In this document: positions 1 through 64,000 of the stretch, in pieces
Layout: each line of letters begins with the position of its first letter
How positions within the stretch are numbered: position 1 is the stretch's first letter
Position numbers and translations under genes: made by a program
Assembly (NCBI GenBank): GCA_903878415.1
Contig: CAIRHO010000067.1
Span: 1 to 64,000 of the forward strand
Source of the DNA: an uncultured Actinomycetes bacterium
GTDB taxonomy: Bacteria; Actinomycetota; Actinomycetes; Nanopelagicales; Nanopelagicaceae
Length of the DNA stretch: 64,000 nucleotides
Reading direction: 5' to 3'
The notes under the pieces: model-generated
The model's input: only the letters and a program-made list of their open reading frames with translations
Databases searched by the model: none
What the model was told of the DNA's origin: nothing

Positions 1-102
1 GGAATTTCGATGAAAGGCGCTGCGTTAGCCGTTATCTTGTTACTACTTTGCATTGGCCCAATTATCGGGTACTTGCGTACCGTATTTAAAGAGGATTTAT
101 AA
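1..102 (+). CDS. Sugar ABC transporter permease, MalF-like (C-terminal fragment)
   Basis: Open from the first base of the window to a TAA at 100-102, so only about 33 C-terminal residues are present. They form one hydrophobic membrane-spanning stretch followed by a short charged tail ending LRTVFKEDL. The stop is directly followed by the ATG of a MalG-type permease, and in binding-protein-dependent sugar importers the MalF-type permease gene normally sits just there. The identity therefore rests on context and the hydrophobic tail. The substrate cannot be judged from this fragment. Confidence 0.7.
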   Translation, partial: GISMKGAALAVILLLLCIGPIIGYLRTVFKEDL

Positions 103-987
103 ATGAGCACAATCGTTCAGGATCAGAAGTATCGAAATAGCCAGAAACGTAAAGATGCTTTCATCTCCACATTTATCGGGTTCTTTGCTTTCGTCTGGAT
201 TTTTCCAATTCTTTGGACGATTTGGACCTCGCTACGACCATATAGCGATGTAGTTAGTTATGGCGTATTTTCTTGGCCGAAGCGATTAAATTTTGATAAC
301 TACTTCGCAGCTTTTAAGCAGATGCATATTTTAGGTTATTTCCTGAATTCGCTATATGTAACGATTCCTGCCGTTATTATTACGCTCTTCCTTGGATCGT
401 TAATCGCATTCGTAGTTTCGCGCTATAAATTTAAATTTAGTTTGCCATTGTTATTAGTTTTTACTGCTGGAAACATGTTGCCGGCAGTGTTGGTATACAT
501 TCCCGTTTTTTGGATGTATATCTGGGTTGGCGATCTAGTTGGAAATCGCAACTTTCTATATAACAATTATCTTGGTTTGATATTGATTCACGTGGCATTC
601 CAAACCGGCTTTGCGACATTTGTACTCTCTTCATATATGAAGACAATTCCAAAAGAAATTTCCGAATCTGCAATCGTGGATGGCGCTTCAGTATTCACCC
701 ATTATTGGCGCGTTATTTTGCCTTTGATTAGGCCACCACTTGCAGCTCTCGGAGTATTAATGACAACCTGGATTTATAACGATTTCTTCTGGGCGTTAAT
801 ACTTGTATCGCAGGATTCTAAGCGACCGATAACCTCCGGTTTGCGTAGATTAAATGGCGAATTCGTGACAGATTTCAATCTATTAGCTGCTGGTGCTATT
901 TTGGCAGCCGCTCCCACAGTTATTTTATTCTTCGTTCTAAGAAAGCAATTCATCTCCGGCTTAACTCTCGGTTCCACTAAAGGATAA
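103..987 (+). CDS. Carbohydrate ABC transporter permease, MalG-like
   Basis: Inner-membrane permease of a binding-protein-dependent sugar importer (CUT1 type), 294 aa. Hydrophobic segments lie near residues 21-43, 85-106, 112-142, 155-178, 213-235 and 260-282, the six-helix pattern of the family. The cytoplasmic EAA loop that docks the ATPase is at about 186-212 (ISESAIVDGA followed by ILPLIRPPL). The ATG follows the stop of the preceding permease with no gap. No ATPase or sugar-binding protein gene lies in the window, so these would be upstream or elsewhere. The substrate is not readable from sequence. Confidence 0.9.
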   Translation: MSTIVQDQKYRNSQKRKDAFISTFIGFFAFVWIFPILWTIWTSLRPYSDVVSYGVFSWPKRLNFDNYFAAFKQMHILGYFLNSLYVTIPAVIITLFLGSLIAFVVSRYKFKFSLPLLLVFTAGNMLPAVLVYIPVFWMYIWVGDLVGNRNFLYNNYLGLILIHVAFQTGFATFVLSSYMKTIPKEISESAIVDGASVFTHYWRVILPLIRPPLAALGVLMTTWIYNDFFWALILVSQDSKRPITSGLRRLNGEFVTDFNLLAAGAILAAAPTVILFFVLRKQFISGLTLGSTKG

Positions 988-989
988 AT

Positions 990-1940
990 ATGAAAGCCAT
1001 TCAGATCACCAAATTTGGTGGTCCAGAAGTTATGCAACTAACCGAACTCCCAGATCCAATTGCAGGAGCTGGCGAAGAGATCCTTGATGTAACTGCGATT
1101 GGAATTAATTACGCAGACACCCACCAGACCGAGGACAGTTACTTAGCAAAGCAAACACTTCCGTTAATTCCTGGGATTGAAGTAGTTGGTACTACTGCAG
1201 GCGGTAAGCGCGTTCTTTCGTTTGTCGGCCAAGGTGGATATGCCTCAAAAGTTGCGGTAGCAAGTGCGACTTTAATTCCTATTCCAGATGGCGTTAGCGA
1301 TGGCGCTGCGTTAGCGATGGCGGTTCAAGGAACTACTGCATTTCATATTATTAAAACAGTAGGACATTTCAAAAAGGGCGAATCAGTTGTGGTACATGCC
1401 GGAGCCGGCGGAGTTGGCTCGATTGCAATTCAATTAGCAAAGTTCTGGGGCGCTTTTGTTATCGCAGTTACATCCTCAGATGAAAAGAAAAAACTTTGTA
1501 TTGAGCTCGGCGCCGATGCTGTAGTTGATGCAAAAGCCGAAGATTTAAAAGGCGCGTTAATCGCGGCCAATAACGGCAAACCTGTTGATTTAATTCTGGA
1601 AATGGTTGGCGGAAAAACATTCGATCAATCATTAGAAGCGTTAGCGCCATTTGGCCGATTAGTTTTCTACGGGATGGCTTCCCGCCAAGCACCACAATCA
1701 GTACATCCCGGTTCTTTAATGCATGGATCGCGAACTATTAGTGGGTTTTGGTTGATGAATTGTTTCGGTAAGAAAGAGTTATTAGTTGATGTATTAATTG
1801 AGTTATTTGGTTTGATTGTTGGTGGAAAATTAAAGCCACATATAGGTGGAACATATCCACTTTCAGCTGCAGCAGATGCACATCGAGCAATGTTGTCGAG
1901 AGCGACAACTGGCAAAATTGTGCTTGATCCCAAACGGTAA
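990..1940 (+). CDS. Zeta-crystallin-type NADPH:quinone oxidoreductase (MDR superfamily)
   Basis: 316-aa medium-chain dehydrogenase/reductase. The N-terminal GroES-like part (about 1-120) starts MKAIQITKFGGPE. The Rossmann part carries the dinucleotide motif HAGAGGVGS near 136-144. The cysteine ligands for catalytic or structural zinc found in alcohol dehydrogenases are not evident, which favours the zinc-free quinone oxidoreductase branch. It begins two bases after the permease stop and so is probably cotranscribed with the sugar importer, although no metabolic link is obvious. The exact substrate (quinone, enone or other) is unknown. Confidence 0.85.
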   Translation: MKAIQITKFGGPEVMQLTELPDPIAGAGEEILDVTAIGINYADTHQTEDSYLAKQTLPLIPGIEVVGTTAGGKRVLSFVGQGGYASKVAVASATLIPIPDGVSDGAALAMAVQGTTAFHIIKTVGHFKKGESVVVHAGAGGVGSIAIQLAKFWGAFVIAVTSSDEKKKLCIELGADAVVDAKAEDLKGALIAANNGKPVDLILEMVGGKTFDQSLEALAPFGRLVFYGMASRQAPQSVHPGSLMHGSRTISGFWLMNCFGKKELLVDVLIELFGLIVGGKLKPHIGGTYPLSAAADAHRAMLSRATTGKIVLDPKR

Positions 1941-1983
1941 TTTCTTACAACAGTATTAGTAGCGGTAAGATTTGCGGATATTC

Positions 1984-2056
1984 GCCCCCTTAGCTCAGTT
2001 GGTAGAGTGTTTCCATGGTAAGGAAAAGGTCATCGGTTCGATTCCGATAGGGGGCT
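1984..2056 (+). tRNA. tRNA-Thr (GGT)
   Basis: 73-nt cloverleaf. The acceptor stem is GCCCCCT/AGGGGGC with discriminator T at 2056. The D arm is GCTC...GAGT. The anticodon stem TTTCC/GGAAA closes a loop ATGGTAA, giving anticodon GGT. The T arm is ATCGG-TTCGATT-CCGAT. No CCA is encoded. It is followed after one base by tRNA-Met; the Thr-Met-rpmG order is typical of Actinobacteria. Confidence 0.97.
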
Positions 2057-2057
2057 C

Positions 2058-2131
2058 GGCGGGGTAGCTCAGCTTGGTAGAGCAAGCGGCTCATAATCGC
2101 TGTGTCGTGGGTTCAAATCCCGCCTCCGCTA
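2058..2131 (+). tRNA. tRNA-Met (CAT), elongator type
   Basis: 74-nt cloverleaf. The acceptor stem is GGCGGGG/CTCCGCT with A73. The D arm is GCTC...GAGC. The anticodon stem AGCGG/TCGCT encloses CTCATAA, giving anticodon CAT. The T arm is GTGGG-TTCAAAT-CCCGC. The acceptor stem starts with a G-U pair rather than the open first pair of an initiator tRNA. CAT could also be a lysidine-modified tRNA-Ile2, but the position beside tRNA-Thr and before rpmG favours Met. No CCA is encoded. Confidence 0.93.
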
Positions 2132-2848
2132 CTAGAAAGAAGTCTCGTATTCACCATTGAGTACGAGACTTTTCTTTTTTAAAACCGCATCAACACGCGA
2201 ATTCTTTTTAAGCCAGATACCAGCCTCGGAATTAACGAATGATGTAATTCTAATTATGGAGTAGTGAAGTTCCGCAATATTTTTGTTGAATACAGTTTCG
2301 TGGTGTGCAATTCGGTTCCTTAACAGTCGAATCTCTTCTAATTCTCCATGAATATTCGCTCTTGTTCCAGAATAATTCGGAAGCGCACGCCTTAAATATG
2401 GCCCCCATAGATTCTGATGGTATCTCTTTGCAAATAGCCCAATCCAAAAACCAAAACCTACTTCTGGCACTAACAATTCGGACCTTCCTTTAGAATTCGG
2501 TTGAAACTTAGTTTTGGAACTATTAATGATTTTCAAAGAGTCTGGAAAAAGTATTTTTGGCGTGTTCCACCAATCCAATTTCATTTCAGATTTAGTTAGT
2601 TGTTGCATTATTGAATTACTCAGGGTGACTTCAAGAATATGTAAACCGCCTAATAACGCCGCCGAAATCTCAATATTCCAGGCATATAACCGAAGCGCGC
2701 GAACATAATTTTGGCCGCTCTCGTTTAGATAAATATCAAATCTGTGCAGTGGAAAAATGTTGTATACTTCCTCACGAACGCCCCGGACGAAGTCGTTAAC
2801 TCGACTGCCGCTCCGGGGTACTTTTTCTTGATTGGGTATCGTATTCAT
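2132..2848 (-). CDS. Abi-like protein with HEPN-type RNase motif
   Basis: 238-aa protein that looks like the Abi_2 (AbiD/AbiF) family. After a polar N-terminus come the pattern FDIYLNESGQNYVRALRLYAWN (about 37-58) and the helix LHILEVTLSNSI (69-80). A C-terminal RNRIAHHE motif follows, with R177 and H182 spaced R-x4-H as in HEPN ribonucleases. Members of this family are associated with abortive phage infection. No cognate antitoxin or second gene is visible beside it. Its TAG stop abuts the tRNA-Met 3' end, and it splits the tRNA-Met/rpmG pair that is contiguous in many Actinobacteria, so it was probably acquired. Activity against phage is inference. Confidence 0.78.
   Translation of the reverse strand: MNTIPNQEKVPRSGSRVNDFVRGVREEVYNIFPLHRFDIYLNESGQNYVRALRLYAWNIEISAALLGGLHILEVTLSNSIMQQLTKSEMKLDWWNTPKILFPDSLKIINSSKTKFQPNSKGRSELLVPEVGFGFWIGLFAKRYHQNLWGPYLRRALPNYSGTRANIHGELEEIRLLRNRIAHHETVFNKNIAELHYSIIRITSFVNSEAGIWLKKNSRVDAVLKKKSLVLNGEYETSF
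2140..2180 (+). terminator. Intrinsic terminator of the tRNA-Thr/tRNA-Met transcript
   Basis: A 10-bp perfect stem, core AGTCTCGTA (2141-2149) with TACGAGACT (2162-2170), has a 12-nt loop and is followed by a T-rich tract TTTCTTTTTT (2171-2180). It starts 9 nt after the tRNA-Met 3' end, as expected for a tRNA operon terminator. The same bases encode the last codons of the minus-strand Abi-like gene. Confidence 0.85.
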
Positions 2849-2866
2849 GCGGGGTATTTCAGTTTT

Positions 2867-2895
2867 TTGCCATCCACAGGGTGCTTAGGTATTCT
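2867..2895 (+). promoter_or_regulatory. Putative promoter of the rpmG-hadAB transcript
   Basis: TTGCCA (2867-2872) and TATTCT (2890-2895) are separated by 17 bases, a good vegetative-sigma arrangement. It lies in the spacer between the minus-strand Abi gene start and rpmG, leaving a leader of about 30 nt with an AGAGGAG ribosome site before the ATG at 2933. Confidence 0.55.
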
Positions 2896-2932
2896 CGCTC
2901 CCTCAATAACTTGTAGATAAAGAGGAGTCACC

Positions 2933-3103
2933 ATGGCCAGCAAGAGTGCGGATGTTCGCCCAAAGATCACTATGGCATGCGTTGACTGCAAAGAACGTAA
3001 TTACATCACTCGTAAAAACCGTCGCAACGATCCCGATCGTATGGAACTCAAGAAGTTCTGTGCACGTTGCAACGCATCAACTCTGCACCGCGAAACTCGC
3101 TAA
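2933..3103 (+). CDS. rpmG: 50S ribosomal protein L33, zinc-binding form
   Basis: 56-aa protein beginning [16 protein letters not shown]. It has two CxxC pairs (CVDC and CARC), the zinc-ribbon form of L33 (C+). The ATG is preceded by AGAGGAG at good spacing. It starts the rpmG-hadA-hadB group, whose order before tRNA-Trp, secE and nusG is a hallmark of Actinobacteria. L33 sits near the E site of the large subunit. Confidence 0.95.
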
Positions 3104-3127
3104 ACCTTTCTTTCAAAGGTCTAACTG

Positions 3128-3511
3128 ATGTTTAATCCCGATGCCGTCGGGAAGAGTCGTAAGAGTTCAACCACATTTAAAGTCACCCAAGAATCAATCT
3201 CTAATTTTGCGCATGCTATTGGCGAGAGCGAAATAATTAATTCTTCAGTTACATACTCGATCATGATTTCACTTGGGCCTTCCCAAGCGCTCCTTGAAGA
3301 GAATGGATTGGATTGGACTCGGGTAGTTCACGGGGATCAGAAGTTTCAAAACAATCGCCCGCTGCATGCCGGCGATGAAGTTACATGTACTTCAACAATT
3401 GAAACTTATCGAGCTGTTGCAGGTAATGAGATTGTTACAGTCCGGACTGACTTACATTGTGAAGAAGAGTTAGCCCAAGTCCAATGGACCACTCTGGTGA
3501 TGCGCGGATGA
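3128..3511 (+). CDS. hadA: MaoC-like (3R)-hydroxyacyl-ACP dehydratase subunit HadA
   Basis: 127-aa hot-dog-fold protein of the FAS1/MaoC N-terminal type. In mycobacteria HadA is the substrate-holding partner of the catalytic HadB subunit in the type II fatty-acid dehydratase. Consistent with that, no D-x4-H catalytic pair is visible here. It lies 24 bases after rpmG and overlaps the next gene by ATGA. Assignment relies on position and the HadA-like C-terminus (GDEVTCTSTIETYRAVAGNE). It is somewhat shorter than mycobacterial HadA. Confidence 0.82.
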   Translation: MFNPDAVGKSRKSSTTFKVTQESISNFAHAIGESEIINSSVTYSIMISLGPSQALLEENGLDWTRVVHGDQKFQNNRPLHAGDEVTCTSTIETYRAVAGNEIVTVRTDLHCEEELAQVQWTTLVMRG

Positions 3512-3912
3512 GAAAAGTAGAACTTGGTTATCAAATACCAGCCGAAACTTACAAGATTAATCGGGCGACACTTGTGGAGTATGCCAATGCTGGTGGTGAT
3601 CAAAATCCAATTCATCAAGATGAGGAAGTCGCAAAAGCAGTTGGGCTACCTGATGTAATTGCACATGGCATGTTAACTATGGCGCTCGCCGGTAGATATG
3701 TAACGAAGTGGGCTGGACATAGCGCTGCTGTAACCGAAATATCATCGCGTTTTACCAAGCCAGTTGTAGTTCCTGCTGGGGTCGATGTTGAAATAACTAT
3801 AAGCGCAGTAATAGAAGAAGTATCGGCTCGGCAAGTAAAGCTAGATATAACTGCGGAATGTGCTGGAGTTAAAGTATTGGGAATGGCGAAAGCAACGGTT
3901 TCGCTCCTCTAA
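3508..3912 (+). CDS. hadB: MaoC-like (3R)-hydroxyacyl-ACP dehydratase subunit HadB
   Basis: 134-aa catalytic hot-dog subunit. GGDQNPIHQDE supplies D31 and H36, the D-x4-H dyad of R-specific hydratases, followed by the conserved IAHGMLTMAL helix. With HadA it would dehydrate 3-hydroxyacyl-ACP during fatty-acid elongation. The ATG at 3508 (MRKVELGY) is chosen because it overlaps the hadA stop as ATGA. An in-frame ATG at 3484 lies inside hadA and would add eight residues unlike the family. No hadC is visible next to it. Confidence 0.88.
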   Translation: MRKVELGYQIPAETYKINRATLVEYANAGGDQNPIHQDEEVAKAVGLPDVIAHGMLTMALAGRYVTKWAGHSAAVTEISSRFTKPVVVPAGVDVEITISAVIEEVSARQVKLDITAECAGVKVLGMAKATVSLL

Positions 3913-3923
3913 AAGTTCTGACA

Positions 3924-3958
3924 CCGACAATTTTAGATTGCGCAGGTAGCCTTACGTT
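3924..3958 (+). promoter_or_regulatory. Putative promoter giving a leaderless murB mRNA
   Basis: CCGACA (3924-3929, four of six to TTGACA), a 17-base spacer, then TAGCCT (3947-3952). The -10 box is exactly six bases before the murB ATG at 3959, so transcription is predicted to start at the A of the start codon. No ribosome-binding site is present upstream, in agreement with leaderless translation. Confidence 0.5.
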
Positions 3959-4984
3959 ATGGAAAACCTCTCTAAGTACACCAGCTTGCATGTTGGTGGA
4001 CCCGCGCAGAAATTCGTGCACGCAACTACAGAGGCCGAATTAATTGCAGCTATTCAAGAGGCAGATAGTTCGCGCGAACCGCTACTTGTAATTGGTGGTG
4101 GCTCTAATGTCTTAGTTGGTGATGCTGGCTTTAAAGGAACTGTGATTCGAGTTGAAACTAAAGGCAATACTTATGAAGTAGATGCTTGTAGCGGCGGCAT
4201 GATTACCGTTGCTGCTGGTGAAGATTGGGATCAATTTGTAGCGTGGATTATGAGCAAAGGTTTTGCAGGTTTAGAAACTTTAAGCGGAATACCTGGAACT
4301 GTAGGCGGTGCACCTATTCAAAATATTGGTGCATACGGCCACGAAATTTCCGAAGTTATTGCGAAAGTTCGCACTTTTGACCGCAAGAGCAATGAACAGA
4401 AAACTTTCACAAACCAAAGTTGTGATTTTTCTTATCGCTCTTCCATCTTTAAGAAAGAACCAAACCGATATGTAATTTTAGATGTGACTTTTCAATTGCG
4501 AAATGGTGAAATATCTTTACCGATCAAGTATCAAGAGCTAGCAAATTACTTAGGAATTAAACTCGAAGATAGAGCCCCAATAAGTGATGTAAGAAAAGCG
4601 GTGTTGTCGCTTCGGGCTAGCAAGGGAATGTTGTTGGATGCGAACGATCCAAATTCTTGGTCGGCTGGTTCATTCTTTGTTAATCCAATTCTTAGCCAAG
4701 AGCAAGCTGCGCAACTTCCCGAAGGTGCTCCGCGTTGGCCACAGAGTGATGGTCGGATTAAAACTTCAGCAGCATGGTTAATGGAACACGCGGGTGTAAA
4801 GAAAGGTGAAGTGCACGCAGGCGCACACGTCTCTTCTAAACATGTTTTAGCTTTAGTAAATGGCGGAACTGCAACGGCGGCTGATATTGCAGAGTTAGCG
4901 CGAAATGCCCGCGGAAGAGTTAAAGAGGTATTCGGAATTACGTTAGAGCCGGAAGTACATTTCGTGGGTCTAACCCTCGAATAA
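3959..4984 (+). CDS. murB: UDP-N-acetylenolpyruvoylglucosamine reductase
   Basis: 341-aa cytoplasmic FAD enzyme that reduces UDP-GlcNAc-enolpyruvate to UDP-MurNAc in peptidoglycan synthesis. Visible are YTSLHVGGPA at the N-terminus, the FAD motif VIGGGSNVLVGD, SGIPGTVGGAPIQNIGAYG, and SAGSFFVNP with the proton-donor serine. HAGAHVSSKHVLALVN follows, with a C-terminal glutamate in EPEVHF. These features fit MurB type I. The start follows from the promoter layout and the fact that homology begins at once. Its TAA abuts the stop of the converging aminotransferase (TAATTA at 4982-4987), leaving no room for a separate terminator. Confidence 0.96.
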   Translation: MENLSKYTSLHVGGPAQKFVHATTEAELIAAIQEADSSREPLLVIGGGSNVLVGDAGFKGTVIRVETKGNTYEVDACSGGMITVAAGEDWDQFVAWIMSKGFAGLETLSGIPGTVGGAPIQNIGAYGHEISEVIAKVRTFDRKSNEQKTFTNQSCDFSYRSSIFKKEPNRYVILDVTFQLRNGEISLPIKYQELANYLGIKLEDRAPISDVRKAVLSLRASKGMLLDANDPNSWSAGSFFVNPILSQEQAAQLPEGAPRWPQSDGRIKTSAAWLMEHAGVKKGEVHAGAHVSSKHVLALVNGGTATAADIAELARNARGRVKEVFGITLEPEVHFVGLTLE

Positions 4985-6190
4985 TTACTTAGCTTCGCTC
5001 AATAACGCTTTAACTCGAGCAACGCCTTCAACAATATCGGCATCGCTAGTTGCGTAAGAGAAACGTAAATAACCAGAAGGTCCGAACGCTTCGCCAGGTA
5101 CGACCGCTACTTCAACTTCATCGAGAATTAACGCGGCTAATTCAATTGAAGTTGTCGGGCGCTTCCCGCGAATTTCCTTACCGAGCACGCCTTTTACTGA
5201 TGGATAAACGTAGAAAGCGCCAGTAGGGGTTGGGCAGGTAACTCCTGGAATCTCATTGAGCAATTGCACGATTAACTTACGACGTCGGTTAAATGCTTCA
5301 CCCATTGTGTGGACTGCGGAGAGATCACCGGTCAATGCAGCGATTGCTGCGCGTTGTGAAACGTTTGAAACGTTTGAAGATAAGTGTGATTGTAGATTTG
5401 TCGCAGCTTTTATTACATCCTTAGGTCCGATCATCCAACCAACGCGCCAACCGGTCATTGCGTAAGTTTTTGCAACACCGTTAAGAATTATGCAACGGTC
5501 GGCTAACTCTGGAACAAGTACCGGAAGTGATGGCGCTTTCGCACCGTCATAAAGTAAGTGTTCGTAAATTTCATCAGTAATTACCCAAAGGTTATTTTTT
5601 ACAGCCCATTCACCAATGGCTTTGACTTGTTCTGTCGAATAAACCGATCCAGTCGGATTGGAAGGGGAGCAGAAGAGTAAAACTTTAGTTTTAGGTGTAA
5701 GCGCTTTTTCAAGTTGGGCTACGGTAACTAAATAATTCTGTGATTCATCAGCAAATACTTCTACCGGTACGCCGCCCGCTAATTTGATGCACTCTGGATA
5801 TGTAGTCCAATATGGTGCAGGTAATAAAACTTCATCGCCTGGATCGACGATGCTCGCGAATGATTGGTAAACCGATTGTTTACCGCCATTAGTTACGAGA
5901 ACTTGGTCAGCACTAATTACATAATTGGAATCGCGCTTTGTTTTATTAACGATTGCTTCTCGCATCTCCGGTAAACCTGGCGTTGGTGTGTAACGGTGGT
6001 TTGCAACCACGCCGGTTGCGGCGGCAGCGGCAGCAACGATGTAATCCGGAGTCGGAAAATCTGGTTCGCCAGCACCGAAACCAATTACGGGACGTCCCGC
6101 AGCTTTTAACGCTTTCGCTTTTGCATCAACAGCAAGAGTGGCCGATTCTGCGATTGCAGCGATCCGGCGAGATAGGCGAGGCTTTTCCAT
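4985..6190 (-). CDS. Pyridoxal-phosphate aspartate-type aminotransferase, class I
   Basis: 401-aa fold-type I aminotransferase. [10 protein letters not shown] near residue 39 and [11 protein letters not shown] are typical of the 1-gamma aspartate aminotransferases. [28 protein letters not shown] and the PLP lysine in [16 protein letters not shown] follow, with the substrate carboxylate arginine in YLRFSYA. In Actinobacteria a gene of this family sits just before tRNA-Trp and secE, often named aspC. Aspartate and 2-oxoglutarate are the likely substrates, but prephenate activity is possible in this subgroup. GGAG touches the ATG directly, an unusually short spacing. Confidence 0.9.
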
Positions 6191-6282
6191 CTCCGAAGTC
6201 TGCCCGAAGGAGGGGTTCAGGCGCGAGTTAGACCAAATGGGTCTTCCTGACCTACAATTCCCGCCTGGCGTTTAAATAGTCT

Positions 6283-6312
6283 AAAAAAACCTCGACTGAA
6301 TTTTCAGTAGAG
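6283..6312 (-). terminator. Minus-strand hairpin plus T7 upstream of the aminotransferase gene
   Basis: CTC-G-ACTGA (6291-6299) pairs with TCAGT-A-GAG (6304-6312) with one internal mismatch. Read on the minus strand, the stem is followed by seven T (6289-6283). It has the form of an intrinsic terminator in the 5' region of the leftward gene, either an attenuator in its leader or an insulator against leftward transcription from the tRNA-Trp side. Confidence 0.4.
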
Positions 6313-6381
6313 ATTAATACGATTATGAATTGGTCATGATTTCCCATGTCCAAATTTAATCGAGACTAGTTAGGCACCCGA

Positions 6382-6455
6382 AGGGCAGTAGCTCAATTGG
6401 CCAGAGTTCCGGTCTCCAACACCGGCGGTTGGGGGTTCAAGTCCCTCCTGCCCTG
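6382..6455 (+). tRNA. tRNA-Trp (CCA)
   Basis: 74-nt cloverleaf. The acceptor stem is AGGGCAG/CTGCCCT with discriminator G at 6455, the tryptophan identity base. The anticodon stem CCGGT/ACCGG closes CTCCAAC, giving anticodon CCA. The T arm is GGGGG-TTCAAGT-CCCTC. No 3' CCA is encoded. The position just before secE-nusG is conserved in Actinobacteria. Confidence 0.97.
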
Positions 6456-6497
6456 CTCGATCAGCAAAAGTAGTAACTAGATAGAAAGGTAATAGAG

Positions 6498-6722
6498 ATG
6501 AGTGAAGTAGAAAACTCAACTGAAGAGAAGTTAAACCTCTTTGGTCGAATCTCGCTGTTCTATCGCCAAGTATTAAATGAATTGCGCAAAGTTGTTTGGC
6601 CAACTCGCAAGCAATTGAGTACATACACCGCAGTCGTACTTGTCTTCGTGTCATTTATTATCGCCGTAGTTTCGCTTTTTGATTTAATTCTTACAAAATT
6701 AGTTTTCTGGGTATTTGGGTAA
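6498..6722 (+). CDS. secE: Preprotein translocase subunit SecE
   Basis: 74-aa single-span membrane protein. An acidic N-terminus leads into an amphipathic stretch (FYRQVLNELRKVVWPTRKQL), and one transmembrane helix (about 46-70) forms the clamp around SecY. This short one-helix form is usual outside Enterobacteria. GAAAGGTAATAGAG precedes the ATG. It stands 42 bases after tRNA-Trp and 12 bases before nusG, probably in one transcript. Confidence 0.96.
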   Translation: MSEVENSTEEKLNLFGRISLFYRQVLNELRKVVWPTRKQLSTYTAVVLVFVSFIIAVVSLFDLILTKLVFWVFG

Positions 6723-6734
6723 GGGAGGGTAAAC

Positions 6735-7421
6735 ATGTCTGATTTCGAATCTGAATTAACTGCAGAAGAGGCAGCCGTTGATGCGCAAGCAGCAACTGAT
6801 TTATTAGTTGAAGATGTAGAAGAAGTTGAAGTGGAAGAAGTAGTTAGCCCTGAACTTGCAGAGTTCCGTGCCGCACTTCGCCGCGCACCTGGAGATTGGT
6901 TCGTAGTTCACTCTTACGCCGGTTATGAAAAGCGCGTTAAAGGAAACTTATCGAACCGTATTACTTCACTAAACATGGAAGATTTCATTTTCCAAATTGA
7001 AGTTCCAGAAGAAGAAGTAACTGAAATTAAAAACGGCCAACGTAAGCAAGTTCGCAGAAATGTGTACCCAGGTTATGTTTTGGTCCGCATGGATCTAAAT
7101 GACGAATCTTGGTCTTGCGTACGTAATACGCCTGGCGTAACTGGTTTCGTTGGCAACTCGCATCACCCAAGCCCACTTCCAATTTCGGAAGCGGAAAAGA
7201 TGTTGATGCCACGCGAACTTAAAGCATCACTTAAGCCAGAAATCCGAGTTGTTGACTTCACTGTTGGTGAATCAGTAACTGTTATGGATGGCCCATTCGC
7301 AACGTTGCCTGCAACCATCAGCGAAATCATGCCGGAGCAAGCAAAACTCAAGGTATTGGTTTCAATCTTTGGTCGCGAAACCCCGGTAGAACTTTCATTC
7401 CACCAAGTACAGAAAATCTAG
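6735..7421 (+). CDS. nusG: Transcription termination/antitermination protein NusG
   Basis: 228 aa. A low-complexity acidic extension (about 1-48, rich in E, V and A) precedes the NGN domain, which starts near [20 protein letters not shown] and continues [14 protein letters not shown]. The C-terminal KOW domain ([21 protein letters not shown]) contacts NusE/S10 or Rho. The acidic extension is common in actinobacterial NusG. AGGGAGG lies just before the ATG. Confidence 0.97.
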
Positions 7422-7430
7422 GAGACAACC

Positions 7431-7862
7431 ATGGCACCAAAGAAAAAAGTCCAAGCAATGATCAAGTTGCAGATCCAGGCTGGCGCAGCAACACCTGCTC
7501 CACCAGTTGGTCCAGCTCTCGGTCAACATGGTGTCAACATCATGGATTTCGTTAAGGCATATAACGCCGCGACTGAAAGCCAAAAGGGTCAGATCATTCC
7601 AGTAGAGATCACTGTCTACGAAGATCGCACATTCTCTTTCATCACTAAGACACCACCTGCTTCTCGATTAATCTTGAAAGCTGCCGGTATCGAAAAGGGT
7701 TCTGCTATTCCTCACAAAGACAAAGTTGCTAACCTGACAAAGGCGCAAGTTGAGGAAATTGCAAAAATTAAGATGGCCGATCTCAATGCAAATGACATTG
7801 AAGCTGCCGGACGAATCATCGCTGGTACTGCTCGCTCAATGGGTATTACCAACAACGGATAA
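7431..7862 (+). CDS. rplK: 50S ribosomal protein L11
   Basis: 143 aa, full family length. [24 protein letters not shown] in the N-terminal domain is the thiostrepton/GTPase-centre region, and the RNA-binding C-terminal domain ends [11 protein letters not shown]11 organises the factor-binding stalk base together with L10. It starts nine bases after nusG with a GGAG site, so it belongs to the secE-nusG-rplK-rplA transcript. Confidence 0.98.
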
Positions 7863-7896
7863 CTTTAAAAAAACTAAATAAGTACGACAAGCAATC

Positions 7897-7926
7897 GTGG
7901 GAGGGCCGCGCAAGCCCGCTAACCAC
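7897..7926 (+). promoter_or_regulatory. Putative L1-binding leader between rplK and rplA
   Basis: In the 92-base spacer, GTGG (7897-7900) pairs with CCAC (7923-7926). An inner helix GGGC (7903-7906)/GCCC (7914-7917) is separated from it by an asymmetric internal loop (GA against GCTAA). Two helices flanking a purine-rich internal loop resemble the L1 site on 23S rRNA and mRNA. Such a site would allow L1 to repress its own translation. The assignment is from shape and position only. Confidence 0.45.
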
Positions 7927-7954
7927 AACTTCCAACAACCGAAAAGAGAAGCAA

Positions 7955-8665
7955 ATGAAGCGCAGTAAGAAATATAAAGCAGCAGCTGAGAAAGTTAACG
8001 CTGACCTGCTTTACACACCACTAACTGCAATGCAGTTAGTTAAAGAAACCACAGTTACAAAGTATGACTCGAGCATTGAAATTGCTCTCGTACTTGGCGT
8101 TGACCCAAAGAAAGCTGATCAAACAGTACGAAGCACAGTTAACCTGCCACACGGAACTGGTAAAACTGCTCGCGTACTTGTATTCGCAGCTGGAGAACGC
8201 GCTGATGAAGCTCGTGCAGCTGGCGCCGATATTGTCGGTGCAGATGAATTAATTGAAGAAGTTGCAAAGGGCCGTCTTGATTACGATGCAGTTGTTTCAA
8301 CACCAGACCTAATGGGCAAAGTTGGACGACTCGGTAAAGTACTTGGACCTCGCGGTTTAATGCCTAACCCAAAGACCGGAACAGTTACAACTGATGTAAC
8401 AAAAGCGGTTAACGATATTAAAGGCGGAAAGATTGAATTCCGCGTTGATAAGAATTCAAACTTGCATTTCTTAATCGGAAAGGCTTCATTCACTGCAGAA
8501 CAACTTGCAGAGAACTACGCAGCTGCGATTGAAGAAATTATGCGCGCAAAGCCAGCATCATCAAAGGGACGCTTCATTAAGAAGTCAGTAGTTTCCTCAA
8601 CGATGGGACCTGGAATTGCGTTAGATCCAAACTTCGCTCGCGAAGGTGGATCCGCGATTCAATAA
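7955..8665 (+). CDS. rplA: 50S ribosomal protein L1
   Basis: 236 aa. [13 protein letters not shown] opens the protein. The two-domain L1 fold is shown by [29 protein letters not shown] in domain [25 protein letters not shown] in domain II, and the return to domain I ending near SSTMGPGI. L1 forms the mobile stalk at the ribosomal E site and is a classical translational repressor of the L11-L1 operon. GAGAAGC precedes the ATG. Confidence 0.98.
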
Positions 8666-8702
8666 TTACCCTGCTTCCAAGCGGGATTAGCGAGTTTGAC
8701 TG

Positions 8703-8729
8703 GGCTAGGACTTATGTCCTAGCCTTCGT
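8703..8729 (+). terminator. Hairpin after rplA (terminator or first stem of the L10 leader)
   Basis: An 8-bp perfect stem GGCTAGGA (8703-8710)/TCCTAGCC (8717-8724) has loop CTTATG. The following bases TTCGTC are not a strong T tract, so it is either a weak terminator for rplKA or the first helix of the rplJ leader RNA that begins immediately after. Confidence 0.5.
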
Positions 8730-8735
8730 CATCTC

Positions 8736-8849
8736 ACCAGAGACTGCTGGTTTCGGTTACGAAAGTGATCGAAGTAAATGTCGAAAGACAGCCCGCATAG
8801 GTTCGATACGAGATTTATCCCGTACGCATCTATGCGTGACGGGATTTTT
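8736..8849 (+). promoter_or_regulatory. L10 leader RNA with attenuator terminator
   Basis: The stretch starting CCAGAGACTGCTGG (8737-8750) resembles the L10(L12)4-binding motif of bacterial L10 leaders. Downstream, ATCCCGT (8817-8823) pairs with ACGGGAT (8839-8845) and ACGCAT (8824-8829) with ATGCGT (8832-8837). One bulged G lies between the helices, and TTTTT follows at 8845-8849: a strong intrinsic terminator about 40 nt before rplJ. The layout supports autogenous control of rplJL, with L10 binding deciding whether the terminator forms. The mechanism is inferred from the known family. Confidence 0.65.
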
Positions 8850-8890
8850 ACATTTACGGTAAAAAGTTTTACTTAATGAAAGGAAGCCAA

Positions 8891-9526
8891 ATGGCTCGCC
8901 CTGATAAGTCAGCTGCGGTTGCGGAGTTGGTCGAAGATTTTCGATCTGCACAAGCAACTGTATTGACTGAGTATCGCGGATTATCCGTGACCTCAATGAA
9001 GGCGCTACGTCGTTCACTTGGTGCAGATACTAAGTACTCCGTAGTTAAAAACACTTTGACAAAGATCGCTGCAAAAGAAGCAGGCGTTTCGGTTCCTGAT
9101 GAACTTCTTAAGGGACCATCCGCAGTTGCCTTTATTAAAGGTGATCCGATTACAGCTGCAAAGAGTTTGAAGAACTTCCAAAAAGAAAATCCATTACTTG
9201 TAATCAAGGGTGGAATCTTCGAAGGTAAATCAATCTCAGTTGCCGAAATCATGAAACTCGCAGATCTCGAATCTCGCGAAGTTCTATTGGCAAAGCTTGC
9301 TGGTGCGATGAAAGCATCGCTTGCTAAAGCAGCTCGTTCATTTGATGCACTTCGCATTAAACGCGAAGCCGAAAGCGGAACCCCAACACCAGCTCCAGTT
9401 GCAGAAGTTGTTGCAGAAGTTGTTGCAGAAGCTCCAGTAGCAGAAGTTGTTGCAGAAGCTCCAGTAGCAGAAGTTGTTGCAGAAGCTCCGGCTGAAAGTG
9501 CACCAGAAGCAACCCCTGAAAATTAA
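8891..9526 (+). CDS. rplJ: 50S ribosomal protein L10
   Basis: 211 aa, beginning [17 protein letters not shown]. The N-terminal rRNA/L11-binding domain includes [18 protein letters not shown]. An alanine-rich helix that would bind L7/L12 dimers follows near 145-165. The C-terminal 45 residues are an unusual tail of APVAEVVAE repeats. The ATG at 8891 is chosen over the in-frame ATG at 8876 because AAAGGA (8879-8884) is the ribosome site for 8891 and homology begins there. Confidence 0.96.
9392..9484 (+). repeat. 27-bp tandem repeats in the 3' end of rplJ
   Basis: Three copies of a 27-bp unit (9392-9418, 9431-9457, 9458-9484) encode APVAEVVAE, with an extra 12-bp partial copy (VVAE) between the first and second. 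Copies two and three are identical. The unit is in frame, so copy-number change would lengthen or shorten the L10 tail without a frameshift. Confidence 0.9.
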
Positions 9527-9555
9527 TCCCTCACCAAAAGATAAAGGAAACTAAA

Positions 9556-9939
9556 ATGGCAAAGCTAAGCACCGAAGATCTATTGTCCCAATTCAAAGAA
9601 ATGACACTTGTCGAACTCTCTGATTTCGTTAAGTCATTCGAAACTGAATTTGATGTAACTGCAGCAGCTCCAGTAGCAGCAGCAGGCGGCGGCGCAGCAG
9701 CAGGCGGCGAAGCAGCAGCAGCTCAAGAAGACTTCACAGTTATTCTTGAAGAAGCTGGTTCACAGAAGATTGCAGTTATTAAAGAAGTACGTGCACTTAA
9801 CTCCAGCCTTGGTTTGAAAGAAGCCAAGGATCTAGTTGATGCAACTCCAGCAACTTTGCTTGAGAAGGCTTCTAAAGAAACTGCTGAAAAGGCAAAGGCC
9901 GCTCTTGAAGCAGCTGGCGCAAAGGTCACAATCAAGTAA
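9556..9939 (+). CDS. rplL: 50S ribosomal protein L7/L12
   Basis: 127 aa. The N-terminal dimerisation domain ([22 protein letters not shown]) is followed by an alanine/glycine-rich hinge (about 38-56). The C-terminal factor-binding domain has [32 protein letters not shown]7/L12 dimers on L10 recruit EF-Tu and EF-G. It starts 29 bases after rplJ with AAAGGA and is closed by a strong terminator. Confidence 0.98.
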
Positions 9940-9952
9940 CTCTGGTTTACGC

Positions 9953-9990
9953 GGTCAGGCCCCCCTTATACAGGGGGGCCTGACCTTTTT
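9953..9990 (+). terminator. Strong intrinsic terminator after rplL
   Basis: A perfect 13-bp GC-rich stem GGTCAGGCCCCCC (9953-9965)/GGGGGGCCTGACC (9973-9985) has loop TTATACA and a T5 tract (9986-9990). It separates rplJL from rpoBC, so rpoB needs its own promoter within 9991-10163. Confidence 0.95.
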
Positions 9991-10163
9991 CTAGCATAAA
10001 TGGGATAAAAATTGGACAGCCAATGGGGGTGAGAGGTAACCTGCCCCTTCGCACAAAAACCTTTGGGTCCTTGCATATAGCGGCTGAGACCTAGCGTGAG
10101 CTGTGTGGAAAAAAAGTTAGTCCGCAAGTTAAGTAGTGACAACGTACTTTGGGAGGACATATC

Positions 10164-13100
10164 TTGGCCGCGAAAAAATCAACTGCACCGTTACGCGTAT
10201 CTTTCGCCAAAATCCGGGAACCGCAAGAAGTTCCAAACCTATTAGCTCTGCAAACAGAGAGTTTTGATTGGTTACTTGGAAATGATGCTTGGCGTTCTCG
10301 ACTAGGACTTAATGATCGCGTTGGCAGAGGCGAAGTTCCAAAAACTTCTGGCCTTGAAGAAATCTTTGAAGAGATTTCACCAATCGAAGATTTTCAAGGA
10401 TCAATGTCGCTCTCCTTTAGCGATCACCGTTTCGAACCAGCGAAGTACAGCATCGCTGAATGTAAAGAGCGCGATTTAACTTACGCAGCTCCATTGTTCG
10501 TAACTGCAGAATTCACCAACAACACCACCGGTGAAATCAAATCTCAAACAGTATTTATGGGCGACTTCCCATTAATGACTCCTCGTGGAACTTTCGTAAT
10601 TAACGGAACCGAGCGCGTTGTGGTTTCACAACTTGTTCGTTCACCTGGTGTTTATTTTGAACGCACAATTGAAAAGACATCAGATAAAGATGTTTACACA
10701 ACAAAGATTATTCCTAGCCGTGGTGCATGGTTGGAATTTGAAATTGATAAGAAAGATTTCGTTGGCGTTCGTATTGACCGCAAGCGCAAACTTTCTGTAA
10801 CAGTATTCTTAAAAGCACTTGGTTGGACTGATGAACAAGTTGCATCTGAATTCGGCGATTACGAATCAATGAAGCAAACACTTGAGAAGGACACTGTTCA
10901 TACTCAAGATGAAGCGCTTCTTGATATCTATCGCAAGATGCGTCCAGGTGAACCACCAACTAAAGAAGCTGCACAAAACTTAATTGAAAATCTTTACTTC
11001 AACCCAAAGCGTTATGACTTGGCCAAGGTCGGTCGCTTTAAGTTGAATAAGAAGCTCGGTCTAGATCATGAGCTAAATAAGGGCTTAATCACTATTGAAG
11101 ATATTGTCGCGACAATTCGCTATTTAGTAGCGGTTCATAAGGGCGAAGCGCTGATGGAGTACGGCAAGCAAGTACGTGTTGAAATCGACGATATCGATCA
11201 CTTCGGTAACCGCCGTCTACGTTCTGTTGGTGAATTAATTCAAAACCAAGTGCGTACCGGTCTTTCTCGTATGGAGCGCGTTGTTCGTGAACGTATGACA
11301 ACTCAAGATGTGGAAGCTATTACGCCACAAACTTTGATCAACATCCGTCCGATCACTGCATCAATTAAAGAGTTCTTCGGAACTTCACAACTTTCACAGT
11401 TCATGGATCAAACAAATCCACTTTCTGGTTTAACGCATAAGCGTCGACTTTCAGCACTTGGACCCGGCGGTCTTTCCCGAGATCGTGCTGGTTTTGAAGT
11501 TCGTGATGTGCACCCATCGCACTACGGACGTATGTGTCCAATCGAAACTCCAGAAGGTCCAAACATTGGACTTATCGGATCGCTTGCGACATATGCACGC
11601 ATCACACCATTTGGTTTCGTAGAAACTCCTTATCGCAAAGTAACAAACGGCAAAGTTTCAGATGCTGTTGATTACTTAACTGCTGATGAAGAAGACGAAC
11701 ACGTAATCGCGCAAGCAAATGCTCCGCTAACTGAAGATAACCATTTCGCAGAACCTCGCGTATTGGTTCGTCGTCGTGGTGGCGAAGTTGAAAACATTCT
11801 TGCTGAAGAAGTTGATTACATGGATGTATCACCTCGACAGATGGTTTCGGTTGCTACCGCAATGATTCCGTTCTTAGAGCATGACGATGCAAACCGTGCG
11901 CTCATGGGTTCTAACATGATGCGTCAGGCTGTGCCGTTGATGCGTTCTGAATCTCCACTTGTCGGAACTGGTATGGAATACCGCGCAGCTATAGATGCTG
12001 GCGATGTACTTCTTGCCAAAAAGAGCGGCAAAGTTATTTCAGTTCAATCAGATGTAATTATTATCGAAGAAGAAGATGGCAAAGAAGAGTCCTACTATCT
12101 AGAGAAGTTCATTCGCTCAAACCAGAGCACTTCTCGAAATCAGAAAGTGCTCGTTAATGCTGGCGACAAAGTAGCGGCCGGTCAAGCAATTGCCGATGGT
12201 CCATGTACCGATAAAGGTGAAATGGCGCTTGGTAAGAACTTGCTCGTGGCATTTATGTCATGGGAAGGCCATAACTACGAAGACGCGATTATCTTGTCGC
12301 AACGTTTAGTACAAGATGACGTGCTCTCTTCTATCCATATTGAAGAGTATGAAGTTGATGCTCGCGACACCAAACTTGGTGCTGAAGAAATCACTCGCGA
12401 CATTCCTAACGTTTCTGAAGAAGTTCTCTCAGATCTTGATGAGCGTGGGATCATTCGTATCGGCGCTGATGTAGTTCCGGGCGACATTCTTGTTGGAAAG
12501 GTAACGCCAAAGGGCGAAACCGAATTAACGCCAGAAGAGCGTTTGCTCCGTGCAATTTTCGGTGAGAAAGCTCGCGAAGTTCGCGACACCTCACTCAAAG
12601 TTCCACACGGTGAAGGTGGAAAAGTAATCGGTGTAAAACTTCAAGATCTTGAAGATGGTTACGATCTTCCTGCCGGTGTTAACCAAGTAGTTCGGGTTTA
12701 CATTGCACAGAAGCGAAAGATTCAAGATGGTGACAAACTCGCAGGACGCCACGGTAACAAAGGCGTTATCTCCAAGATTTTGCCAGTTGAAGATATGCCA
12801 TTCCTTGCAGATGGAACTCCAGTAGATGTTGTTCTTAATCCGCTCGGTGTTCCTGGTCGCATGAACGTTGGTCAAGTTCTTGAAACTCACTTAGGTTGGG
12901 TTGCAAAGAGTGGCTGGCAAGTAAGTGGCGATAAGGAAGATTGGCAGAAGCGAATGCACACCATCGGTGCTGCATCAGCTGCGCCAAATACCAACATCGC
13001 AACTCCAGTATTCGACGGCGCTCGCGAAGATGAAATTCAAGGTCTACTTGGATCAACACTTCCAAATGCTGATGGAATGCAACTTGTTGGACCAAACGGA

Positions 13101-13613
13101 AAAGCAAAATTATTTGATGGCCGTACTGGTCAGCCATATAAAGAAGCAATCACAGTTGGTTACATGTATATCTTGAAGCTCCACCACTTGGTAGACGACA
13201 AGATTCACGCACGTTCAACTGGTCCATACTCCATGATCACCCAACAACCACTCGGTGGAAAAGCACAATTCGGTGGTCAGCGCTTCGGCGAAATGGAAGT
13301 TTGGGCGCTGGAAGCTTATGGCGCTGCGTACACCTTGCAAGAATTGCTCACAATTAAATCGGATGACGTGCTTGGTCGCGTAAAGGTTTATGAAGCGATT
13401 GTTAAGGGCGAAAACATTCCAGAGCCAGGTATCCCAGAATCATTCAAGGTACTTGTTAAGGAAATGCAATCACTATGTCTCAATGTCGAAGTGCTTTCAT
13501 CTGAAGGCGTCGCCATTGCGCTCCGTGATACCGATGAAGAAGTATTCCGAACCGCCGAAGAGTTAGGTATCAACTTGTCCCGAGTTGAACCAAGCTCTGT
13601 TGAAGAAGTTTGA
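10164..13613 (+). CDS. rpoB: DNA-directed RNA polymerase subunit beta
   Basis: 1149 aa from a TTG start at 10164. GGGAGG (10151-10156) sits seven bases upstream, which rules out the in-frame TTG at 10149 that would place that site inside the gene. The rifampicin-binding cluster reads [32 protein letters not shown] with the sensitive-type D, H and S residues. GRHGNKGV and the C-terminal [18 protein letters not shown] are also present. Beta forms one pincer and much of the active site. The gap to rpoC is 14 bases with GGAG. Confidence 0.98.
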
Positions 13614-13627
13614 GGAGATAAATAACT

Positions 13628-16600
13628 ATGTTAGATGTCAACTTTTTCGATGAATTAAGAATCGGTCTCGCTTCGGCGCAAAATATTCGTGAGTGGTCCT
13701 TTGGTGAAGTTAAGAAGCCAGAGACCATCAACTACCGCACACTCAAGCCAGAAAAAGATGGTCTCTTCGACGAAAAGATCTTCGGACCAACTCGTGACTG
13801 GGAATGTTATTGCGGTAAATACAAGCGCGTACGTTTCAAAGGAATTATCTGCGAACGTTGCGGCGTTGAAGTAACTCGTGCAAAAGTCCGTCGTGAACGT
13901 ATGGGTCACATCGAACTTGCAGCACCTGTAACTCACATCTGGTATTTCAAAGGCGTGCCATCCCGACTTGGTTACTTACTTGATCTCGCTCCAAAAGATC
14001 TAGAAAAGGTAATTTATTTCGCGGCATACATGATCACTGAAGTTGATGCCGAACTTCGTGAAGAAGATTTGCCAAAACTCGAGAAGAAGTTGAACTCAGA
14101 CATTAAAAAGATTGAAACTCGTCGCGATGTTGAATTAGCTGGACGTCAACAGAAGTTCGAAATAGATCTCGCTGAATTAGAAGCTGAAGATGCAAAAGCT
14201 GATCAGAAGCGAAAAATCCGGGAAGGCGCAGAGCGTGAATTGAAGCAAATTCGCGAACGCGCACAACGCGAGCTCGATCGCATCCAAGAAGTTTGGACTC
14301 GCTTCAAGAATCTTAAAGTTCAAGATCTCGAAGGTGACGAAAACCTTTATCGCGAAATGCGCGATCGTTTCGGAATGTATTTCAAGGGTGCAATGGGCGC
14401 AGCTGCAATTCAAGCCCGACTACGCACTTTCGATCTGCAATCAGAATTTGATAAGTTAAATGATTTAAGCCAGACCGGTAAGGGTCAGAAGAAGACTCGT
14501 GCGATCAAGCGTCTTAAAGTCGTTAACTCATTCCTTAACACATCAAACGCTCCAGAATCTATGGTGCTTGATTGTGTTCCAGTCATTCCACCTGATCTTC
14601 GCCCAATGGTTCAACTCGATGGCGGACGATTCGCAACTTCAGATCTAAACGATCTTTATCGTCGCGTAATCAACCGTAATAATCGTTTGAAGCGTTTGGT
14701 TGATCTTGGTGCACCAGAAATTATCGTTAATAACGAAAAGCGTATGTTGCAGGAAGCTGTTGATGCGCTATTTGATAACGGTCGTCGTGGTCGCCCAGTA
14801 ACTGGACCAGGAAACCGTCCCCTTAAATCACTTTCAGACATGCTTAAAGGTAAGCAAGGTCGTTTCCGTCAGAACTTGCTCGGAAAGCGCGTTGACTACT
14901 CTGGCCGTTCAGTAATCGTTGTTGGTCCACAACTCAAGTTGCACCAATGCGGTCTACCTAAACAAATGGCACTTGAATTATTCAAACCATTCGTGATGAA
15001 GCGTTTAGTTGATTTGAACCACGCACAAAATATTAAATCTGCAAAGCGCATGGTGGAACGTTCACGTGCAGTTGTATGGGATGTTTTGGAAGAAGTTATT
15101 GCCGAGCATCCAGTACTGCTAAACCGTGCACCTACCTTGCACCGCTTAGGTATCCAAGCTTTCGAACCACAACTAATCGAAGGTAAAGCGATCCAAATTC
15201 ACCCACTCGTATGTACTGCATTTAACGCAGACTTCGACGGTGACCAGATGGCGGTACACGTGCCACTTTCTGCAGAAGCGCAAGCCGAAGCCCGTATTTT
15301 GATGTTGTCTTCAAACAACATTCTTTCGCCAGCAAGCGGACGACCACTCACTGCCCCTACTCAGGACATGGTGCTTGGTCTCTACTACTTAACATCACTT
15401 CGCGAGAATGAATTAGGTGAAGGACGTATCTTCTCCTCAATCTCAGAAGCGTTAATGGCGCACGATCAAAATTCAGTATCTCTACAAGCGAAAGTAAAGA
15501 TTCGTATTGCGGAGAACGGCGTAATCGCAACTCGCGAAACAACTCTTGGCCGCGCACTATTTAATGAAGTGTTGCCAGAAGGATTCCCATATGTTGATTA
15601 TGACGTTACCAAGAAGTTACTTGGTTTGATCGTTGATAATCTTGCAGAAGGTTATCCAAAGGTTGTTGTGGCTAACGTTCTTGATGGACTTAAAGAACTT
15701 GGCTTCCACTGGGCTACTCGTGCCGGTGCCACAATTGGTATCGAAGACTTTGTAACTCCATCTCGTAAATTGGAAATCTTGGAAAGCTACGAAACTCGTG
15801 CTGACAAGGTTCAATCCCAATACGAAAAGGGACTTATTACCGATGACGAACGTCGTCAAGAGTTAATTGAAATCTGGACCCAAGCAACTAACGAAGTTGC
15901 GAAGGAAATGGAAGAGAACTTCCCTCGGACAAACCCAGTTTGGATGATGGTTTACTCCGGTGCTCGTGGAAACATGATGCAAATCCGTCAGATCGCAGGT
16001 ATGCGCGGACTTGTAGCTAACCCAAAGGGTGAAATTATTCCGCGTCCAATTAAATCTAACTTCCGCGAAGGTCTATCGGTACTTGAGTACTTCATTTCAA
16101 CTCACGGTGCTCGAAAAGGTCTTGCTGATACTGCGTTACGTACTGCGGACTCGGGTTACCTAACTCGTCGTCTCTGCGACGTGGCCCAAGATGTCATCAT
16201 CCGCGAAGAAGATTGCGGTACCGAACGTGGCTTAATGGCAGCAATTGCTACTAAGTCATCAACCGGTGCGCTAACTCGTGATGAACACGTTGAAACTTCA
16301 ATTTACGGACGCACACTTGCTGAAGATATTTCAGTAGCTGGCAAAGTACTTGTTGCTGCTGGCACCGATCTCGGTGACCGGATCATCGATGTACTTGTTG
16401 CTGCTGGTGTTGCTGAAGTTAAAGTTCGCTCAGTTCTAACTTGCGATAGCAAAGTCGGACAATGCGGTAAGTGCTACGGCCGATCAATGGCTACTGGCAA
16501 AATCGTGGATGTCGGCGAAGCTGTTGGAATTATCGCTGCGCAATCAATTGGTGAACCTGGAACTCAGCTCACAATGCGTACCTTCCACACTGGTGGTGCA

Positions 16601-17464
16601 ATGCTTTCAGGTGAAACTCAAATCACCCATGGTTTGCCTCGTATCGTTGAACTCTTCGAAGCTCGTACACCTAAGGGTGTTGCGCCAATTGCAGAAACTG
16701 CTGGCGTAGTTAGCTTCTTGGAAGATGCAAAGGGTAAGAAGATCATTGTGACCCCAGACGATGGCAGCGAAGCAGTTGCTTACCCAATTACACGTCGTCA
16801 AAAACTTAAGGTCGAAGATGGCCAACGAGTTACTGTCGGTGAAGTAATGGTGGTTGGCGCAATTGATCCGAAGCAAGTACTTCGTATCCTTGGCCCACGC
16901 CAAACTCAAATTCACTTAGTGAATGAAATCCAAGAGGTTTATCGATCTCAGGGTGTAAATATTCACGATAAGCACATTGAAATTATTGTGCGTCAAATGT
17001 TGAAGCGAATCACCGTTCTTGAACCAGGTGACGCTGATATGTTGCCAGGCGAATTAGTTGACCGGCTCCGATTCGAAGCTGAAAACCGTAAAGCGGTTGC
17101 AGCTGGTGGAAAAGCAGCTTCAGGTCGCCCAGAACTTATGGGTATCACTAAAGCATCGCTTGCAACTGAATCTTGGTTATCAGCTGCTTCGTTCCAAGAA
17201 ACAACTCGCGTACTTACCGATGCAGCGTTGTCGGAGAAGAGCGATCCACTTCTTGGCCTCAAAGAGAACGTCATCATCGGAAAACTTATCCCGGCAGGTA
17301 CAGGTCTTGCTCGTTATCGCAACGTGCGAGTTGAACCTACTGAGGAAGCTAAGGCCGCGGTTTACGCAGCTTACGATGAATATGACTTCACACCATTTGA
17401 ACAATCAGGTTCAGGTGAAGCAATTCGTCTCGATGAATTCGAATCGGATGCTCGCGGTAAGTAG
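13628..17464 (+). CDS. rpoC: DNA-directed RNA polymerase subunit beta-prime
   Basis: 1278 aa. The N-terminal zinc finger has CYC and CERC (around residues 60-78). A charged, helical actinobacterial-type insertion rich in E, R and K follows at about 150-230. The catalytic loop [12 protein letters not shown] binds the two magnesium ions. A second zinc site is formed by CGTE and [13 protein letters not shown]. The trigger-loop region [26 protein letters not shown] is intact. It is cotranscribed with rpoB and followed by a bidirectional-looking terminator. Confidence 0.98.
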
Positions 17465-17476
17465 TAATTAGAAATT

Positions 17477-17507
17477 AAGCCCGTCTCTTAATTGAGGCGG
17501 GCTTTTT
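17477..17507 (+). terminator. Terminator after rpoC
   Basis: AAGCCCGTCTC (17477-17487) pairs with GAGGCGGGCTT (17494-17504), one G-U pair, loop TTAATT, then a T tract. Because the downstream gene converges, the A residues on the 5' side could also serve it as a terminator on the minus strand. Confidence 0.9.
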
Positions 17508-17510
17508 TAA

Positions 17511-18149
17511 TTAACGAATAATCACAATCACTGCAGCTGCGAAGTGAGTTAAGAATGCAGCAGCGGTCATTGCATGAAATAATTCGTGAAAGCCAAACCA
17601 GTTGATTGAGAAATTAGGTTTCTTCAACGCGTAAATAATTCCGCCAGCAGAGTAGAGAACGCCACCAGTAAGAATTAAAACAAAAACTGCAACGCCGCCA
17701 ACTTTCCAGAAAGTCGGAAGATAGAAAACTGCGGCCCAACCAAGTGCAATATAGATTGGTACGTATAACCAACGCGGCGCATTAATCCAAGCGATTCTAA
17801 ATACCGCTGCTGCTAAAGCGCCGCCCCAAACTGCGGAGAGCAAAATGATTGCTTGATTTTTCTCGAGCAAGAAGATTGCAAATGGTGTGTATGTGCCAGC
17901 GATAAGAATTGGAATATTTGCGTGATCAATTCTGCGCCAGAGCGCATGTGGACCAGGTTTCCATTTCACGCGGTGATAGAGCGCGCTACAAGTAAAGAGC
18001 GTTACGGCGGTAAGGGTGAAGATGCCAGCGGTGATGCGACCGCGAAGTTCACCGGCGATAGTTACCAAGATCAGCCCAGCCACCAGCGAGATTGGGGACA
18101 TAACGAGGTGAATTACCCCTCGAAGACGGGGTTTTTCCAGGATTTTGGC
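17511..18149 (-). CDS. Hemolysin III / PAQR-family membrane protein
   Basis: 212 aa from the ATG at 18149 (MAKILEKPRLRGVIHL); an upstream ATG at 18164 would add five residues. Seven hydrophobic segments are visible. The family motifs are SALYHR, RRIDHANIPILIAGTYTP and HELFHAMTA, whose histidines are thought to bind metal. Despite the name, most bacterial members have no shown hemolytic activity. The minus strand has TATGCT seven bases before the 18149 ATG, which fits a leaderless transcript from that start. It converges on rpoC. Confidence 0.88.
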   Translation of the reverse strand, partial: AKILEKPRLRGVIHLVMSPISLVAGLILVTIAGELRGRITAGIFTLTAVTLFTCSALYHRVKWKPGPHALWRRIDHANIPILIAGTYTPFAIFLLEKNQAIILLSAVWGGALAAAVFRIAWINAPRWLYVPIYIALGWAAVFYLPTFWKVGGVAVFVLILTGGVLYSAGGIIYALKKPNFSINWFGFHELFHAMTAAAFLTHFAAAVIVIIR

Positions 18150-18263
18150 CATTTCGGCAAGCATAAGGGCTTGGCCCGGAAATCACGGGCGGCGTGTCGG
18201 GAGGGCAAAAAGGGCCTTTTTCTAGGGGAGCAGGAGTAATGGACCGTTTTGACCTTACCTATA

Positions 18264-18296
18264 GGCGTGAGTTACTCTCACGCCCTGCTCTTTTTT
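18264..18296 (+). terminator. Hairpin with T tract in the rpsL upstream region
   Basis: GGCGTGAG (18264-18271) pairs with CTCACGCC (18277-18284), loop TTACT. GAGCAGG (18230-18236) can also pair with CCTGCTC (18284-18290), sharing C18284 with the inner stem, just before TTTTTT (18291-18296). This is either a terminator of upstream transcription or an attenuator in the str leader. Confidence 0.5.
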
Positions 18297-18358
18297 ACGA
18301 GAGAGCTATTCCAATCTGCAGATTTCTCTGTAGTTAATTGCGAATTAATTTCGACACA

Positions 18359-18377
18359 CCCGACCGCGTGGGTCGGG
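18359..18377 (+). promoter_or_regulatory. Hairpin immediately upstream of the rpsL ribosome site
   Basis: CCCGACC (18359-18365) pairs perfectly with GGTCGGG (18371-18377), loop GCGTG. It ends five bases before the purine-rich ribosome site (GAGATGGAGAC) and could modulate initiation of rpsL. No ligand is suggested. Confidence 0.4.
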
Positions 18378-18398
18378 AACGAGAGATGGAGACAAGTA

Positions 18399-18773
18399 GT
18401 GCCAACTATTCAGCAGCTGGTTCGTAAGGGCCGCGCCGAGAATAAAGATAAGACAACAACGCCTGCGTTAAAAGGTTCACCACAACGCCGCGGTGTTTGT
18501 ACTCGTGTTTACACAACTACTCCAAAGAAACCTAACTCTGCTTTAAGAAAAGTTGCACGTGTTCGCTTAACAAGCGGCATGGAAGTAACTGCATACATTC
18601 CAGGTGAAGGACATAACTTGCAAGAACACTCCATCGTTCTTGTTCGTGGCGGTCGCGTAAAAGATCTGCCAGGTGTTCGTTACAAAATTGTACGTGGATC
18701 TCTTGATACCCAAGGTGTTAAAGATCGTAAGCAATCACGTAGTCGCTACGGCACTAAACGAGAAAAGAAGTAG
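18399..18773 (+). CDS. rpsL: 30S ribosomal protein S12
   Basis: 124 aa from a GTG at 18399 ([12 protein letters not shown]), the universal S12 N-terminus; upstream in-frame codons do not belong to the protein. [18 protein letters not shown] and [15 protein letters not shown] are the decoding-centre loops, and both lysines linked to streptomycin sensitivity are wild type. GATGGAGAC precedes the start. First gene of the str operon. Confidence 0.98.
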
Positions 18774-18784
18774 GGGATATATAA

Positions 18785-19255
18785 ATGCCACGTAAAGGTC
18801 CCGCACCCAAGTCACCAGTTGTTGCTGATCCGGTTTACAACTCACCAGTTGTTACTGCGTTAATTAACAAAGTTCTTTCACACGGAAAGCGCTCAACTGC
18901 TGAAGGAATTGTTTATGCAGCTCTCGAAGGTTGCCGCGGAAAAACTCAAGTAGATCCAGTTATTACTTTGAAGCGCGCACTCGACAATATCAAGCCAACT
19001 GTTGAAGTTAAATCACGACGTGTTGGTGGCGCAACATACCAAGTTCCAGTTGAAGTTAAAACAGCTCGTGCCACAACTCTTGGACTTCGTTGGTTAGTAG
19101 ATAACGCCCGCGAACGTCGTGAAAAATCGATGTCAGAGCGCTTAACAAATGAATTAGTAGATGCAAGCAACGGTCTTGGCGCAGCAGTGAAAAAGCGTGA
19201 AGATACCCACAAAATGGCGGAAGCCAATAAGGCATTTGCGCATTACCGCTGGTAA
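18785..19255 (+). CDS. rpsG: 30S ribosomal protein S7
   Basis: 156 aa, starting [31 protein letters not shown]. The conserved [11 protein letters not shown] and ending NKAFAHYRW are present. S7 nucleates the 30S head at the E site. GGGGATATATAA precedes the ATG, 11 bases after rpsL. Confidence 0.98.
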
Positions 19256-19304
19256 TTCGTACTTAATTAGAACTCAAATAGCTTAAAGAAAAGGAATCGA
19301 AAAA

Positions 19305-21410
19305 GTGGCAATAGATACAGCGATCGACCTAGCCAAGGTTCGCAATATTGGAATCATGGCGCACATTGACGCGGGTAAAACCACCACAACCGAGCGCATC
19401 CTTTTCTATACTGGAATTAACTACAAGATCGGTGAAGTTCATGATGGCGCAGCCACTATGGACTGGATGGAACAAGAGCAAGAACGCGGCATCACAATTA
19501 CATCTGCTGCGACCACATGTATGTGGGATGGCAACACAATTAACATTATTGATACACCTGGACACGTTGACTTCACCGTTGAAGTAGAACGTTCACTTCG
19601 CGTACTCGATGGCGCAGTAGCGGTATTCGATGGCGTAGCTGGCGTAGAGCCACAATCAGAAACAGTTTGGCGTCAAGCAGATCGTTACAACGTTCCTCGT
19701 ATCTGTTTCATCAACAAGCTTGACCGTACCGGCGCATCTTTTGATCGTTGCGTTGCAATGATCGGCGAGCGTCTGCACGCAACTGCACTAGTTCTGCAAA
19801 TTCCAATTGGCGCAGAAGGTGACTTTATTGGCGTAGTCGATTTGATCGCAATGAAAGCTCTGGTCTGGTCTGCGGAGACAACTTTAGGTGAAGATTATGA
19901 AACTAAAGAGATCCCAGAAGATCTTAAAGAGAAAGCTGCTAAAGCTCGTCACGATTTAATCGAAACTCTTGCTGATTGCGATGACGCAATCATGGAGAAG
20001 TACCTTGATGGTCAAGATCTCTCTGAGGCTGAAATTATCGCTGGTATCCGTCGCGCAACTTTGGCTGACAAAGCAACTCCAGTTGTTACTGGTTCTGCTT
20101 TCAAAAACAAAGGTGTACAACCAATGCTTGATGCGGTAACTCGTTACCTACCAAGCCCGCTTGATGTTAAATCAATCGTTGGTACAAAAATGGGCGATAA
20201 GACCGTTGAAATTGAACGTCAACCAGATCCAAAAGAACCATTCTCTGGCTTAGCTTTCAAGATCATGAGCGATCCACACCTTGGAAAATTAACTTTCGTA
20301 CGTATCTATTCCGGCGTATTGGAATCAGGTTCTGGCGTATTGAACTCAACAAAAGATCGTAAAGAACGGATCGGCAAGATTTACCGAATGCATGCGATCA
20401 AGCGCGAAGAAATTCCGACAGCTCAAGCTGGCGACATCATCGCGGTAATGGGTCTTAAGGGAACAACAACCGGTGACACGCTTTGCGATCCAGATAAACC
20501 AGTAATTCTAGAATCAATGGATTTCCCAGCTCCAGTTATTCACGTAGCTATTGAACCTAAGACCAAGGGCGACCAAGAAAAACTAGGAACTGCTATTCAA
20601 CGTCTTGCCGAAGAAGATCCAACTTTCCATGTTCGTACTGATGAAGAGACCAACCAGACCATTATTGGTGGAATGGGTGAACTTCACCTTGAAATTCTGG
20701 TAGACCGGATGCGTCGCGAATTTAAAGTTGAAGCTAACGTTGGTAAGCCACAAGTTGCTTATCGCGAAACTCTTCGTAAGCCAGTTGCTCGTCACGACTA
20801 CACCCATAAAAAACAAACTGGTGGTTCTGGTCAATTCGCGAAGATTCAAATCGCACTTGAGCCACTTCCAGTTGGTGCAGTTGAAGGCGGATATGAATTC
20901 GTAAATAAAGTAACAGGTGGACGTATTCCACGTGAGTACATCCCATCAGTAGATGATGGTTGCCAAGAGGCAATGCAGAGTGGACCACTTGCTGGTTATC
21001 CACTTACAGATGTACGAGTAACTCTTCTTGATGGCGCATATCACGATGTTGACTCATCGGAATTGGCTTTCAAGATTGCTGGTATCGCGGCGTTCAAGGA
21101 AGCAGCAAAACTTGCTGGTCCTGCTCTCCTCGAACCAATGATGTCGGTTGAAGTCGTTACCCCTGAAGATTTCATGGGTGATGTCATCGGCGATCTCAAT
21201 AGTCGTCGTGGCCAAATTCAGGCTATGGACGAACGTTCCGGTGCTCGCATCGTAAAGGCACTTGTTCCGCTCTCAGAGATGTTCGGCTATGTCGGAGATC
21301 TACGAAGCAGAACTCAAGGTCGCGCGAGTTACAGCATGCAATTCGATTCTTATGCCGAAGTTCCGGCAGCAGTTTCGAAGGAAATCATCGCGAAAATTCG
21401 CGGCGAGTAA
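19305..21410 (+). CDS. fusA: Elongation factor G
   Basis: 701 aa from a GTG. G1 [15 protein letters not shown], the switch region [16 protein letters not shown]3 DTPGHVDFT and G4 NKLDRTG are all intact. The C-terminal domains include [15 protein letters not shown] and [20 protein letters not shown]. It is the ribosomal translocase. It lies 49 bases after rpsG, with AAAGGAA before the start. Confidence 0.98.
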
Positions 21411-21489
21411 CCAAAAACGAATACCCAACCAGTAATAAAAACCAAAACCAGGCAAGTTAAATAAGAAAAATATATTAGGAGGAACCACA

Positions 21490-22683
21490 GTGGCAAAGGC
21501 AAAGTTCGAGCGGAATAAGCCGCACGTAAACATCGGCACCATTGGTCATATCGACCACGGTAAGACCACTCTTACTGCTGCGATTTCCAAGGTGCTTCAC
21601 GACAAGTATCCAACTCTTAACGAGGTAAGCGCATTCGATCAGATCGATAAGGCGCCAGAAGAACGTGCTCGCGGTATCACCATCTCGATCGCACACGTTG
21701 AATACCAAACCGAAGCACGTCACTATGCACACGTTGACTGCCCAGGACACGCTGACTACATCAAGAACATGATCACCGGTGCTGCTCAAATGGACGGTGC
21801 AATTCTTGTAGTAGCTGCAACTGATGGCCCAATGCCTCAGACAAAAGAACACGTTCTACTTGCCCGTCAAGTAGGCGTTCCTTCAATCGTTGTTGCACTT
21901 AATAAGTCCGACATGGTTGACGATGAAGAAATTCTTGAACTTGTAGAAATGGAAGTTCGTGAACTTCTAAGCAAGTATGAATTCCCAGGAGATACAACTC
22001 CAATCGTTCGCATCTCTGCGCTAAAAGCGCTAGAAGGCGACGCTGCATGGGCTGAAAAGATTATGGATCTCATGGCTGCTGTGGACTCATTCATTCCACA
22101 ACCAGTTCGTGAAATTGATAAGCCATTCCTTATGCCAGTTGAAGATGTATTCACAATCACTGGTCGCGGAACTGTAGTAACCGGTCGAATCGAGCGCGGT
22201 ATCGTCAAAGTGAACGAAGAAGTTCAAATTGTTGGTATCCGTCCAGATGCACAAACCACCACAGTTACTGGCGTTGAAATGTTCCGTAAGTTGCTCGATG
22301 AAGGTCAAGCTGGCGAAAACGTTGGTTTACTTCTTCGTGGTTTGAAGCGGGAAGATGTTGAGCGTGGTCAGGTTGTTTGCAAGCCAGGAACAATCACACC
22401 TCACACTGAATTCTCTGCTTCTGCATACATCCTTTCAAAGGATGAAGGCGGACGTCACACTCCATTCTTTAACAATTACCGTCCTCAGTTCTACTTCCGT
22501 ACAACTGACGTAACTGGTGTTGTAACTCTTCCTGCAGGAACCGAAATGGTTATGCCTGGCGATAACACTGAAATGAACGTAGTTCTAATTCAGCCAATCG
22601 CTATGGAAGAAGGACTTCGCTTCGCTATCCGTGAAGGTGGCCGCACAGTTGGCGCCGGTCGAGTAACGAAAATAACTAAGTAA
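21490..22683 (+). CDS. tuf: Elongation factor Tu
   Basis: 397 aa from a GTG preceded by TAGGAGGAACCACA. G1 [11 protein letters not shown], the switch I region [16 protein letters not shown]3 [12 protein letters not shown] and G4 NKSDMVD are present, as is the C-terminal [12 protein letters not shown]. It carries aminoacyl-tRNA to the ribosome. It is the only tuf gene in the window, at the end of the str operon. Confidence 0.98.
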
Positions 22684-22696
22684 TTAAATAAGTAAT

Positions 22697-22724
22697 CGCC
22701 GAGTGGCGTAAAACCCACTCGGCG
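22697..22724 (+). terminator. Hairpin after tuf
   Basis: CGCCGAGTGG (22697-22706) pairs perfectly with CCACTCGGCG (22715-22724), loop CGTAAAAC. The following AATTATT is a poor T tract, so termination may be partial and allow some readthrough into the S10 operon 45 bases on. Confidence 0.7.
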
Positions 22725-22769
22725 AATTATTAAAAAAGATTTTGCAGTACTAAGAAAAAGGAGAACGAA

Positions 22770-23078
22770 ATGGCGGGACAGAAGATCCGCATACGGCTTA
22801 AGGCCTATGACCACGAGGTGATTGACTCTTCAGCGAAGAAAATCGTTGAAACTGTCGAACGCACTGGTGCAACGGTTGCAGGTCCAGTGCCGCTACCAAC
22901 AGAGAAGAACACTTACTGTGTTATTCGCTCTCCGCACAAATATAAAGATAGCCGCGAACACTTTGAGATGCGCACCCACAAGCGCTTAATTGACATCATC
23001 GACCCAACGCCTAAAACCGTTGATTCATTGATGCGTCTTGATTTACCCGCTGGCGTTGACATTGAAATAAAGCTCTAG
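22770..23078 (+). CDS. rpsJ: 30S ribosomal protein S10 (NusE)
   Basis: 102 aa. [29 protein letters not shown] and the loop region [25 protein letters not shown] are diagnostic. Besides its place in the 30S head it links NusG to the ribosome. AAAGGAGAACGAA precedes the ATG. First gene of the S10 operon. Confidence 0.98.
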
Positions 23079-23088
23079 GAGATCAGAG

Positions 23089-23784
23089 ATGATAAATAAT
23101 ACTCAATCAAAGGGCTCTGCCATTAAAGGAATTATTGGCACCAAGCTCGGCATGACTCAGGTCTTTGATGCCAACAATAAAGTTGTTCCAGTAACTGTTG
23201 TATCTGCTGGTCCTTGTGTTGTTACACAAGTTCGCACCGTAGAAAAAGATGGTTACCAAGCGATCCAACTTGCATTTGGTGCAATTGATCCACGTAAAGT
23301 TTCTAAGCCAGAAGCTGGCCATTTCGCAAAAGCTGGCGTTACCCCTCGCAAAGATGTTGCCGAATTACGCACATCTAATGCTGCTGCCTACCAAGTAGGA
23401 CAAGAGCTACGAGCAGATGTATTCGCTGCTGGTGAAATTATTGATGCATCCGGTATCTCACTCGGTAAAGGTTCTGCTGGTGTTATGAAGCGTCACAACT
23501 TCTCTGGTTTCGGCGCAGCACATGGTGTTGACCGCAAGCACCGCACCTCTGGTTCTATCGGTAACCGAACCACACCAGGTCGCGTATTTAAAGGAAAGCG
23601 AATGATGGGACGTATGGGTGTTGAAAAAGTCACCGTACAAAATCTCAGCATCCACTCCGTTGATCCAGTTGCAAATACCATCCTGATCAAGGGTGCTATT
23701 CCTGGTGCAATCGGTGCCACAGTTTTCATTAGATCTGCTTCGAAGTTTGCAATCTCAGAAACCATCACGAAGGCAGGTGCTTAA
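23089..23784 (+). CDS. rplC: 50S ribosomal protein L3
   Basis: 231 aa. A short extra N-terminus ([13 protein letters not shown]) precedes the usual [14 protein letters not shown]. The central loop reaching toward the peptidyl-transferase centre reads [43 protein letters not shown]3 is an early assembly protein. TAGGAGATCAGAG gives a good ribosome site. Confidence 0.98.
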
Positions 23785-23787
23785 GCC

Positions 23788-24465
23788 ATGTCGCTATCCC
23801 TCGATATTAAAGATGCAACCGGAAAGAAGACCGGAACTTTCGCGCTTCCAACTGAAATCTTTGATGTACAAGCAAATGTTCCGCTAATTCACCAAGTAGT
23901 TACTGCACAACTTGCAGCAGCTCGCCAAGGTTCGCATAAAGCGAAAAACCGCGGTGAAGTAAGTGGTGGCGGTAAGAAACCTTTCAAACAAAAGGGAACT
24001 GGTCGTGCTCGTCAGGGTTCAACTCGTTCACCTAACCAACGCCACGGTGGTGTTGCACATGGTCCAGTGCCTCGTTTATACGATCAACGCACACCTAAGA
24101 AAATGATCGCAGCTGCACTTCGCGGCGTGCTTTCAGATCGTCAACGCAATGAGCGAATCCACGTTGTTGAGGGAATTGTTTCAACTCCTTCTACAAAGGC
24201 CGCGCTTGCTGCAGTTCGACAATTCTCAGATCGTAAAAAAGTTCTCGTTGTAGTTGCTCGTAGCGAAAATGATGTTTGGCGCTCACTTCGTAGCGTTCAA
24301 GATGTTCACTTAATCGTTGCTGACCAACTAAATGCTTATGACGTAGTTGTAAGCGATGACGTGGTCTTTTCACACGATGCAATCAAAGATTTCATCGCCG
24401 GTCCAGCAAAGGGCAAGGCTGCAACTGCAGTTGCTCGTGAAAGCGAAGTAGAGGTGTCAGCGTGA
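23788..24465 (+). CDS. rplD: 50S ribosomal protein L4
   Basis: 225 aa. The exit-tunnel loop is visible as [44 protein letters not shown]. Three bases separate it from rplC, and its stop overlaps the rplW start. No sequence evidence for the S10 leader-type autoregulation of E. coli was found. Confidence 0.98.
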
Positions 24466-24755
24466 AAGATTATCGCGACGTATTAATCGCTCCAGTCGTA
24501 TCTGAAAAGTCATACGGCTTGCTAGATCAAAATAAATACACATTCATTGTTGCGCCAACTGCAAATAAGACCGAGATCAAGATTGCGGTTGAAAAGATTT
24601 TTGGCGTAAAAGTTCTAAAGGTTAACACCATGAACCGCGAAGGTAAGCGAAAACTTACTCGTCTCGGAATTGGAAAACGTAGTGATACCAAGCGCGCAAT
24701 CGTTCAAATTGCTGCTGGTGAACGGATCGACATATTCGGAGGCCCAGTTTCCTAG
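24462..24755 (+). CDS. rplW: 50S ribosomal protein L23
   Basis: 97 aa from a GTG that overlaps the rplD stop (GTGA). [24 protein letters not shown] and [15 protein letters not shown] are typical. L23 lies at the tunnel exit and docks trigger factor and SRP. Confidence 0.97.
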
Positions 24756-24785
24756 CGGAAACCGGGAAGGGAAGAAGGAGAAATC

Positions 24786-25619
24786 ATGGCACTTCGTAAA
24801 TTGCGACCAGTAACGCCAAGCTCACGCGGGCAAAGCGTTGCGGACTTCGCTGAAATTACCCGTACAACTCCGGAAAAATCTTTGGTACGCCCAATCAATA
24901 GCAAGGGTGGCCGTAACGCATCCGGCAAGATCACTACTCGTCACCAAGGTGGCGGACATAAGCGCGCATACCGCTTAATAGATTTCTTACGTAATGATAA
25001 AGATGGCGTACCTGCAACAGTTGCGCACATTGAATACGATCCAAACCGTACTGCTCGAATTGCACTCTTGCACTTCGCAGATGGCGAGAAGCGTTACATC
25101 ATTGCGCCAAATAAATTAGAACAAGGCGACAAGATTGAAAATGGCCCATCTGCAGATATCAAGCCAGGAAATAATTTGCCACTTCGCAATATTCCAGTCG
25201 GTACCGTGATTCACGCAATCGAAGTACGCCCTGGTGGAGGAGCACGTATTGCTCGTTCAGCTGGTGCATCAGTACAACTCGTTGCTAAAGATGGACCATA
25301 TGCACAACTTCGTATGCCATCTGGTGAAATCCGAAATATCGATGTTCGTTGCCGCGCAACCGTCGGTGAAGTCGGAAACGCAGAACAATCAAATATTAAC
25401 TACGGAAAAGCTGGCCGCATGCGTTGGAAAGGCAAGCGCCCATCTGTTCGTGGTGTTGTTATGAACCCAGTTGATCACCCACATGGTGGTGGTGAAGGTA
25501 AAACTTCTGGTGGCCGGCATCCGGTTTCACCTTGGGGTAAGCCTGAAGTTCGAACTCGTAAAAAGAAGTCGAGCGATCAACTTATTGTCCGTCGTCGTCC
25601 AGCTAACAAGAGCCGATAA
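24786..25619 (+). CDS. rplB: 50S ribosomal protein L2
   Basis: 277 aa. [22 protein letters not shown], the core [31 protein letters not shown], and the C-terminal [33 protein letters not shown], which contains the histidine important near the peptidyl-transferase centre. GAAGGAGAAATC precedes the ATG. Confidence 0.98.
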
Positions 25620-25633
25620 GGAGCCCTTTAAAA

Positions 25634-25921
25634 ATGCCTCGTAGTTTAAAAAAGGGTCCATTCGTGGACAAACACCTCTCTAAAAAAGTGGATGCTCAAA
25701 ATGAGCAAGGCACCAAGGTTGTTATTAAGACTTGGTCACGCCGCTCAATGATCACGCCATCAATGATTGGTCACACCATCGCAGTACATGATGGTCGTAA
25801 GCATGTTCCGGTTTATGTAACTGAAGCGATGATCGGGCACAAACTTGGTGAGTTCTCACCAACTCGTACCTTCCGCGGTCACATTAAACAAGATGACCGA
25901 AAGGTGGTTAAGGATGCTTAA
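25634..25921 (+). CDS. rpsS: 30S ribosomal protein S19
   Basis: 95 aa. [19 protein letters not shown] and [52 protein letters not shown] cover the whole family. The 3' end overlaps the rplV start by eight bases. Confidence 0.98.
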
Positions 25922-26351
25922 TACACCCCTAATCGCAACTGCGACTGTTCGCGGATTGCGCGTTACGCCTCAGAAAGCACGTCGTGTTGTGAATTTAATT
26001 CGCGGCATTCGTGCAGATGAAGCCATCAACATTGTGAAGTTCGCACCACAGATCGCCGTTAGCGAAGATGTGTACACGTTGCTTAACTCTGCAGTTGCTA
26101 ACGCAAAGCAGAAGAATCCAGCAATTCGCGATGCTTCTGAACTTTGGGTAACTGAAGCTCTTGTTGAAGAAGGTCAAACCATGAAGCGTTTCCGCCCACG
26201 TGCACAAGGTCGCGGATTCCAAATTTTGAAGCGCAGCAGCCAAATCTCTGTCGTACTTTCTGACGATAAGAATTACCGCCGCCCTTCTAAAGAATCAGTT
26301 CGTAAAGCTGCAAAAGCAGCTGCCGAAGCAGGAGAGGGTGTGACCGAATAA
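25914..26351 (+). CDS. rplV: 50S ribosomal protein L22
   Basis: 145 aa beginning [31 protein letters not shown]. The ATG at 25914 inside the end of rpsS is chosen because family homology starts there and AAAGGTGG lies just upstream. The tunnel hairpin [23 protein letters not shown] is intact. A lysine/alanine-rich tail closes the protein. Its stop abuts the rpsC ATG. Confidence 0.96.
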
Positions 26352-27161
26352 ATGGGTCAAAAAATAAATCCATACGGCTTCCGGTTAGGTATCACCACTG
26401 AATTTAAATCTCGTTGGTATGCCGAAAAGCTATATAAAGATTATGTAAAAGAAGATGTCATGATCCGTCGCTCAATGGAGAAAGGTATGGAGCGCGCCGG
26501 CGTTTCTCATATCGAAATTGAACGTACACGCGATCGTGTGCGTATTGATCTACACACTGCTCGCCCTGGCATCGTTATCGGTCGCCGTGGTGAAGGTGCA
26601 GATCGGCTACGGCTTGATCTCGAGAAGTTAACTGGCAAGCAAGTTCAGTTAAACATTCTTGAAGTTAAGAACCCAGAAACAAATGCCCAACTTGTTGCGC
26701 AAGGAATTGCAGAACAACTTGCAGCACGTGTTTCTTTCCGACGCGCAATGCGTAAGTCAATGCAGACAGCGTTAAAAGCTGGCGCAAAAGGTATTCGAGT
26801 TCAATGCGGTGGACGTCTTGGCGGAGCAGAAATTGCGCGCTCAGAGTTCTATCGAGAAGGCCGAGTACCGCTACATACGCTTCGTGCGGATATTGATTAC
26901 GGTTTCTATGAAGCCCACACAACATTCGGTCGTCTCGGCGTAAAGGTCTGGATTTATAAGGGTGAAGTTATTCAATCTCGCGCTGAACGCGAAGCTGCTG
27001 CAGTTGCATTAGCTCGCGCTCCTAAAGCAGATCGACCACGTCGCAACGCACCACGCGCACCACGCGGTGAAGTTACCAAGACATCTGTTGCAGCACGTGA
27101 AGCAGCAGTAGAAACATCAGCAGAAACTTCACCAGTTACAACTGAAGGAAGTGATGCATAG
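26352..27161 (+). CDS. rpsC: 30S ribosomal protein S3
   Basis: 269 aa. [26 protein letters not shown], the KH motif [29 protein letters not shown] and [12 protein letters not shown] are present. A low-complexity tail of about 50 residues rich in A, P, R, T and E follows the conserved core, as in other Actinobacteria. S3 lines the mRNA entry channel. Confidence 0.98.
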
Positions 27162-27574
27162 TGTTAATTCCACGTCGTGTTAAGCACCGCAAACAACACC
27201 ACCCAAGTCGTTCAGGTAAAGCAAAAGGTGGCACAACTGTTGCATTCGGCGATTACGGTATTCAAGCTCTCGAAGGTGGCTATGTCACTAACCGTCAGAT
27301 TGAAGCTGCACGTATCGCAATGACCCGTCACGTAAAACGTGGTGGAAAAGTTTGGATCAACATTTATCCAGATCGTCCGCTTACAAAGAAGCCAGCTGAA
27401 ACTCGTATGGGTTCCGGTAAAGGTTCTCCAGAGTGGTGGATCGCAAATATCAAGCCAGGTCGCGTGATGTTTGAAATCTCTGGCGTAACTCAAGAGATTG
27501 CAAACGAAGCGTTAACCCGCGCTATGCACAAATTACCGGTCAAGTGCCGCGTTGTACGTCGCGAGGAGGCATAA
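27161..27574 (+). CDS. rplP: 50S ribosomal protein L16
   Basis: 137 aa from a GTG sharing one base with the rpsC stop. [75 protein letters not shown] is diagnostic. L16 is close to the A-site tRNA elbow. Confidence 0.98.
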
Positions 27575-27576
27575 CA

Positions 27577-27792
27577 ATGGCAATCATCACAGCAGAAGAA
27601 CTTCGCCCATTGAGCGTTGAAGAGTTGGAAACCAAACTCAAAGAAGCAAAGGAAGAACTTTTCAACCTTCGTTTCCAAGCAGCAACTGGTCAACTCGAAA
27701 GCCATGGTCGCTTAACTGCGGTCCGTAAAGAAATTGCACGCATCTACACAGTGTTGCGTGAACGTGAACTAGGTATCGGAGGTGCTGCATGA
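27577..27792 (+). CDS. rpmC: 50S ribosomal protein L29
   Basis: 71 aa beginning [34 protein letters not shown], a two-helix coiled protein at the tunnel exit beside L23. GCGAGGAGGC precedes the ATG at 27577. The in-frame upstream extension lies within rplP and is not used. Confidence 0.96.
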
Positions 27793-28052
27793 CTGAGCAA
27801 GCTCGCGGATTTCGCAAGACTCGCGAAGGCGTAGTCGTTAGCGACAAGATGGATAAAACTGTCGTCGTTAAAGTTGAAGATCGTGCATCGCACGGTATCT
27901 ATTCAAAAGTTATAACCAAGGCGAAAAAGCTAAAAGCGCATGATGAATCTAATTCAGCAGGCATTGGCGATCGCGTCCGAATTATGGAAACTCGGCCACT
28001 CTCAGCGACAAAACGCTGGCGAGTAGTTGAGATCCTCGAGAGAGCTAAGTAA
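27789..28052 (+). CDS. rpsQ: 30S ribosomal protein S17
   Basis: 87 aa, overlapping rpmC by [28 protein letters not shown] and [26 protein letters not shown] are family signatures. Last gene of the classical S10 operon; rplN follows 15 bases on, so S10 and spc appear fused. Confidence 0.98.
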
Positions 28053-28067
28053 AGGTAGGCGTAAAAA

Positions 28068-28436
28068 ATGATTCAACAAGAGTCGCGTCTACGCGTCGCG
28101 GATAACACAGGAGCAAAAGAGCTTCTCTGTATTCGTGTGCTCGGAGGTTCATCGCGTCGTTATGCCGGCATCGGCGACATCATCGTATGTTCTGTTAAGG
28201 ATGCAATTCCTGGCGGACAGGTTAAGAAAGGTGAAGTCGTAAAGGCTGTAATCGTTCGTACCGTTAAAGAGAACCGTCGTGCAGATGGTTCATATATTCG
28301 TTTTGATGAAAACGCAGCAGTTATTCTGAAAGATGACGGCGAGCCTCGCGGCACCCGAATCTTCGGACCAGTTGCTCGCGAACTTCGTGATAAGAAATTC
28401 ATGAAGATCATTTCGTTAGCTCCGGAGGTGTTATAA
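28068..28436 (+). CDS. rplN: 50S ribosomal protein L14
   Basis: 122 aa. [50 protein letters not shown] and the C-terminal [24 protein letters not shown] match the full family. It forms an inter-subunit bridge and binds RsfS. Start of the spc block. Confidence 0.98.
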
Positions 28437-28439
28437 CCA

Positions 28440-28757
28440 ATGGCCAGAATTAAAAAAGGCGACACTGTTCTAGTTATCGCCGGAAAAGATAAGGGTGTAA
28501 CTGGAAAAGTTCTCTCTGTCGATACTAAAACCGCTCGAGTACTTGTTGAAGGTGTGAACCGCGTAAAGCGCCACACTAAAGAAGATACTTCTGATCGCGG
28601 CGTTAAGGTCGGTGGAATTCTTACAGTAGAAGCCCCAATCGCTTATTCCAACGTGATGCTCCTTGATGATGATGGTCAAGCAACACGAATCGGCGTTCGC
28701 AAGGATGACGATGGAAAAAATGTGCGAATTTCGCGCCGAACCGGGAAGGACATCTAA
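28440..28757 (+). CDS. rplX: 50S ribosomal protein L24
   Basis: 105 aa. [25 protein letters not shown] is the KOW motif, followed by [22 protein letters not shown] at the end of rplN is a very strong ribosome site. Its stop overlaps rplE by one base. L24 is an assembly initiator near the tunnel exit. Confidence 0.98.
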
Positions 28758-29317
28758 TGACAACTAATACTTCGTCATTGCCACGTCTAAAAGGACGCTA
28801 TCGCGAAACAATCGTGCCAGCGCTAAAAGCCGAATTCGGATTTAAAAATGCGATGCAGATTCCAACCCTGGTCAAGATTGTTGTAAATATGGGTGTTGGC
28901 GATGCTGCTAAAGATTCAAAACTTATTGAAGGCGCAATTCGAGATCTTGCAACTATCACTGGTCAAAAGCCATTGGTAACAAAGGCAAAGAAATCTATTG
29001 CTAACTTCAAACTTCGTGAAGGAATGCCAATCGGAGCTCACGTAACAATTCGTGGCGACCGGATGTGGGAATTTGCAGATCGCTTGTTAAGCATCTCATT
29101 GCCTCGTATCCGCGACTTCCGTGGACTTTCACCAAAACAATTTGATGGCAAAGGAAATTACACCTTTGGTATCACCGAACAGGTTGTATTCACTGAAATC
29201 GAACAAGACAAACTTGATCGAGTTCGCGGTATGGATATCACCTTCGTTACTACAGCAAAGAATGATGATGAAGGTCGCGCGTTGTTACGTGCGCTCGGAT
29301 TCCCATTCAAAGATTAA
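28757..29317 (+). CDS. rplE: 50S ribosomal protein L5
   Basis: 186 aa. [67 protein letters not shown] is diagnostic, with [31 protein letters not shown] near the C-terminus. L5 binds 5S rRNA and contacts P-site tRNA. Confidence 0.98.
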
Positions 29318-29342
29318 TTAGGACAAGAGGCTAAGGAAAAAA

Positions 29343-29528
29343 ATGGCAAAAACATCACTAATCGTCAAAGCTAGTCGCAAACCTAAATTTAAGGTTCGTG
29401 GCTACACACGTTGCCAACGTTGTGGTCGTCCGCATGCTGTATATCAAAAGTTTGGTATCTGCCGTATCTGCTTCCGCAATATGGCGCACCGCGGTGAACT
29501 CCCAGGCATCACAAAGGCTTCTTGGTAA
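29343..29528 (+). CDS. rpsN: 30S ribosomal protein S14, zinc-binding type Z
   Basis: 61 aa, the short zinc form (often called rpsZ): CQRC and CRIC form the zinc site within [43 protein letters not shown]. The short form is standard in the spc operon of Actinobacteria. AAGGAAAAA precedes the ATG. Confidence 0.98.
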
Positions 29529-29529
29529 T

Positions 29530-29548
29530 TAGTTGAGATTCTCAACTA
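29530..29548. repeat. 19-bp palindrome between rpsN and rpsH
   Basis: TAGTTGAGA (29530-29538), one central T, TCTCAACTA (29540-29548): a perfect palindrome with 9-bp arms in the 111-base gap inside the spc block. As RNA it gives an 8-bp stem with a three-base loop. No T tract follows, so it is not a terminator. Function unknown. Confidence 0.75.
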
Positions 29549-29639
29549 CTAATCAAAGAAAAAATTAATCGTCCACGAATAACAACTATGAAGTAGGTCC
29601 TTAACTGGAAACCACTTTAAGAAAGGCCAAAGGCCACGT

Positions 29640-30044
29640 ATGACAATGACAGACCCGATCGCAGACATGTTAAGTCGCCTGCGAAATGCAAACACTGCTT
29701 ACCATGAGGTGGTTTCAATGCCATCTTCATCGGTAAAAGTGCGAATCGCAGCAATCCTCCAACAAGAGGGTTACATCTCTGGTTACAAAGTTGAACAGAA
29801 CTCAGAGGGTTTTGGAAAAACTTTAGTAATAGATTTGAAGTACGGTTCAAACCGCGAACGTTCGATTGCTGGACTTCGTCGCGTTAGCAAACCAGGACTT
29901 CGCGTTTACGCAAAATCAACTGGTCTTCCAAAAGTTCTTGGCGGACTCGGTGTTGCAATCATCTCAACTTCACAAGGTTTGCTGACTGATAAGCAAGCCA
30001 ATAAGCAAGGCGTAGGCGGAGAAGTTCTCGCCTATGTATGGTGA
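29640..30044 (+). CDS. rpsH: 30S ribosomal protein S8
   Basis: 134 aa. [44 protein letters not shown] and the C-terminal [11 protein letters not shown] cover the family. AAGAAAGGCC precedes the ATG at 29640; a second ATG two codons on (MTDPIAD) is an equally possible start. S8 is a translational repressor of spc operons in other bacteria. Confidence 0.97.
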
Positions 30045-30048
30045 TCTG

Positions 30049-30588
30049 ATGTCACGTATCGGTCGTATGCCAATCACGGTTCCATCTGGAGTCGAAATTT
30101 CTATTAGCGGTGCTGCAGTTGCAGTGAAAGGTCCGAAAGGAACGCTTTCACTAAATGTTGCAGAACCAATCACTGTTGTAAAAGAGTCTGACACAATCGT
30201 TTTGACTCGCCCAAATGACGAGCGCTCTGCTCGTTCACTTCACGGACTTTCACGGACGCTGATCGCCAACATGATTGAAGGCGTAACCAAGGGTTACTCC
30301 AAGAAAATCATTATTACTGGCGTTGGTTACCGCGTAGCTGCAAAAGGTAAAGATCTTGAATTCGCGCTTGGTTATAGCCATCCAATCGTAGTTCCAGCTC
30401 CAACTGGAATTACATTCGATGTTATTTCACAGACTGAATTCACCGTATCTGGTGTTGATAAGCAATTAGTTGGCGAAGTAACTGCAAAAATCCAAAAGCT
30501 TCGTAAATCTGATCCTTATAAAGGTAAAGGCTTACATCTTGAAGGACAACGCATTCGCCGTAAGCAAGGAAAGACAGGTAAGAAATAA
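30049..30588 (+). CDS. rplF: 50S ribosomal protein L6
   Basis: 179 aa starting [17 protein letters not shown] at 30049, five bases after the rpsH stop. An in-frame ATG at 30034 lies inside rpsH and is not used. The C-terminal [27 protein letters not shown] is the rRNA-binding tail near the sarcin-ricin loop. Confidence 0.97.
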
Positions 30589-30965
30589 TGAATATCACAA
30601 CTAAAATCGTTAAGGGTTCAGCAACTGTTGCTCGTACCCGTCGTCACTTCCGCGTACGTAAGAAAGTATCCGGAACCACCGAGCGTCCACGTTTGGTAGT
30701 CACACGTTCTGCTCGTCACCTTGTTGCGCAAATTGTTGATGACTCAAAGGGCCACACAATTGCATCAGCTTCAACAATGGAAGCGGATCTGCGTTCGACA
30801 TCTGCAGATAAAACCAAAAAAGCTCGTACCGTCGGACAACTAGTTGCCGATCGTGCAAAAGCACAAGGAATTAAAGCAGTGGTATTCGATCGTGGTGGTA
30901 ACCGCTACACCGGTCGCGTTGCTGCTTTAGCTGATGGCGCTCGCGAGAATGGATTGGACTTCTAA
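30588..30965 (+). CDS. rplR: 50S ribosomal protein L18
   Basis: 125 aa, sharing one base with rpl[36 protein letters not shown] and [28 protein letters not shown] are diagnostic. L18 binds 5S rRNA. Confidence 0.98.
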
Positions 30966-31606
30966 TGACACCTGTTGCACCTAAGACCGATACCGACGTA
31001 ACGGCTAATAAGAAGCCAGACCGTCGTGAAAAACGGGATCGTCGCGATGATCGTCAAGACAAGTCCCCATATATGGAGCGCGTGGTTTTCATTAACCGCG
31101 TAGCAAAAGTTGTTCAAGGTGGACGTCGCTTCTCATTCACTGCACTTGTTGTAGTTGGAGATGGCAACGGCACACTTGGAATTGGTTACGGCAAAGCTAA
31201 GGAAGTTCCACAAGCGATTGCAAAAGCAATTGAAGAAGCTAAGAAGTCATTCTTCAAAGTGCCACGCATTCAAGGAACAATTCCACACCCAGTACAAGGT
31301 GAAGCTGCTGCAGGCGTGGTTCTACTTCGCCCAGCTGCTCCTGGTACCGGTGTTATCGCTGGCGGACCAGTTCGTGCAGTTTTGGAGTGCGCTGGAATTT
31401 CAGATGTACTTTCGAAATCTCTTGGATCTAATAATCCAATTAACATGGTTCACGCAACTACAGCAGCGCTAAAGATGTTGGAACACCCAACAGCAATCGC
31501 AGCTCGTCGCGGACTATCACTAGAACAAGTTGCGCCTGCAGCACTTGCACGCGCATCTGCTCTAGTTTCCGAATCCAATTTCAAGGCAACTGGTGGAGGA
31601 AGATAA
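30965..31606 (+). CDS. rpsE: 30S ribosomal protein S5
   Basis: 213 aa. An extra charged N-terminus (about 1-38, [15 protein letters not shown]) precedes the conserved [49 protein letters not shown]. The C-terminal part includes [26 protein letters not shown]5 is at the mRNA entry site. The N-terminal extension is common in Actinobacteria. Confidence 0.98.
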
Positions 31607-31788
31607 TGCCAAGACTTAAAGTTACGCAGGTTCGTTCAAAAGTTGGTTACGCACCAGAACAACGCGACACACTTCGTTCGCTTGGTTTGAAGCGTATTGG
31701 TGATGTAGTGGTGAAAGAAGATCGCCCAGAAATTCGCGGCATGGTCTTCGCAGTTCGCCATCTCATTAAAGTTGAGGAGGTCGAATAA
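31606..31788 (+). CDS. rpmD: 50S ribosomal protein L30
   Basis: 60 aa: [60 protein letters not shown], complete for the bacterial L30 family. One-base overlap with rpsE and two bases before rplO. Confidence 0.97.
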
Positions 31789-31790
31789 TT

Positions 31791-32231
31791 ATGGTGTTAA
31801 AAGTTCATCATCTTCGTCCAGCACCTGGTGCTAAGAAGGCAAGGACTCGTAAAGGTCGCGGTGAAGCCTCAAAAGGTAAAACTGCTGGTCGCGGTGGTAA
31901 AGGTACGCGCGCTCGAAACACAGTTCGTATTGGTTTCGAAGGCGGACAGATGCCATTAGTACAACACCTTCCTAAACTTCGTGGTTTCAAAAATCCAGAA
32001 CGCGTGGAGTATCAAGCAGTTAACGTCTCAACTATTAATGCGTTATTCCCTAAGGGTGGCAACGTTTCAGTAGCAGATCTAGTTAAAGCTGGTGCGGCGC
32101 GTAAAGGACTTCCAGTCAAGATACTTGGAAATGGCGATATCTCTGTCAAAGTTGATATTACTGTCCATAAATTCTCAGCTTCGGCTAAAGAGAAAGTCTC
32201 TGCTGCCGGCGGAAGTATTAAGGAACTCTAA
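31791..32231 (+). CDS. rplO: 50S ribosomal protein L15
   Basis: 146 aa. The glycine/lysine-rich N-terminus [37 protein letters not shown] threads into 23S rRNA, followed by [38 protein letters not shown] precedes the ATG. secY starts three bases after the stop. Confidence 0.98.
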
Positions 32232-32234
32232 ACA

Positions 32235-33530
32235 ATGCTGCAAGCATTTGCTAAGGCTTTCAAAACGCCAGATTTGCGTCGGAAGATTTTCTTTACGATG
32301 TCGATCATGGCGCTATTTCGGTTCGGTTCTATCGTTCCGACACCAGGCGTTTCTTATAGCGCTGTGCAAACTTGTTTAAAACAAGCAAACACCGGTGGAC
32401 TCTTCGGCCTTATCAATTTGTTTAGCGGCGGCGCACTATTAAAACTTAGCGTTTTCGCACTTGGCATCATGCCTTACATCACCTCTTCAATTATCGTGCA
32501 ATTATTAACTGTAGTAATTCCACGATTTGAAGCGTTGAAACAAGAAGGCCAATCTGGAACTGCAAAGCTAACCCAATACACCCGTTACTTAACAATCGGT
32601 CTAGCAGTGCTGCAAACAACTGGCTTGATTGCAGTTGCTCGTACACCTGGTCGTTTGATTAGTGGTTGTGCGGAAGCAATCATTCCGGACACTTCTTGGC
32701 AGCGAATTATCACAATGATCTTCGTTATGACCGCTGGAACTGCAGTAATTATGTGGCTCGGTGAATTAATTACTGATCGTGGCGTTGGTAATGGTATGTC
32801 AATCCTGATCTTTACATCTATTGCAGCTGGTTTCCCTGGACAACTTTGGGGTATCAAACTTGCAAAAGGATGGGTTGCGTTCTTATTTGTAATGACTGTT
32901 GGAGTTTTGATTGTTGCGATGGTTGTTTATGTTGAACAAGCGCAACGTCGAATTCCTGTGCAGTATGCCAAGCGCCAAATTGGTCGTAAGTCCTACGGCG
33001 GAACAAGTACATATATTCCAATCAAGGTGAACCAAGCTGGCGTAATCCCAGTTATTTTCGCCTCTTCTTTGTTATATATCCCATCTCTAATTGTGAACTT
33101 CTCAAATAGCACCGCAGGTTGGGCAGTATGGATTTCGCGTAACTTTGTTAAGGGTGATCACCCAATCTATATCGCTACATATGCGCTATTAATTATTTTC
33201 TTCACATACTTCTATGTTGCGATCACATTCAACCCAGATGAAGTCGCCGAGAATATGAAGAAGTACGGTGGTTTCGTGCCAGGTATTCGTGCCGGTCGAC
33301 CAACCTCTGAATATTTACAATATGTACTCTCTCGTATCACTGCACCTGGATCGCTTTATTTAGCGTTCGTTGCAGTTATTCCAATCATTGCGTTGGTCTT
33401 ATTTGGTGCAACACAGAATTTCCCATTCGGTGGAACTGCAATCTTGATTGTTGTTGGTGTTGGTTTAGATACCGCAAAGCAGATCGAGAGCCAATTACAA
33501 CAACGCTCATATGAGGGGTTCTTGCGCTAA
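32235..33530 (+). CDS. secY: Preprotein translocase subunit SecY
   Basis: 431 aa, ten transmembrane helices. The plug region follows helix 1 (NLFSGGALLKLSVFALGIMPYITSSIIVQLL). ALKQEGQSGTAKLTQYTRY is the first cytoplasmic loop, and RRIPVQYAKRQIGR and the loop with GGFVPGIRAGRPTSEYL are the cytosolic sites touched by SecA and ribosomes. It forms the protein-conducting pore with SecE. Its stop overlaps adk by one base. Confidence 0.98.
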   Translation: MLQAFAKAFKTPDLRRKIFFTMSIMALFRFGSIVPTPGVSYSAVQTCLKQANTGGLFGLINLFSGGALLKLSVFALGIMPYITSSIIVQLLTVVIPRFEALKQEGQSGTAKLTQYTRYLTIGLAVLQTTGLIAVARTPGRLISGCAEAIIPDTSWQRIITMIFVMTAGTAVIMWLGELITDRGVGNGMSILIFTSIAAGFPGQLWGIKLAKGWVAFLFVMTVGVLIVAMVVYVEQAQRRIPVQYAKRQIGRKSYGGTSTYIPIKVNQAGVIPVIFASSLLYIPSLIVNFSNSTAGWAVWISRNFVKGDHPIYIATYALLIIFFTYFYVAITFNPDEVAENMKKYGGFVPGIRAGRPTSEYLQYVLSRITAPGSLYLAFVAVIPIIALVLFGATQNFPFGGTAILIVVGVGLDTAKQIESQLQQRSYEGFLR

Positions 33531-34162
33531 TGCGATTAATCCTGGTTGGCCCACCAGGCGCTGGCAAAGGAACGCAAGCAGTACAACTAGCTTCGCACTT
33601 CGCTATCCCACATATATCTACTGGGGACATTTTTCGATTGAATTTAAAAAATAACACTCCGCTTGGAATTCAAGCGAAATCATTTATGGATAATGGCAAT
33701 TTAGTGCCAGATTCGGTTACCAACGAAATGGTGAGAGATCGCTTTACCCATGGTGATGTTGGAAATGGTTTTCTGCTCGACGGCTATCCACGAAATATTG
33801 GTCAAGCGGAATTCTTGAGCGATGTCTTAATTCAAGCGGCAACTCCGCTTGATGCAGTGCTTGAGTTAAAAATAGAGAACGAAGAGATTATCAAACGTTT
33901 ATCTAGTCGCCGGACTTGTCGTGGTTGTGGAAAAATTTATTCAGATACCGCTACTAAGTGCGAATCATGTGATGGCGAGTTATACCAACGTGAAGATGAT
34001 AAAGCTGAAGTTATTAAACATCGCCTTGATGTATATGCGGAACAAACTGCGCCAATAATCGATTTCTATCAAAAAACTGGTTTATTAAAAAGCATAGCCG
34101 CTCTAGGTGAGGTTGCTGATATTTCAAAGCGAGCTATTGCCGCCCTTTCAAACGGTAATTAA
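33530..34162 (+). CDS. adk: Adenylate kinase with zinc LID
   Basis: 210 aa. P-loop GPPGAGKGTQ (7-16), AMP-binding HISTGDIFR and DGYPRN. The LID has CRGC and CESC, a four-cysteine zinc site typical of Gram-positive long-form enzymes. It interconverts ATP + AMP and 2 ADP. Placement between secY and map is the standard order. Many Actinobacteria have a zinc-free short-LID enzyme, so the zinc LID is worth noting. Confidence 0.96.
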   Translation: MRLILVGPPGAGKGTQAVQLASHFAIPHISTGDIFRLNLKNNTPLGIQAKSFMDNGNLVPDSVTNEMVRDRFTHGDVGNGFLLDGYPRNIGQAEFLSDVLIQAATPLDAVLELKIENEEIIKRLSSRRTCRGCGKIYSDTATKCESCDGELYQREDDKAEVIKHRLDVYAEQTAPIIDFYQKTGLLKSIAALGEVADISKRAIAALSNGN

Positions 34163-34975
34163 ATGGCGATCCAAATTAAGAATTTGGCTCAATTAGAGTC
34201 AATGCGCAAAGCCGGTTTATTGGTGAGAAAAACTTTAGATTTAGTTAAAGAAAACATTAAACCTGGAATAACTACTAGCGCACTGGATGCAATTGCAGAA
34301 GCAAATATTCGACGCGGTGGCGGCAAATCAAATTTCAAGGGTTACCACGGATTTTCCGGAACAATTTGTACCTCTATTAACGAAGAGATTGTGCATGGCA
34401 TTCCGGGCGATCGCATGATTATGCCAGGCGATGTGGTTTCCATTGATTGTGGCGCAATTATTGAAGGTTGGCATGGTGATGCAGCCTTCTCAATCGTGGT
34501 TGACCCAATTGATTCAGCAGATCAAAAAATGTTGGATGTTTGCGAAGTATCTATGTGGCACGGTATTGCGGCTGGAAAATGTGGCGGCAAGTTAACTGAT
34601 ATTAGTTTTGCAATTGAGCAATACATAATTTCCCAGGGTAAATATGGAATTTTACGAGAATACGGTGGCCATGGAATTGGCACTGAAATGCATCAAGAAC
34701 CGCATATTTTAAATTTTGGTAAAGCTGGAAACGGCCCAGAAATAATGATTGGCATGGCGCTAGCAATTGAACCGATGATCACTCGTGGCACTGATAAAAC
34801 TAAAGTTTTATCAGATGATTGGACTGTTGTGACAACAGATAAATCTCGCGGTGCGCACTTTGAAAATTCATTTGCAATTTTGCCAGATGGGAAACCATTT
34901 GTGTTGACTGCGCTTGATGGTGGTAAAGCCGAATTAGGCGCACTAGGCGTAGAAATCTCATCGCTACTCTCTTAG
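34163..34975 (+). CDS. map: Methionine aminopeptidase, type I
   Basis: 270 aa, starting directly after the adk stop. Metal ligands are visible in VSIDCGAIIEGWHGDAAFS (first Asp and second Asp), GGHGIGTEMHQEP (His), LAIEPMIT (Glu) and SRGAHFENSFAI (Glu). It removes the initiator methionine from nascent proteins. The SxxP-type N-terminal extension seen in some actinobacterial Map proteins is not apparent. Confidence 0.96.
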   Translation: MAIQIKNLAQLESMRKAGLLVRKTLDLVKENIKPGITTSALDAIAEANIRRGGGKSNFKGYHGFSGTICTSINEEIVHGIPGDRMIMPGDVVSIDCGAIIEGWHGDAAFSIVVDPIDSADQKMLDVCEVSMWHGIAAGKCGGKLTDISFAIEQYIISQGKYGILREYGGHGIGTEMHQEPHILNFGKAGNGPEIMIGMALAIEPMITRGTDKTKVLSDDWTVVTTDKSRGAHFENSFAILPDGKPFVLTALDGGKAELGALGVEISSLLS

Positions 34976-35012
34976 TTTTTCCTTATTAGCACCAACTGTG
35001 CGAAAATTAGCC

Positions 35013-36044
35013 ATGAGTAGTAATGGATCATTAATGCGGGCAGAAATCGCGCAGATTCCTGGCATTTTCCAGAAACTTGCTGATAGAGCTGCCGCAATTA
35101 CTGCGCAGGTAGAAAAGCTGCCATTAGATTCTTTTGACTCAGTAATTTTGTTAGCTAGAGGCACCTCCGATAACGCCGCACTTTATTTAAAGTATTTAAT
35201 TGAAACTAAAATTGGAATTCCGTGCGGGCTGGCCTCGCCATCAGTGGTAACCGTTTATCAGACTAAATTGAAATTTAAGAATTGTTTAGTAATTGCGCTA
35301 AGTCAAAGCGGGCAATCGCCTGATCTAATCAGCTATGCGGAAGCCGCAAAAAATGGCGGCGCAAAAGTCTTAGCACTTACAAATGAAGCTAATAGCCCAC
35401 TAGCAAAAGCTGCAGGTTTACATCTCTATCTGGAAGCTGGCGAGGAGAAAGCAGTTGCTGCGACTAAGAGCTACTCAGCCGAACTTTTGCTCTCACTCTT
35501 AGTTGTCTCTACATGGGCGAAAGAAGTGATTGATTTTGCAGCACTAGTTAGTGAAGCAAATCGTGCAGTTTCAAATATTGATAGCGTTTCAAAAATTGTA
35601 GATAACTTCGATCATACTTTTGGAATTACCACACTCGGCCGAGGTTTTTCATATGCCAATGCCCATGAATCTGCGTTAAAGATCCAAGAAACTTTAAAGA
35701 TTCCCGTCTCATCTTTTTCGTCAGCTGATTATTTGCATGGGCCGATCTCCTCACTACATGAAAACTCCCGTGTGATCTTCTTGGCACCAACCGGAGTATC
35801 AATTACCGGAATGGCCGCAACAGTTACCCGAATTCGAGAGATTACGCCGCATATTTACTGGATAGGAAATGGGTTTGAAATTAAACCTGGTGAAATTTCA
35901 CTTGGTGGCGCGAACCTCTCCGAAACTCTTGCTGTGATTGCAGATAGCATCGTGTTGCAGCAATTTGCAATGTTGCTAGCTATTAAGAATGGACTTAACC
36001 CAGATGCCCCTATCGGGTTATTGAAAGTTACTAAGACTAAATGA
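35013..36044 (+). CDS. SIS-domain sugar isomerase/deaminase (NagB-II / GlmS-isomerase-like)
   Basis: 343 aa with two SIS domains and no glutaminase domain. LLARGTSDNAALYLKYLIE, VIALSQSGQSPDLISYAEAAKNGG and AVAATKSYSAELLLSLL are the sugar-phosphate sites. The C-terminus GLNPDAPIGLLKVTKTK parallels the GlmS ending. Proteins of this kind next to nagA act as glucosamine-6-phosphate deaminases, so conversion of GlcN6P to Fru6P plus ammonia is the likely reaction. It overlaps nagA by four bases (ATGA). The start is uncertain: GTG 34998, ATG 35013 and ATG 35034 are all in frame and none has a clear ribosome site. Confidence 0.85.
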   Translation: MSSNGSLMRAEIAQIPGIFQKLADRAAAITAQVEKLPLDSFDSVILLARGTSDNAALYLKYLIETKIGIPCGLASPSVVTVYQTKLKFKNCLVIALSQSGQSPDLISYAEAAKNGGAKVLALTNEANSPLAKAAGLHLYLEAGEEKAVAATKSYSAELLLSLLVVSTWAKEVIDFAALVSEANRAVSNIDSVSKIVDNFDHTFGITTLGRGFSYANAHESALKIQETLKIPVSSFSSADYLHGPISSLHENSRVIFLAPTGVSITGMAATVTRIREITPHIYWIGNGFEIKPGEISLGGANLSETLAVIADSIVLQQFAMLLAIKNGLNPDAPIGLLKVTKTK

Positions 36045-37114
36045 TTTCAACTTTCATAGAATCTGGCTCGATTCCAACTGAAAAAGCTTTAATAAACCAA
36101 CAATGGATTAGTGGTGGAATTGTTGTAAAAGGTCGAGAATTAATTAGTTATGGAGAGAGCGCCGGTAAATCTGGATTAGCAATTCCAGGTTTTGTGGATC
36201 TGCAAGTAAATGGTCATGGTGGCATGGATTTACTATCCGCCAAAACAGTTTCTGATATTAAAATGGTTTCGAAATCACTTTATAACCAAGGCGTTGTTGG
36301 CTATTTGCCAACTTTGATTACTGGACCTATCGAAGAAACCTTGCGGGTTATGGCGCTTATCGAAAATGCAAAACGCGAAGCAGAGAGCGGCGAAGCTAAG
36401 ATTTTAGGAATTCATTTAGAGGGTCCATTTATCTCAACTGCTAAGCCAGGTGTACATCCGTTAGATTATTTTCGAACTCCAGATTTAGATTTAATTGGAA
36501 AATATTTGCGAGCCGGTTCGGTTGCAATGGTGACTATCGCACCAGAACTTCCGGGTGCAATTGAAGTTATAAAACATTTGTCCGCAATGGGAATTGTGGT
36601 TTCGTTAGGCCATTCCAGTGCGACCGCCGATCAAGCGAACGCTGGGTTTGATGCCGGCGCGAAAACCGTTACACATTTATGGAACGCGATGCTGCCAATG
36701 ACCGTGCGATCACCTGGCCTTGTCGGGGTTGCTTTAGAACGTGATGATGTCACTATTCAAATTATTGTTGATGGCGTTCATGTTGCACCAGAAGTTGTGC
36801 AAGCCACAATTGCGGCCGCGCCAAATAGATTTGTTGTGACTAACGATGCAGTCGCGCCTGCCGGACTTGGCGAAGGTAAATTTCCATTCGGAACTTTTGA
36901 AGTAGAAGTAAAGGCGGGTCGCGCCGTTAGAAGCGATGGCGTACTTGCTGGGGGAGTTGAATCCTTATATGGATCACTTAATTTGCTTTTAAATCTTGGC
37001 ATTAACTTAGATTCCGCACTGGCCAGCATGACTTCGCGGCCGGCTGCCTTGATTGGCCAGGGCCATATCGGAGCACTCGATTTGGGCTCTCCGGTCCAGG
37101 TCATTCCCGCGTAA
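36041..37114 (+). CDS. nagA: N-acetylglucosamine-6-phosphate deacetylase
   Basis: 357-aa TIM-barrel amidohydrolase. PGFVDLQVNGHGGMDLL near residue 50 is the metal-binding strand, HLEGPFIS holds the metal glutamate, and VSLGHSSATADQA and THLWNAM the metal histidines. IVDGVHVAPE and the catalytic aspartate in VVTNDAVAPAG are intact. It makes GlcN6P from GlcNAc6P, which the preceding SIS protein would deaminate. Together they form a two-gene amino-sugar catabolic unit inserted between map and infA. Confidence 0.94.
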   Translation: MISTFIESGSIPTEKALINQQWISGGIVVKGRELISYGESAGKSGLAIPGFVDLQVNGHGGMDLLSAKTVSDIKMVSKSLYNQGVVGYLPTLITGPIEETLRVMALIENAKREAESGEAKILGIHLEGPFISTAKPGVHPLDYFRTPDLDLIGKYLRAGSVAMVTIAPELPGAIEVIKHLSAMGIVVSLGHSSATADQANAGFDAGAKTVTHLWNAMLPMTVRSPGLVGVALERDDVTIQIIVDGVHVAPEVVQATIAAAPNRFVVTNDAVAPAGLGEGKFPFGTFEVEVKAGRAVRSDGVLAGGVESLYGSLNLLLNLGINLDSALASMTSRPAALIGQGHIGALDLGSPVQVIPA

Positions 37115-37176
37115 CTTCCAGCGGATTTCCCTTATATCGCCCGCCCGCCTAAACTAACCCTCTGCCTATCGGCGCG

Positions 37177-37205
37177 TTGCTTTGAAAGAAATTTGAAAGT
37201 AGCTA
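37177..37205 (+). promoter_or_regulatory. Possible promoter for infA-rpmJ-rpsM
   Basis: TTGCTT (37177-37182), 17 bases, TAGCTA (37200-37205) in the 144-base gap after nagA. No terminator is visible between nagA and infA. The match is modest, but an independent promoter would be expected here after the inserted amino-sugar genes. Confidence 0.35.
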
Positions 37206-37258
37206 ACTGAGCGGAAGCATGTAAGTAAATTCAATAAACGAGAGTTAGTAGGTAGTGC

Positions 37259-37480
37259 TTGGCCAAAAAAGAAGGTGCAATCGAAATCGAGGGCACTGTG
37301 GCTGAAGCTTTACCAAACGCAATGTTTCGGGTTGAGCTTACAAATGGACATAACGTTCTCGCGCACATCAGCGGGAAGATGCGACAGAACTACATTCGCA
37401 TCTTGCCATCTGACCGTGTGATCGTGGAGTTGAGTCCATATGACCTCACTAGAGGTCGAATTATTTACCGTTATAAATAA
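37259..37480 (+). CDS. infA: Translation initiation factor IF-1
   Basis: 73 aa from a [76 protein letters not shown], the complete S1-like OB fold. The TTG is chosen because homology starts exactly there. IF-1 occupies the A site during initiation. First gene of the alpha-type cluster. Confidence 0.97.
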
Positions 37481-37507
37481 TTAGTTACGTTACGAAACGA
37501 GGATGTT

Positions 37508-37621
37508 GTGAAGGTAAAACCAAGCGTGAAGAAGATTTGCGATAAGTGCAAAGTTGTACGTCGCAATGGTCGCGTCATGGTTATCTGCGACAACCTACGT
37601 CACAAGCAACGTCAAGGCTAA
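37508..37621 (+). CDS. rpmJ: 50S ribosomal protein L36, zinc-binding form
   Basis: 37 aa from a [40 protein letters not shown]. Three cysteines and a histidine (CDKC, C27, H32) form the zinc knuckle of the C+ L36. It lies 27 bases after infA. The upstream GAGGATGTT gives a ribosome site. Confidence 0.96.
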
Positions 37622-37758
37622 TTTTTTATAGCAGTTATAACTAAATAAAAGTACGTGTGGTGCAATTAGTAGGAAACTACTAAACCTTCTGCCCGAAGGC
37701 GGAAGCTCGAAAGAGAAGCACTGCTCAGGACCTTCGGAATAATGGAATAGGTATGTAA

Positions 37759-38136
37759 ATGGCCCGTCTAGTTGGCGTCGACCTGCCGCGTGAAAAACGG
37801 CTTGAGGTTGCGCTTCAATATATTTTCGGAATCGGTGAAACTCGCGCGCATGCAACACTTGCAGCGACTGGTGTTTCTCCAGATATCCGCGTTAAAGATC
37901 TGCAAGAACCAGATCTAATTAAGCTTCGTGAATACATCGAATCTAATTATAAAATCGAAGGTGATCTTCGCCGTGAAATTTCTGGCGATATCCGTCGTAA
38001 AGTTGAAATTCAGTGCTACCAAGGAATTCGTCACCGTAAGGGACTTCCAGTTCGTGGCCAACGTACCCACACCAATGCACGAACTCGTAAGGGTCCACGT
38101 GTAGCAATTGCTGGTAAGAAGAAGGAGACCAAGTAA
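37759..38136 (+). CDS. rpsM: 30S ribosomal protein S13
   Basis: 125 aa. [48 protein letters not shown] and the C-terminal [26 protein letters not shown] are diagnostic. It contacts tRNA at the A and P sites in the head. The 137-base gap from rpmJ holds no other gene. Confidence 0.98.
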
Positions 38137-38564
38137 TGGCCGCCCCAAAAGCTAAAACCGCAACTGTTAAAACTGGTGCAAAAGGTAAAGTTAAGGCTCG
38201 TAAGAAGGAAAAGAAAAATATTGCCTTCGGCCATGCCTATATTAAGAGCACCTTCAACAACACCATTATTTCTATAACAGATCCATCCGGCGCCGTAATT
38301 TCTTGGGCTTCATCAGGCCAAGTTGGTTTCAAAGGATCACGTAAATCAACTCCGTTCGCTGCTCAACTTGCTGCAGAAGCTGCTGCTCGTAAAGCACAAG
38401 AACATGGTTTGAAAAAAGTAGATGTTTTCGTAAAGGGCCCAGGCTCTGGTCGCGAAACTGCAATTCGTTCATTACAAGCAGCCGGTTTAGAAGTTGGAGC
38501 CATCTCTGATGTAACTCCAATGGCACATAACGGTTGCCGTCCACCAAAACCTCGTAGAGTTTAA
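38136..38564 (+). CDS. rpsK: 30S ribosomal protein S11
   Basis: 142 aa, one-base overlap with rpsM. A lysine-rich N-terminus precedes [92 protein letters not shown] and ends [12 protein letters not shown]. Part of the 30S platform. Confidence 0.98.
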
Positions 38565-38580
38565 GGAAGGAAGAAACTAA

Positions 38581-39207
38581 ATGGCTCGTTATACCGGTGC
38601 AGATTGCAAGCGCTGCCGTCGCGAAAAAGTAAAGCTCTTCCTTAAGGGCTCTAAGTGCGATGGACCAAAGTGTCCGATCGAATCTCGACCATACCCACCA
38701 GGGCAACATGGTCGCGGTCGTTCAAAAGATTCTGAATACTTATTACAGATGCGCGAAAAGCAAAAGTGCGCACGTATTTACGGCGTCCTAGAACGTCAAT
38801 TCCGAAATTATTATGAAGAGGCAAGTCGTCTCGCTGGTAAGACTGGTGAGAACTTGTTAATTCTGCTTGAGACTCGTTTGGATAACGTTGTCTATCGCGC
38901 TGGCTTTGCAAAGAGCCGCGACATGGCACGCCAAATTGTTCGGCACGGACATATCTTGGTTAACGGCAAAAAGGTTGATATTCCTTCTTATCGTGTATCC
39001 ATGTACGACATCGTTGATGTTGTTGAAAAATCCCAAGACTTGACGCCATTCATCGTGGCGAGCGCCGAATTCGGCGAAAAATCAGTTCCAGCATGGATGG
39101 AAGTTGTGCATTCACAGATGCGCATCATTATCCACGGTCAACCAAACCGCGCAGTGATTGATACTCAAGTCCAAGAACAATTAATTGTTGAGCTTTACTC
39201 CAAGTAA
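38581..39207 (+). CDS. rpsD: 30S ribosomal protein S4, zinc-binding form
   Basis: 208 aa. [31 protein letters not shown] gives four N-terminal cysteines for zinc. The S4 RNA-binding domain is at [30 protein letters not shown]4 initiates 30S assembly. GGAAGGAAG precedes the ATG. Confidence 0.98.
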
Positions 39208-39297
39208 TAGCTGATTTAAAGATTTAAAAAAACTAAAAAACCGTACCAACCCAGGCGACATCAAATAGCGGATGTCCCAGACCTATGGAGGAACCCA

Positions 39298-40311
39298 GTG
39301 CTAATTGCACAACGTCCCGTCCTTTCCGAGGAAGTAGTAAGCGAAGGCCGTTCCCGTTTCATTATTGAACCGTTGGAACCGGGCTTTGGTTACACACTTG
39401 GAAATTCATTACGACGAACCCTGCTCTCTTCAATCCCAGGCGCTGCTATCACTAGCATCCGCGTGGCCGGTGCGCTCCACGAGTTCAGCACCATTGAAGG
39501 CGTTAAAGAAGATCTCACTGAGATCGTCCTCAACATCAAGAACTTGGTTTTCTCATCGGAAAACGATGAGCCAACCGTTGCCTACATCCGTAAAAACGGA
39601 GATGGCAAAGTAACTGGTGCTGATGTTGCAGTTCCTGCTGATGTTGCAGTTCACAACCCTGACCTTCACATCGCAACCTTGAATGCAAAAGCAAGCCTTG
39701 AAATTGAAATCACAATTGAACGTGGTCGCGGTTATGTAACTGCAGTTCAAAATAAGCAAGTTGGCGCTGAGATCGGACGAATTCCGGTTGACTCAATCTA
39801 TTCACCAGTACTTCGCGTTACCTACAAGGTAGAAGCAACTCGTGTGGAACAACGCACCGACTTCGATCGTCTAATTCTTGATGTTGAAACTAAGCGTTCG
39901 ATCTCACCTCGTGATGCAATGGCATCTGCAGGTAAGACACTTGTTGAACTCTTCGGTCTCGCACACGAACTTAATTATTCAGCTGAAGGAATTGACCTTG
40001 GTCCTTCCATCCAAGATGCAGCGCTCGCTGCAGATCTAGCGCTTCCAATCGAAGATCTTGATCTAACAGTGCGCTCATATAACTGCTTAAAGCGTGAAGG
40101 AATCCACACTGTTGGTGAACTCATTAGCCGAAGCGAAGCTGATTTATTGGATATCCGTAATTTCGGATCAAAATCAATCGACGAAGTTAAAGCTAAATTG
40201 GTATCAATGGGTATGCAACTCAAATATTCGCCAGTCGGCTTTGATACAACTAAGCACCAGAACTATGGCGCTGATGTTGATGATGATCTTGTCGATTCAG
40301 AGCAGGCATAG
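39298..40311 (+). CDS. rpoA: DNA-directed RNA polymerase subunit alpha
   Basis: 337 aa from a GTG preceded by TATGGAGGAACCCA. The dimerisation motif [19 protein letters not shown] appears as [21 protein letters not shown]. The C-terminal domain that binds UP elements and activators is at [46 protein letters not shown]. An acidic tail ends the protein. rplQ starts 13 bases later. Confidence 0.98.
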
Positions 40312-40324
40312 GTAGGAATAGATA

Positions 40325-40783
40325 ATGCCAAGACCAAGTAAAGGCCCGCGCCTCGGCTCGAGCCCATCACACGAACGTTTATTGCTACGCACACTTGCGG
40401 AACAACTTTTCCAACATGGGAAAATCACCACAACTGAAGCTAAGGCAAAGCGGTTACGTCCACTAGCTGAAAAGTTAATCACTCATGCAAAAAAGGGTGA
40501 CCTTGCAGCACGCCGTTTAGTTATGGCACAGATTACAAATAAGAGCGTGGTACACACACTCTTTACTGAAATCGGTCCCCGCTTTGAAGCGCGCAATGGT
40601 GGCTATACCCGCATCACAAAGATCGGCCCACGCAAGGGCGATAACGCGCCAATGGCAGTTATCGAAGTACTTGTAGATGGCGTATCTGCTAAAACTGCAA
40701 CAGTTGATGAAGCAGTTAAAGCCACAAAGAAAGCTGCTGCACCGAAGAAGAAAGCTGCAGCTAAGAAAGCTGTCGCTAAGTAA
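40325..40783 (+). CDS. rplQ: 50S ribosomal protein L17
   Basis: 152 aa. [53 protein letters not shown] and [28 protein letters not shown] are complete. A lysine/alanine tail ([18 protein letters not shown]) follows, as in other Actinobacteria. It is followed by a strong terminator that overlaps truA. Confidence 0.98.
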
Positions 40784-40810
40784 AGTAATTCTTCACAAAA
40801 TAGCTTAACG

Positions 40811-41596
40811 ATGGAACCCACTCTCAACCCTGAGAGTGGGTTTTTTCGTATCCGGTTAGATTTTTCATATGACGGTACCAACTTTGCTGGCTGGGCTAAG
40901 CAACCCGATCAAGTAACAATTCAAAGCACGATGGAGAGCGCGATTGCAACTTTTACCCGCGAAACTATCGCCTTAACAGCCGCTGGCAGAACTGATGCTG
41001 GCGTACATGCAAGAGAACAAGTTGCTCATTTTGATTTACCGAACTTAGACCGCGATGGCAATGAGTGGGATATTGAAAATTTTGCTTATAAATTAAATCG
41101 AATTCTCACGGAAGATATTCGAATCATTTCAGCCGTTGTAGCGCCGAACGATTTCCATGCGCGATTTTCTGCGATTCGCCGCCATTACATTTACAAAATT
41201 GCAGACGGCTTACAAACTATCCCGCCGTTGGCGCGCTTTGATACAACATCTTGGTATCGCGAATTAGATTTAAACCTATTAAAAGCAGCTAGTGCTTACT
41301 TAATCGGAAAACATGATTTCGCAACTTTTTGTAAGCCAGATGTGGGTGCTACAACTATTAGAACTTTAGAATCGTTTAATTGGGAGCGCAGGAGCGATGG
41401 TTTTCTGATTGCTGATGTAATCGGAGATGCTTTCTGCTATTCCATGGTTCGCAATATGGTTGGAGCCGTTGCTTGCGTTGCTGAAGGCAGATTTGAACCT
41501 CTTTGGATTAAGTCGATTCTGGAAGAGAAGCGAAGAATTAGCGACAGTTTAGTTTTCCCAGCGCGCGGACTTACTTTGCATAGAATCGTGTATTAA
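40811..41596 (+). CDS. truA: tRNA pseudouridine(38-40) synthase
   Basis: 261 aa. RLDFSYDGTNFAGWAKQP opens the conserved fold. AAGRTDAGVHAREQVAHFDL carries the catalytic aspartate. YSMVRNMVGAVACVAEG and the ending RGLTLHRIVY follow. It modifies positions 38-40 of the tRNA anticodon arm. The only usual start codon before the conserved region is the ATG at 40811, and codons 2-12 form a rho-independent terminator hairpin. No ATG, GTG or TTG occurs in frame between the hairpin and RLDFSYDG, so translation must start at 40811 or at a rare codon such as ATC 40850. Confidence 0.93.
   Translation: MEPTLNPESGFFRIRLDFSYDGTNFAGWAKQPDQVTIQSTMESAIATFTRETIALTAAGRTDAGVHAREQVAHFDLPNLDRDGNEWDIENFAYKLNRILTEDIRIISAVVAPNDFHARFSAIRRHYIYKIADGLQTIPPLARFDTTSWYRELDLNLLKAASAYLIGKHDFATFCKPDVGATTIRTLESFNWERRSDGFLIADVIGDAFCYSMVRNMVGAVACVAEGRFEPLWIKSILEEKRRISDSLVFPARGLTLHRIVY
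40815..40846 (+). terminator. Intrinsic terminator overlapping the first codons of truA
   Basis: A perfect 12-bp stem AACCCACTCTCA (40815-40826)/TGAGAGTGGGTT (40831-40842) has loop ACCC and a T6 tract (40841-40846). It ends the rpoA-rplQ transcript but lies inside truA as annotated, encoding its residues 2-12. Confidence 0.93.
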
Positions 41597-41601
41597 TAAT
41601 T

Positions 41602-43218
41602 ATGGGACATATCGATGTAATCGGGATTGAATATTCGCTTTCAGATGGGCGAGTACTTCTAAATGATGTTTCATTTCGGGTTGGCGAGGGCGCTAAAGTC
41701 GCGCTAATTGGGCCAAATGGTTCTGGCAAGACGACGCTAGTAAGAATGATCTCTGGAGATTTAGCACCAGAGAATGGAAAAGTTGCGATCTCAGGTGGCT
41801 TAGGAGTTATGCGCCAATTTATCGGGACAGTTCGCGATGGTTCAACCGTAAGAGATTTATTAGTTTCAGTTTCGCAGGAAAAAATTCGAATCGCTGCCAA
41901 GAAATTAACTGATGCTGAAAGCGCGATGAATCTTGCAATGACCGCGGGGCAAGATAGCGAAAAGGAACAGATGGCATATGCCCAGGCGCTCTCAGATTGG
42001 GGCGACATCGGGGGATATGACGCCGAAGTTATGTGGGATCAATGTTGTACTGAAGCGCTCGGCAAAACTTTTGACGAAGTTGCGGAGCGAGAAGCGGCCA
42101 CCCTTTCTGGCGGCGAACAGAAAAAAATTGTTCTACAAGTATTACTCCGCGGCCCGGAAGAAGTTTTACTATTAGATGAACCAGATAACTATTTAGATGT
42201 GCCGTCAAAGCGGTGGTTAGAAAATGAGTTGATTTCATCTAAAAAAACGGTGCTATTTGTTAGCCATGATCGTGAACTTCTAAATGCAGTCTCAAATAAA
42301 ATTGTTACATTAGAGCAAGGTGCGCTTGGAAATACAACTTGGATGCACGGTGGAAATTTTGAAACTTGGCACGAGGCAAGAAAAGCTAGAAATGCTAGGT
42401 TTGCTGAGTTGTTACTGCGTTGGGAACAAGAACGAGATCGACTTAAGGATCTAGTCAGAACGCTACAAGTACAAGCAGCGAGTTCGCCAGATATGGCTTC
42501 GAAGTATCGTGCAATGCAAACTCGATTTAGAAAATTCGAAGAAGTTGGCGCACCGCCTGCTCCTCCGCTAGAACAAGATGTCAGGGTTGGACTAAGGGGC
42601 GGTCGAACTGGTGAGCGCGTTGTTACTTGTGAAAATTTAGCGCTAGATAAATTAACTGAACCATTTACTTTCGAAGTATTTTTTGGCGACCGCGTTGCAG
42701 TCTTGGGAAAGAATGGAACTGGTAAATCACATTTCTTACGGTTAATTTCAGGTGAAAGTACGGTTGCGCATACCGGATCATTTAAATTAGGAGCTCGAGT
42801 TAAACCGGGATTTTTTGCGCAGACCCATTCACACCCCGAATTTATTGGTAAAACACTTTTAGAGATTTTGTGGAATGAACATTCGCTCCAACTTGGTGCC
42901 GCAAAAAGCGTTTTAGGACGTTATGAAATAAGCGCACAAGCAGAACAGAAATTCACCACGCTTTCGGGTGGCCAGCAAGCGCGCTTTCAAGTGCTCTTAT
43001 TAGAGTTGCAAGGTTCAACACTTTTATTACTTGACGAGCCAACCGATAATTTAGATTTAGCTAGCGCAGAAGCGCTAGAAGGTGCGCTTGAAAGTTACGA
43101 GGGAACGGTCTTTGCGGTGACGCACGATCGCTGGTTCTCCCGCGGCTTCACCAGATATCTGATTTTTGGGGCTAATGGTCAAGTATTTGAGAGCCCTACG
43201 CCTGTCTGGGAGCATTGA
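41602..43218 (+). CDS. ABC-F family ATPase
   Basis: 538 aa, two ABC domains in one chain and no membrane segment. Domain 1: Walker A GPNGSGKTT (37-45), signature LSGGEQ (168-173), Walker B VLLLDEPDNYLD. A charged linker follows, corresponding to the P-site tRNA-interaction motif. Domain 2: Walker A GKNGTGKS (369-376), signature LSGGQQ (454-459), LLLLDEPTDNLD. ABC-F proteins act on the ribosome, resolving stalls or protecting against antibiotics. The subgroup cannot be fixed by eye. It starts five bases after truA and precedes rplM. Confidence 0.9.
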   Translation: MGHIDVIGIEYSLSDGRVLLNDVSFRVGEGAKVALIGPNGSGKTTLVRMISGDLAPENGKVAISGGLGVMRQFIGTVRDGSTVRDLLVSVSQEKIRIAAKKLTDAESAMNLAMTAGQDSEKEQMAYAQALSDWGDIGGYDAEVMWDQCCTEALGKTFDEVAEREAATLSGGEQKKIVLQVLLRGPEEVLLLDEPDNYLDVPSKRWLENELISSKKTVLFVSHDRELLNAVSNKIVTLEQGALGNTTWMHGGNFETWHEARKARNARFAELLLRWEQERDRLKDLVRTLQVQAASSPDMASKYRAMQTRFRKFEEVGAPPAPPLEQDVRVGLRGGRTGERVVTCENLALDKLTEPFTFEVFFGDRVAVLGKNGTGKSHFLRLISGESTVAHTGSFKLGARVKPGFFAQTHSHPEFIGKTLLEILWNEHSLQLGAAKSVLGRYEISAQAEQKFTTLSGGQQARFQVLLLELQGSTLLLLDEPTDNLDLASAEALEGALESYEGTVFAVTHDRWFSRGFTRYLIFGANGQVFESPTPVWEH

Positions 43219-43229
43219 TTTAAGCCATT

Positions 43230-43259
43230 TTGACCCACCGCACGCTGGGCAGGTAATCT
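43230..43259 (+). promoter_or_regulatory. Putative promoter of rplM-rpsI
   Basis: TTGACC (43230-43235), 18 bases, TAATCT (43254-43259), leaving a leader of about 75 nt before rplM. The -35 box is the same TTGACC as in the groES promoter of this window. Confidence 0.6.
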
Positions 43260-43341
43260 ACGGCTCCTGGCTTTACCCTCGTAAGGTCGATTATCTAGTT
43301 CGTTAGATAGTAATAAATAGATTAGAGAGCGAGTTACTGCT

Positions 43342-43803
43342 GTGCGTACTTATAGTCCTAAGCCTGGCGATGAGGCGCGCAAGTGGCATGTCATTGATGC
43401 AACCGATGTTGTTCTCGGTCGGCTAGCAAGCCATGCAGCTGTACTCCTTCGTGGAAAACATAAACCTACTTTTGCACCACATATGGATATGGGCGATTTC
43501 GTAATTGTTATCAACGCCGACAAAATTGTTCTTACTGGACAAAAAGCTGCACAAAAGATTGCACATCATCACTCAGGTTTCCCAGGCGGCATGACTTCAA
43601 CTGCTTATGTTGATCTGATGGTTAAGCACCCAACTCGTGCAGTTGAAAAAGCTATTAAGGGTATGTTGCCAAAGAATTCACTTGGCAAAGTTGTCGGCAA
43701 CAAACTTAAAGTTTATGCCGGTCCTGCACACCCACACGCAAATCAAAACCCAGCTCCATATGTTTTCACACAAGTTTCCCAAATGATTAACTCAGCCAAA
43801 TAA
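43342..43803 (+). CDS. rplM: 50S ribosomal protein L13
   Basis: 153 aa from a GTG ([54 protein letters not shown]). [31 protein letters not shown] is the family C-terminal signature. L13 is an early assembly protein. The GTG is chosen by homology and the upstream GAGAGCGAG. Confidence 0.97.
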
Positions 43804-43836
43804 ATTTAACCAATCACAAATAGAAAAAGAGAGAAA

Positions 43837-44316
43837 ATGTCAGATCGCGAACTCGCAGTAGATAACGACGAAATCCCAACGTCGTACAGCACCAGCACAC
43901 CTGCTGCAACTAATCGCCCTGCAATTACTGCACCTGGCGGTGGCACTGGTCGTCGTAAAGAGGCTGTTGCTCGCGTTCGCTTAATCCCTGGCACTGGTCG
44001 TTGGGTAGTTAATGACCGCACTCTAGATGTTTATTTCCCAAATAAAGTTCACCAACAATTAGTTTCAGAACCACTTCGCACAGTTGGCGTTGAAGGTAAG
44101 TACGACATCATCGCTCGTATTGATGGTGGCGGAATTTCTGGCCAAGCTGGCGCGCTACGTTTAGGTGTTGCTCGCGCACTTAACTTCATTGACACTGATG
44201 CACACCGCCCAGCACTTAAAAAAGCTGGATTCTTATCTCGTGATGCACGAGTTATTGAGCGCAAGAAGTACGGTCTGAAAAAAGCCCGTAAGCGTTCCCA
44301 ATACAGCAAGCGTTAA
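43837..44316 (+). CDS. rpsI: 30S ribosomal protein S9
   Basis: 159 aa. A non-conserved N-terminal stretch of about 30 residues precedes [24 protein letters not shown]. The tail [24 protein letters not shown] ends with the lysine-arginine pair that reaches the P-site tRNA. AGAGAGAAA precedes the ATG. Cotranscribed with rplM. Confidence 0.97.
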
Positions 44317-44335
44317 TTTATATCGCTCCCGCATC

Positions 44336-45679
44336 ATGACGCTCTTCGGAACAGATGGCGTCAGAGGCGTTGCCAATAAAGATCTAACCGCTGAACTTGC
44401 CGTTGATTTAGCGATTGCCGCAGCCCATGTTTTAGCTGAAGTTGGCGCATTTGCTGGACATAAACCAAAAGCAATTGTTGGCCAAGATTCTCGCGCATCT
44501 GGTGAATTCCTAGAAGCAGCAGTATGTGCTGGCCTAGCAAGTGCTGGTGTTGATGTTTACCGCGTTGGCGTATTACCAACTCCCGCAATTGCACATTTAG
44601 TTGCAACAGATGGTGCAGATCTTGGCGTAATGATTAGCGCATCGCATAATCCCATGCCTGATAACGGAATTAAGTTTTTTGCTCGCGGTGGTGGCAAATT
44701 AGATGATTCACTGGAAGCTGCAATCGAAGCCCATCTTGGCGAACCTTGGGATCGACCAACTGGTGCAAACGTTGGCCGAATCATTATTGATGAGAGTGCC
44801 AGTGAACGTTACTTAACGCACCTACTTTCTTCGGTAAAAACAAAATTAACTGGGATCAAAGTTGTGGTTGATTGCGCAAACGGCGCTTCTTCAATCGTAG
44901 CTCCTGAAGCATATCGTCGCGCCGGTGCTGAAGTAATCGCAATCTCAAATACGCCAAATGGCTTAAACATCAATGATAATTGCGGATCAACGCATTTAGA
45001 TAATATAAAGGCAAAAGTAAAAGCCGAGAAAGCTGATATTGGAATTGCACATGATGGAGACGCTGATCGGGTGCTCGCCATTGATAGTGAAGGAAATGAA
45101 GTTGATGGCGACTTTATTCTGGCAATTTTGGCTGATGCCCAGATGCGAAACGGTAGCCTAAAGAGCAAAACTGTGGTCGGTACCGTAATGACAAATTTGG
45201 GTTTTATTCGCGCAATGCAAAGCAAAGGCATCAAAGTTGCGACTACGCCAGTTGGCGATCGATATGTATTAGAGAAAATGATTGCCGAGAACCACACACT
45301 CGGCGGCGAACAATCCGGCCACATCATCATGCGCGACTTTGCAAATACTGGTGATGGTGCACTCTCTGCACTCCATTTAATGCAAGAAATGGCAGCAAGT
45401 AAGAAACCGTTGAAAGAGTTAGCCAAAATCATGGCTCGCTATCCGCAAGTTTTGATAAATGTTTCTGGCGTAGATAAAGCGAAAGTTAGTTCAAATTCTG
45501 CAATTAGCGCTGCAGTTAAAGCTACTGAAACGAAACTGGGTAATTCAGGTCGAGTTTTACTTCGCGCATCCGGCACTGAACCATTAATCCGCGTAATGGT
45601 TGAAGCTGAATCGGCAACAGACGCGCAGGAGTTAGCGACTTCACTCGCTGCACTAGTAAAATCTGAACTCTCGCTTTAA
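44336..45679 (+). CDS. glmM: Phosphoglucosamine mutase
   Basis: 447 aa. FGTDGVRG at the start, the phosphoserine loop MISASHNPMPDNGIKFF with Ser103, the metal loop HDGDADR, the sugar loop GGEQSGHI, and the phosphate site RASGTEPLIRVMVE. It converts GlcN6P to GlcN1P for UDP-GlcNAc synthesis. No ribosome site is obvious in the 19 bases after rpsI. glmS follows, so both upper steps of amino-sugar synthesis are adjacent. Confidence 0.97.
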   Translation: MTLFGTDGVRGVANKDLTAELAVDLAIAAAHVLAEVGAFAGHKPKAIVGQDSRASGEFLEAAVCAGLASAGVDVYRVGVLPTPAIAHLVATDGADLGVMISASHNPMPDNGIKFFARGGGKLDDSLEAAIEAHLGEPWDRPTGANVGRIIIDESASERYLTHLLSSVKTKLTGIKVVVDCANGASSIVAPEAYRRAGAEVIAISNTPNGLNINDNCGSTHLDNIKAKVKAEKADIGIAHDGDADRVLAIDSEGNEVDGDFILAILADAQMRNGSLKSKTVVGTVMTNLGFIRAMQSKGIKVATTPVGDRYVLEKMIAENHTLGGEQSGHIIMRDFANTGDGALSALHLMQEMAASKKPLKELAKIMARYPQVLINVSGVDKAKVSSNSAISAAVKATETKLGNSGRVLLRASGTEPLIRVMVEAESATDAQELATSLAALVKSELSL

Positions 45680-45702
45680 AACTTATTTAAGGGGTACCTC
45701 AT

Positions 45703-47541
45703 ATGTGCGGCATCGTCGGATATACCGGCGAAAAAGCCGCGCTCACTCCAGTCTTAGAAGGTTTGCGCCGTTTGGAATATCGCGGCTATGACTCCGCTGG
45801 CGTTGCACTAACTACAACTAAAGGTGAAAAATTATTTGTAGAAAAGAAAGCTGGCAAGCTCGCTAATTTAGAAGCTGAGTTAAACGATTCGCACGACAAC
45901 TCACATAGTGGCATTGGACATACTCGTTGGGCCACCCATGGCGGACCAACCGATTCAAATGCACATCCCCACCTTTCCAACGATGGCAAGTTAGCCGTAA
46001 TTCATAATGGAATCATTGAAAACTATTTAGAATTACGAGCAGAGTTAGAAAAGCGTGGCCATAAATTTACCTCTGAAACTGATACCGAATCTGTTGCACA
46101 TTTACTCAGCGATGCCGTAACGAAAAATGGTGGCGATCTTGCTGCTGCCATGCGTGCAGTCTGTAACGAACTCCGTGGATCATTCACGCTATTGGCGATT
46201 CATTCGGATTCTCCAGAACGAATTGTGGGGGCGCGTAGAAACTCGCCATTAGTAGTTGGTGTTGGGAAAGGTGAAAATTTCTTAGCCTCTGATGTCTCTG
46301 CATTTATTTCTTACACTAAGAGCGCGCTAGAACTTGGCCAAGATGAAGTAGTCGATGTAACGCCAAGCGGTGTAATCGTTACTAATCTAGCTGGCAAAGT
46401 TATAACTCCGCGAGCATATGAAATTACTTGGGATGCCAGCGCAGCAGAACGTGGCGGCTATCCACATTTCATGTTAAAAGAAATATTTGAACAACCAAAA
46501 TCGATTGCCGATACTTTATTAGGTCGATTTACCGAGAATTCCCAGATCGCGATCGGGGAGTTAGATAACCTGCCAGAGCTTTTAAGCGCTGAAAGAATTC
46601 TAATTTTGGCTTGCGGAACTGCATATCACGCTGGATTAATCGGTAAATATGCAATTGAAACTTGGGCGAAAATTCCCGTTGATGTTGAGCTAGCTTCCGA
46701 GTTTAGATATCGCGATCCAGTACTAACTAAGAAAACGGTTGTCATAACAATTTCACAATCTGGTGAGACGATGGATACTTTGATGGCAGCTCGCCACGCT
46801 AAATCACTCGGCGCAAAAGTAATTTCAATTTGTAATACAAATGGTTCGACAATTCCACGCGAATCAGACGCAGTTATATATACCCATGCAGGTCCGGAAA
46901 TTGCAGTAGCTTCAACAAAAGCGCTTATAACCCAGATAATCGCAACTGCGTTAATTGCACTTTATATAGCTGATAAGAATGGCGCACTAAAACCGAGCGA
47001 AGTTAGCGGATTAATTGAGGAGTTATTAGCTTTACCTGCAAAAGTTGAGCAAATCTTGGAAACTGCAGAACCACTTAGAGAAATGTCTCGTGGTTTCAAA
47101 GATGCAACTTCAGTTTTATTCTTAGGAAGGCACGTGGGTTATCCAGCCGCTCTTGAAGGTGCGTTGAAATTAAAAGAGCTGGCCTATATGCACGCAGAAG
47201 GATTCGCAGGCGGCGAATTAAAGCATGGCCCGATCGCATTGATTGAATCCGGAACTCCGGTGATTGCAATAATGCCGCCGCAAAGAAGTGAACTTCGAGA
47301 AAAAATGGCGAGCAACATTCAAGAGGTACGTGCCCGTGGTGCAAATGTAATCGTAATCGCAGATTCTGAAACAGTCATACCTGCTGATGTACATGTAATC
47401 CGGATTCCTGTTTCTAACCAATTATTACAACCAATACTTGCAATTGTGCCGCTCCAAATATTCGCATATGAAATGGCGGTAGCGCGCGGTAGTGATGTTG
47501 ACCAACCAAGAAACCTAGCTAAATCTGTAACGGTTGAATAA
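45703..47541 (+). CDS. glmS: Glutamine-fructose-6-phosphate aminotransferase (isomerizing)
   Basis: 612 aa. The N-terminal nucleophile cysteine is at MCGIVGYTG, with RWATHGGPTDSNAHPH in the glutaminase domain. Two SIS domains carry ILACGTAYHAG, TISQSGETMDTLMAARHAK and IAVASTKALITQI. The C-terminus is the canonical DQPRNLAKSVTVE. It makes GlcN6P from Fru6P and glutamine. AGGGGTACC precedes the ATG. The opposite, catabolic reaction is assigned to the SIS gene at 35013. Confidence 0.98.
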   Translation: MCGIVGYTGEKAALTPVLEGLRRLEYRGYDSAGVALTTTKGEKLFVEKKAGKLANLEAELNDSHDNSHSGIGHTRWATHGGPTDSNAHPHLSNDGKLAVIHNGIIENYLELRAELEKRGHKFTSETDTESVAHLLSDAVTKNGGDLAAAMRAVCNELRGSFTLLAIHSDSPERIVGARRNSPLVVGVGKGENFLASDVSAFISYTKSALELGQDEVVDVTPSGVIVTNLAGKVITPRAYEITWDASAAERGGYPHFMLKEIFEQPKSIADTLLGRFTENSQIAIGELDNLPELLSAERILILACGTAYHAGLIGKYAIETWAKIPVDVELASEFRYRDPVLTKKTVVITISQSGETMDTLMAARHAKSLGAKVISICNTNGSTIPRESDAVIYTHAGPEIAVASTKALITQIIATALIALYIADKNGALKPSEVSGLIEELLALPAKVEQILETAEPLREMSRGFKDATSVLFLGRHVGYPAALEGALKLKELAYMHAEGFAGGELKHGPIALIESGTPVIAIMPPQRSELREKMASNIQEVRARGANVIVIADSETVIPADVHVIRIPVSNQLLQPILAIVPLQIFAYEMAVARGSDVDQPRNLAKSVTVE

Positions 47542-48216
47542 GTGAGCCCGCAAGCCGCTATCGATAATCGCCGCCGCCAGATGGTTAAAGCTCTGGAATG
47601 GTCTGGCGTATTGTTCATCGGTTTTTTAATAGTTACACAACAAGTGGTGGTTAATGGCCCGCTAGTCCACTTGGATGCAATTATCGCCAACGCAGATCGT
47701 CCAAAATTTTCTGCCACAACTAATTTCCTATTAATGCAAATAGACAATCTAGGTTTACGTGGTGTTACCGCAACAATTCTGTTATTCGCTGCGCTACTAA
47801 TCTGTCGTCGCTTTAAATCTTGGCGACCGTTTAATCTTTCGTTGCTCTCGCTACTTGCGCTAAATCTAATAGTCGGATTGGCAAAGTTAGGATTTGGTCG
47901 CACAAAGCCAAGGCTCAATGTGGATTTACTTTATTCTGGTGGCCTTTCTTACCCAAGTGGTCATGCTGCAAATGCGTTGCTGACTTGGGGGCTACTTTCT
48001 TATTTAATATTTAGATATACCCATCGCGAGCCTTTTGTCGGCATGCGGTTAACTTGGTTAGTAGTTTTAATAACTAGTGGCGTTTGTATTGTTTCGCTCT
48101 TTCGCAATACTCACTGGCTCTCGGACTTAATCGGCGGGCTCTTTATCGGTGGCGCACTCTTGGTTGCTGTAATTGCCGTAGATCGCTTTGTTCCATCCAA
48201 GCGACAACCGTCATAA
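47542..48216 (+). CDS. PAP2-family membrane phosphatase
   Basis: 224 aa from a GTG directly after the glmS stop. About six hydrophobic segments. The phosphatase motifs are KLGFGRTKPRL, SYPSGHAAN and LFRNTHWLSDLIGG, in the order of the PAP2 superfamily with its two histidines. Likely a lipid phosphatase such as one acting on undecaprenyl pyrophosphate or phosphatidic acid. The neighbourhood of cell-wall precursor genes makes the former attractive, but this is inference. Confidence 0.88.
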   Translation: MSPQAAIDNRRRQMVKALEWSGVLFIGFLIVTQQVVVNGPLVHLDAIIANADRPKFSATTNFLLMQIDNLGLRGVTATILLFAALLICRRFKSWRPFNLSLLSLLALNLIVGLAKLGFGRTKPRLNVDLLYSGGLSYPSGHAANALLTWGLLSYLIFRYTHREPFVGMRLTWLVVLITSGVCIVSLFRNTHWLSDLIGGLFIGGALLVAVIAVDRFVPSKRQPS

Positions 48217-48252
48217 ACTTAACTTGATACTAATTCGAATAGTGGGTGAAAA

Positions 48253-48597
48253 ATGGTTGAAGGTGTAGGAATAGATGTCGTAGACATCAAGCGCTTTGCC
48301 GATTCACTAGAGCGCACTCCAAATTTAAGAGAACGGTTATTTACGCCAGCTGAAGCAGCGCTACCAATCTCTTCATTGGCCGCGAGGTTTGCCGCAAAAG
48401 AGGCGTTAGCAAAAGCGTTGAGCACTAATAAAGGCTTACCTTGGCATGATGCTGAAGTTATAAATTTGGAATCTGGTAAACCTACATTTTTATTTCGTGG
48501 AGTTATCGCAGATTTAATCGATGGCGCGAGCGTACATTTGTCGTTATCCCATGATGCCGGAATTGCTTCTGCAGTCGTAATAATTGAGCGGAATTAA
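48253..48597 (+). CDS. acpS: Holo-[acyl-carrier-protein] synthase
   Basis: 114 aa. [16 protein letters not shown] carries the magnesium aspartate, and [17 protein letters not shown] the catalytic glutamate-lysine region. [19 protein letters not shown] closes the family. It transfers 4'-phosphopantetheine from CoA to ACP. GGGTGAAAA precedes the ATG. Confidence 0.95.
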
Positions 48598-48604
48598 CTT
48601 AACT

Positions 48605-49726
48605 ATGACCAGAGCCCAAATTGAAGTGGATTTATCGGCGATTGCAGCCAATGTTCGTAAAGTTATTAAAGAAACGAAAGTAGATGTATGTGCTGTTGTT
48701 AAAGCAGATGCATATGGGCATGGCTTAGTTCCAATCGCGCAGGCAGCAACTGATGCTGGCGCAAAATGGCTAGGTGTTGCTCTTCTAGAGGAAGCGATTA
48801 ATTTACGTACTCATGGATTGCAGTTACCTATCATTTCCTGGTTAACGCCACTTACTGAAGATTTCGATAACGCGCTCCGCCATGATATCGATTTAGGAAT
48901 CTCATCTCTTTCGCTGCTTGAGAAAGTAATGGCTGCCGGAGAGCGAACTGGCATTACACCGCGAATCCATATCGAAGTTGATACTGGCATGACTCGTGGC
49001 GGAGTATTAAACGAGTGGCCAGTTTTCCTAAAGAAAGTTTCTGCCGCCACTTTAAGTGAGAAAGTTAAGTTAATTGGTTTCTTCTCGCATTTTGCAAGAG
49101 CTGATGAACCGGATAAAATTGAGAATGAACTCCAACTTAAGAAATTTACTGAACTCTTATCTGAGTTAAAAGCAACGGGCGTAACACCAAAGTATTTACA
49201 TCTAGCTAACTCTGCTGCAGCCCTTTCTAACCCAAGTGTAAGTTTTGACTTTGTCAGGCTAGGAATTGCCATGTATGGACTTTCACCAGATGTGAAAACT
49301 ATGGGTAGCTCTAAAACTTTGGGGCTAATTCCTGCGATGACGCTCTGCGCAAAATTACATCTGGTTAAACAAGTTCCAGCCGGTGCCGCAGTTGGTTATG
49401 GTGGAAGTGCCATCACAAATAGAGAAACTAAAGTTGGCATTGTTGCAATGGGTTATGCAGATGGAATTCCGCGAAATGCAGATAACTCAACTGGAGTATT
49501 TTTCAATGGCGATCGCGCCCCAATTCTTGGTCGAGTCTCTATGGACCAATTCGTGGTTGATTTAGGTCTTAATTCAAAGGCGATAACCGGGGATGAAGTG
49601 ATTGTTTTTGGCGCGGGAAATGTGGGGGAATACACAGTTGATGATTGGGCTAGCGCAAGCGCCACAATTAATTATGAGATTGTTACTAGAATTGCAAGTA
49701 GAGTGCCTAGAATCTATAAGAGATAA
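48605..49726 (+). CDS. alr: Alanine racemase
   Basis: 373 aa from the ATG at 48605 (MTRAQIEVDLSAIAANV); an in-frame start at 48584 lies within acpS and is less likely. PLP lysine K33 is in VVKADAYGHG. IEVDTGMTRGG and the catalytic tyrosine region VAMGYADGIPR are present, followed by LGRVSMDQFVVDL. It makes D-alanine for peptidoglycan. In Actinobacteria alr commonly precedes tsaE; here a liv operon is inserted between them. Confidence 0.96.
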   Translation: MTRAQIEVDLSAIAANVRKVIKETKVDVCAVVKADAYGHGLVPIAQAATDAGAKWLGVALLEEAINLRTHGLQLPIISWLTPLTEDFDNALRHDIDLGISSLSLLEKVMAAGERTGITPRIHIEVDTGMTRGGVLNEWPVFLKKVSAATLSEKVKLIGFFSHFARADEPDKIENELQLKKFTELLSELKATGVTPKYLHLANSAAALSNPSVSFDFVRLGIAMYGLSPDVKTMGSSKTLGLIPAMTLCAKLHLVKQVPAGAAVGYGGSAITNRETKVGIVAMGYADGIPRNADNSTGVFFNGDRAPILGRVSMDQFVVDLGLNSKAITGDEVIVFGAGNVGEYTVDDWASASATINYEIVTRIASRVPRIYKR

Positions 49727-49743
49727 TTTAGGAATGGAGCGTA

Positions 49744-50517
49744 GTGAATAAAGAAGCTGCACTTCTTTCCATTGAAGCACTCTCCGTTAATTTCGGAGGC
49801 TTAAAAGCGCTTTCAAACGTATATATGGATTTAAATCCAGGTGAAGTGGTCGGTCTAATCGGACCAAACGGTGCTGGAAAAACTACAGCTTTCAATGCTA
49901 TCTCGGGACTAGTGGCAGCAACATCAGGGAAACTTTCACTTGATGGCAAAGAACATAATTGGCCAAAACCTAATCAGTTAGTTGATTTAGGAATTTCCAG
50001 AACTTTGCAAGGAGTGGGACTTTTTCCAGATTTAACTGTTTTAGAAAATGTGATGGTTGGGGCTAATAAATTTGCAAAGAGCGGGCTAATTAGATCTGCA
50101 CTTGGTTTATCTAATAAAGATGAATCCCAATTAAAAGAGCGGGCTCAGTTAGCCCTTGAACGAGTTTATGCTGGCGAACTTTCCAATCGCCGCGCGGATA
50201 CGCTTTCATACCCGGATACAAAGCGAGTTTCAATTGCGCGAGCGTTAGTTAGCCAACCGCGAATTTTATTATTAGATGAACCAGCAGGCGGTCTTGGTGC
50301 TGCGGATATTTCGTGGCTCAACGGTGTTATTTCAAATTTAAAATCAATCTGCGCGATAATTTTGGTTGAACATCATATGGATGTGGTGATGTCGGTTTGT
50401 GATCGCATCTATGTGCTTAATTTTGGTGAAGTAATTTCTTCCGGATCTGTCTCACATGTTAGAAATGATCCGGCAGTAATCGCCGCATATCTAGGCACAA
50501 ATGCAGGTGGCGCATGA
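49744..50517 (+). CDS. livG: Branched-chain amino-acid-type ABC transporter ATPase LivG
   Basis: 257 aa from a GTG with GGAG upstream. Walker A GPNGAGKTT (40-48), Q-loop region near SRTLQGVGLFPDLTVLENVMVG, Walker B RILLLDEPAGG (173-183) and switch histidine in LVEHHMD (H210). The signature motif is abnormal: LSYPD (154-158) where LivG proteins have L-x-Y-G-x, so the glycine that touches the ATP gamma-phosphate is replaced by proline. Overlaps livF by four bases. Substrate is probably an amino acid or related compound. Confidence 0.92.
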   Translation: MNKEAALLSIEALSVNFGGLKALSNVYMDLNPGEVVGLIGPNGAGKTTAFNAISGLVAATSGKLSLDGKEHNWPKPNQLVDLGISRTLQGVGLFPDLTVLENVMVGANKFAKSGLIRSALGLSNKDESQLKERAQLALERVYAGELSNRRADTLSYPDTKRVSIARALVSQPRILLLDEPAGGLGAADISWLNGVISNLKSICAIILVEHHMDVVMSVCDRIYVLNFGEVISSGSVSHVRNDPAVIAAYLGTNAGGA

Positions 50518-51227
50518 ACGGTTTAACTGTTAAAGATTTGGTAGTAGATCATGGTGCGATTACTGCCCTTAACGGAATTTCATTTACGGTGGAACCTGGT
50601 CAATTAGCTGCCATTATTGGCTCAAATGGTGCTGGCAAAACTACGCTTTTGCGGACACTTTCCGGTTTAAAGCAAGCTAGCGGCGGGAGCGCTCAGTGGC
50701 TCGGTGAAAATATTCTTGGAAAGAAACCAGAAAATTTAGTTCGCCACGGAATATCACATGTATCTGAAGGCAAATCTGTTATTCCGGAACTTACGGTTGC
50801 AGAAAATCTTGCTTTAGGTGGAATCTGGCGAAAAGATAAGAAAGATGTAGCGGCAGTTACAAATGAAGTTTTGGAACTGTTTCCAAGGTTAGGCGAGCGA
50901 TTAAGCCAACGTGCGGACACCCTTTCTGGCGGCGAACGTCAGATGCTTGCGATTGGCCGAGCGCTAATTTCAAGACCTAAATTAATTTTATTAGATGAAC
51001 CATCACTCGGGCTCGCACCCCTTGTCATCGAACAAATTTTTCAAACCATCGATCAACTTCGCCATAAATTAGGATTAACCATTGTCTTAGTAGAACAGAA
51101 TGCTATGAGCGCACTTCGAATAGCTGATATTGGAATCATAATTAACCTTGGAAAAATTGTAGCAACTGGTACGGCAACTGAATTAATAAACGATCCGGCG
51201 CTCCATGCCGCGTATTTGGGCTACTAA
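50514..51227 (+). CDS. livF: Branched-chain amino-acid-type ABC transporter ATPase LivF
   Basis: 237 aa. Walker A GSNGAGKTT (37-45), GISHVSEGKSVIPELTVAENL, canonical signature LSGGERQML, Walker B LILLDEPSLGLAP and switch histidine replaced by glutamine in LVEQNA, as usual for LivF. It would pair with LivG so that one composite ATP site uses this intact signature. ATG overlaps the livG stop; its own stop overlaps livH. Confidence 0.94.
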   Translation: MNGLTVKDLVVDHGAITALNGISFTVEPGQLAAIIGSNGAGKTTLLRTLSGLKQASGGSAQWLGENILGKKPENLVRHGISHVSEGKSVIPELTVAENLALGGIWRKDKKDVAAVTNEVLELFPRLGERLSQRADTLSGGERQMLAIGRALISRPKLILLDEPSLGLAPLVIEQIFQTIDQLRHKLGLTIVLVEQNAMSALRIADIGIIINLGKIVATGTATELINDPALHAAYLGY

Positions 51228-52123
51228 TGCAACAAGCTATTAACGCACTCCTAATTGGAATCAGTAATGGGTTTATTTATAGTTTGATGGCGCTTGCTCT
51301 GGTACTAGTTTGGCGATCAACTCGTGTAATTAATTTTGCCCAAGCCGGCCAGGCAATTCTCTCTACATATATTGCATTTGAAATCGTAACTAGAACTGAT
51401 AATTTTATTTTGGCATTTATTGGTGGCGTTATTGCTGGCGCACTAGTCGGAGCTGTTGTAGAAATTTTGTTGATGCGAACGCTTTTTAAACATGTGAGTG
51501 ATGGGCCAGTTGCAGCGCTAGCGCCGGTGATTGCATCGCTTGGGTTATTAGGGTTAATTAGAAGCATAATTGGAATGGTTTGGGGCAATGATCAAAAACC
51601 ATTTTTCCCACCGGTCTCCACAAATGGATTCACATTTGGTGAGACCACCGTGCCATTCTCACGCATGAATCTGCTGATAGTTCTGGGCGCTGCAACGGTA
51701 ATGATTATCTTTACTCTGATATTTCAGAAGAGCAATTTAGGTTTAGCACTTCGTGCAGCAGCATTCCAACCAGAAATTGCGCGATTAGCTGGAGTAAGAG
51801 TTGGCGAGATTCGCACAATTGGCTGGATTTTTGCGGGAGCTGCCGGTGCAGTCGCCGGAATTCTAATTTCACCTAATGATGCGATCACGCCGTACTCACT
51901 TGATTCGCTTTTGATATTTGGTTTTGTCGCTGCTGTGATCGGTGGACTTGAAAGTTTAACTGGTGCTGTGGTTGGTGGTTTAACTCTTGGAATTGGACTC
52001 TCGTTCATTCTTACTTATATTGGAACTTCACTTATTTTCCCAGCAACATTTGTCGTACTAGCCCTGGTCTTATTGATCCGACCTCAAGGTTTATTCGGCA
52101 GCAAGGCGGCGCGAAATGCATAG
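51227..52123 (+). CDS. livH: Branched-chain amino-acid-type ABC permease LivH
   Basis: 298 aa, highly hydrophobic. QQAINALLIGISNGFIYSLMALALVLVWRSTRVINFAQAGQAIL is the LivH N-terminal signature. SNLGLALRAAAFQPEIARLAGVRVGEIRTIGWIFAGAAGAVAGILISP holds the cytoplasmic EAA-like loop. Overlaps livF by one base and livM by eight. Confidence 0.94.
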   Translation: MQQAINALLIGISNGFIYSLMALALVLVWRSTRVINFAQAGQAILSTYIAFEIVTRTDNFILAFIGGVIAGALVGAVVEILLMRTLFKHVSDGPVAALAPVIASLGLLGLIRSIIGMVWGNDQKPFFPPVSTNGFTFGETTVPFSRMNLLIVLGAATVMIIFTLIFQKSNLGLALRAAAFQPEIARLAGVRVGEIRTIGWIFAGAAGAVAGILISPNDAITPYSLDSLLIFGFVAAVIGGLESLTGAVVGGLTLGIGLSFILTYIGTSLIFPATFVVLALVLLIRPQGLFGSKAARNA

Positions 52124-53084
52124 TTTGCGTCGACTCTTCTTATTTATAATTTCAAGTTTAATTTTACTAGCGCTCTCGCTAAAAGTTGAAGAGCTCCGAG
52201 TTTACCAAGGTGCTCAGATTGCAATTTACGCGCTGGGTATTAGTTCAATAGTTTTATTGACTGGTTACTCAGGTCAAGTCTCACTTGGTAATGGGGCCTT
52301 TATGGCAATCGGCGCGTACAGCGCAGCGCTAACTCAAATTCATTGGCACTTACCACTCTTCGTTACATTTATCGTTGGCACGTTTTCAGCAGCGCTGGCT
52401 GGTGCAATCTTAGGTGGCGGTGCCGCTCGATTATCGGGGCCTTACTTAGCGGGTGCAACACTTGCACTAGCGGTTGGCTTACCTACACTTGCAAATCAAT
52501 TTACAATTTTTAATGGTGAAACCGGTTTGGATTACACTGCAGGTACTCCACCTACATGGTTTGGCGAAAGTTTTACTCTATATAAATGGTTTTTTTGGAT
52601 CGCCCTGATTAATGTCATGTTGATGATGTTCTTTCTTCGAAATATAACTTCAAGTAGATATGGCCGAACCTGGAAAGCGCTCCGTGGTAATCCAGTCGCG
52701 GCCCAACTCTCTGGCATCCAAGTAGGTGGATCTAAAGTCTTGGCTTTCACGATCAGCGCTGGGGTGGCCGGTCTGGCAGGCACCCTTTTAGGCATGATTG
52801 GCTTCGTCGGCCCAACGGGATTTGGGCTTGGACTCTCGTTTGCGCTCGTTACCGGGGCGGTTCTATCTGGCGTAACTAGCCTCGCAGGTAGCATGCTTGG
52901 GGCTGTAGTTCTGGTTGCGATTCCAGAGTTAGCCAGCGTCGTTGCACATCGACTTGGCGATACTGAACGCGTAACCTCAAATTTGCCGGGCTTAATAATG
53001 AGTACGTTATTGATTTTGACGGTGCTATTTACCCCAAATGGCCCAGCAGAACAGATACGTAAACATAAAGCACGGAAGCAGTAA
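52116..53084 (+). CDS. livM: Branched-chain amino-acid-type ABC permease LivM
   Basis: 322 aa. ISSIVLLTGYSGQVSLGNGAFMAIGAYSAA is the family signature; SSRYGRTWKALRGNPVAAQLSGIQVGGSKVLAFTISAGVAGLAGTL is the EAA-like loop. With LivH it forms the channel. The end IRPxx-like charged tail is cytoplasmic. Confidence 0.94.
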   Translation: MHSLRRLFLFIISSLILLALSLKVEELRVYQGAQIAIYALGISSIVLLTGYSGQVSLGNGAFMAIGAYSAALTQIHWHLPLFVTFIVGTFSAALAGAILGGGAARLSGPYLAGATLALAVGLPTLANQFTIFNGETGLDYTAGTPPTWFGESFTLYKWFFWIALINVMLMMFFLRNITSSRYGRTWKALRGNPVAAQLSGIQVGGSKVLAFTISAGVAGLAGTLLGMIGFVGPTGFGLGLSFALVTGAVLSGVTSLAGSMLGAVVLVAIPELASVVAHRLGDTERVTSNLPGLIMSTLLILTVLFTPNGPAEQIRKHKARKQ

Positions 53085-53106
53085 ACCCCTCGATGAAAGG
53101 AAATAC

Positions 53107-54408
53107 ATGATCGGTTCAAAACGCAAAGGGCTCGGTGTCATCACAACCGCGGCCATTGCAACCAGCGCACTGCTGATCTCCGCGATTCCGGCACATGCCG
53201 AAGTTGGAGTAAGTAGCAGCGAGATAAAACTCGGCATTACCGTGCCCCAGACCGGCCCGGCCGCAACTGGATATAACAAAGTTGCGCCAGCCATGAAAGC
53301 ATATTTCGCGTATGTAAATGCTAATGGTGGCGTAAATGGCCGCAAGATTAACTTGATCATTAAAGATGACAAGTACATTCCACAAGAAGCCATTAACATG
53401 ACCAACGAATTAATTTTGAAAGATAAAGTTATGGCAATCGTTGGCGCGCTCGGAACTGCAAATAATTTAGCGGTTGCAAGCAAAGTACAAATTGCTAGCC
53501 GCGGCGTACCAAGCCTCTTTGTCAATACCGGATATAGCGGGTTTGCGGATAAGAAGAAATTCCCAACAACTTTCGCACTATTTCCTTCATATGCAATGGA
53601 AGCAAAAGCCATAGCAGCGTATTTGAAAGAAAACCTGCCAACTGCAAAAACTTGCGTACTGCTCCAGAACGATGACTTTGGTGCTGATGCTGCTGCAGGT
53701 TTCAAAACTGGTGGCGTAACCTTCACTGAAACTGTTAAATATGTTTCAGGTACCCAAAGCTCAGCTACCGGTCAAACTTGGATCGGTAAATTTGCTACTG
53801 CTAAATGTGAAGTTGTTGTGCTATTCGGTGTAGGTACCGCTAACGCAATCGCACTCGGCGTTGCCGCTGCTGGTGGCTACAAACCACAATGGATCCTTGG
53901 TTCAGTTGGTTCGGATGTCACAACCATCAAAGCCACGCTAAATAACCCACAAGCTACTGCGCTTATGAATGGCGCAATCGGTGCTTCTTGGGCCCCAGAT
54001 TCAGCTGATTTAACGGATGAATATGCAAAACAATTCCGGGAAATCAATACTACTTACAACGCCGGCGCAGTCTTCGATAACAACGTAATGGTTGGTATGA
54101 GCGAAGGACTATTAATCGTGCAAGCACTTCGCGCTGCTGGTACAAATCCAACTCGTAAATCGCTAATCGCAGCGATTGAAAAGAAGGGCTCAACATTTGC
54201 ATCTGCTGGTTATTCTGCTCTTGGATACTCAGCAACAAGCCACGTTGGCCAAACTGGATTCTGGTTTGGTAAGTACAACCTCGCTGGCGAACTTAAGTCA
54301 GTAGATGGTAAGTACACCATGTACACAACCGATTCAGCAGCTGGTCCAGTTGTAAAAACTGAACAGAAGCGTCTGCCAATGCCAGCGAAAGGATTACCAA
54401 GTAACTAA
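53107..54408 (+). CDS. livK: Branched-chain amino-acid-type ABC substrate-binding protein
   Basis: 433 aa, exported. A signal peptide (MIGSKRKGLGVITTAAIATSALLISAIPAHA) has a likely signal peptidase I site after AHA at about residue 31. No lipobox cysteine is seen. The mature part is a type I periplasmic-binding fold: IKLGITVPQTGPAATGYNKVAPAMKAYFAYVNANGGVNGRKINLI. The ATG at 53107 is chosen for its AAAGGAAAT ribosome site; upstream in-frame sequence lies in livM. Without a lipid anchor, retention at the envelope is unclear. Ligand specificity within the amino-acid/amide group is unknown. Confidence 0.92.
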   Translation: MIGSKRKGLGVITTAAIATSALLISAIPAHAEVGVSSSEIKLGITVPQTGPAATGYNKVAPAMKAYFAYVNANGGVNGRKINLIIKDDKYIPQEAINMTNELILKDKVMAIVGALGTANNLAVASKVQIASRGVPSLFVNTGYSGFADKKKFPTTFALFPSYAMEAKAIAAYLKENLPTAKTCVLLQNDDFGADAAAGFKTGGVTFTETVKYVSGTQSSATGQTWIGKFATAKCEVVVLFGVGTANAIALGVAAAGGYKPQWILGSVGSDVTTIKATLNNPQATALMNGAIGASWAPDSADLTDEYAKQFREINTTYNAGAVFDNNVMVGMSEGLLIVQALRAAGTNPTRKSLIAAIEKKGSTFASAGYSALGYSATSHVGQTGFWFGKYNLAGELKSVDGKYTMYTTDSAAGPVVKTEQKRLPMPAKGLPSN

Positions 54409-56078
54409 TGAAAAATCTAATGAGCAAAAAAAATAAAGTAATTGCCTTCTTGGCATCGACATCGCTAGTTACTATGACAATGGTCGCGCTTCCAAGCGCG
54501 GCTCGTGCAGCTGATCCAAGTTGTACCGATCTTGTTGTCATCACCCAATGCGTTGGTGCAACAACAGATGGCGCTGGATATGTTGTGCAAGTTCCAGCAA
54601 AATTTACTGGAACACTATTTCTATTCTCACATGGATATCGCTATCCAGTAGATATTCCTGCCGGGATTCCATTAGTCGGTGGCTACAAAGTTGTTAGTTC
54701 ACCACAACCAGCACCTGGCGGCGGCGCTGCACAAATTACAGAAGTTGCAACTGCAATGCTAGGTAAAGGTTATGCAGTTGCCGGTTCTGGTTTTGTAACT
54801 CAAGGATGGAACGCAGATAGTGGTTTAAAGACCAACGTTGAGTTGATTGGAATCCTTAAAAAGAAGTTCCCAAAAATTACTAAAGTAGTTGCTTGGGGCG
54901 AATCTTTAGGTGGTTTCATTACTCAAGGGCTAGCTGAAAAGTATCCAACGCTTATTGATGCTGCAGCACCACTATGCATGGCAGCTGGATCCGTTGAAGC
55001 TGAATTAACTATGGGCGGTGATGCTCTATGGGGCTTAAAGACTTTCTTCGATCCAACACTTGTTGGCGGAAACTATGCGGCTGGTGCTGCAGGTTACGCG
55101 CAAGCAATGGGCGATATCGTCAAAGTACTTACCATTGCAGGAACTTTGCAAGCTGCAATTGCGGCAAACCCAACTGCACCAGCATGGCCAGCAACTTCAA
55201 AAGTGCCGGACTCTATTAAGGCAATTCCATCTCGCTCCGCACTTGTATTAGTCGGCGTGATGTCAGGAATTCCAACGCAGAGCGCGCACTTTGATAACTC
55301 AACTGGTCCTGGCGATCCAACTGCAACCGCATATGTTTCATATGCATCTGCAATTTCACCAGCTCTTGGAACTCTAGAAAATATTGCACAAGCTGCAATT
55401 TTAGGAGTTCTCGCAACTTACGATGTTGAGTTGCAAGCTGGTGGCGCAATATTTGATAACACAAAGACTGATTACGCAGCGCGACTAGGTAGCGATTTAT
55501 ATACCTATGGTTCAGCGCTAAGTGGTCTTGATGCAGCAAGTGGAATGTTGGCTTACTTAAGCCCACTAAACCCAGCTGCACCACGTGCTGTCGGTAACCC
55601 AAATGCAATGGCCAAAATGCGCACATTGCTAACTCACACTGGAAAAATCAACGTACCAACAATTGCAATGGGTGCTACTGCAGATCCAATTACTCCTGCT
55701 GGTAACGTGCAATGGTTAGCAGATCGCGCTGCAGAGCAATTAACTGCTTCGCGTTCTGCAGCTAAAGCTGCTTACTTAACTTCTGGTTCATATACAAAAC
55801 CAGCAAGTAATTTCATGACTATCTGGCAGAAGACTCCTGCTAAATACTCAAAGTACACTGCTACCGGATCACCGGATACAACCCCAGCAGGTGCAAATGG
55901 CACTGGCCATTGCAATACAACTACGAAGCAGTATTTAGCAATTGCAGATCTAGCTTATGCAGCTGCTAATACTGGACAACTAGTTGTTGGCGGAAAGTTG
56001 CTTACAACGCTTCGCAAAGCTGGCGGTCTTTCATACGACCCTGGCTTCAAAGCATCACTTCTTAAGTTCTATAACTAG
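54408..56078 (+). CDS. Secreted alpha/beta hydrolase cotranscribed with the liv importer
   Basis: 556 aa. Signal peptide to about residue 35 (ending PSAARAA). The hydrolase fold shows FLFSHGYRYP (73-80), nucleophile elbow GESLGG with Ser166, a likely acid Asp426 in GATADPITP, and His501 in GTGHCNTT. Four or more cysteines in the mature part (CTDL, TQCV, PLCM, GHCN) could form disulfides. The ATG overlaps the livK stop (TAATG), so it is tightly coupled to the importer and may release its substrate outside the cell. The exact hydrolase family and substrate are not recognised. Confidence 0.75.
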   Translation: MKNLMSKKNKVIAFLASTSLVTMTMVALPSAARAADPSCTDLVVITQCVGATTDGAGYVVQVPAKFTGTLFLFSHGYRYPVDIPAGIPLVGGYKVVSSPQPAPGGGAAQITEVATAMLGKGYAVAGSGFVTQGWNADSGLKTNVELIGILKKKFPKITKVVAWGESLGGFITQGLAEKYPTLIDAAAPLCMAAGSVEAELTMGGDALWGLKTFFDPTLVGGNYAAGAAGYAQAMGDIVKVLTIAGTLQAAIAANPTAPAWPATSKVPDSIKAIPSRSALVLVGVMSGIPTQSAHFDNSTGPGDPTATAYVSYASAISPALGTLENIAQAAILGVLATYDVELQAGGAIFDNTKTDYAARLGSDLYTYGSALSGLDAASGMLAYLSPLNPAAPRAVGNPNAMAKMRTLLTHTGKINVPTIAMGATADPITPAGNVQWLADRAAEQLTASRSAAKAAYLTSGSYTKPASNFMTIWQKTPAKYSKYTATGSPDTTPAGANGTGHCNTTTKQYLAIADLAYAAANTGQLVVGGKLLTTLRKAGGLSYDPGFKASLLKFYN

Positions 56079-56110
56079 GGTAAATAGAACTTAATCGAAC
56101 CGATCATGCG

Positions 56111-56135
56111 AAGGGGCCTAGGAAACTAGGCCCCT
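56111..56135 (+). terminator. Hairpin ending the liv-hydrolase operon
   Basis: AAGGGGCCTA (56111-56120) pairs perfectly with TAGGCCCCTT (56126-56135), loop GGAAAC. The following CACTATTTG has only a weak T tract. It is the only terminator-like structure between the hydrolase and tsaE. Confidence 0.7.
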
Positions 56136-56147
56136 TCACTATTTGGG

Positions 56148-56159
56148 TAACCTTCGCAA
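56148..56159 (+). promoter_or_regulatory. Putative -10 box for leaderless tsaE
   Basis: TAACCT (56148-56153) lies six bases before the GTG start at 56160, so the transcript would start at the first base of the gene. There is no ribosome site and no good -35 box. Confidence 0.4.
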
Positions 56160-56606
56160 GTGAATGAGATATCTTCGCCAGCAGCGATGCGCGGATTTGG
56201 CGCATCACTTGGCGCGCAATTGCGAGCTGGTGATTTAATAGTTTTGCAAGGGCCACTTGGCGCCGGAAAGACAGCGTTAACTCAAGGAATTGGCAGCGCG
56301 TTAGGTTTTGATCAAATAACTTCGCCAACATTTGTAATTTCCAGAGTCCACAGCGGCAAGCTTCCATTAATTCATGTCGATGCCTATCGCTTACTTGGGA
56401 ATGAAAATTCTGCTTTTGAATTTGATGATCTCGATTTAGCAACCCAACGCGAAAGCGCTGTCACCGTTATTGAATGGGGCGCAGATGTAGCGCTTCGGTT
56501 AGGCGAAGATTATTTACTTCTCGATATTGCATACGGCAAAAGCGATGATGCGCGAACTATCAAAGTTTCTAAATTTGGCGATCGCTGGAATGAAATCAAT
56601 CTATGA
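56160..56606 (+). CDS. tsaE: tRNA threonylcarbamoyladenosine biosynthesis ATPase TsaE
   Basis: 148 aa from a GTG. Walker A GPLGAGKTALTQGI (about 32-45), SPTFVISRVHSGKLPLIHVDAYRL and VIEWGADVA are the family motifs. TsaE binds TsaB-TsaD and drives the t6A37 cycle with ATP. It overlaps tsaB by four bases (ATGA), starting the tsaE-tsaB-rimI-tsaD operon. Confidence 0.95.
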   Translation: MNEISSPAAMRGFGASLGAQLRAGDLIVLQGPLGAGKTALTQGIGSALGFDQITSPTFVISRVHSGKLPLIHVDAYRLLGNENSAFEFDDLDLATQRESAVTVIEWGADVALRLGEDYLLLDIAYGKSDDARTIKVSKFGDRWNEINL

Positions 56607-57172
56607 GCACTTTGATTATAGATACTGCGACCGATAGAACTTCGGTAGGAATTTTTAGAGATGGCGTTGAAGTTTTTTACGCTTTCCATGATGGTGCAAT
56701 TGCCCATGGTGAGGCGTTGCCGAAGATAGTTGCCGAAGGTTTAAAAGTTGAATCGAATATTTCGAAAGTTGTCGTCGGAATGGGACCGGGTCCGTTCACG
56801 GGACTTCGAGTCGGTATTGTTTTTGCGCAGACTTTTGCCAGCGCCAGAAATATCCCTTGGGTAGGCGTTTGCACACTTGATGCAATTGCGCTCGGTATTA
56901 ATGAGAATGAATTTATCGTGGCCACAAATGCGCGTAGAAAAGAGATTTACTGGGCTAAGTACTTAAATGGCGTAAGAATAATTGGACCATCAGTTGCTAA
57001 ACCAGAAGCGCTTACAGAATATCGTGAGTCAAAATTTGGATTTGGGTTTACTAGCGAACTTTCGCCGCATCCAAAATATTTGTTAAAGATTTCAGAAGAA
57101 AGAAAGAATGACTTAATCGAACCAATGTATTTGCGAAACCCAGATGCAGTACCAACGATCGAGCGCAAATGA
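56603..57172 (+). CDS. tsaB: tRNA threonylcarbamoyladenosine biosynthesis protein TsaB
   Basis: 189 aa of the ASKHA fold. STLIIDTATDRTSVGIF, the KVVVGMGPGPFTGLRVGIVFAQTFA signature, and TNARRKEIYWA. It is the non-catalytic partner of TsaD. Somewhat shorter than E. coli TsaB, as in other Actinobacteria. Overlaps rimI by four bases. Confidence 0.95.
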   Translation: MSTLIIDTATDRTSVGIFRDGVEVFYAFHDGAIAHGEALPKIVAEGLKVESNISKVVVGMGPGPFTGLRVGIVFAQTFASARNIPWVGVCTLDAIALGINENEFIVATNARRKEIYWAKYLNGVRIIGPSVAKPEALTEYRESKFGFGFTSELSPHPKYLLKISEERKNDLIEPMYLRNPDAVPTIERK

Positions 57173-57624
57173 TTACCTATCGCGACATGGTGATTTTTGA
57201 TTTAGGTGCAGTCCAAGCAATGGAGCGCGCGGTTTATCCCGATGATGCTTGGTCGTTAGCGCAATTTAAAGAGGAGTTAGCCGGAGCGCCGCGGAATCGT
57301 TTCTATATCGTTGCATGCGAAGAGGAAGAGATTGTTGGCTATGCCGGCATCGCGATTACCCAAGATATTGCCGATATTCATACGTTGACGGTTGAACCTA
57401 AATATCGCAGGCGTGGCATTGGAAACGAGCTACTTCGCAAAATAGAAGATTGGGCAATAGATCGCGGCGCACTTTCGTTAATGCTTGAAATGCGGGTAGG
57501 TAATAGCCAAGCGCAACCACTATATGAAGCTGCTGGGTATCAATCAATTTCAGAGCGAAAGCATTATTACGGCACGGGAGTTCATGCCACCATCATGAAG
57601 AAAGTGGTGCCGGGTGAAAAGTGA
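57169..57624 (+). CDS. rimI: Ribosomal protein S18-alanine N-acetyltransferase-like GNAT protein
   Basis: 151 aa. [22 protein letters not shown] carries the acetyl-CoA pyrophosphate loop (R-R-x-G-I-G). [39 protein letters not shown] is the RimI-type C-terminus. Placement between tsaB and tsaD is the common arrangement. Overlaps tsaD by 11 bases. The acetylated substrate could be S18 or another N-terminus. Confidence 0.93.
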
Positions 57625-58651
57625 GCCGCTGATATTAGGAATTGAAACTTCATGCGATGAGACCGCTGTCGGAATTGTGCGCGGCCGAACTCTATTAGCA
57701 AATGTAATTTCTTCTAGTGTGGAAGAGCATGCTCGGTTTGGTGGCGTAGTTCCAGAAGTCGCATCGCGCGCACATTTAGAAGCGATGCAACCTGCAATTG
57801 CGCAAGCGCTAAAAGATAGTGGTATTGCGTTAACTGATATCGATGGTGTTGCGGTAACGGCAGGTCCGGGTTTAATTGGCGCACTCCTTGTCGGCGTATC
57901 GGCTGCATCAGCGTTAGCGCTTGCGTTAAATAAACCGCTATTTGGCGTGAATCACTTAGCATCACATGTTGCAGTCGATGTACTTACCCATACCAAACCA
58001 TTGCAGCCAACTATTGCGTTATTAGTTAGCGGTGGCCATTCATCGCTTTTAAAAGTTGCAGATATAACCGGCGATATAACTGCACTTGGTCAAACCATGG
58101 ATGATGCAGCCGGTGAAGCGTTCGATAAAATTGCGCGGGTGCTTGGTTTAGGTTTTCCAGGTGGCCCACTAATTGATAAAGATGCAAAAGCTGGTGATCG
58201 AAAGGCGATTTCGTTCCCACGCGGTTTAATGCAAGCGCCGGAAATGTTAACCCATCCATTTGATTTTTCTTTCTCTGGTTTAAAAACTGCCGTAGCTAGA
58301 TATATTGCAGCTACGCCATCTGCAAAGCGCGCGGATATCTCAGCCTCGTTCCAAGAAGCAGTTGTTGACGTCTTAACTATGAAAGCGATTCGGGCATGCA
58401 AAGAGACCGGGATCGAATCTTTGGTAGTTGCTGGCGGGGTAGCGGCCAATTCCAGGCTCCGTGAGTTAGCTGGCGAACGGTGCGCGGCAAACGGGATCGA
58501 ACTTAGGACCCCGCCGCCGGCTCTCTGTACCGATAACGGCGCCATGGTGGCCGCTTTAGGCTCGCTAGCGATGAGTTCTGGGCGTAAACCATCGGAGATC
58601 GGGCTCGCCGCAGAGTCTGCGGTCCCAGTAAGCCGTGCGATCTGGGCGTAA
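57614..58651 (+). CDS. tsaD: tRNA N6-adenosine threonylcarbamoyltransferase TsaD
   Basis: 345 aa. [16 protein letters not shown] at the start, metal histidines in [11 protein letters not shown]-binding [13 protein letters not shown], and [16 protein letters not shown]. It transfers the threonylcarbamoyl group to A37 of ANN-decoding tRNAs. The ATG lies inside the end of rimI. The operon ends here, and the groES promoter lies directly after. Confidence 0.97.
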
Positions 58652-58660
58652 ATCCTCAAA

Positions 58661-58689
58661 TTGACCCAACGGAATAAGCATCATAGATT
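58661..58689 (+). promoter_or_regulatory. groES promoter
   Basis: TTGACC (58661-58666), 17 bases, TAGATT (58684-58689), a near-ideal vegetative promoter. The CIRCE-like operator begins five bases after the -10 box, so bound repressor would block the start site. Confidence 0.75.
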
Positions 58690-58694
58690 TGGCG

Positions 58695-58721
58695 TTAGCA
58701 CTCTCAGGTCCACACTGCTAA
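58695..58721 (+). promoter_or_regulatory. CIRCE-like HrcA operator
   Basis: TTAGCACTC (58695-58703), nine bases, CACTGCTAA (58713-58721). The left arm is the exact CIRCE half-site. The right arm differs from GAGTGCTAA at two positions, the first and third. Position over the groES start site fits HrcA repression, relieved on heat or misfolding stress. hrcA is not in the window. Confidence 0.78.
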
Positions 58722-58791
58722 AGGGCAGGAATTCGGGCCGAGCATAAATTTCTCTAGGCAAACCTAGAAAAGAGATAAAAGGAGTACATCG

Positions 58792-60722
<1,931 letters not shown>

Positions 60723-60732
60723 TTGAAGTATT

Positions 60733-60772
60733 AAAAAACCCGAGTGGCTAACTAAGCCACTCGGGTTTTTTT
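60733..60772. terminator. Bidirectional terminator between groEL and whiB
   Basis: A 17-bp perfect stem AAAAAACCCGAGTGGCT (60733-60749)/AGCCACTCGGGTTTTTT (60755-60771) has loop AACTA and T runs at the 3' end on both strands. It serves the converging groEL and whiB genes. Confidence 0.95.
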
Positions 60773-60783
60773 ATTTAAATTTA

Positions 60784-61086
60784 TTAAGAAGCGCTAAATA
60801 TTTTGCGATTATTAGATTGGTCAATAATTGACAATCGGTCATCTTCAGTAAGACCGCCCCAGATTCCATATGGTTCTTGCGCTGCAAGTGCATGTGAGCG
60901 ACAGGCAGCAATCACTGGACATGAAGCACAGACGGCTTTTGCAGCATTCTCGCGCGCTTTCCGGCGTGGGCCACGCTCACCATCTGGATGAAAAAACATC
61001 TCGGATGGCAGATCCCGACAAGCGCCTTGATATTGCCATTCCCAAGAATCAGCGATTGGCTTTGGCAGGCGAGAGAGCTCGGTCAT
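60784..61086 (-). CDS. WhiB-family Fe-S transcription factor (WhiB3/WhiD-like)
   Basis: 100 aa from the ATG at 61086 (MTELSRLPKPIADSWEWQYQGAC). Four cluster cysteines: C23 and C53, C56, C62 in AVCASCPVIAAC. The beta-turn motif GIWGGL (74-79) follows. FFHPDGERGPRRKARE and VIAACRSHAL are closest by eye to mycobacterial WhiB3 and Streptomyces WhiD. The place beside groESL and guaB matches whiB3. Such proteins bind a [4Fe-4S] cluster and sigma-A region 4. An upstream ATG at 61110 lies in the spacer of the predicted promoter, so it is rejected as start. Confidence 0.93.
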   Translation of the reverse strand: MTELSRLPKPIADSWEWQYQGACRDLPSEMFFHPDGERGPRRKARENAAKAVCASCPVIAACRSHALAAQEPYGIWGGLTEDDRLSIIDQSNNRKIFSAS

Positions 61087-61092
61087 GGCTCC

Positions 61093-61121
61093 AATGTACA
61101 ACCGCGCCATAGGTTGTTCAA
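61093..61121 (-). promoter_or_regulatory. whiB promoter, leaderless and spanning an inverted repeat
   Basis: On the minus strand, TTGAAC (61121-61116), 17 bases, TACATT (61098-61093), then GGAGCC and the whiB ATG at 61086. The expected first transcribed base is the A of the ATG. TGAACAACC (61120-61112) and GGTTGTACA (61103-61095) form an inverted repeat with an 8-base centre that overlaps both promoter boxes and fills the spacer, the placement used by MerR-family regulators. Confidence 0.6.
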
Positions 61122-61186
61122 GTCTTTACCCTACTTTTGGTGCGTTTCAAGTGGTGAGTTGGCTCTCAACGCGGCAGCATTGCGGC

Positions 61187-62089
61187 ATGAGCATGCCGGA
61201 AACTGAGTTTCTTACGGTGGCAGCTGTTGCCCGCCGAATTGGCGTAGCGCCGGCCACCCTGCGAACCTGGGATCGTAGATATGGATTAGGTCCGAGCCGT
61301 CATGCAAGCGGCAGTCATAGGCGATATTCAGATTTAGATGTTTCCCGCCTGACTTTAATGCGAAAACTAATTAGCACCGGGGTTGCTCCAGCAGATGCTG
61401 CATTGACAGCTGTCGCGCTAAAAGAGAAAAGTGGAGTATCTAAAGAAGTTAGGCGAAAAGTTACTAAAGCGATTGATTCGCCAGATATCTTAATTGCAAC
61501 TTTGATGCGAGCCGCGAGCGCTCTTGATTGTGATTTGGTCGAAGAAATAGTCTCGACTCAGATAAAAAAAGTTGGGGTTGCAACTTGTTGGCGAGAGTTG
61601 ATTTCTCCTTTACTAATTCAAATTGGCGAGAGTTGGGAAGAGGGCAGAGGCGAAATTGAAGTTGAACATATGCTTAGTGAAGTATTACAGAGAACGCTTC
61701 GTGAAAATCAAGAGCCACTTAGTAAGCCGATAAATACCCGCCCAGTATTACTAGCTTGTCCAGGTGAAGAGCTTCATACCTTGCCACTACATGCGTTGGC
61801 AGCTGCGCTATCAGAGCAAAATATCTCAGTACATTTCCTTGGTGCGAGAACTCCGATTTCGGCGCTGGCGGCTGTTGTAAAACGCGCAGCACCACCAGCA
61901 GTTTTCTTATGGGCCACTATGGCATCAAATGGCGACCATAAAATTGTTTCAGCGCTACCGACGATTCGACCAACTCCAAGGATTTTGCTTGGTGGACCGG
62001 GTTGGCAGGTCGAAAATTGCAAGGCCGCAACCTTTGTTACAGATTTAGATCATGCTTGTCGTGAAATTACGCGGGCGGTCGGCGCTTAA
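61187..62089 (+). CDS. MerR-family regulator with B12-binding domain, CarH/LitR-like
   Basis: 300 aa from ATG 61187 (another possible ATG at 61193). Winged helix near 8-75: FLTVAAVARRIGVAPATLRTWDRRYGL and HRRYSDLDVSRL. A four-helix bundle follows with W150, E160 and H161 in W-x9-EH. The Rossmann B12 domain has H197 in GEELHTLPLH, the lower cobalt ligand position. Spacing from W150 to H197 is 47 residues, against 46 in Thermus CarH as I recall it. CarH proteins bind DNA as adenosylcobalamin tetramers in the dark and release it in light. The residue after W150 is Glu, where Thermus CarH has the light-state upper-ligand His. Divergent from whiB. Confidence 0.85.
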   Translation: MSMPETEFLTVAAVARRIGVAPATLRTWDRRYGLGPSRHASGSHRRYSDLDVSRLTLMRKLISTGVAPADAALTAVALKEKSGVSKEVRRKVTKAIDSPDILIATLMRAASALDCDLVEEIVSTQIKKVGVATCWRELISPLLIQIGESWEEGRGEIEVEHMLSEVLQRTLRENQEPLSKPINTRPVLLACPGEELHTLPLHALAAALSEQNISVHFLGARTPISALAAVVKRAAPPAVFLWATMASNGDHKIVSALPTIRPTPRILLGGPGWQVENCKAATFVTDLDHACREITRAVGA

Positions 62090-62098
62090 AACCACCGA

Positions 62099-63235
<1,137 letters not shown>

Positions 63236-63253
63236 GGGGGAGTTAACTTAACT

Positions 63254-64000
63254 ATGACTGACATTGAATTTGCCCCGGGAAAGCGCGCCAGAACTGCGTA
63301 TTCATTTGATGACCTTTCGATTGTGCCCTCCCGCCGCACTCGCGAACCTGATGAGGTTTCAATTTCCTGGCAGATTGATGCTTATAAATTAGCTCTTCCT
63401 ATGTTGGCGGCTCCAATGGATTCGGTAGTTTCACCAGAGACTGCGATAGCAATCGGCAAATTAGGTGGCGTCGGTGTTCTTAATTTAGAAGGACTCTGGA
63501 CTCGTTACGAAAATCCAATTATTCCGCTGGGCGAGATATCTTCTTTGCCAAATGATCAAGCAACTCGAAGAATGCAAGAAATTTATCAAGCTCCGATTCG
63601 TCCAGAATTAATTAAGGCCCGGATTGCAGAAATTCGTGCAGCTGGCGTAACAGTTGCAGCCGCGCTTTCACCTGCACGCACTGCGCAATTTTACAAAGCT
63701 GTGGTCGATGCTGGAGTGGATATATTTGTAATTCGTGGCACCACAGTAAGCGCGGAACACGTTTCAGCTAAAACTGAACCGTTAAATTTAAAGAAATTTA
63801 TCTACGAGCTTGATGTGCCAGTAATTGTTGGTGGCTGTGCCACTGCTTCAGGTGCGATGCATTTAATGCGCGCTGGTGCGGCTGGCGTCTTAGTTGGGTT
63901 TGGTGGCGGAGCTGCCCACACAACTCGCCAAGTGTTAGGAATTTCGGTACCGATGGCTTCTGCCGTTGCTGAAGTTGCTAGTGCACGTCGCGAATATTTA
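63254..64000 (+). CDS. guaB3: GuaB3 family IMP dehydrogenase-related protein (partial, 3' end beyond window)
   Basis: 249 codons to the window edge, no stop. AYSFDDLSIVPSRRTREPDEVSISWQIDAYKLALPMLAAPMDSVVSPE is the GuaB3 N-terminus, and VGGCATASGAMHLMRAGAAGVLVGFGGGAAHTTRQVLGI the phosphate-binding region. There are no CBS domains. The loop equivalent to SICTTR of IMP dehydrogenase reads AAHTTR, with His in place of the catalytic Cys. A guaB-guaB3 pair is standard in Actinobacteria. A GuaB3 of cyanobacteria has been reported as a GMP reductase; activity here is open. Confidence 0.93.
   Translation, partial: MTDIEFAPGKRARTAYSFDDLSIVPSRRTREPDEVSISWQIDAYKLALPMLAAPMDSVVSPETAIAIGKLGGVGVLNLEGLWTRYENPIIPLGEISSLPNDQATRRMQEIYQAPIRPELIKARIAEIRAAGVTVAAALSPARTAQFYKAVVDAGVDIFVIRGTTVSAEHVSAKTEPLNLKKFIYELDVPVIVGGCATASGAMHLMRAGAAGVLVGFGGGAAHTTRQVLGISVPMASAVAEVASARREYL

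Follow-up and report, generated by a model that had tools for sequence, protein, structure and literature searches.

The window, a stretch of 64,000 nucleotides from a host genome assembled to 1.36 Mb in 71 contigs, contains a divergent pair of regulatory genes bracketed by groEL and guaB, in the order groEL-whiB-merR-guaB. The minus strand carries a whiB3/whiD-type gene of 100 amino acids (60784-61086), and the plus strand a gene for a protein with MerR and B12-binding domains, 300 amino acids long when counted from its ATG (61187-62089), which Pfam domains and comparison with CarH identify as a CarH/LitR homologue. Gene calls place groEL (59088-60722) on the whiB side and guaB, encoding IMP dehydrogenase (62111-63235), on the merR side, both on the plus strand; both are conserved neighbours of the pair. 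No carotenoid or photolyase gene is apparent around the locus in the part of the window examined (57-64 kb). The GroEL protein ends in a His/Gly-rich tail (60640-60722).

The WhiB sequence contains four cysteines and matches the Pfam family Whib with 85.7 bits. Compared with solved Wbl proteins, it scores 117 bits against WhiB3 (8cyf) and 55 bits against WhiB1, so that the Fe-S factor recognized in the sequence-only reading can be specified, by sequence match, as a WhiB3-type Fe-S protein. WhiB3 of Mycobacterium, its best match, is the orthologue of Streptomyces WhiD (PMC4255298).

The minus strand of the whiB promoter region reads CTTGAACAACCTATGGCGCGGTTGTACATTGGAGCCATGACC. It includes a predicted promoter (61093-61121) with the -35 box TTGAAC (61121-61116), a 17-bp spacer (61115-61099) and the -10 box TACATT (61098-61093), followed by six bases and the whiB ATG (61086-61084). 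Both boxes are overlapped by an imperfect inverted repeat on the same strand, TGAACAACC-N8-GGTTGTACA (61095-61120), whose 9-bp arms differ by one mismatch, exactly as had been described from the window. An ATG at 61110, in frame upstream of the whiB start, also falls inside the element; the predicted promoter would not transcribe it. The locus thus presents a (pseudo)palindrome over the promoter boxes, as MerR-type operators do. Inverted repeats of this kind (9-bp arms, at most one mismatch, gap of 4-20 nt) are common, with 231 in the window versus 128 in a mononucleotide shuffle; the palindrome alone therefore proves nothing, and the evidence lies in its conservation.

We gathered whiB/merR loci from the host genome's own family and aligned 80 of them on the site, counting offsets from the first T of the -35 box. 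Offsets -2 to +24 and a T at +28 are almost invariant, and columns outside this block mostly carry about 0.1-0.5 bits. In the window the block corresponds to ACTTGAACAACYTATGRMRCGRTTGTA (61097-61123, minus strand), where we propose that the divergent MerR/B12 protein binds. The invariant letters comprise, in order, TTGAACAAC, TATG, CG and TTGTA, and finally the T that closes the -10 box. The -35 box is near-invariant and the -10 box reduces to TAnnnT, its positions 3-5 being variable, whereas many positions of the spacer are invariant and as conserved as the boxes, which is more than expected of a promoter alone. The element is found at the whiB promoter in all 90 family genomes that have whiB and a neighbouring merR, so the expectation that relatives with both genes would keep the repeat held. 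Essentially one strong site occurs per genome, in the family as in the host, and no further copy of the repeat with up to three mismatches exists elsewhere in the 1.36-Mb genome. This pattern of sequence conservation supports an operator role for the element at the whiB promoter.

The apparent uniqueness of the site makes the regulator look dedicated to whiB3. It had been suggested that the repeat might also lie at carotenoid, rhodopsin and photolyase genes; with essentially one site per genome, such wider control is unsupported. We have dropped this regulon from consideration, having found no convincing site beyond whiB in the genome or the family.

Analyzing the symmetry of the aligned sites, we noted that the best of 24 axes tested makes 52% of pairs complementary, against 40% for the next, and that these pairs join only ACAA[C] with [G]TTGT. 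Family-wide, the palindrome thus comprises the inner arms ACAA[C]...[G]TTGT only, with equally strong conservation in parts of the centre that are not palindromic (TATG...CG). An alternative reading is one TnnACA unit across the -35 box, present in 78/80 family loci, plus a degenerate unit 11 bp further on, similar to the operators of CarH, which reads 11-bp direct repeats (PMC9304148). An array of three or more tandem 11-bp TnnACA repeats, as in CarH operators, is absent; a second TnnACA, 20 bp on, occurs in only 6/80 loci. The earlier description of a plain MerR palindrome therefore holds in part. Fourteen loci from genus g16 and its relatives, including L087, L088, L090, L028 and L038, carry, exactly 26 or 27 bp upstream of the first site, a weaker second copy with up to six mismatches, a level reached by 7 of 1600 shuffles. 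This copy largely keeps TGAACAA and the central CG, and not the right arm.

The position of the promoter also bears on the start of the transcript. In 41 of the 80 family loci, the whiB start codon lies at +35 or +36, where transcription is expected to begin. It lies further downstream in the other 39 loci, 38 of which have a Shine-Dalgarno-like sequence. One promoter position explains both arrangements, and we accordingly predict that whiB of the window is transcribed without a leader, from the A of its ATG (61086, minus strand). The proposal that the transcript starts at the whiB ATG itself thereby gains support as a prediction. On the opposite strand, a GTG at 61151, in frame with the merR ATG at 61187, is a possible true merR start. 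The stretch GTTTCAAGTGGTGAG (merR sense, 61143-61187) is conserved beside the in-frame GTG codons at 61151 and 61154, and the frame 5' of the ATG is kept in the three loci of the genus that were compared. Judged from this conservation, the protein probably starts at an upstream GTG, which would add about 12 residues to the gene model that begins at the ATG. We sought a promoter in merR sense and found no convincing one.

The distribution of the element follows that of merR. In the 112 family genomes that are at least 90% complete, we find the two genes together in 90. A further eight retain whiB but not merR, G138 alone combines merR with a degenerate whiB, and both genes are missing from 13, one of which (G099) contains only a distant, 27%-identical homologue; the co-occurrence of whiB and merR gives a Fisher value of 8e-11 for species that are not independent. 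The element is absent from all seven assessable whiB loci without merR, the eighth (L042) being cut by a contig end, and no site with up to two mismatches occurs anywhere in the merR-less family genomes. Tested against the presence of merR, the site yields p=6e-12 (Fisher) as run with eight loci and about 8e-11 with seven, again with species that are not independent. The presumed tie between the repeat and the divergent MerR/B12 gene is thus supported across the family. The merR-less cases come from more than one genus (g15 and g4) and represent the same locus, with merR missing: guaB adjoins whiB in seven of the eight, in three of which groEL is seen as well, and in the eighth groEL lies on the other side of whiB. 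At the level of sequence, these genomes are natural deletion experiments in which the operator appears to have been lost along with the regulator. That the element vanishes whenever the neighbouring B12-type sensor gene is lost suggests that this sensor is a dedicated control of whiB3.

Several loci of the family depart from the common arrangement. In the merR-only case (L048:1356-2415, G138:C51), no intergenic region is left: the start of whiB overlaps that of merR, and the shortened whiB shows only 45% identity. Either the circuit has truly decayed there or the assembly is at fault. All four genomes of genus g2 with at least 90% completeness (G005, G021, G032 and G043) are devoid of both this whiB and this merR, as if a streamlined lineage had lost the two together. 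L056:1489-1755 (G024:C51) is a second WhiB3-like gene with an in-frame TGA, and neither groEL nor merR is present in the fetched stretch.

The regulator scores above the Pfam cut-offs for MerR_1, B12-binding_2 and B12-binding and matches the CarH structures 3whp and 5c8d over their full length (E about 1e-19). It reaches 107.2 bits against the NCBIfam CarH equivalog NF052513, far below the curated cut-off of 400, and we therefore file it as a homologue of the LitR/CarH kind and claim no membership in CarH itself. In Thermus CarH, W131, E141, H142 and H177 hold adenosylcobalamin or sense its adenosyl group (PMC9304148; PMC11796333). The equivalent residues are W150, E160 and H197, each present in 79/79 family proteins, and H161, present in 78/79. 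Outside the family, the Wx9EH motif retains its tryptophan in 26/28 proteins and its glutamate and histidine in 28/28. The residue beside W131, a histidine that serves as upper ligand after light in T. thermophilus CarH, is mostly glutamate or alanine in the 79 family proteins. From the B12 motif D/ExHx2G/P-x41-SxT/V-x22-27-GG, the ExHxxP and GG parts are present and the lower-ligand histidine is invariant, and the serine is replaced by tryptophan in 79/79. The same tryptophan occurs in a Streptomyces-type LitR-like protein (L178), whose neighbours, judged by eye from their translations, are a divergent apparent ECF sigma factor and an apparent photolyase, a layout that resembles, by analogy, the LitR/LitS system. 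The CarH-like assignment of the divergent regulator is thereby upheld as a CarH/LitR homologue with the cobalamin and light signature residues. Within the family, sequence identity is 76% in the DNA-binding domain and 47% over the remainder of the regulator, and the recognition helix of the domain hardly changes across the class; such constancy would be expected if the operator does not change. Of the 112 family genomes, 108, the host included, encode a PduO-type cobalamin adenosyltransferase, and a CobO-type enzyme is absent from the host genome.

We further surveyed 297 genomes of the class and fetched 40 class loci. Outside the family, sites with up to two mismatches occur in nine genomes from five families, in every case upstream of the genome's own merR homologue. 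The groEL-whiB-merR synteny is common across the class, and recognizable versions of the element accompany it in many other families: whiB lies beside the merR homologue in 30/40 class loci, mostly with groEL adjoining whiB, and most of these 30 loci carry a sequence resembling TTGA-N-YAAC-YTATGRMGCG-GTT with 17-18 bp spacing. The element is absent from the ten class merR loci without whiB. In two loci of family f9 (L164 and L167), the merR homologue lies beside groEL; no whiB was found there and the operator is absent. A protein tree of the regulators left the class backbone unresolved and neither supported nor rejected one origin of the whiB-linked regulators.

Taken together, the element is best read as the operator of the divergent LitR/CarH-type MerR/B12 protein, with whiB3 as its apparently sole genomic target, repression in the dark and release in the light; we give this reading a probability of roughly two-thirds. 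The low score against the CarH equivalog, the replaced upper-ligand histidine and SxT serine, and an operator that lacks tandem TnnACA repeats count against it. In the dark, the adenosylcobalamin-bound regulator would cover the promoter from -35 to -10 and exclude sigma-A RNA polymerase. Light, or a lack of adenosylcobalamin, would free the promoter and allow a leaderless whiB3 transcript, and hence the Fe-S redox regulator WhiB3, to be made. Binding by the regulator, repression rather than activation, and light as the signal are what we infer. Promoters activated by MerR proteins have a spacer of 19-20 bp. The spacer here measures 17 bp in the window and 17-18 bp in the class loci, a length that needs no MerR-type untwisting of DNA and thus favours repression.

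Pure repression is nonetheless uncertain, since Streptomyces LitR, a B12-dependent light sensor that acts on the promoter of the litS sigma-factor gene, is described as both a dark repressor and a light activator (PMC12705666). The regulator might likewise act mainly as an activator in its light state, or switch between the two roles, and this is the liveliest rival, if an unlikely one. In its favour, five of the seven assessable merR-less whiB loci have no clear TTG-N16-18-TAnnnT promoter. The short spacer between good boxes speaks against it, and so do the remaining two loci: L045 keeps TTGAAT-N17-TAGAGT and L046 keeps TTGAAC-N18-TAGAGT, both without the operator, so that the promoter was retained as the operator went.

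Somewhat less probable again is that the same protein and operator respond to cobalamin supply, that is, to the level of adenosylcobalamin or the redox state of cobalamin, and not to light. Conserved cobalamin residues, the adenosyltransferase and the missing upper histidine ligand of the light state would all suit such a sensor, and many class lineages with the whiB/merR pair are not obviously light-dependent. Against this, the tryptophan and the EH pair, which touch the adenosyl group and on which light sensing by CarH critically depends (PMC9304148; PMC11796333), are near-invariant, and light is sensed by Streptomyces LitR (PMC12705666), whose relatives share the tryptophan in place of the SxT serine. 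Our data are consistent with either light or adenosylcobalamin as the signal.

We consider it improbable that another factor, such as WhiB3 itself, binds the element and that merR is merely linked to it. The pairing of regulator and operator is deduced indirectly, and where there is no whiB there is no element either; however, whiB genes without merR lack it at the very same locus, which argues against autoregulation by WhiB3 alone, and good sites across the class lie only beside merR. Finally, promoter strength or a coding constraint could be invoked because the two conserved blocks coincide with the -35 and -10 boxes and the host has an in-frame ATG in the centre, but this is very improbable given that the spacer letters equal the boxes in conservation and the -10 box varies at positions 3-5, that merR-less promoters drop the spacer sequence, and that the central ATG becomes ACG or GTG or falls out of frame in relatives and so is not a start codon in all of them.

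An operator of a LitR/CarH-type protein on whiB3 would combine features of several known systems. As in the LitR-LitS system of Streptomyces, a MerR/B12 regulator stands beside a divergent target that is itself a transcription factor, with a similar recognition helix (RSWDRRY versus RTWDRRY) and the same tryptophan in the B12 motif; LitS, however, is an ECF sigma factor and the target here a WhiB3-type Fe-S protein, in a groEL-whiB-merR-guaB locus with no apparent carotenoid or photolyase gene in the 57-64 kb examined. The domain order, the Wx9EH motif and the lower-ligand histidine are shared with CarH of Thermus thermophilus, Bacillus megaterium and Myxococcus xanthus, as is an operator overlapping a sigma-A promoter, -35 included. 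CarH differs in its tandem 11-bp TnnACA repeats and carotenoid targets (PMC9304148), in place of which we find one TnnACA with an imperfect inverted repeat, and whiB3. The class II LitR proteins PplR1 and PmlR2 of Pseudomonas recognize TGTACA-N12-TGTACA over the promoter (PMC9758184), similar to TGAACA-N14-TGTACA in the window, but the second hexamer is conserved in only 6/80 loci here, and those proteins are thought unable to bind B12, PmlR2 working via a LOV protein. Our literature searches returned no report of whiB3 or whiD controlled by a B12-type MerR protein and no link between CarH or LitR and WhiB; for WhiB3 with MerR and WhiB with LitR, titles and abstracts held nothing relevant. The parts are known; their pairing, the target whiB3 and the conservation of the arrangement appear not to have been described before.

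The B12 photoreceptors known so far mostly control carotenoid genes, directly or via a sigma factor. The circuit proposed here, if true, would connect light directly with Fe-S redox control in abundant planktonic and many other actinobacteria, presumably as readiness for photo-oxidative or redox stress. Tentatively, and at somewhat less than even odds, a B12-based light switch on WhiB3 at the fixed groEL-whiB-merR-guaB site may be ancestral to much of the class Actinomycetes, as a single-target circuit lost together with whiB3 in streamlined lineages. It would then offer a possible ancestral input for WhiB3/WhiD, proteins that have been studied mainly for their roles in virulence and sporulation.

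Follow-up and report, generated by a model that had tools for sequence, protein, structure and literature searches.

The gene at positions 61187..62089 (+ strand) of the window, that is, of the whole 64,000-nucleotide stretch of DNA analysed, encodes a MerR-B12 regulator of the LitR/CarH-like kind (300 aa), possibly a sensor of light or of B12 that has so far escaped notice. Our favoured explanation, which we hold with about even confidence, is that this protein is a LitR-type adenosylcobalamin (AdoCbl) switch, probably light-gated, that would control the divergently transcribed whiB3 gene and itself. The ATG at 61187 is kept in two close relatives, and an alternative start lies at 61193. Three Pfam domains scored above their curated cut-offs, confirming the proposal of a first-pass annotation that a MerR helix-turn-helix is joined to a cobalamin domain. 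These are MerR_1 (1e-14; residues 10-71, 61214..61399, + strand), with the recognition motif RTWDRRYG, which reads RQWERRYG in Thermus CarH (TtCarH); the B12-binding_2 four-helix cap (4e-8; residues 104-171, 61496..61699, + strand); and the B12-binding Rossmann domain (2e-9; residues 187-274, 61745..62008, + strand). The same three domains, MerR helix-turn-helix, B12-binding_2 and B12-binding, define class I LitR/CarH proteins. TtCarH was the top PDB match of the window protein (1.2e-19), with CtMerR also among the closest structures, and a profile-profile comparison of the family with TtCarH aligned 269 columns at 99.7% probability. We found no other MerR-B12 gene in the source genome (G000), where the second match was an HspR-sized frame of 134 aa.

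The four residues named in the first-pass annotation for the cobalamin domain, W150, E160, H161 and H197, were found at exactly those positions. In the cap domain (all + strand), W150 is encoded at 61634-61636, E151, which occupies the position of TtCarH His132, at 61637-61639, and E160-H161 at 61664-61669. The Rossmann domain contributes E195-x-H197 (His codon 61775-61777), P200, G219-x3-P223 and G269-G270, together with W242 (61910-61912, + strand), which is Ser in TtCarH. The arrangement W150-x9-E160-H161 corresponds to the Wx9EH cap motif of class I LitR/CarH proteins (PMC9304148). In 70 orthologues, comprising 29 from the same family and 41 class-level members of the core locus described below, the positions of this motif are kept in 66 to 70 sequences: E160 is invariant (70/70), as are H197 (70/70) and P223 (70/70), H161 is present in 69/70, and W150 and W242 in 66/70 each. 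The single change at H161, EH to ER, occurred in L027 (G011), and Phe replaces W150 in the orthologues of G040:C23 (L056), G067 (L156), G174 (L171) and G265 (L181). The residue after W150 varies (Glu, Ala, Gln, Arg, Ser and others) and is His in none of the 70. Because W150, E160, H161 and H197 are near-invariant and the gene is under purifying selection, with dN/dS of 0.06-0.18 within the genus, their pattern is not a product of chance. Against the published class I B12 motif, D/ExHx2G/P-x41-SxT/V-x22-27-GG (PMC9304148), the window protein matches in E195-x-H197-x2-P200, the x41 spacing and GG269-270, with Ser replaced by Trp242; against the SignatureFinder light signature of GxxW, EH, GxxH and GxxxP (PMC11796333), it matches three of the four elements, GxxH being instead GxxxH (G193-x3-H197). 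The alignments support a predicted CarH/LitR-kind pocket for cobalamin, and one that is strongly constrained. In G040, a genome 93% complete whose merR-B12 carries W150F, searches for both families of adenosyltransferase and for the cobalamin riboswitch gave no hit, and this may possibly be a lineage in which AdoCbl sensing has decayed.

The surroundings of the gene and its divergent promoter, which go beyond the account given in the first-pass annotation, connect it with a core locus rather than with light-response genes. The divergent partner and proposed target is a WhiB gene (60784..61086, - strand; Pfam Whib, 3.7e-24) with an ATG at 61086 and a longer start at 61110, which we take to be of the WhiB3/WhiD type from synteny and from the sequences of Mycobacterium and Streptomyces. 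WhiB3 is the orthologue of WhiD (PMC4255298). The conserved neighbours, recognised by sequence and synteny, are groEL upstream (59088..60722, + strand) and, downstream, a guaB-like IMP dehydrogenase gene (62111..63235, + strand) followed by a guaB3-like gene that runs beyond the end of the window (63254..64000, + strand). The encoded GroEL has a His-rich C-terminal tail (60681-60719). When 246 genomes from across the class were searched with a profile, 112 of them gave strong merR-B12 homologues. The core order, groEL / whiB3 (divergent) / merR-B12 / (TPR) / bldM-like response regulator / guaB / guaB3, was found whole or in part in 41 of 51 sampled class-level loci, five of which, all from one family, lack whiB3. 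Most of the other ten are light-type loci, with crtB-crtI and an ECF sigma gene, photolyase and an ECF sigma gene, the Streptomyces order ECF-litR-photolyase-SDR or, in G042, photolyase and SDR-DUF2867 genes. In many families merR-B12 is separated from guaB by a TPR-like gene and a response regulator gene of LuxR type (BldM-like), as in L058, L060 and others, L060 also having a HisKA_3 gene. The survey therefore points to one protein family with two kinds of member: a core-locus form that has been passed on vertically and includes the window gene, and forms located in light clusters, among them LitR.

Within the bacterial family of the source organism, merR-B12 and whiB3 were both present in 33 of 37 genomes and both absent from the other four (G005, G021 and G032, which belong to one genus, and G008), where adenosyltransferase genes remain. 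We rejected this joint loss as proof of a functional pair, since one deletion suffices to explain it and there are exceptions at class level: merR-B12 occurs without whiB3 in G042 and G044, and whiB3 without merR-B12 in some class members. In G042 (L054, 3-3788), the merR-B12 relative lies beside SDR-DUF2867 and DNA photolyase genes.

The region shared by whiB3 and merR-B12 contains a conserved promoter/operator element, TTGAACAACCTATGGCGCGGTTG (61099..61121, - strand), made up of the whiB3 -35 and spacer; it is followed directly by the putative -10, TACATT (61093-61098, - strand), and six bases further by the whiB3 ATG. A TGAACA half-site overlaps the -35, and the spacer holds the dyad ACAACC-N8-GGTTGT. 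A strict sigma-70 scan of 60950-62150 picked no promoter, because TTGAACAACCTATGGCGCGGTTG and TACATT together supply only 8 of the 12 consensus promoter bases. With a tolerant pattern, the element was found as a single copy in the source genome and at the whiB3 promoter in nearly all other scanned family genomes carrying the pair, and was absent from the three scanned genomes without it (G005, G008 and G021); G007 was missed by the pattern, but matrix scoring detected a variant element there. At class level, 36 intergenic regions were scored with a family-derived matrix, and 34 of them scored higher than any of 30 shuffles; TGMACAA half-sites, which fit the TnnACA half-site of CarH, numbered 27 against 1.6 expected, the element itself contributing part of these and both statistics being based on simple block shuffles. 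In addition, 11-bp tandem half-site copies resembling a CarH operator are present in two regions, TGCACAAGTTTTGAACA in G046 and TGAACAACTTATGAACA in G146. A second conserved element, GTTTCAAGTGGTGAG (61144..61158, no strand assigned), which precedes the merR-B12 ATG by some 30 bp, was recognised by eye within the family only, and is accounted for neither as a -35 nor as an operator.

One alternative, which we consider unlikely on balance though not negligible, is that TTGAACAACCTATGGCGCGGTTG serves only as the whiB3 core promoter, or as a site for WhiB3 or some other factor, and that merR-B12 does not act there. The sequence TTGA(A/C), a 17-bp spacer and TANNNT do read as -35 and -10 hexamers, and in many class members TTGACC or TTGACT takes the place of the TnnACA half-site and breaks it. 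However, the spacer bases are conserved as strongly as the hexamers, the TGMACAA half-site is enriched as described, and TTGTGCAAG persists upstream of merR-B12 in G042, where whiB3 is missing. In our reading, TTGAACAACCTATGGCGCGGTTG would be the promoter of whiB3 and would incorporate a binding site for a regulator encoded nearby, with merR-B12 as the leading candidate and WhiB3 or a third factor as possible others.

The first-pass annotation depended on a genomic route to AdoCbl, and the source genome encodes one. A PduO-type adenosyltransferase is present at G000:C40 (1e-62), no CobA-type enzyme having been found in this genome, and a cobalamin riboswitch at G000:C29 (34.5 bits; cut-off, 31.5) immediately precedes a set of genes for an SCO2322-family protein, a CbiQ-like protein, a duplicated ABC ATPase and an ECF S component. 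The same gene arrangement has been reported as a putative cobalamin uptake system in acI actinobacteria, in which B12 synthesis is absent (PMC5301498). From these genes, we infer that the organism can make AdoCbl by import and adenosylation with the PduO enzyme. Other B12 proteins seen in the genome are MetH and a methylmalonyl-CoA mutase C-terminal subunit, the latter encoded as a stand-alone B12 subunit about 8 kb downstream of merR-B12, beyond the window (L063, 10592-11014, on G000:C67), and at a similar distance in several family genomes. The genome is streamlined (1.36 Mb) and encodes one microbial rhodopsin; the source organism is therefore probably an actinobacterium of sunlit water, in agreement with the first-pass guess, and may belong near the Nanopelagicales (acI).

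The strongest rival to the light sensor is that the protein senses B12 status, the AdoCbl level reached by import and adenosylation setting its DNA binding while any effect of light is incidental. This reading, which we rate as rather improbable, accords with an organism probably dependent on imported cobalamin (riboswitch-led ECF operon and PduO adenosyltransferase; compare acI, PMC5301498), with a core locus containing no pigment or photolyase gene, and with the lack of the residues that drive light disassembly in CarH. On the other hand, in CarH the adenosyl group is contacted by the Trp and EH that are conserved here, close relatives are located in light-response clusters, and there are no B12 metabolic genes in the immediate neighbourhood, the uptake operon having its own riboswitch.

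Less probable still is a classical CarH/LitR role, in which the protein would repress distant carotenoid, photolyase or rhodopsin genes and the proximity of whiB3 would be incidental. There is precedent for this in the family (PMC9758184, PMC9304148), and rhodopsin is encoded in the source genome. However, the tandem triple TnnACA operator of CarH type (11-bp nnnnTnnACAn) was found nowhere in that genome, relatives showing no excess over a reversed control; the conserved element is at the whiB3 promoter only; and the locus is kept class-wide, also in lineages in which no rhodopsin was detected. The least probable reading, a CarA-like regulator independent of B12 with a fossil pocket, draws on the deviations Trp242, Glu151 and GxxxH and on the precedent of Myxococcus xanthus CarA, which has the His motif without using B12 (PMC9304148), but the Wx9EH motif has lost its Trp in CarA, while all of W, E, H and the ligand His stay nearly invariant here over the whole class, and we regard this reading as very improbable.

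The light-gated LitR-type switch, then, would work as follows. Imported cobalamin would be adenosylated by the PduO-type enzyme, and H197 would keep AdoCbl in the base-off form while W150 and E160/H161 cover its adenosyl group; binding of cobalamin is, in our estimate, highly probable. By analogy with known photoreceptors, the regulator would sit on the whiB3 promoter in its AdoCbl-bound form during darkness, and light would most likely break the Co-C bond to give a light-altered state of the regulator, a response to light being likely. Lacking a His132 equivalent, the protein would have to pass on the signal by a non-bis-His route, as proposed for CtMerR and other photoreceptors without His132. 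Its main site of action would be the shared whiB3/merR-B12 intergenic region, at the TGAACA-type half-site over the whiB3 -35, with the whiB3 promoter as target being slightly favoured. Light, or loss of AdoCbl, could thereby alter the expression of whiB3 and of the regulator itself, in either direction, and so connect light with redox regulation by the Fe-S protein WhiB3. The light side of this reading is supported by analogy, in that, once the core locus is set aside, the nearest relatives occupy the LitR position, next to genes for ECF sigma factors, carotenoid synthesis (crt) and photolyase. Against the explanation as a whole stand the absence of His132 (0/70), Trp242, GxxxH, the unconserved TtCarH contacts, the lack of a triple operator, and the overlap of the element with a promoter, which leaves room for binding by WhiB3 or some other factor; and, further, G042 and G044, with merR-B12 and no whiB3, some class members with whiB3 and no merR-B12, and G040, with the gene and no adenosyltransferase detected.

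Proteins of this kind are already known. What appears to be new, as far as the non-subscription literature goes, is an orthologue group that occupies the core locus next to whiB3/whiD and bldM throughout the class, together with its pocket, which has Trp242 and no His132, and the conserved element. Cultured freshwater actinobacteria change their transcriptomes between light and darkness (PMC8591293); CarH, cobalamin and photoreceptors were not mentioned in that paper when its text was searched, and merR-B12, present in 33 of 37 sampled family genomes, would be a concrete candidate sensor. More tentatively, and with somewhat less than even confidence, we suggest a class-wide photoreceptor, ancestral or sister to LitR, that gates WhiB3/WhiD by AdoCbl and light from the shared divergent promoter and would represent a soluble, pigment-unrelated green-light sensor in streamlined, rhodopsin-bearing freshwater actinobacteria. 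The position of merR-B12 in the whiB3(whiD)-bldM-guaB locus would couple light or B12 status, class-wide, with redox and developmental regulators.

Comparison with known systems shows where the CarH-like label given by the first-pass annotation holds. TtCarH (PDB 3whp/5c8d) has the same three domains and is 28% identical to the window protein; its W131, E141, H142 and H177 all have in-register counterparts, with nine residues between W and E in both proteins and an H161-H197 interval of 35 residues against 34 in TtCarH, bearing out the claim of almost equal spacings. TtCarH His132 is replaced by Glu151, the Ser of SxV by Trp242, and the dimer/tetramer contacts R176, D201, G160 and G192 by L196, R221, S179 and N212. 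His132 couples photolysis to conformational change and tetramer loss in TtCarH, an H132A mutant remaining mostly tetrameric (PMC10442372). Because His132 and these interface residues are not conserved, tetramer loss, which the first-pass annotation had offered as an assay, is a poor prediction for the window protein. The neighbourhoods also differ, crtB/phr in TtCarH and the groEL-whiB3-guaB core here. Orthology with Thermus CarH was rejected on the grounds of the missing His132 and the different interface residues; the triple operator is missing too, and the NCBIfam CarH equivalog NF052513 gave 107 bits for the window protein and 510 for TtCarH (cut-off, 400); since the LitR-position protein of Streptomyces scores only 50, this shortfall is no argument against photosensing. 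M. xanthus CarA also combines MerR and B12 domains and retains the His motif, but lacks the Trp of Wx9EH and functions independently of B12 (PMC9304148), whereas the window protein retains the motif.

By sequence, the window protein is nearer to actinobacterial LitR than to Thermus CarH. The LitR-position protein from a carotenoid cluster on an S. atratus plasmid is 38% identical to it, and the two have in common the MerR-B12cap-B12Rossmann order, W-x9/10-EH, ExHx2P, Trp242 and Glu at position 151. The tree separated the actinobacterial proteins, those of Streptomyces among them, from TtCarH as a single group; support was moderate and the outgroup branches were long. Streptomyces LitR, like the window gene, has a transcription regulator as its divergent partner, but adjoins an ECF sigma gene and a crt cluster, the S. 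atratus gene having crt genes as neighbours and, on its divergent side, a reading frame of ECF-sigma-like type interrupted by a stop; no crt, ECF sigma or photolyase gene adjoins the window gene, its neighbours being whiB3, guaB and groEL. In S. coelicolor, LitR is described as a coenzyme-B12-based repressor in the dark and an activator of the litS promoter in the light, and its activity in S. avermitilis depends on supplied AdoB12 (PMC12705666). CtMerR (PDB 8jbs), experimentally a light-responsive CBD protein, is 24% identical to the window protein, keeps Ser at position 242 and differs in its DNA-binding helix, but shares the W, EH and lower-ligand His and, like it, has no His at the His132 position. 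It carries Arg there and still responds to light (PMC11796333), so a non-bis-His route exists, and the window protein may offer a further His132-free photoreceptor variant for the comparison of signalling routes.
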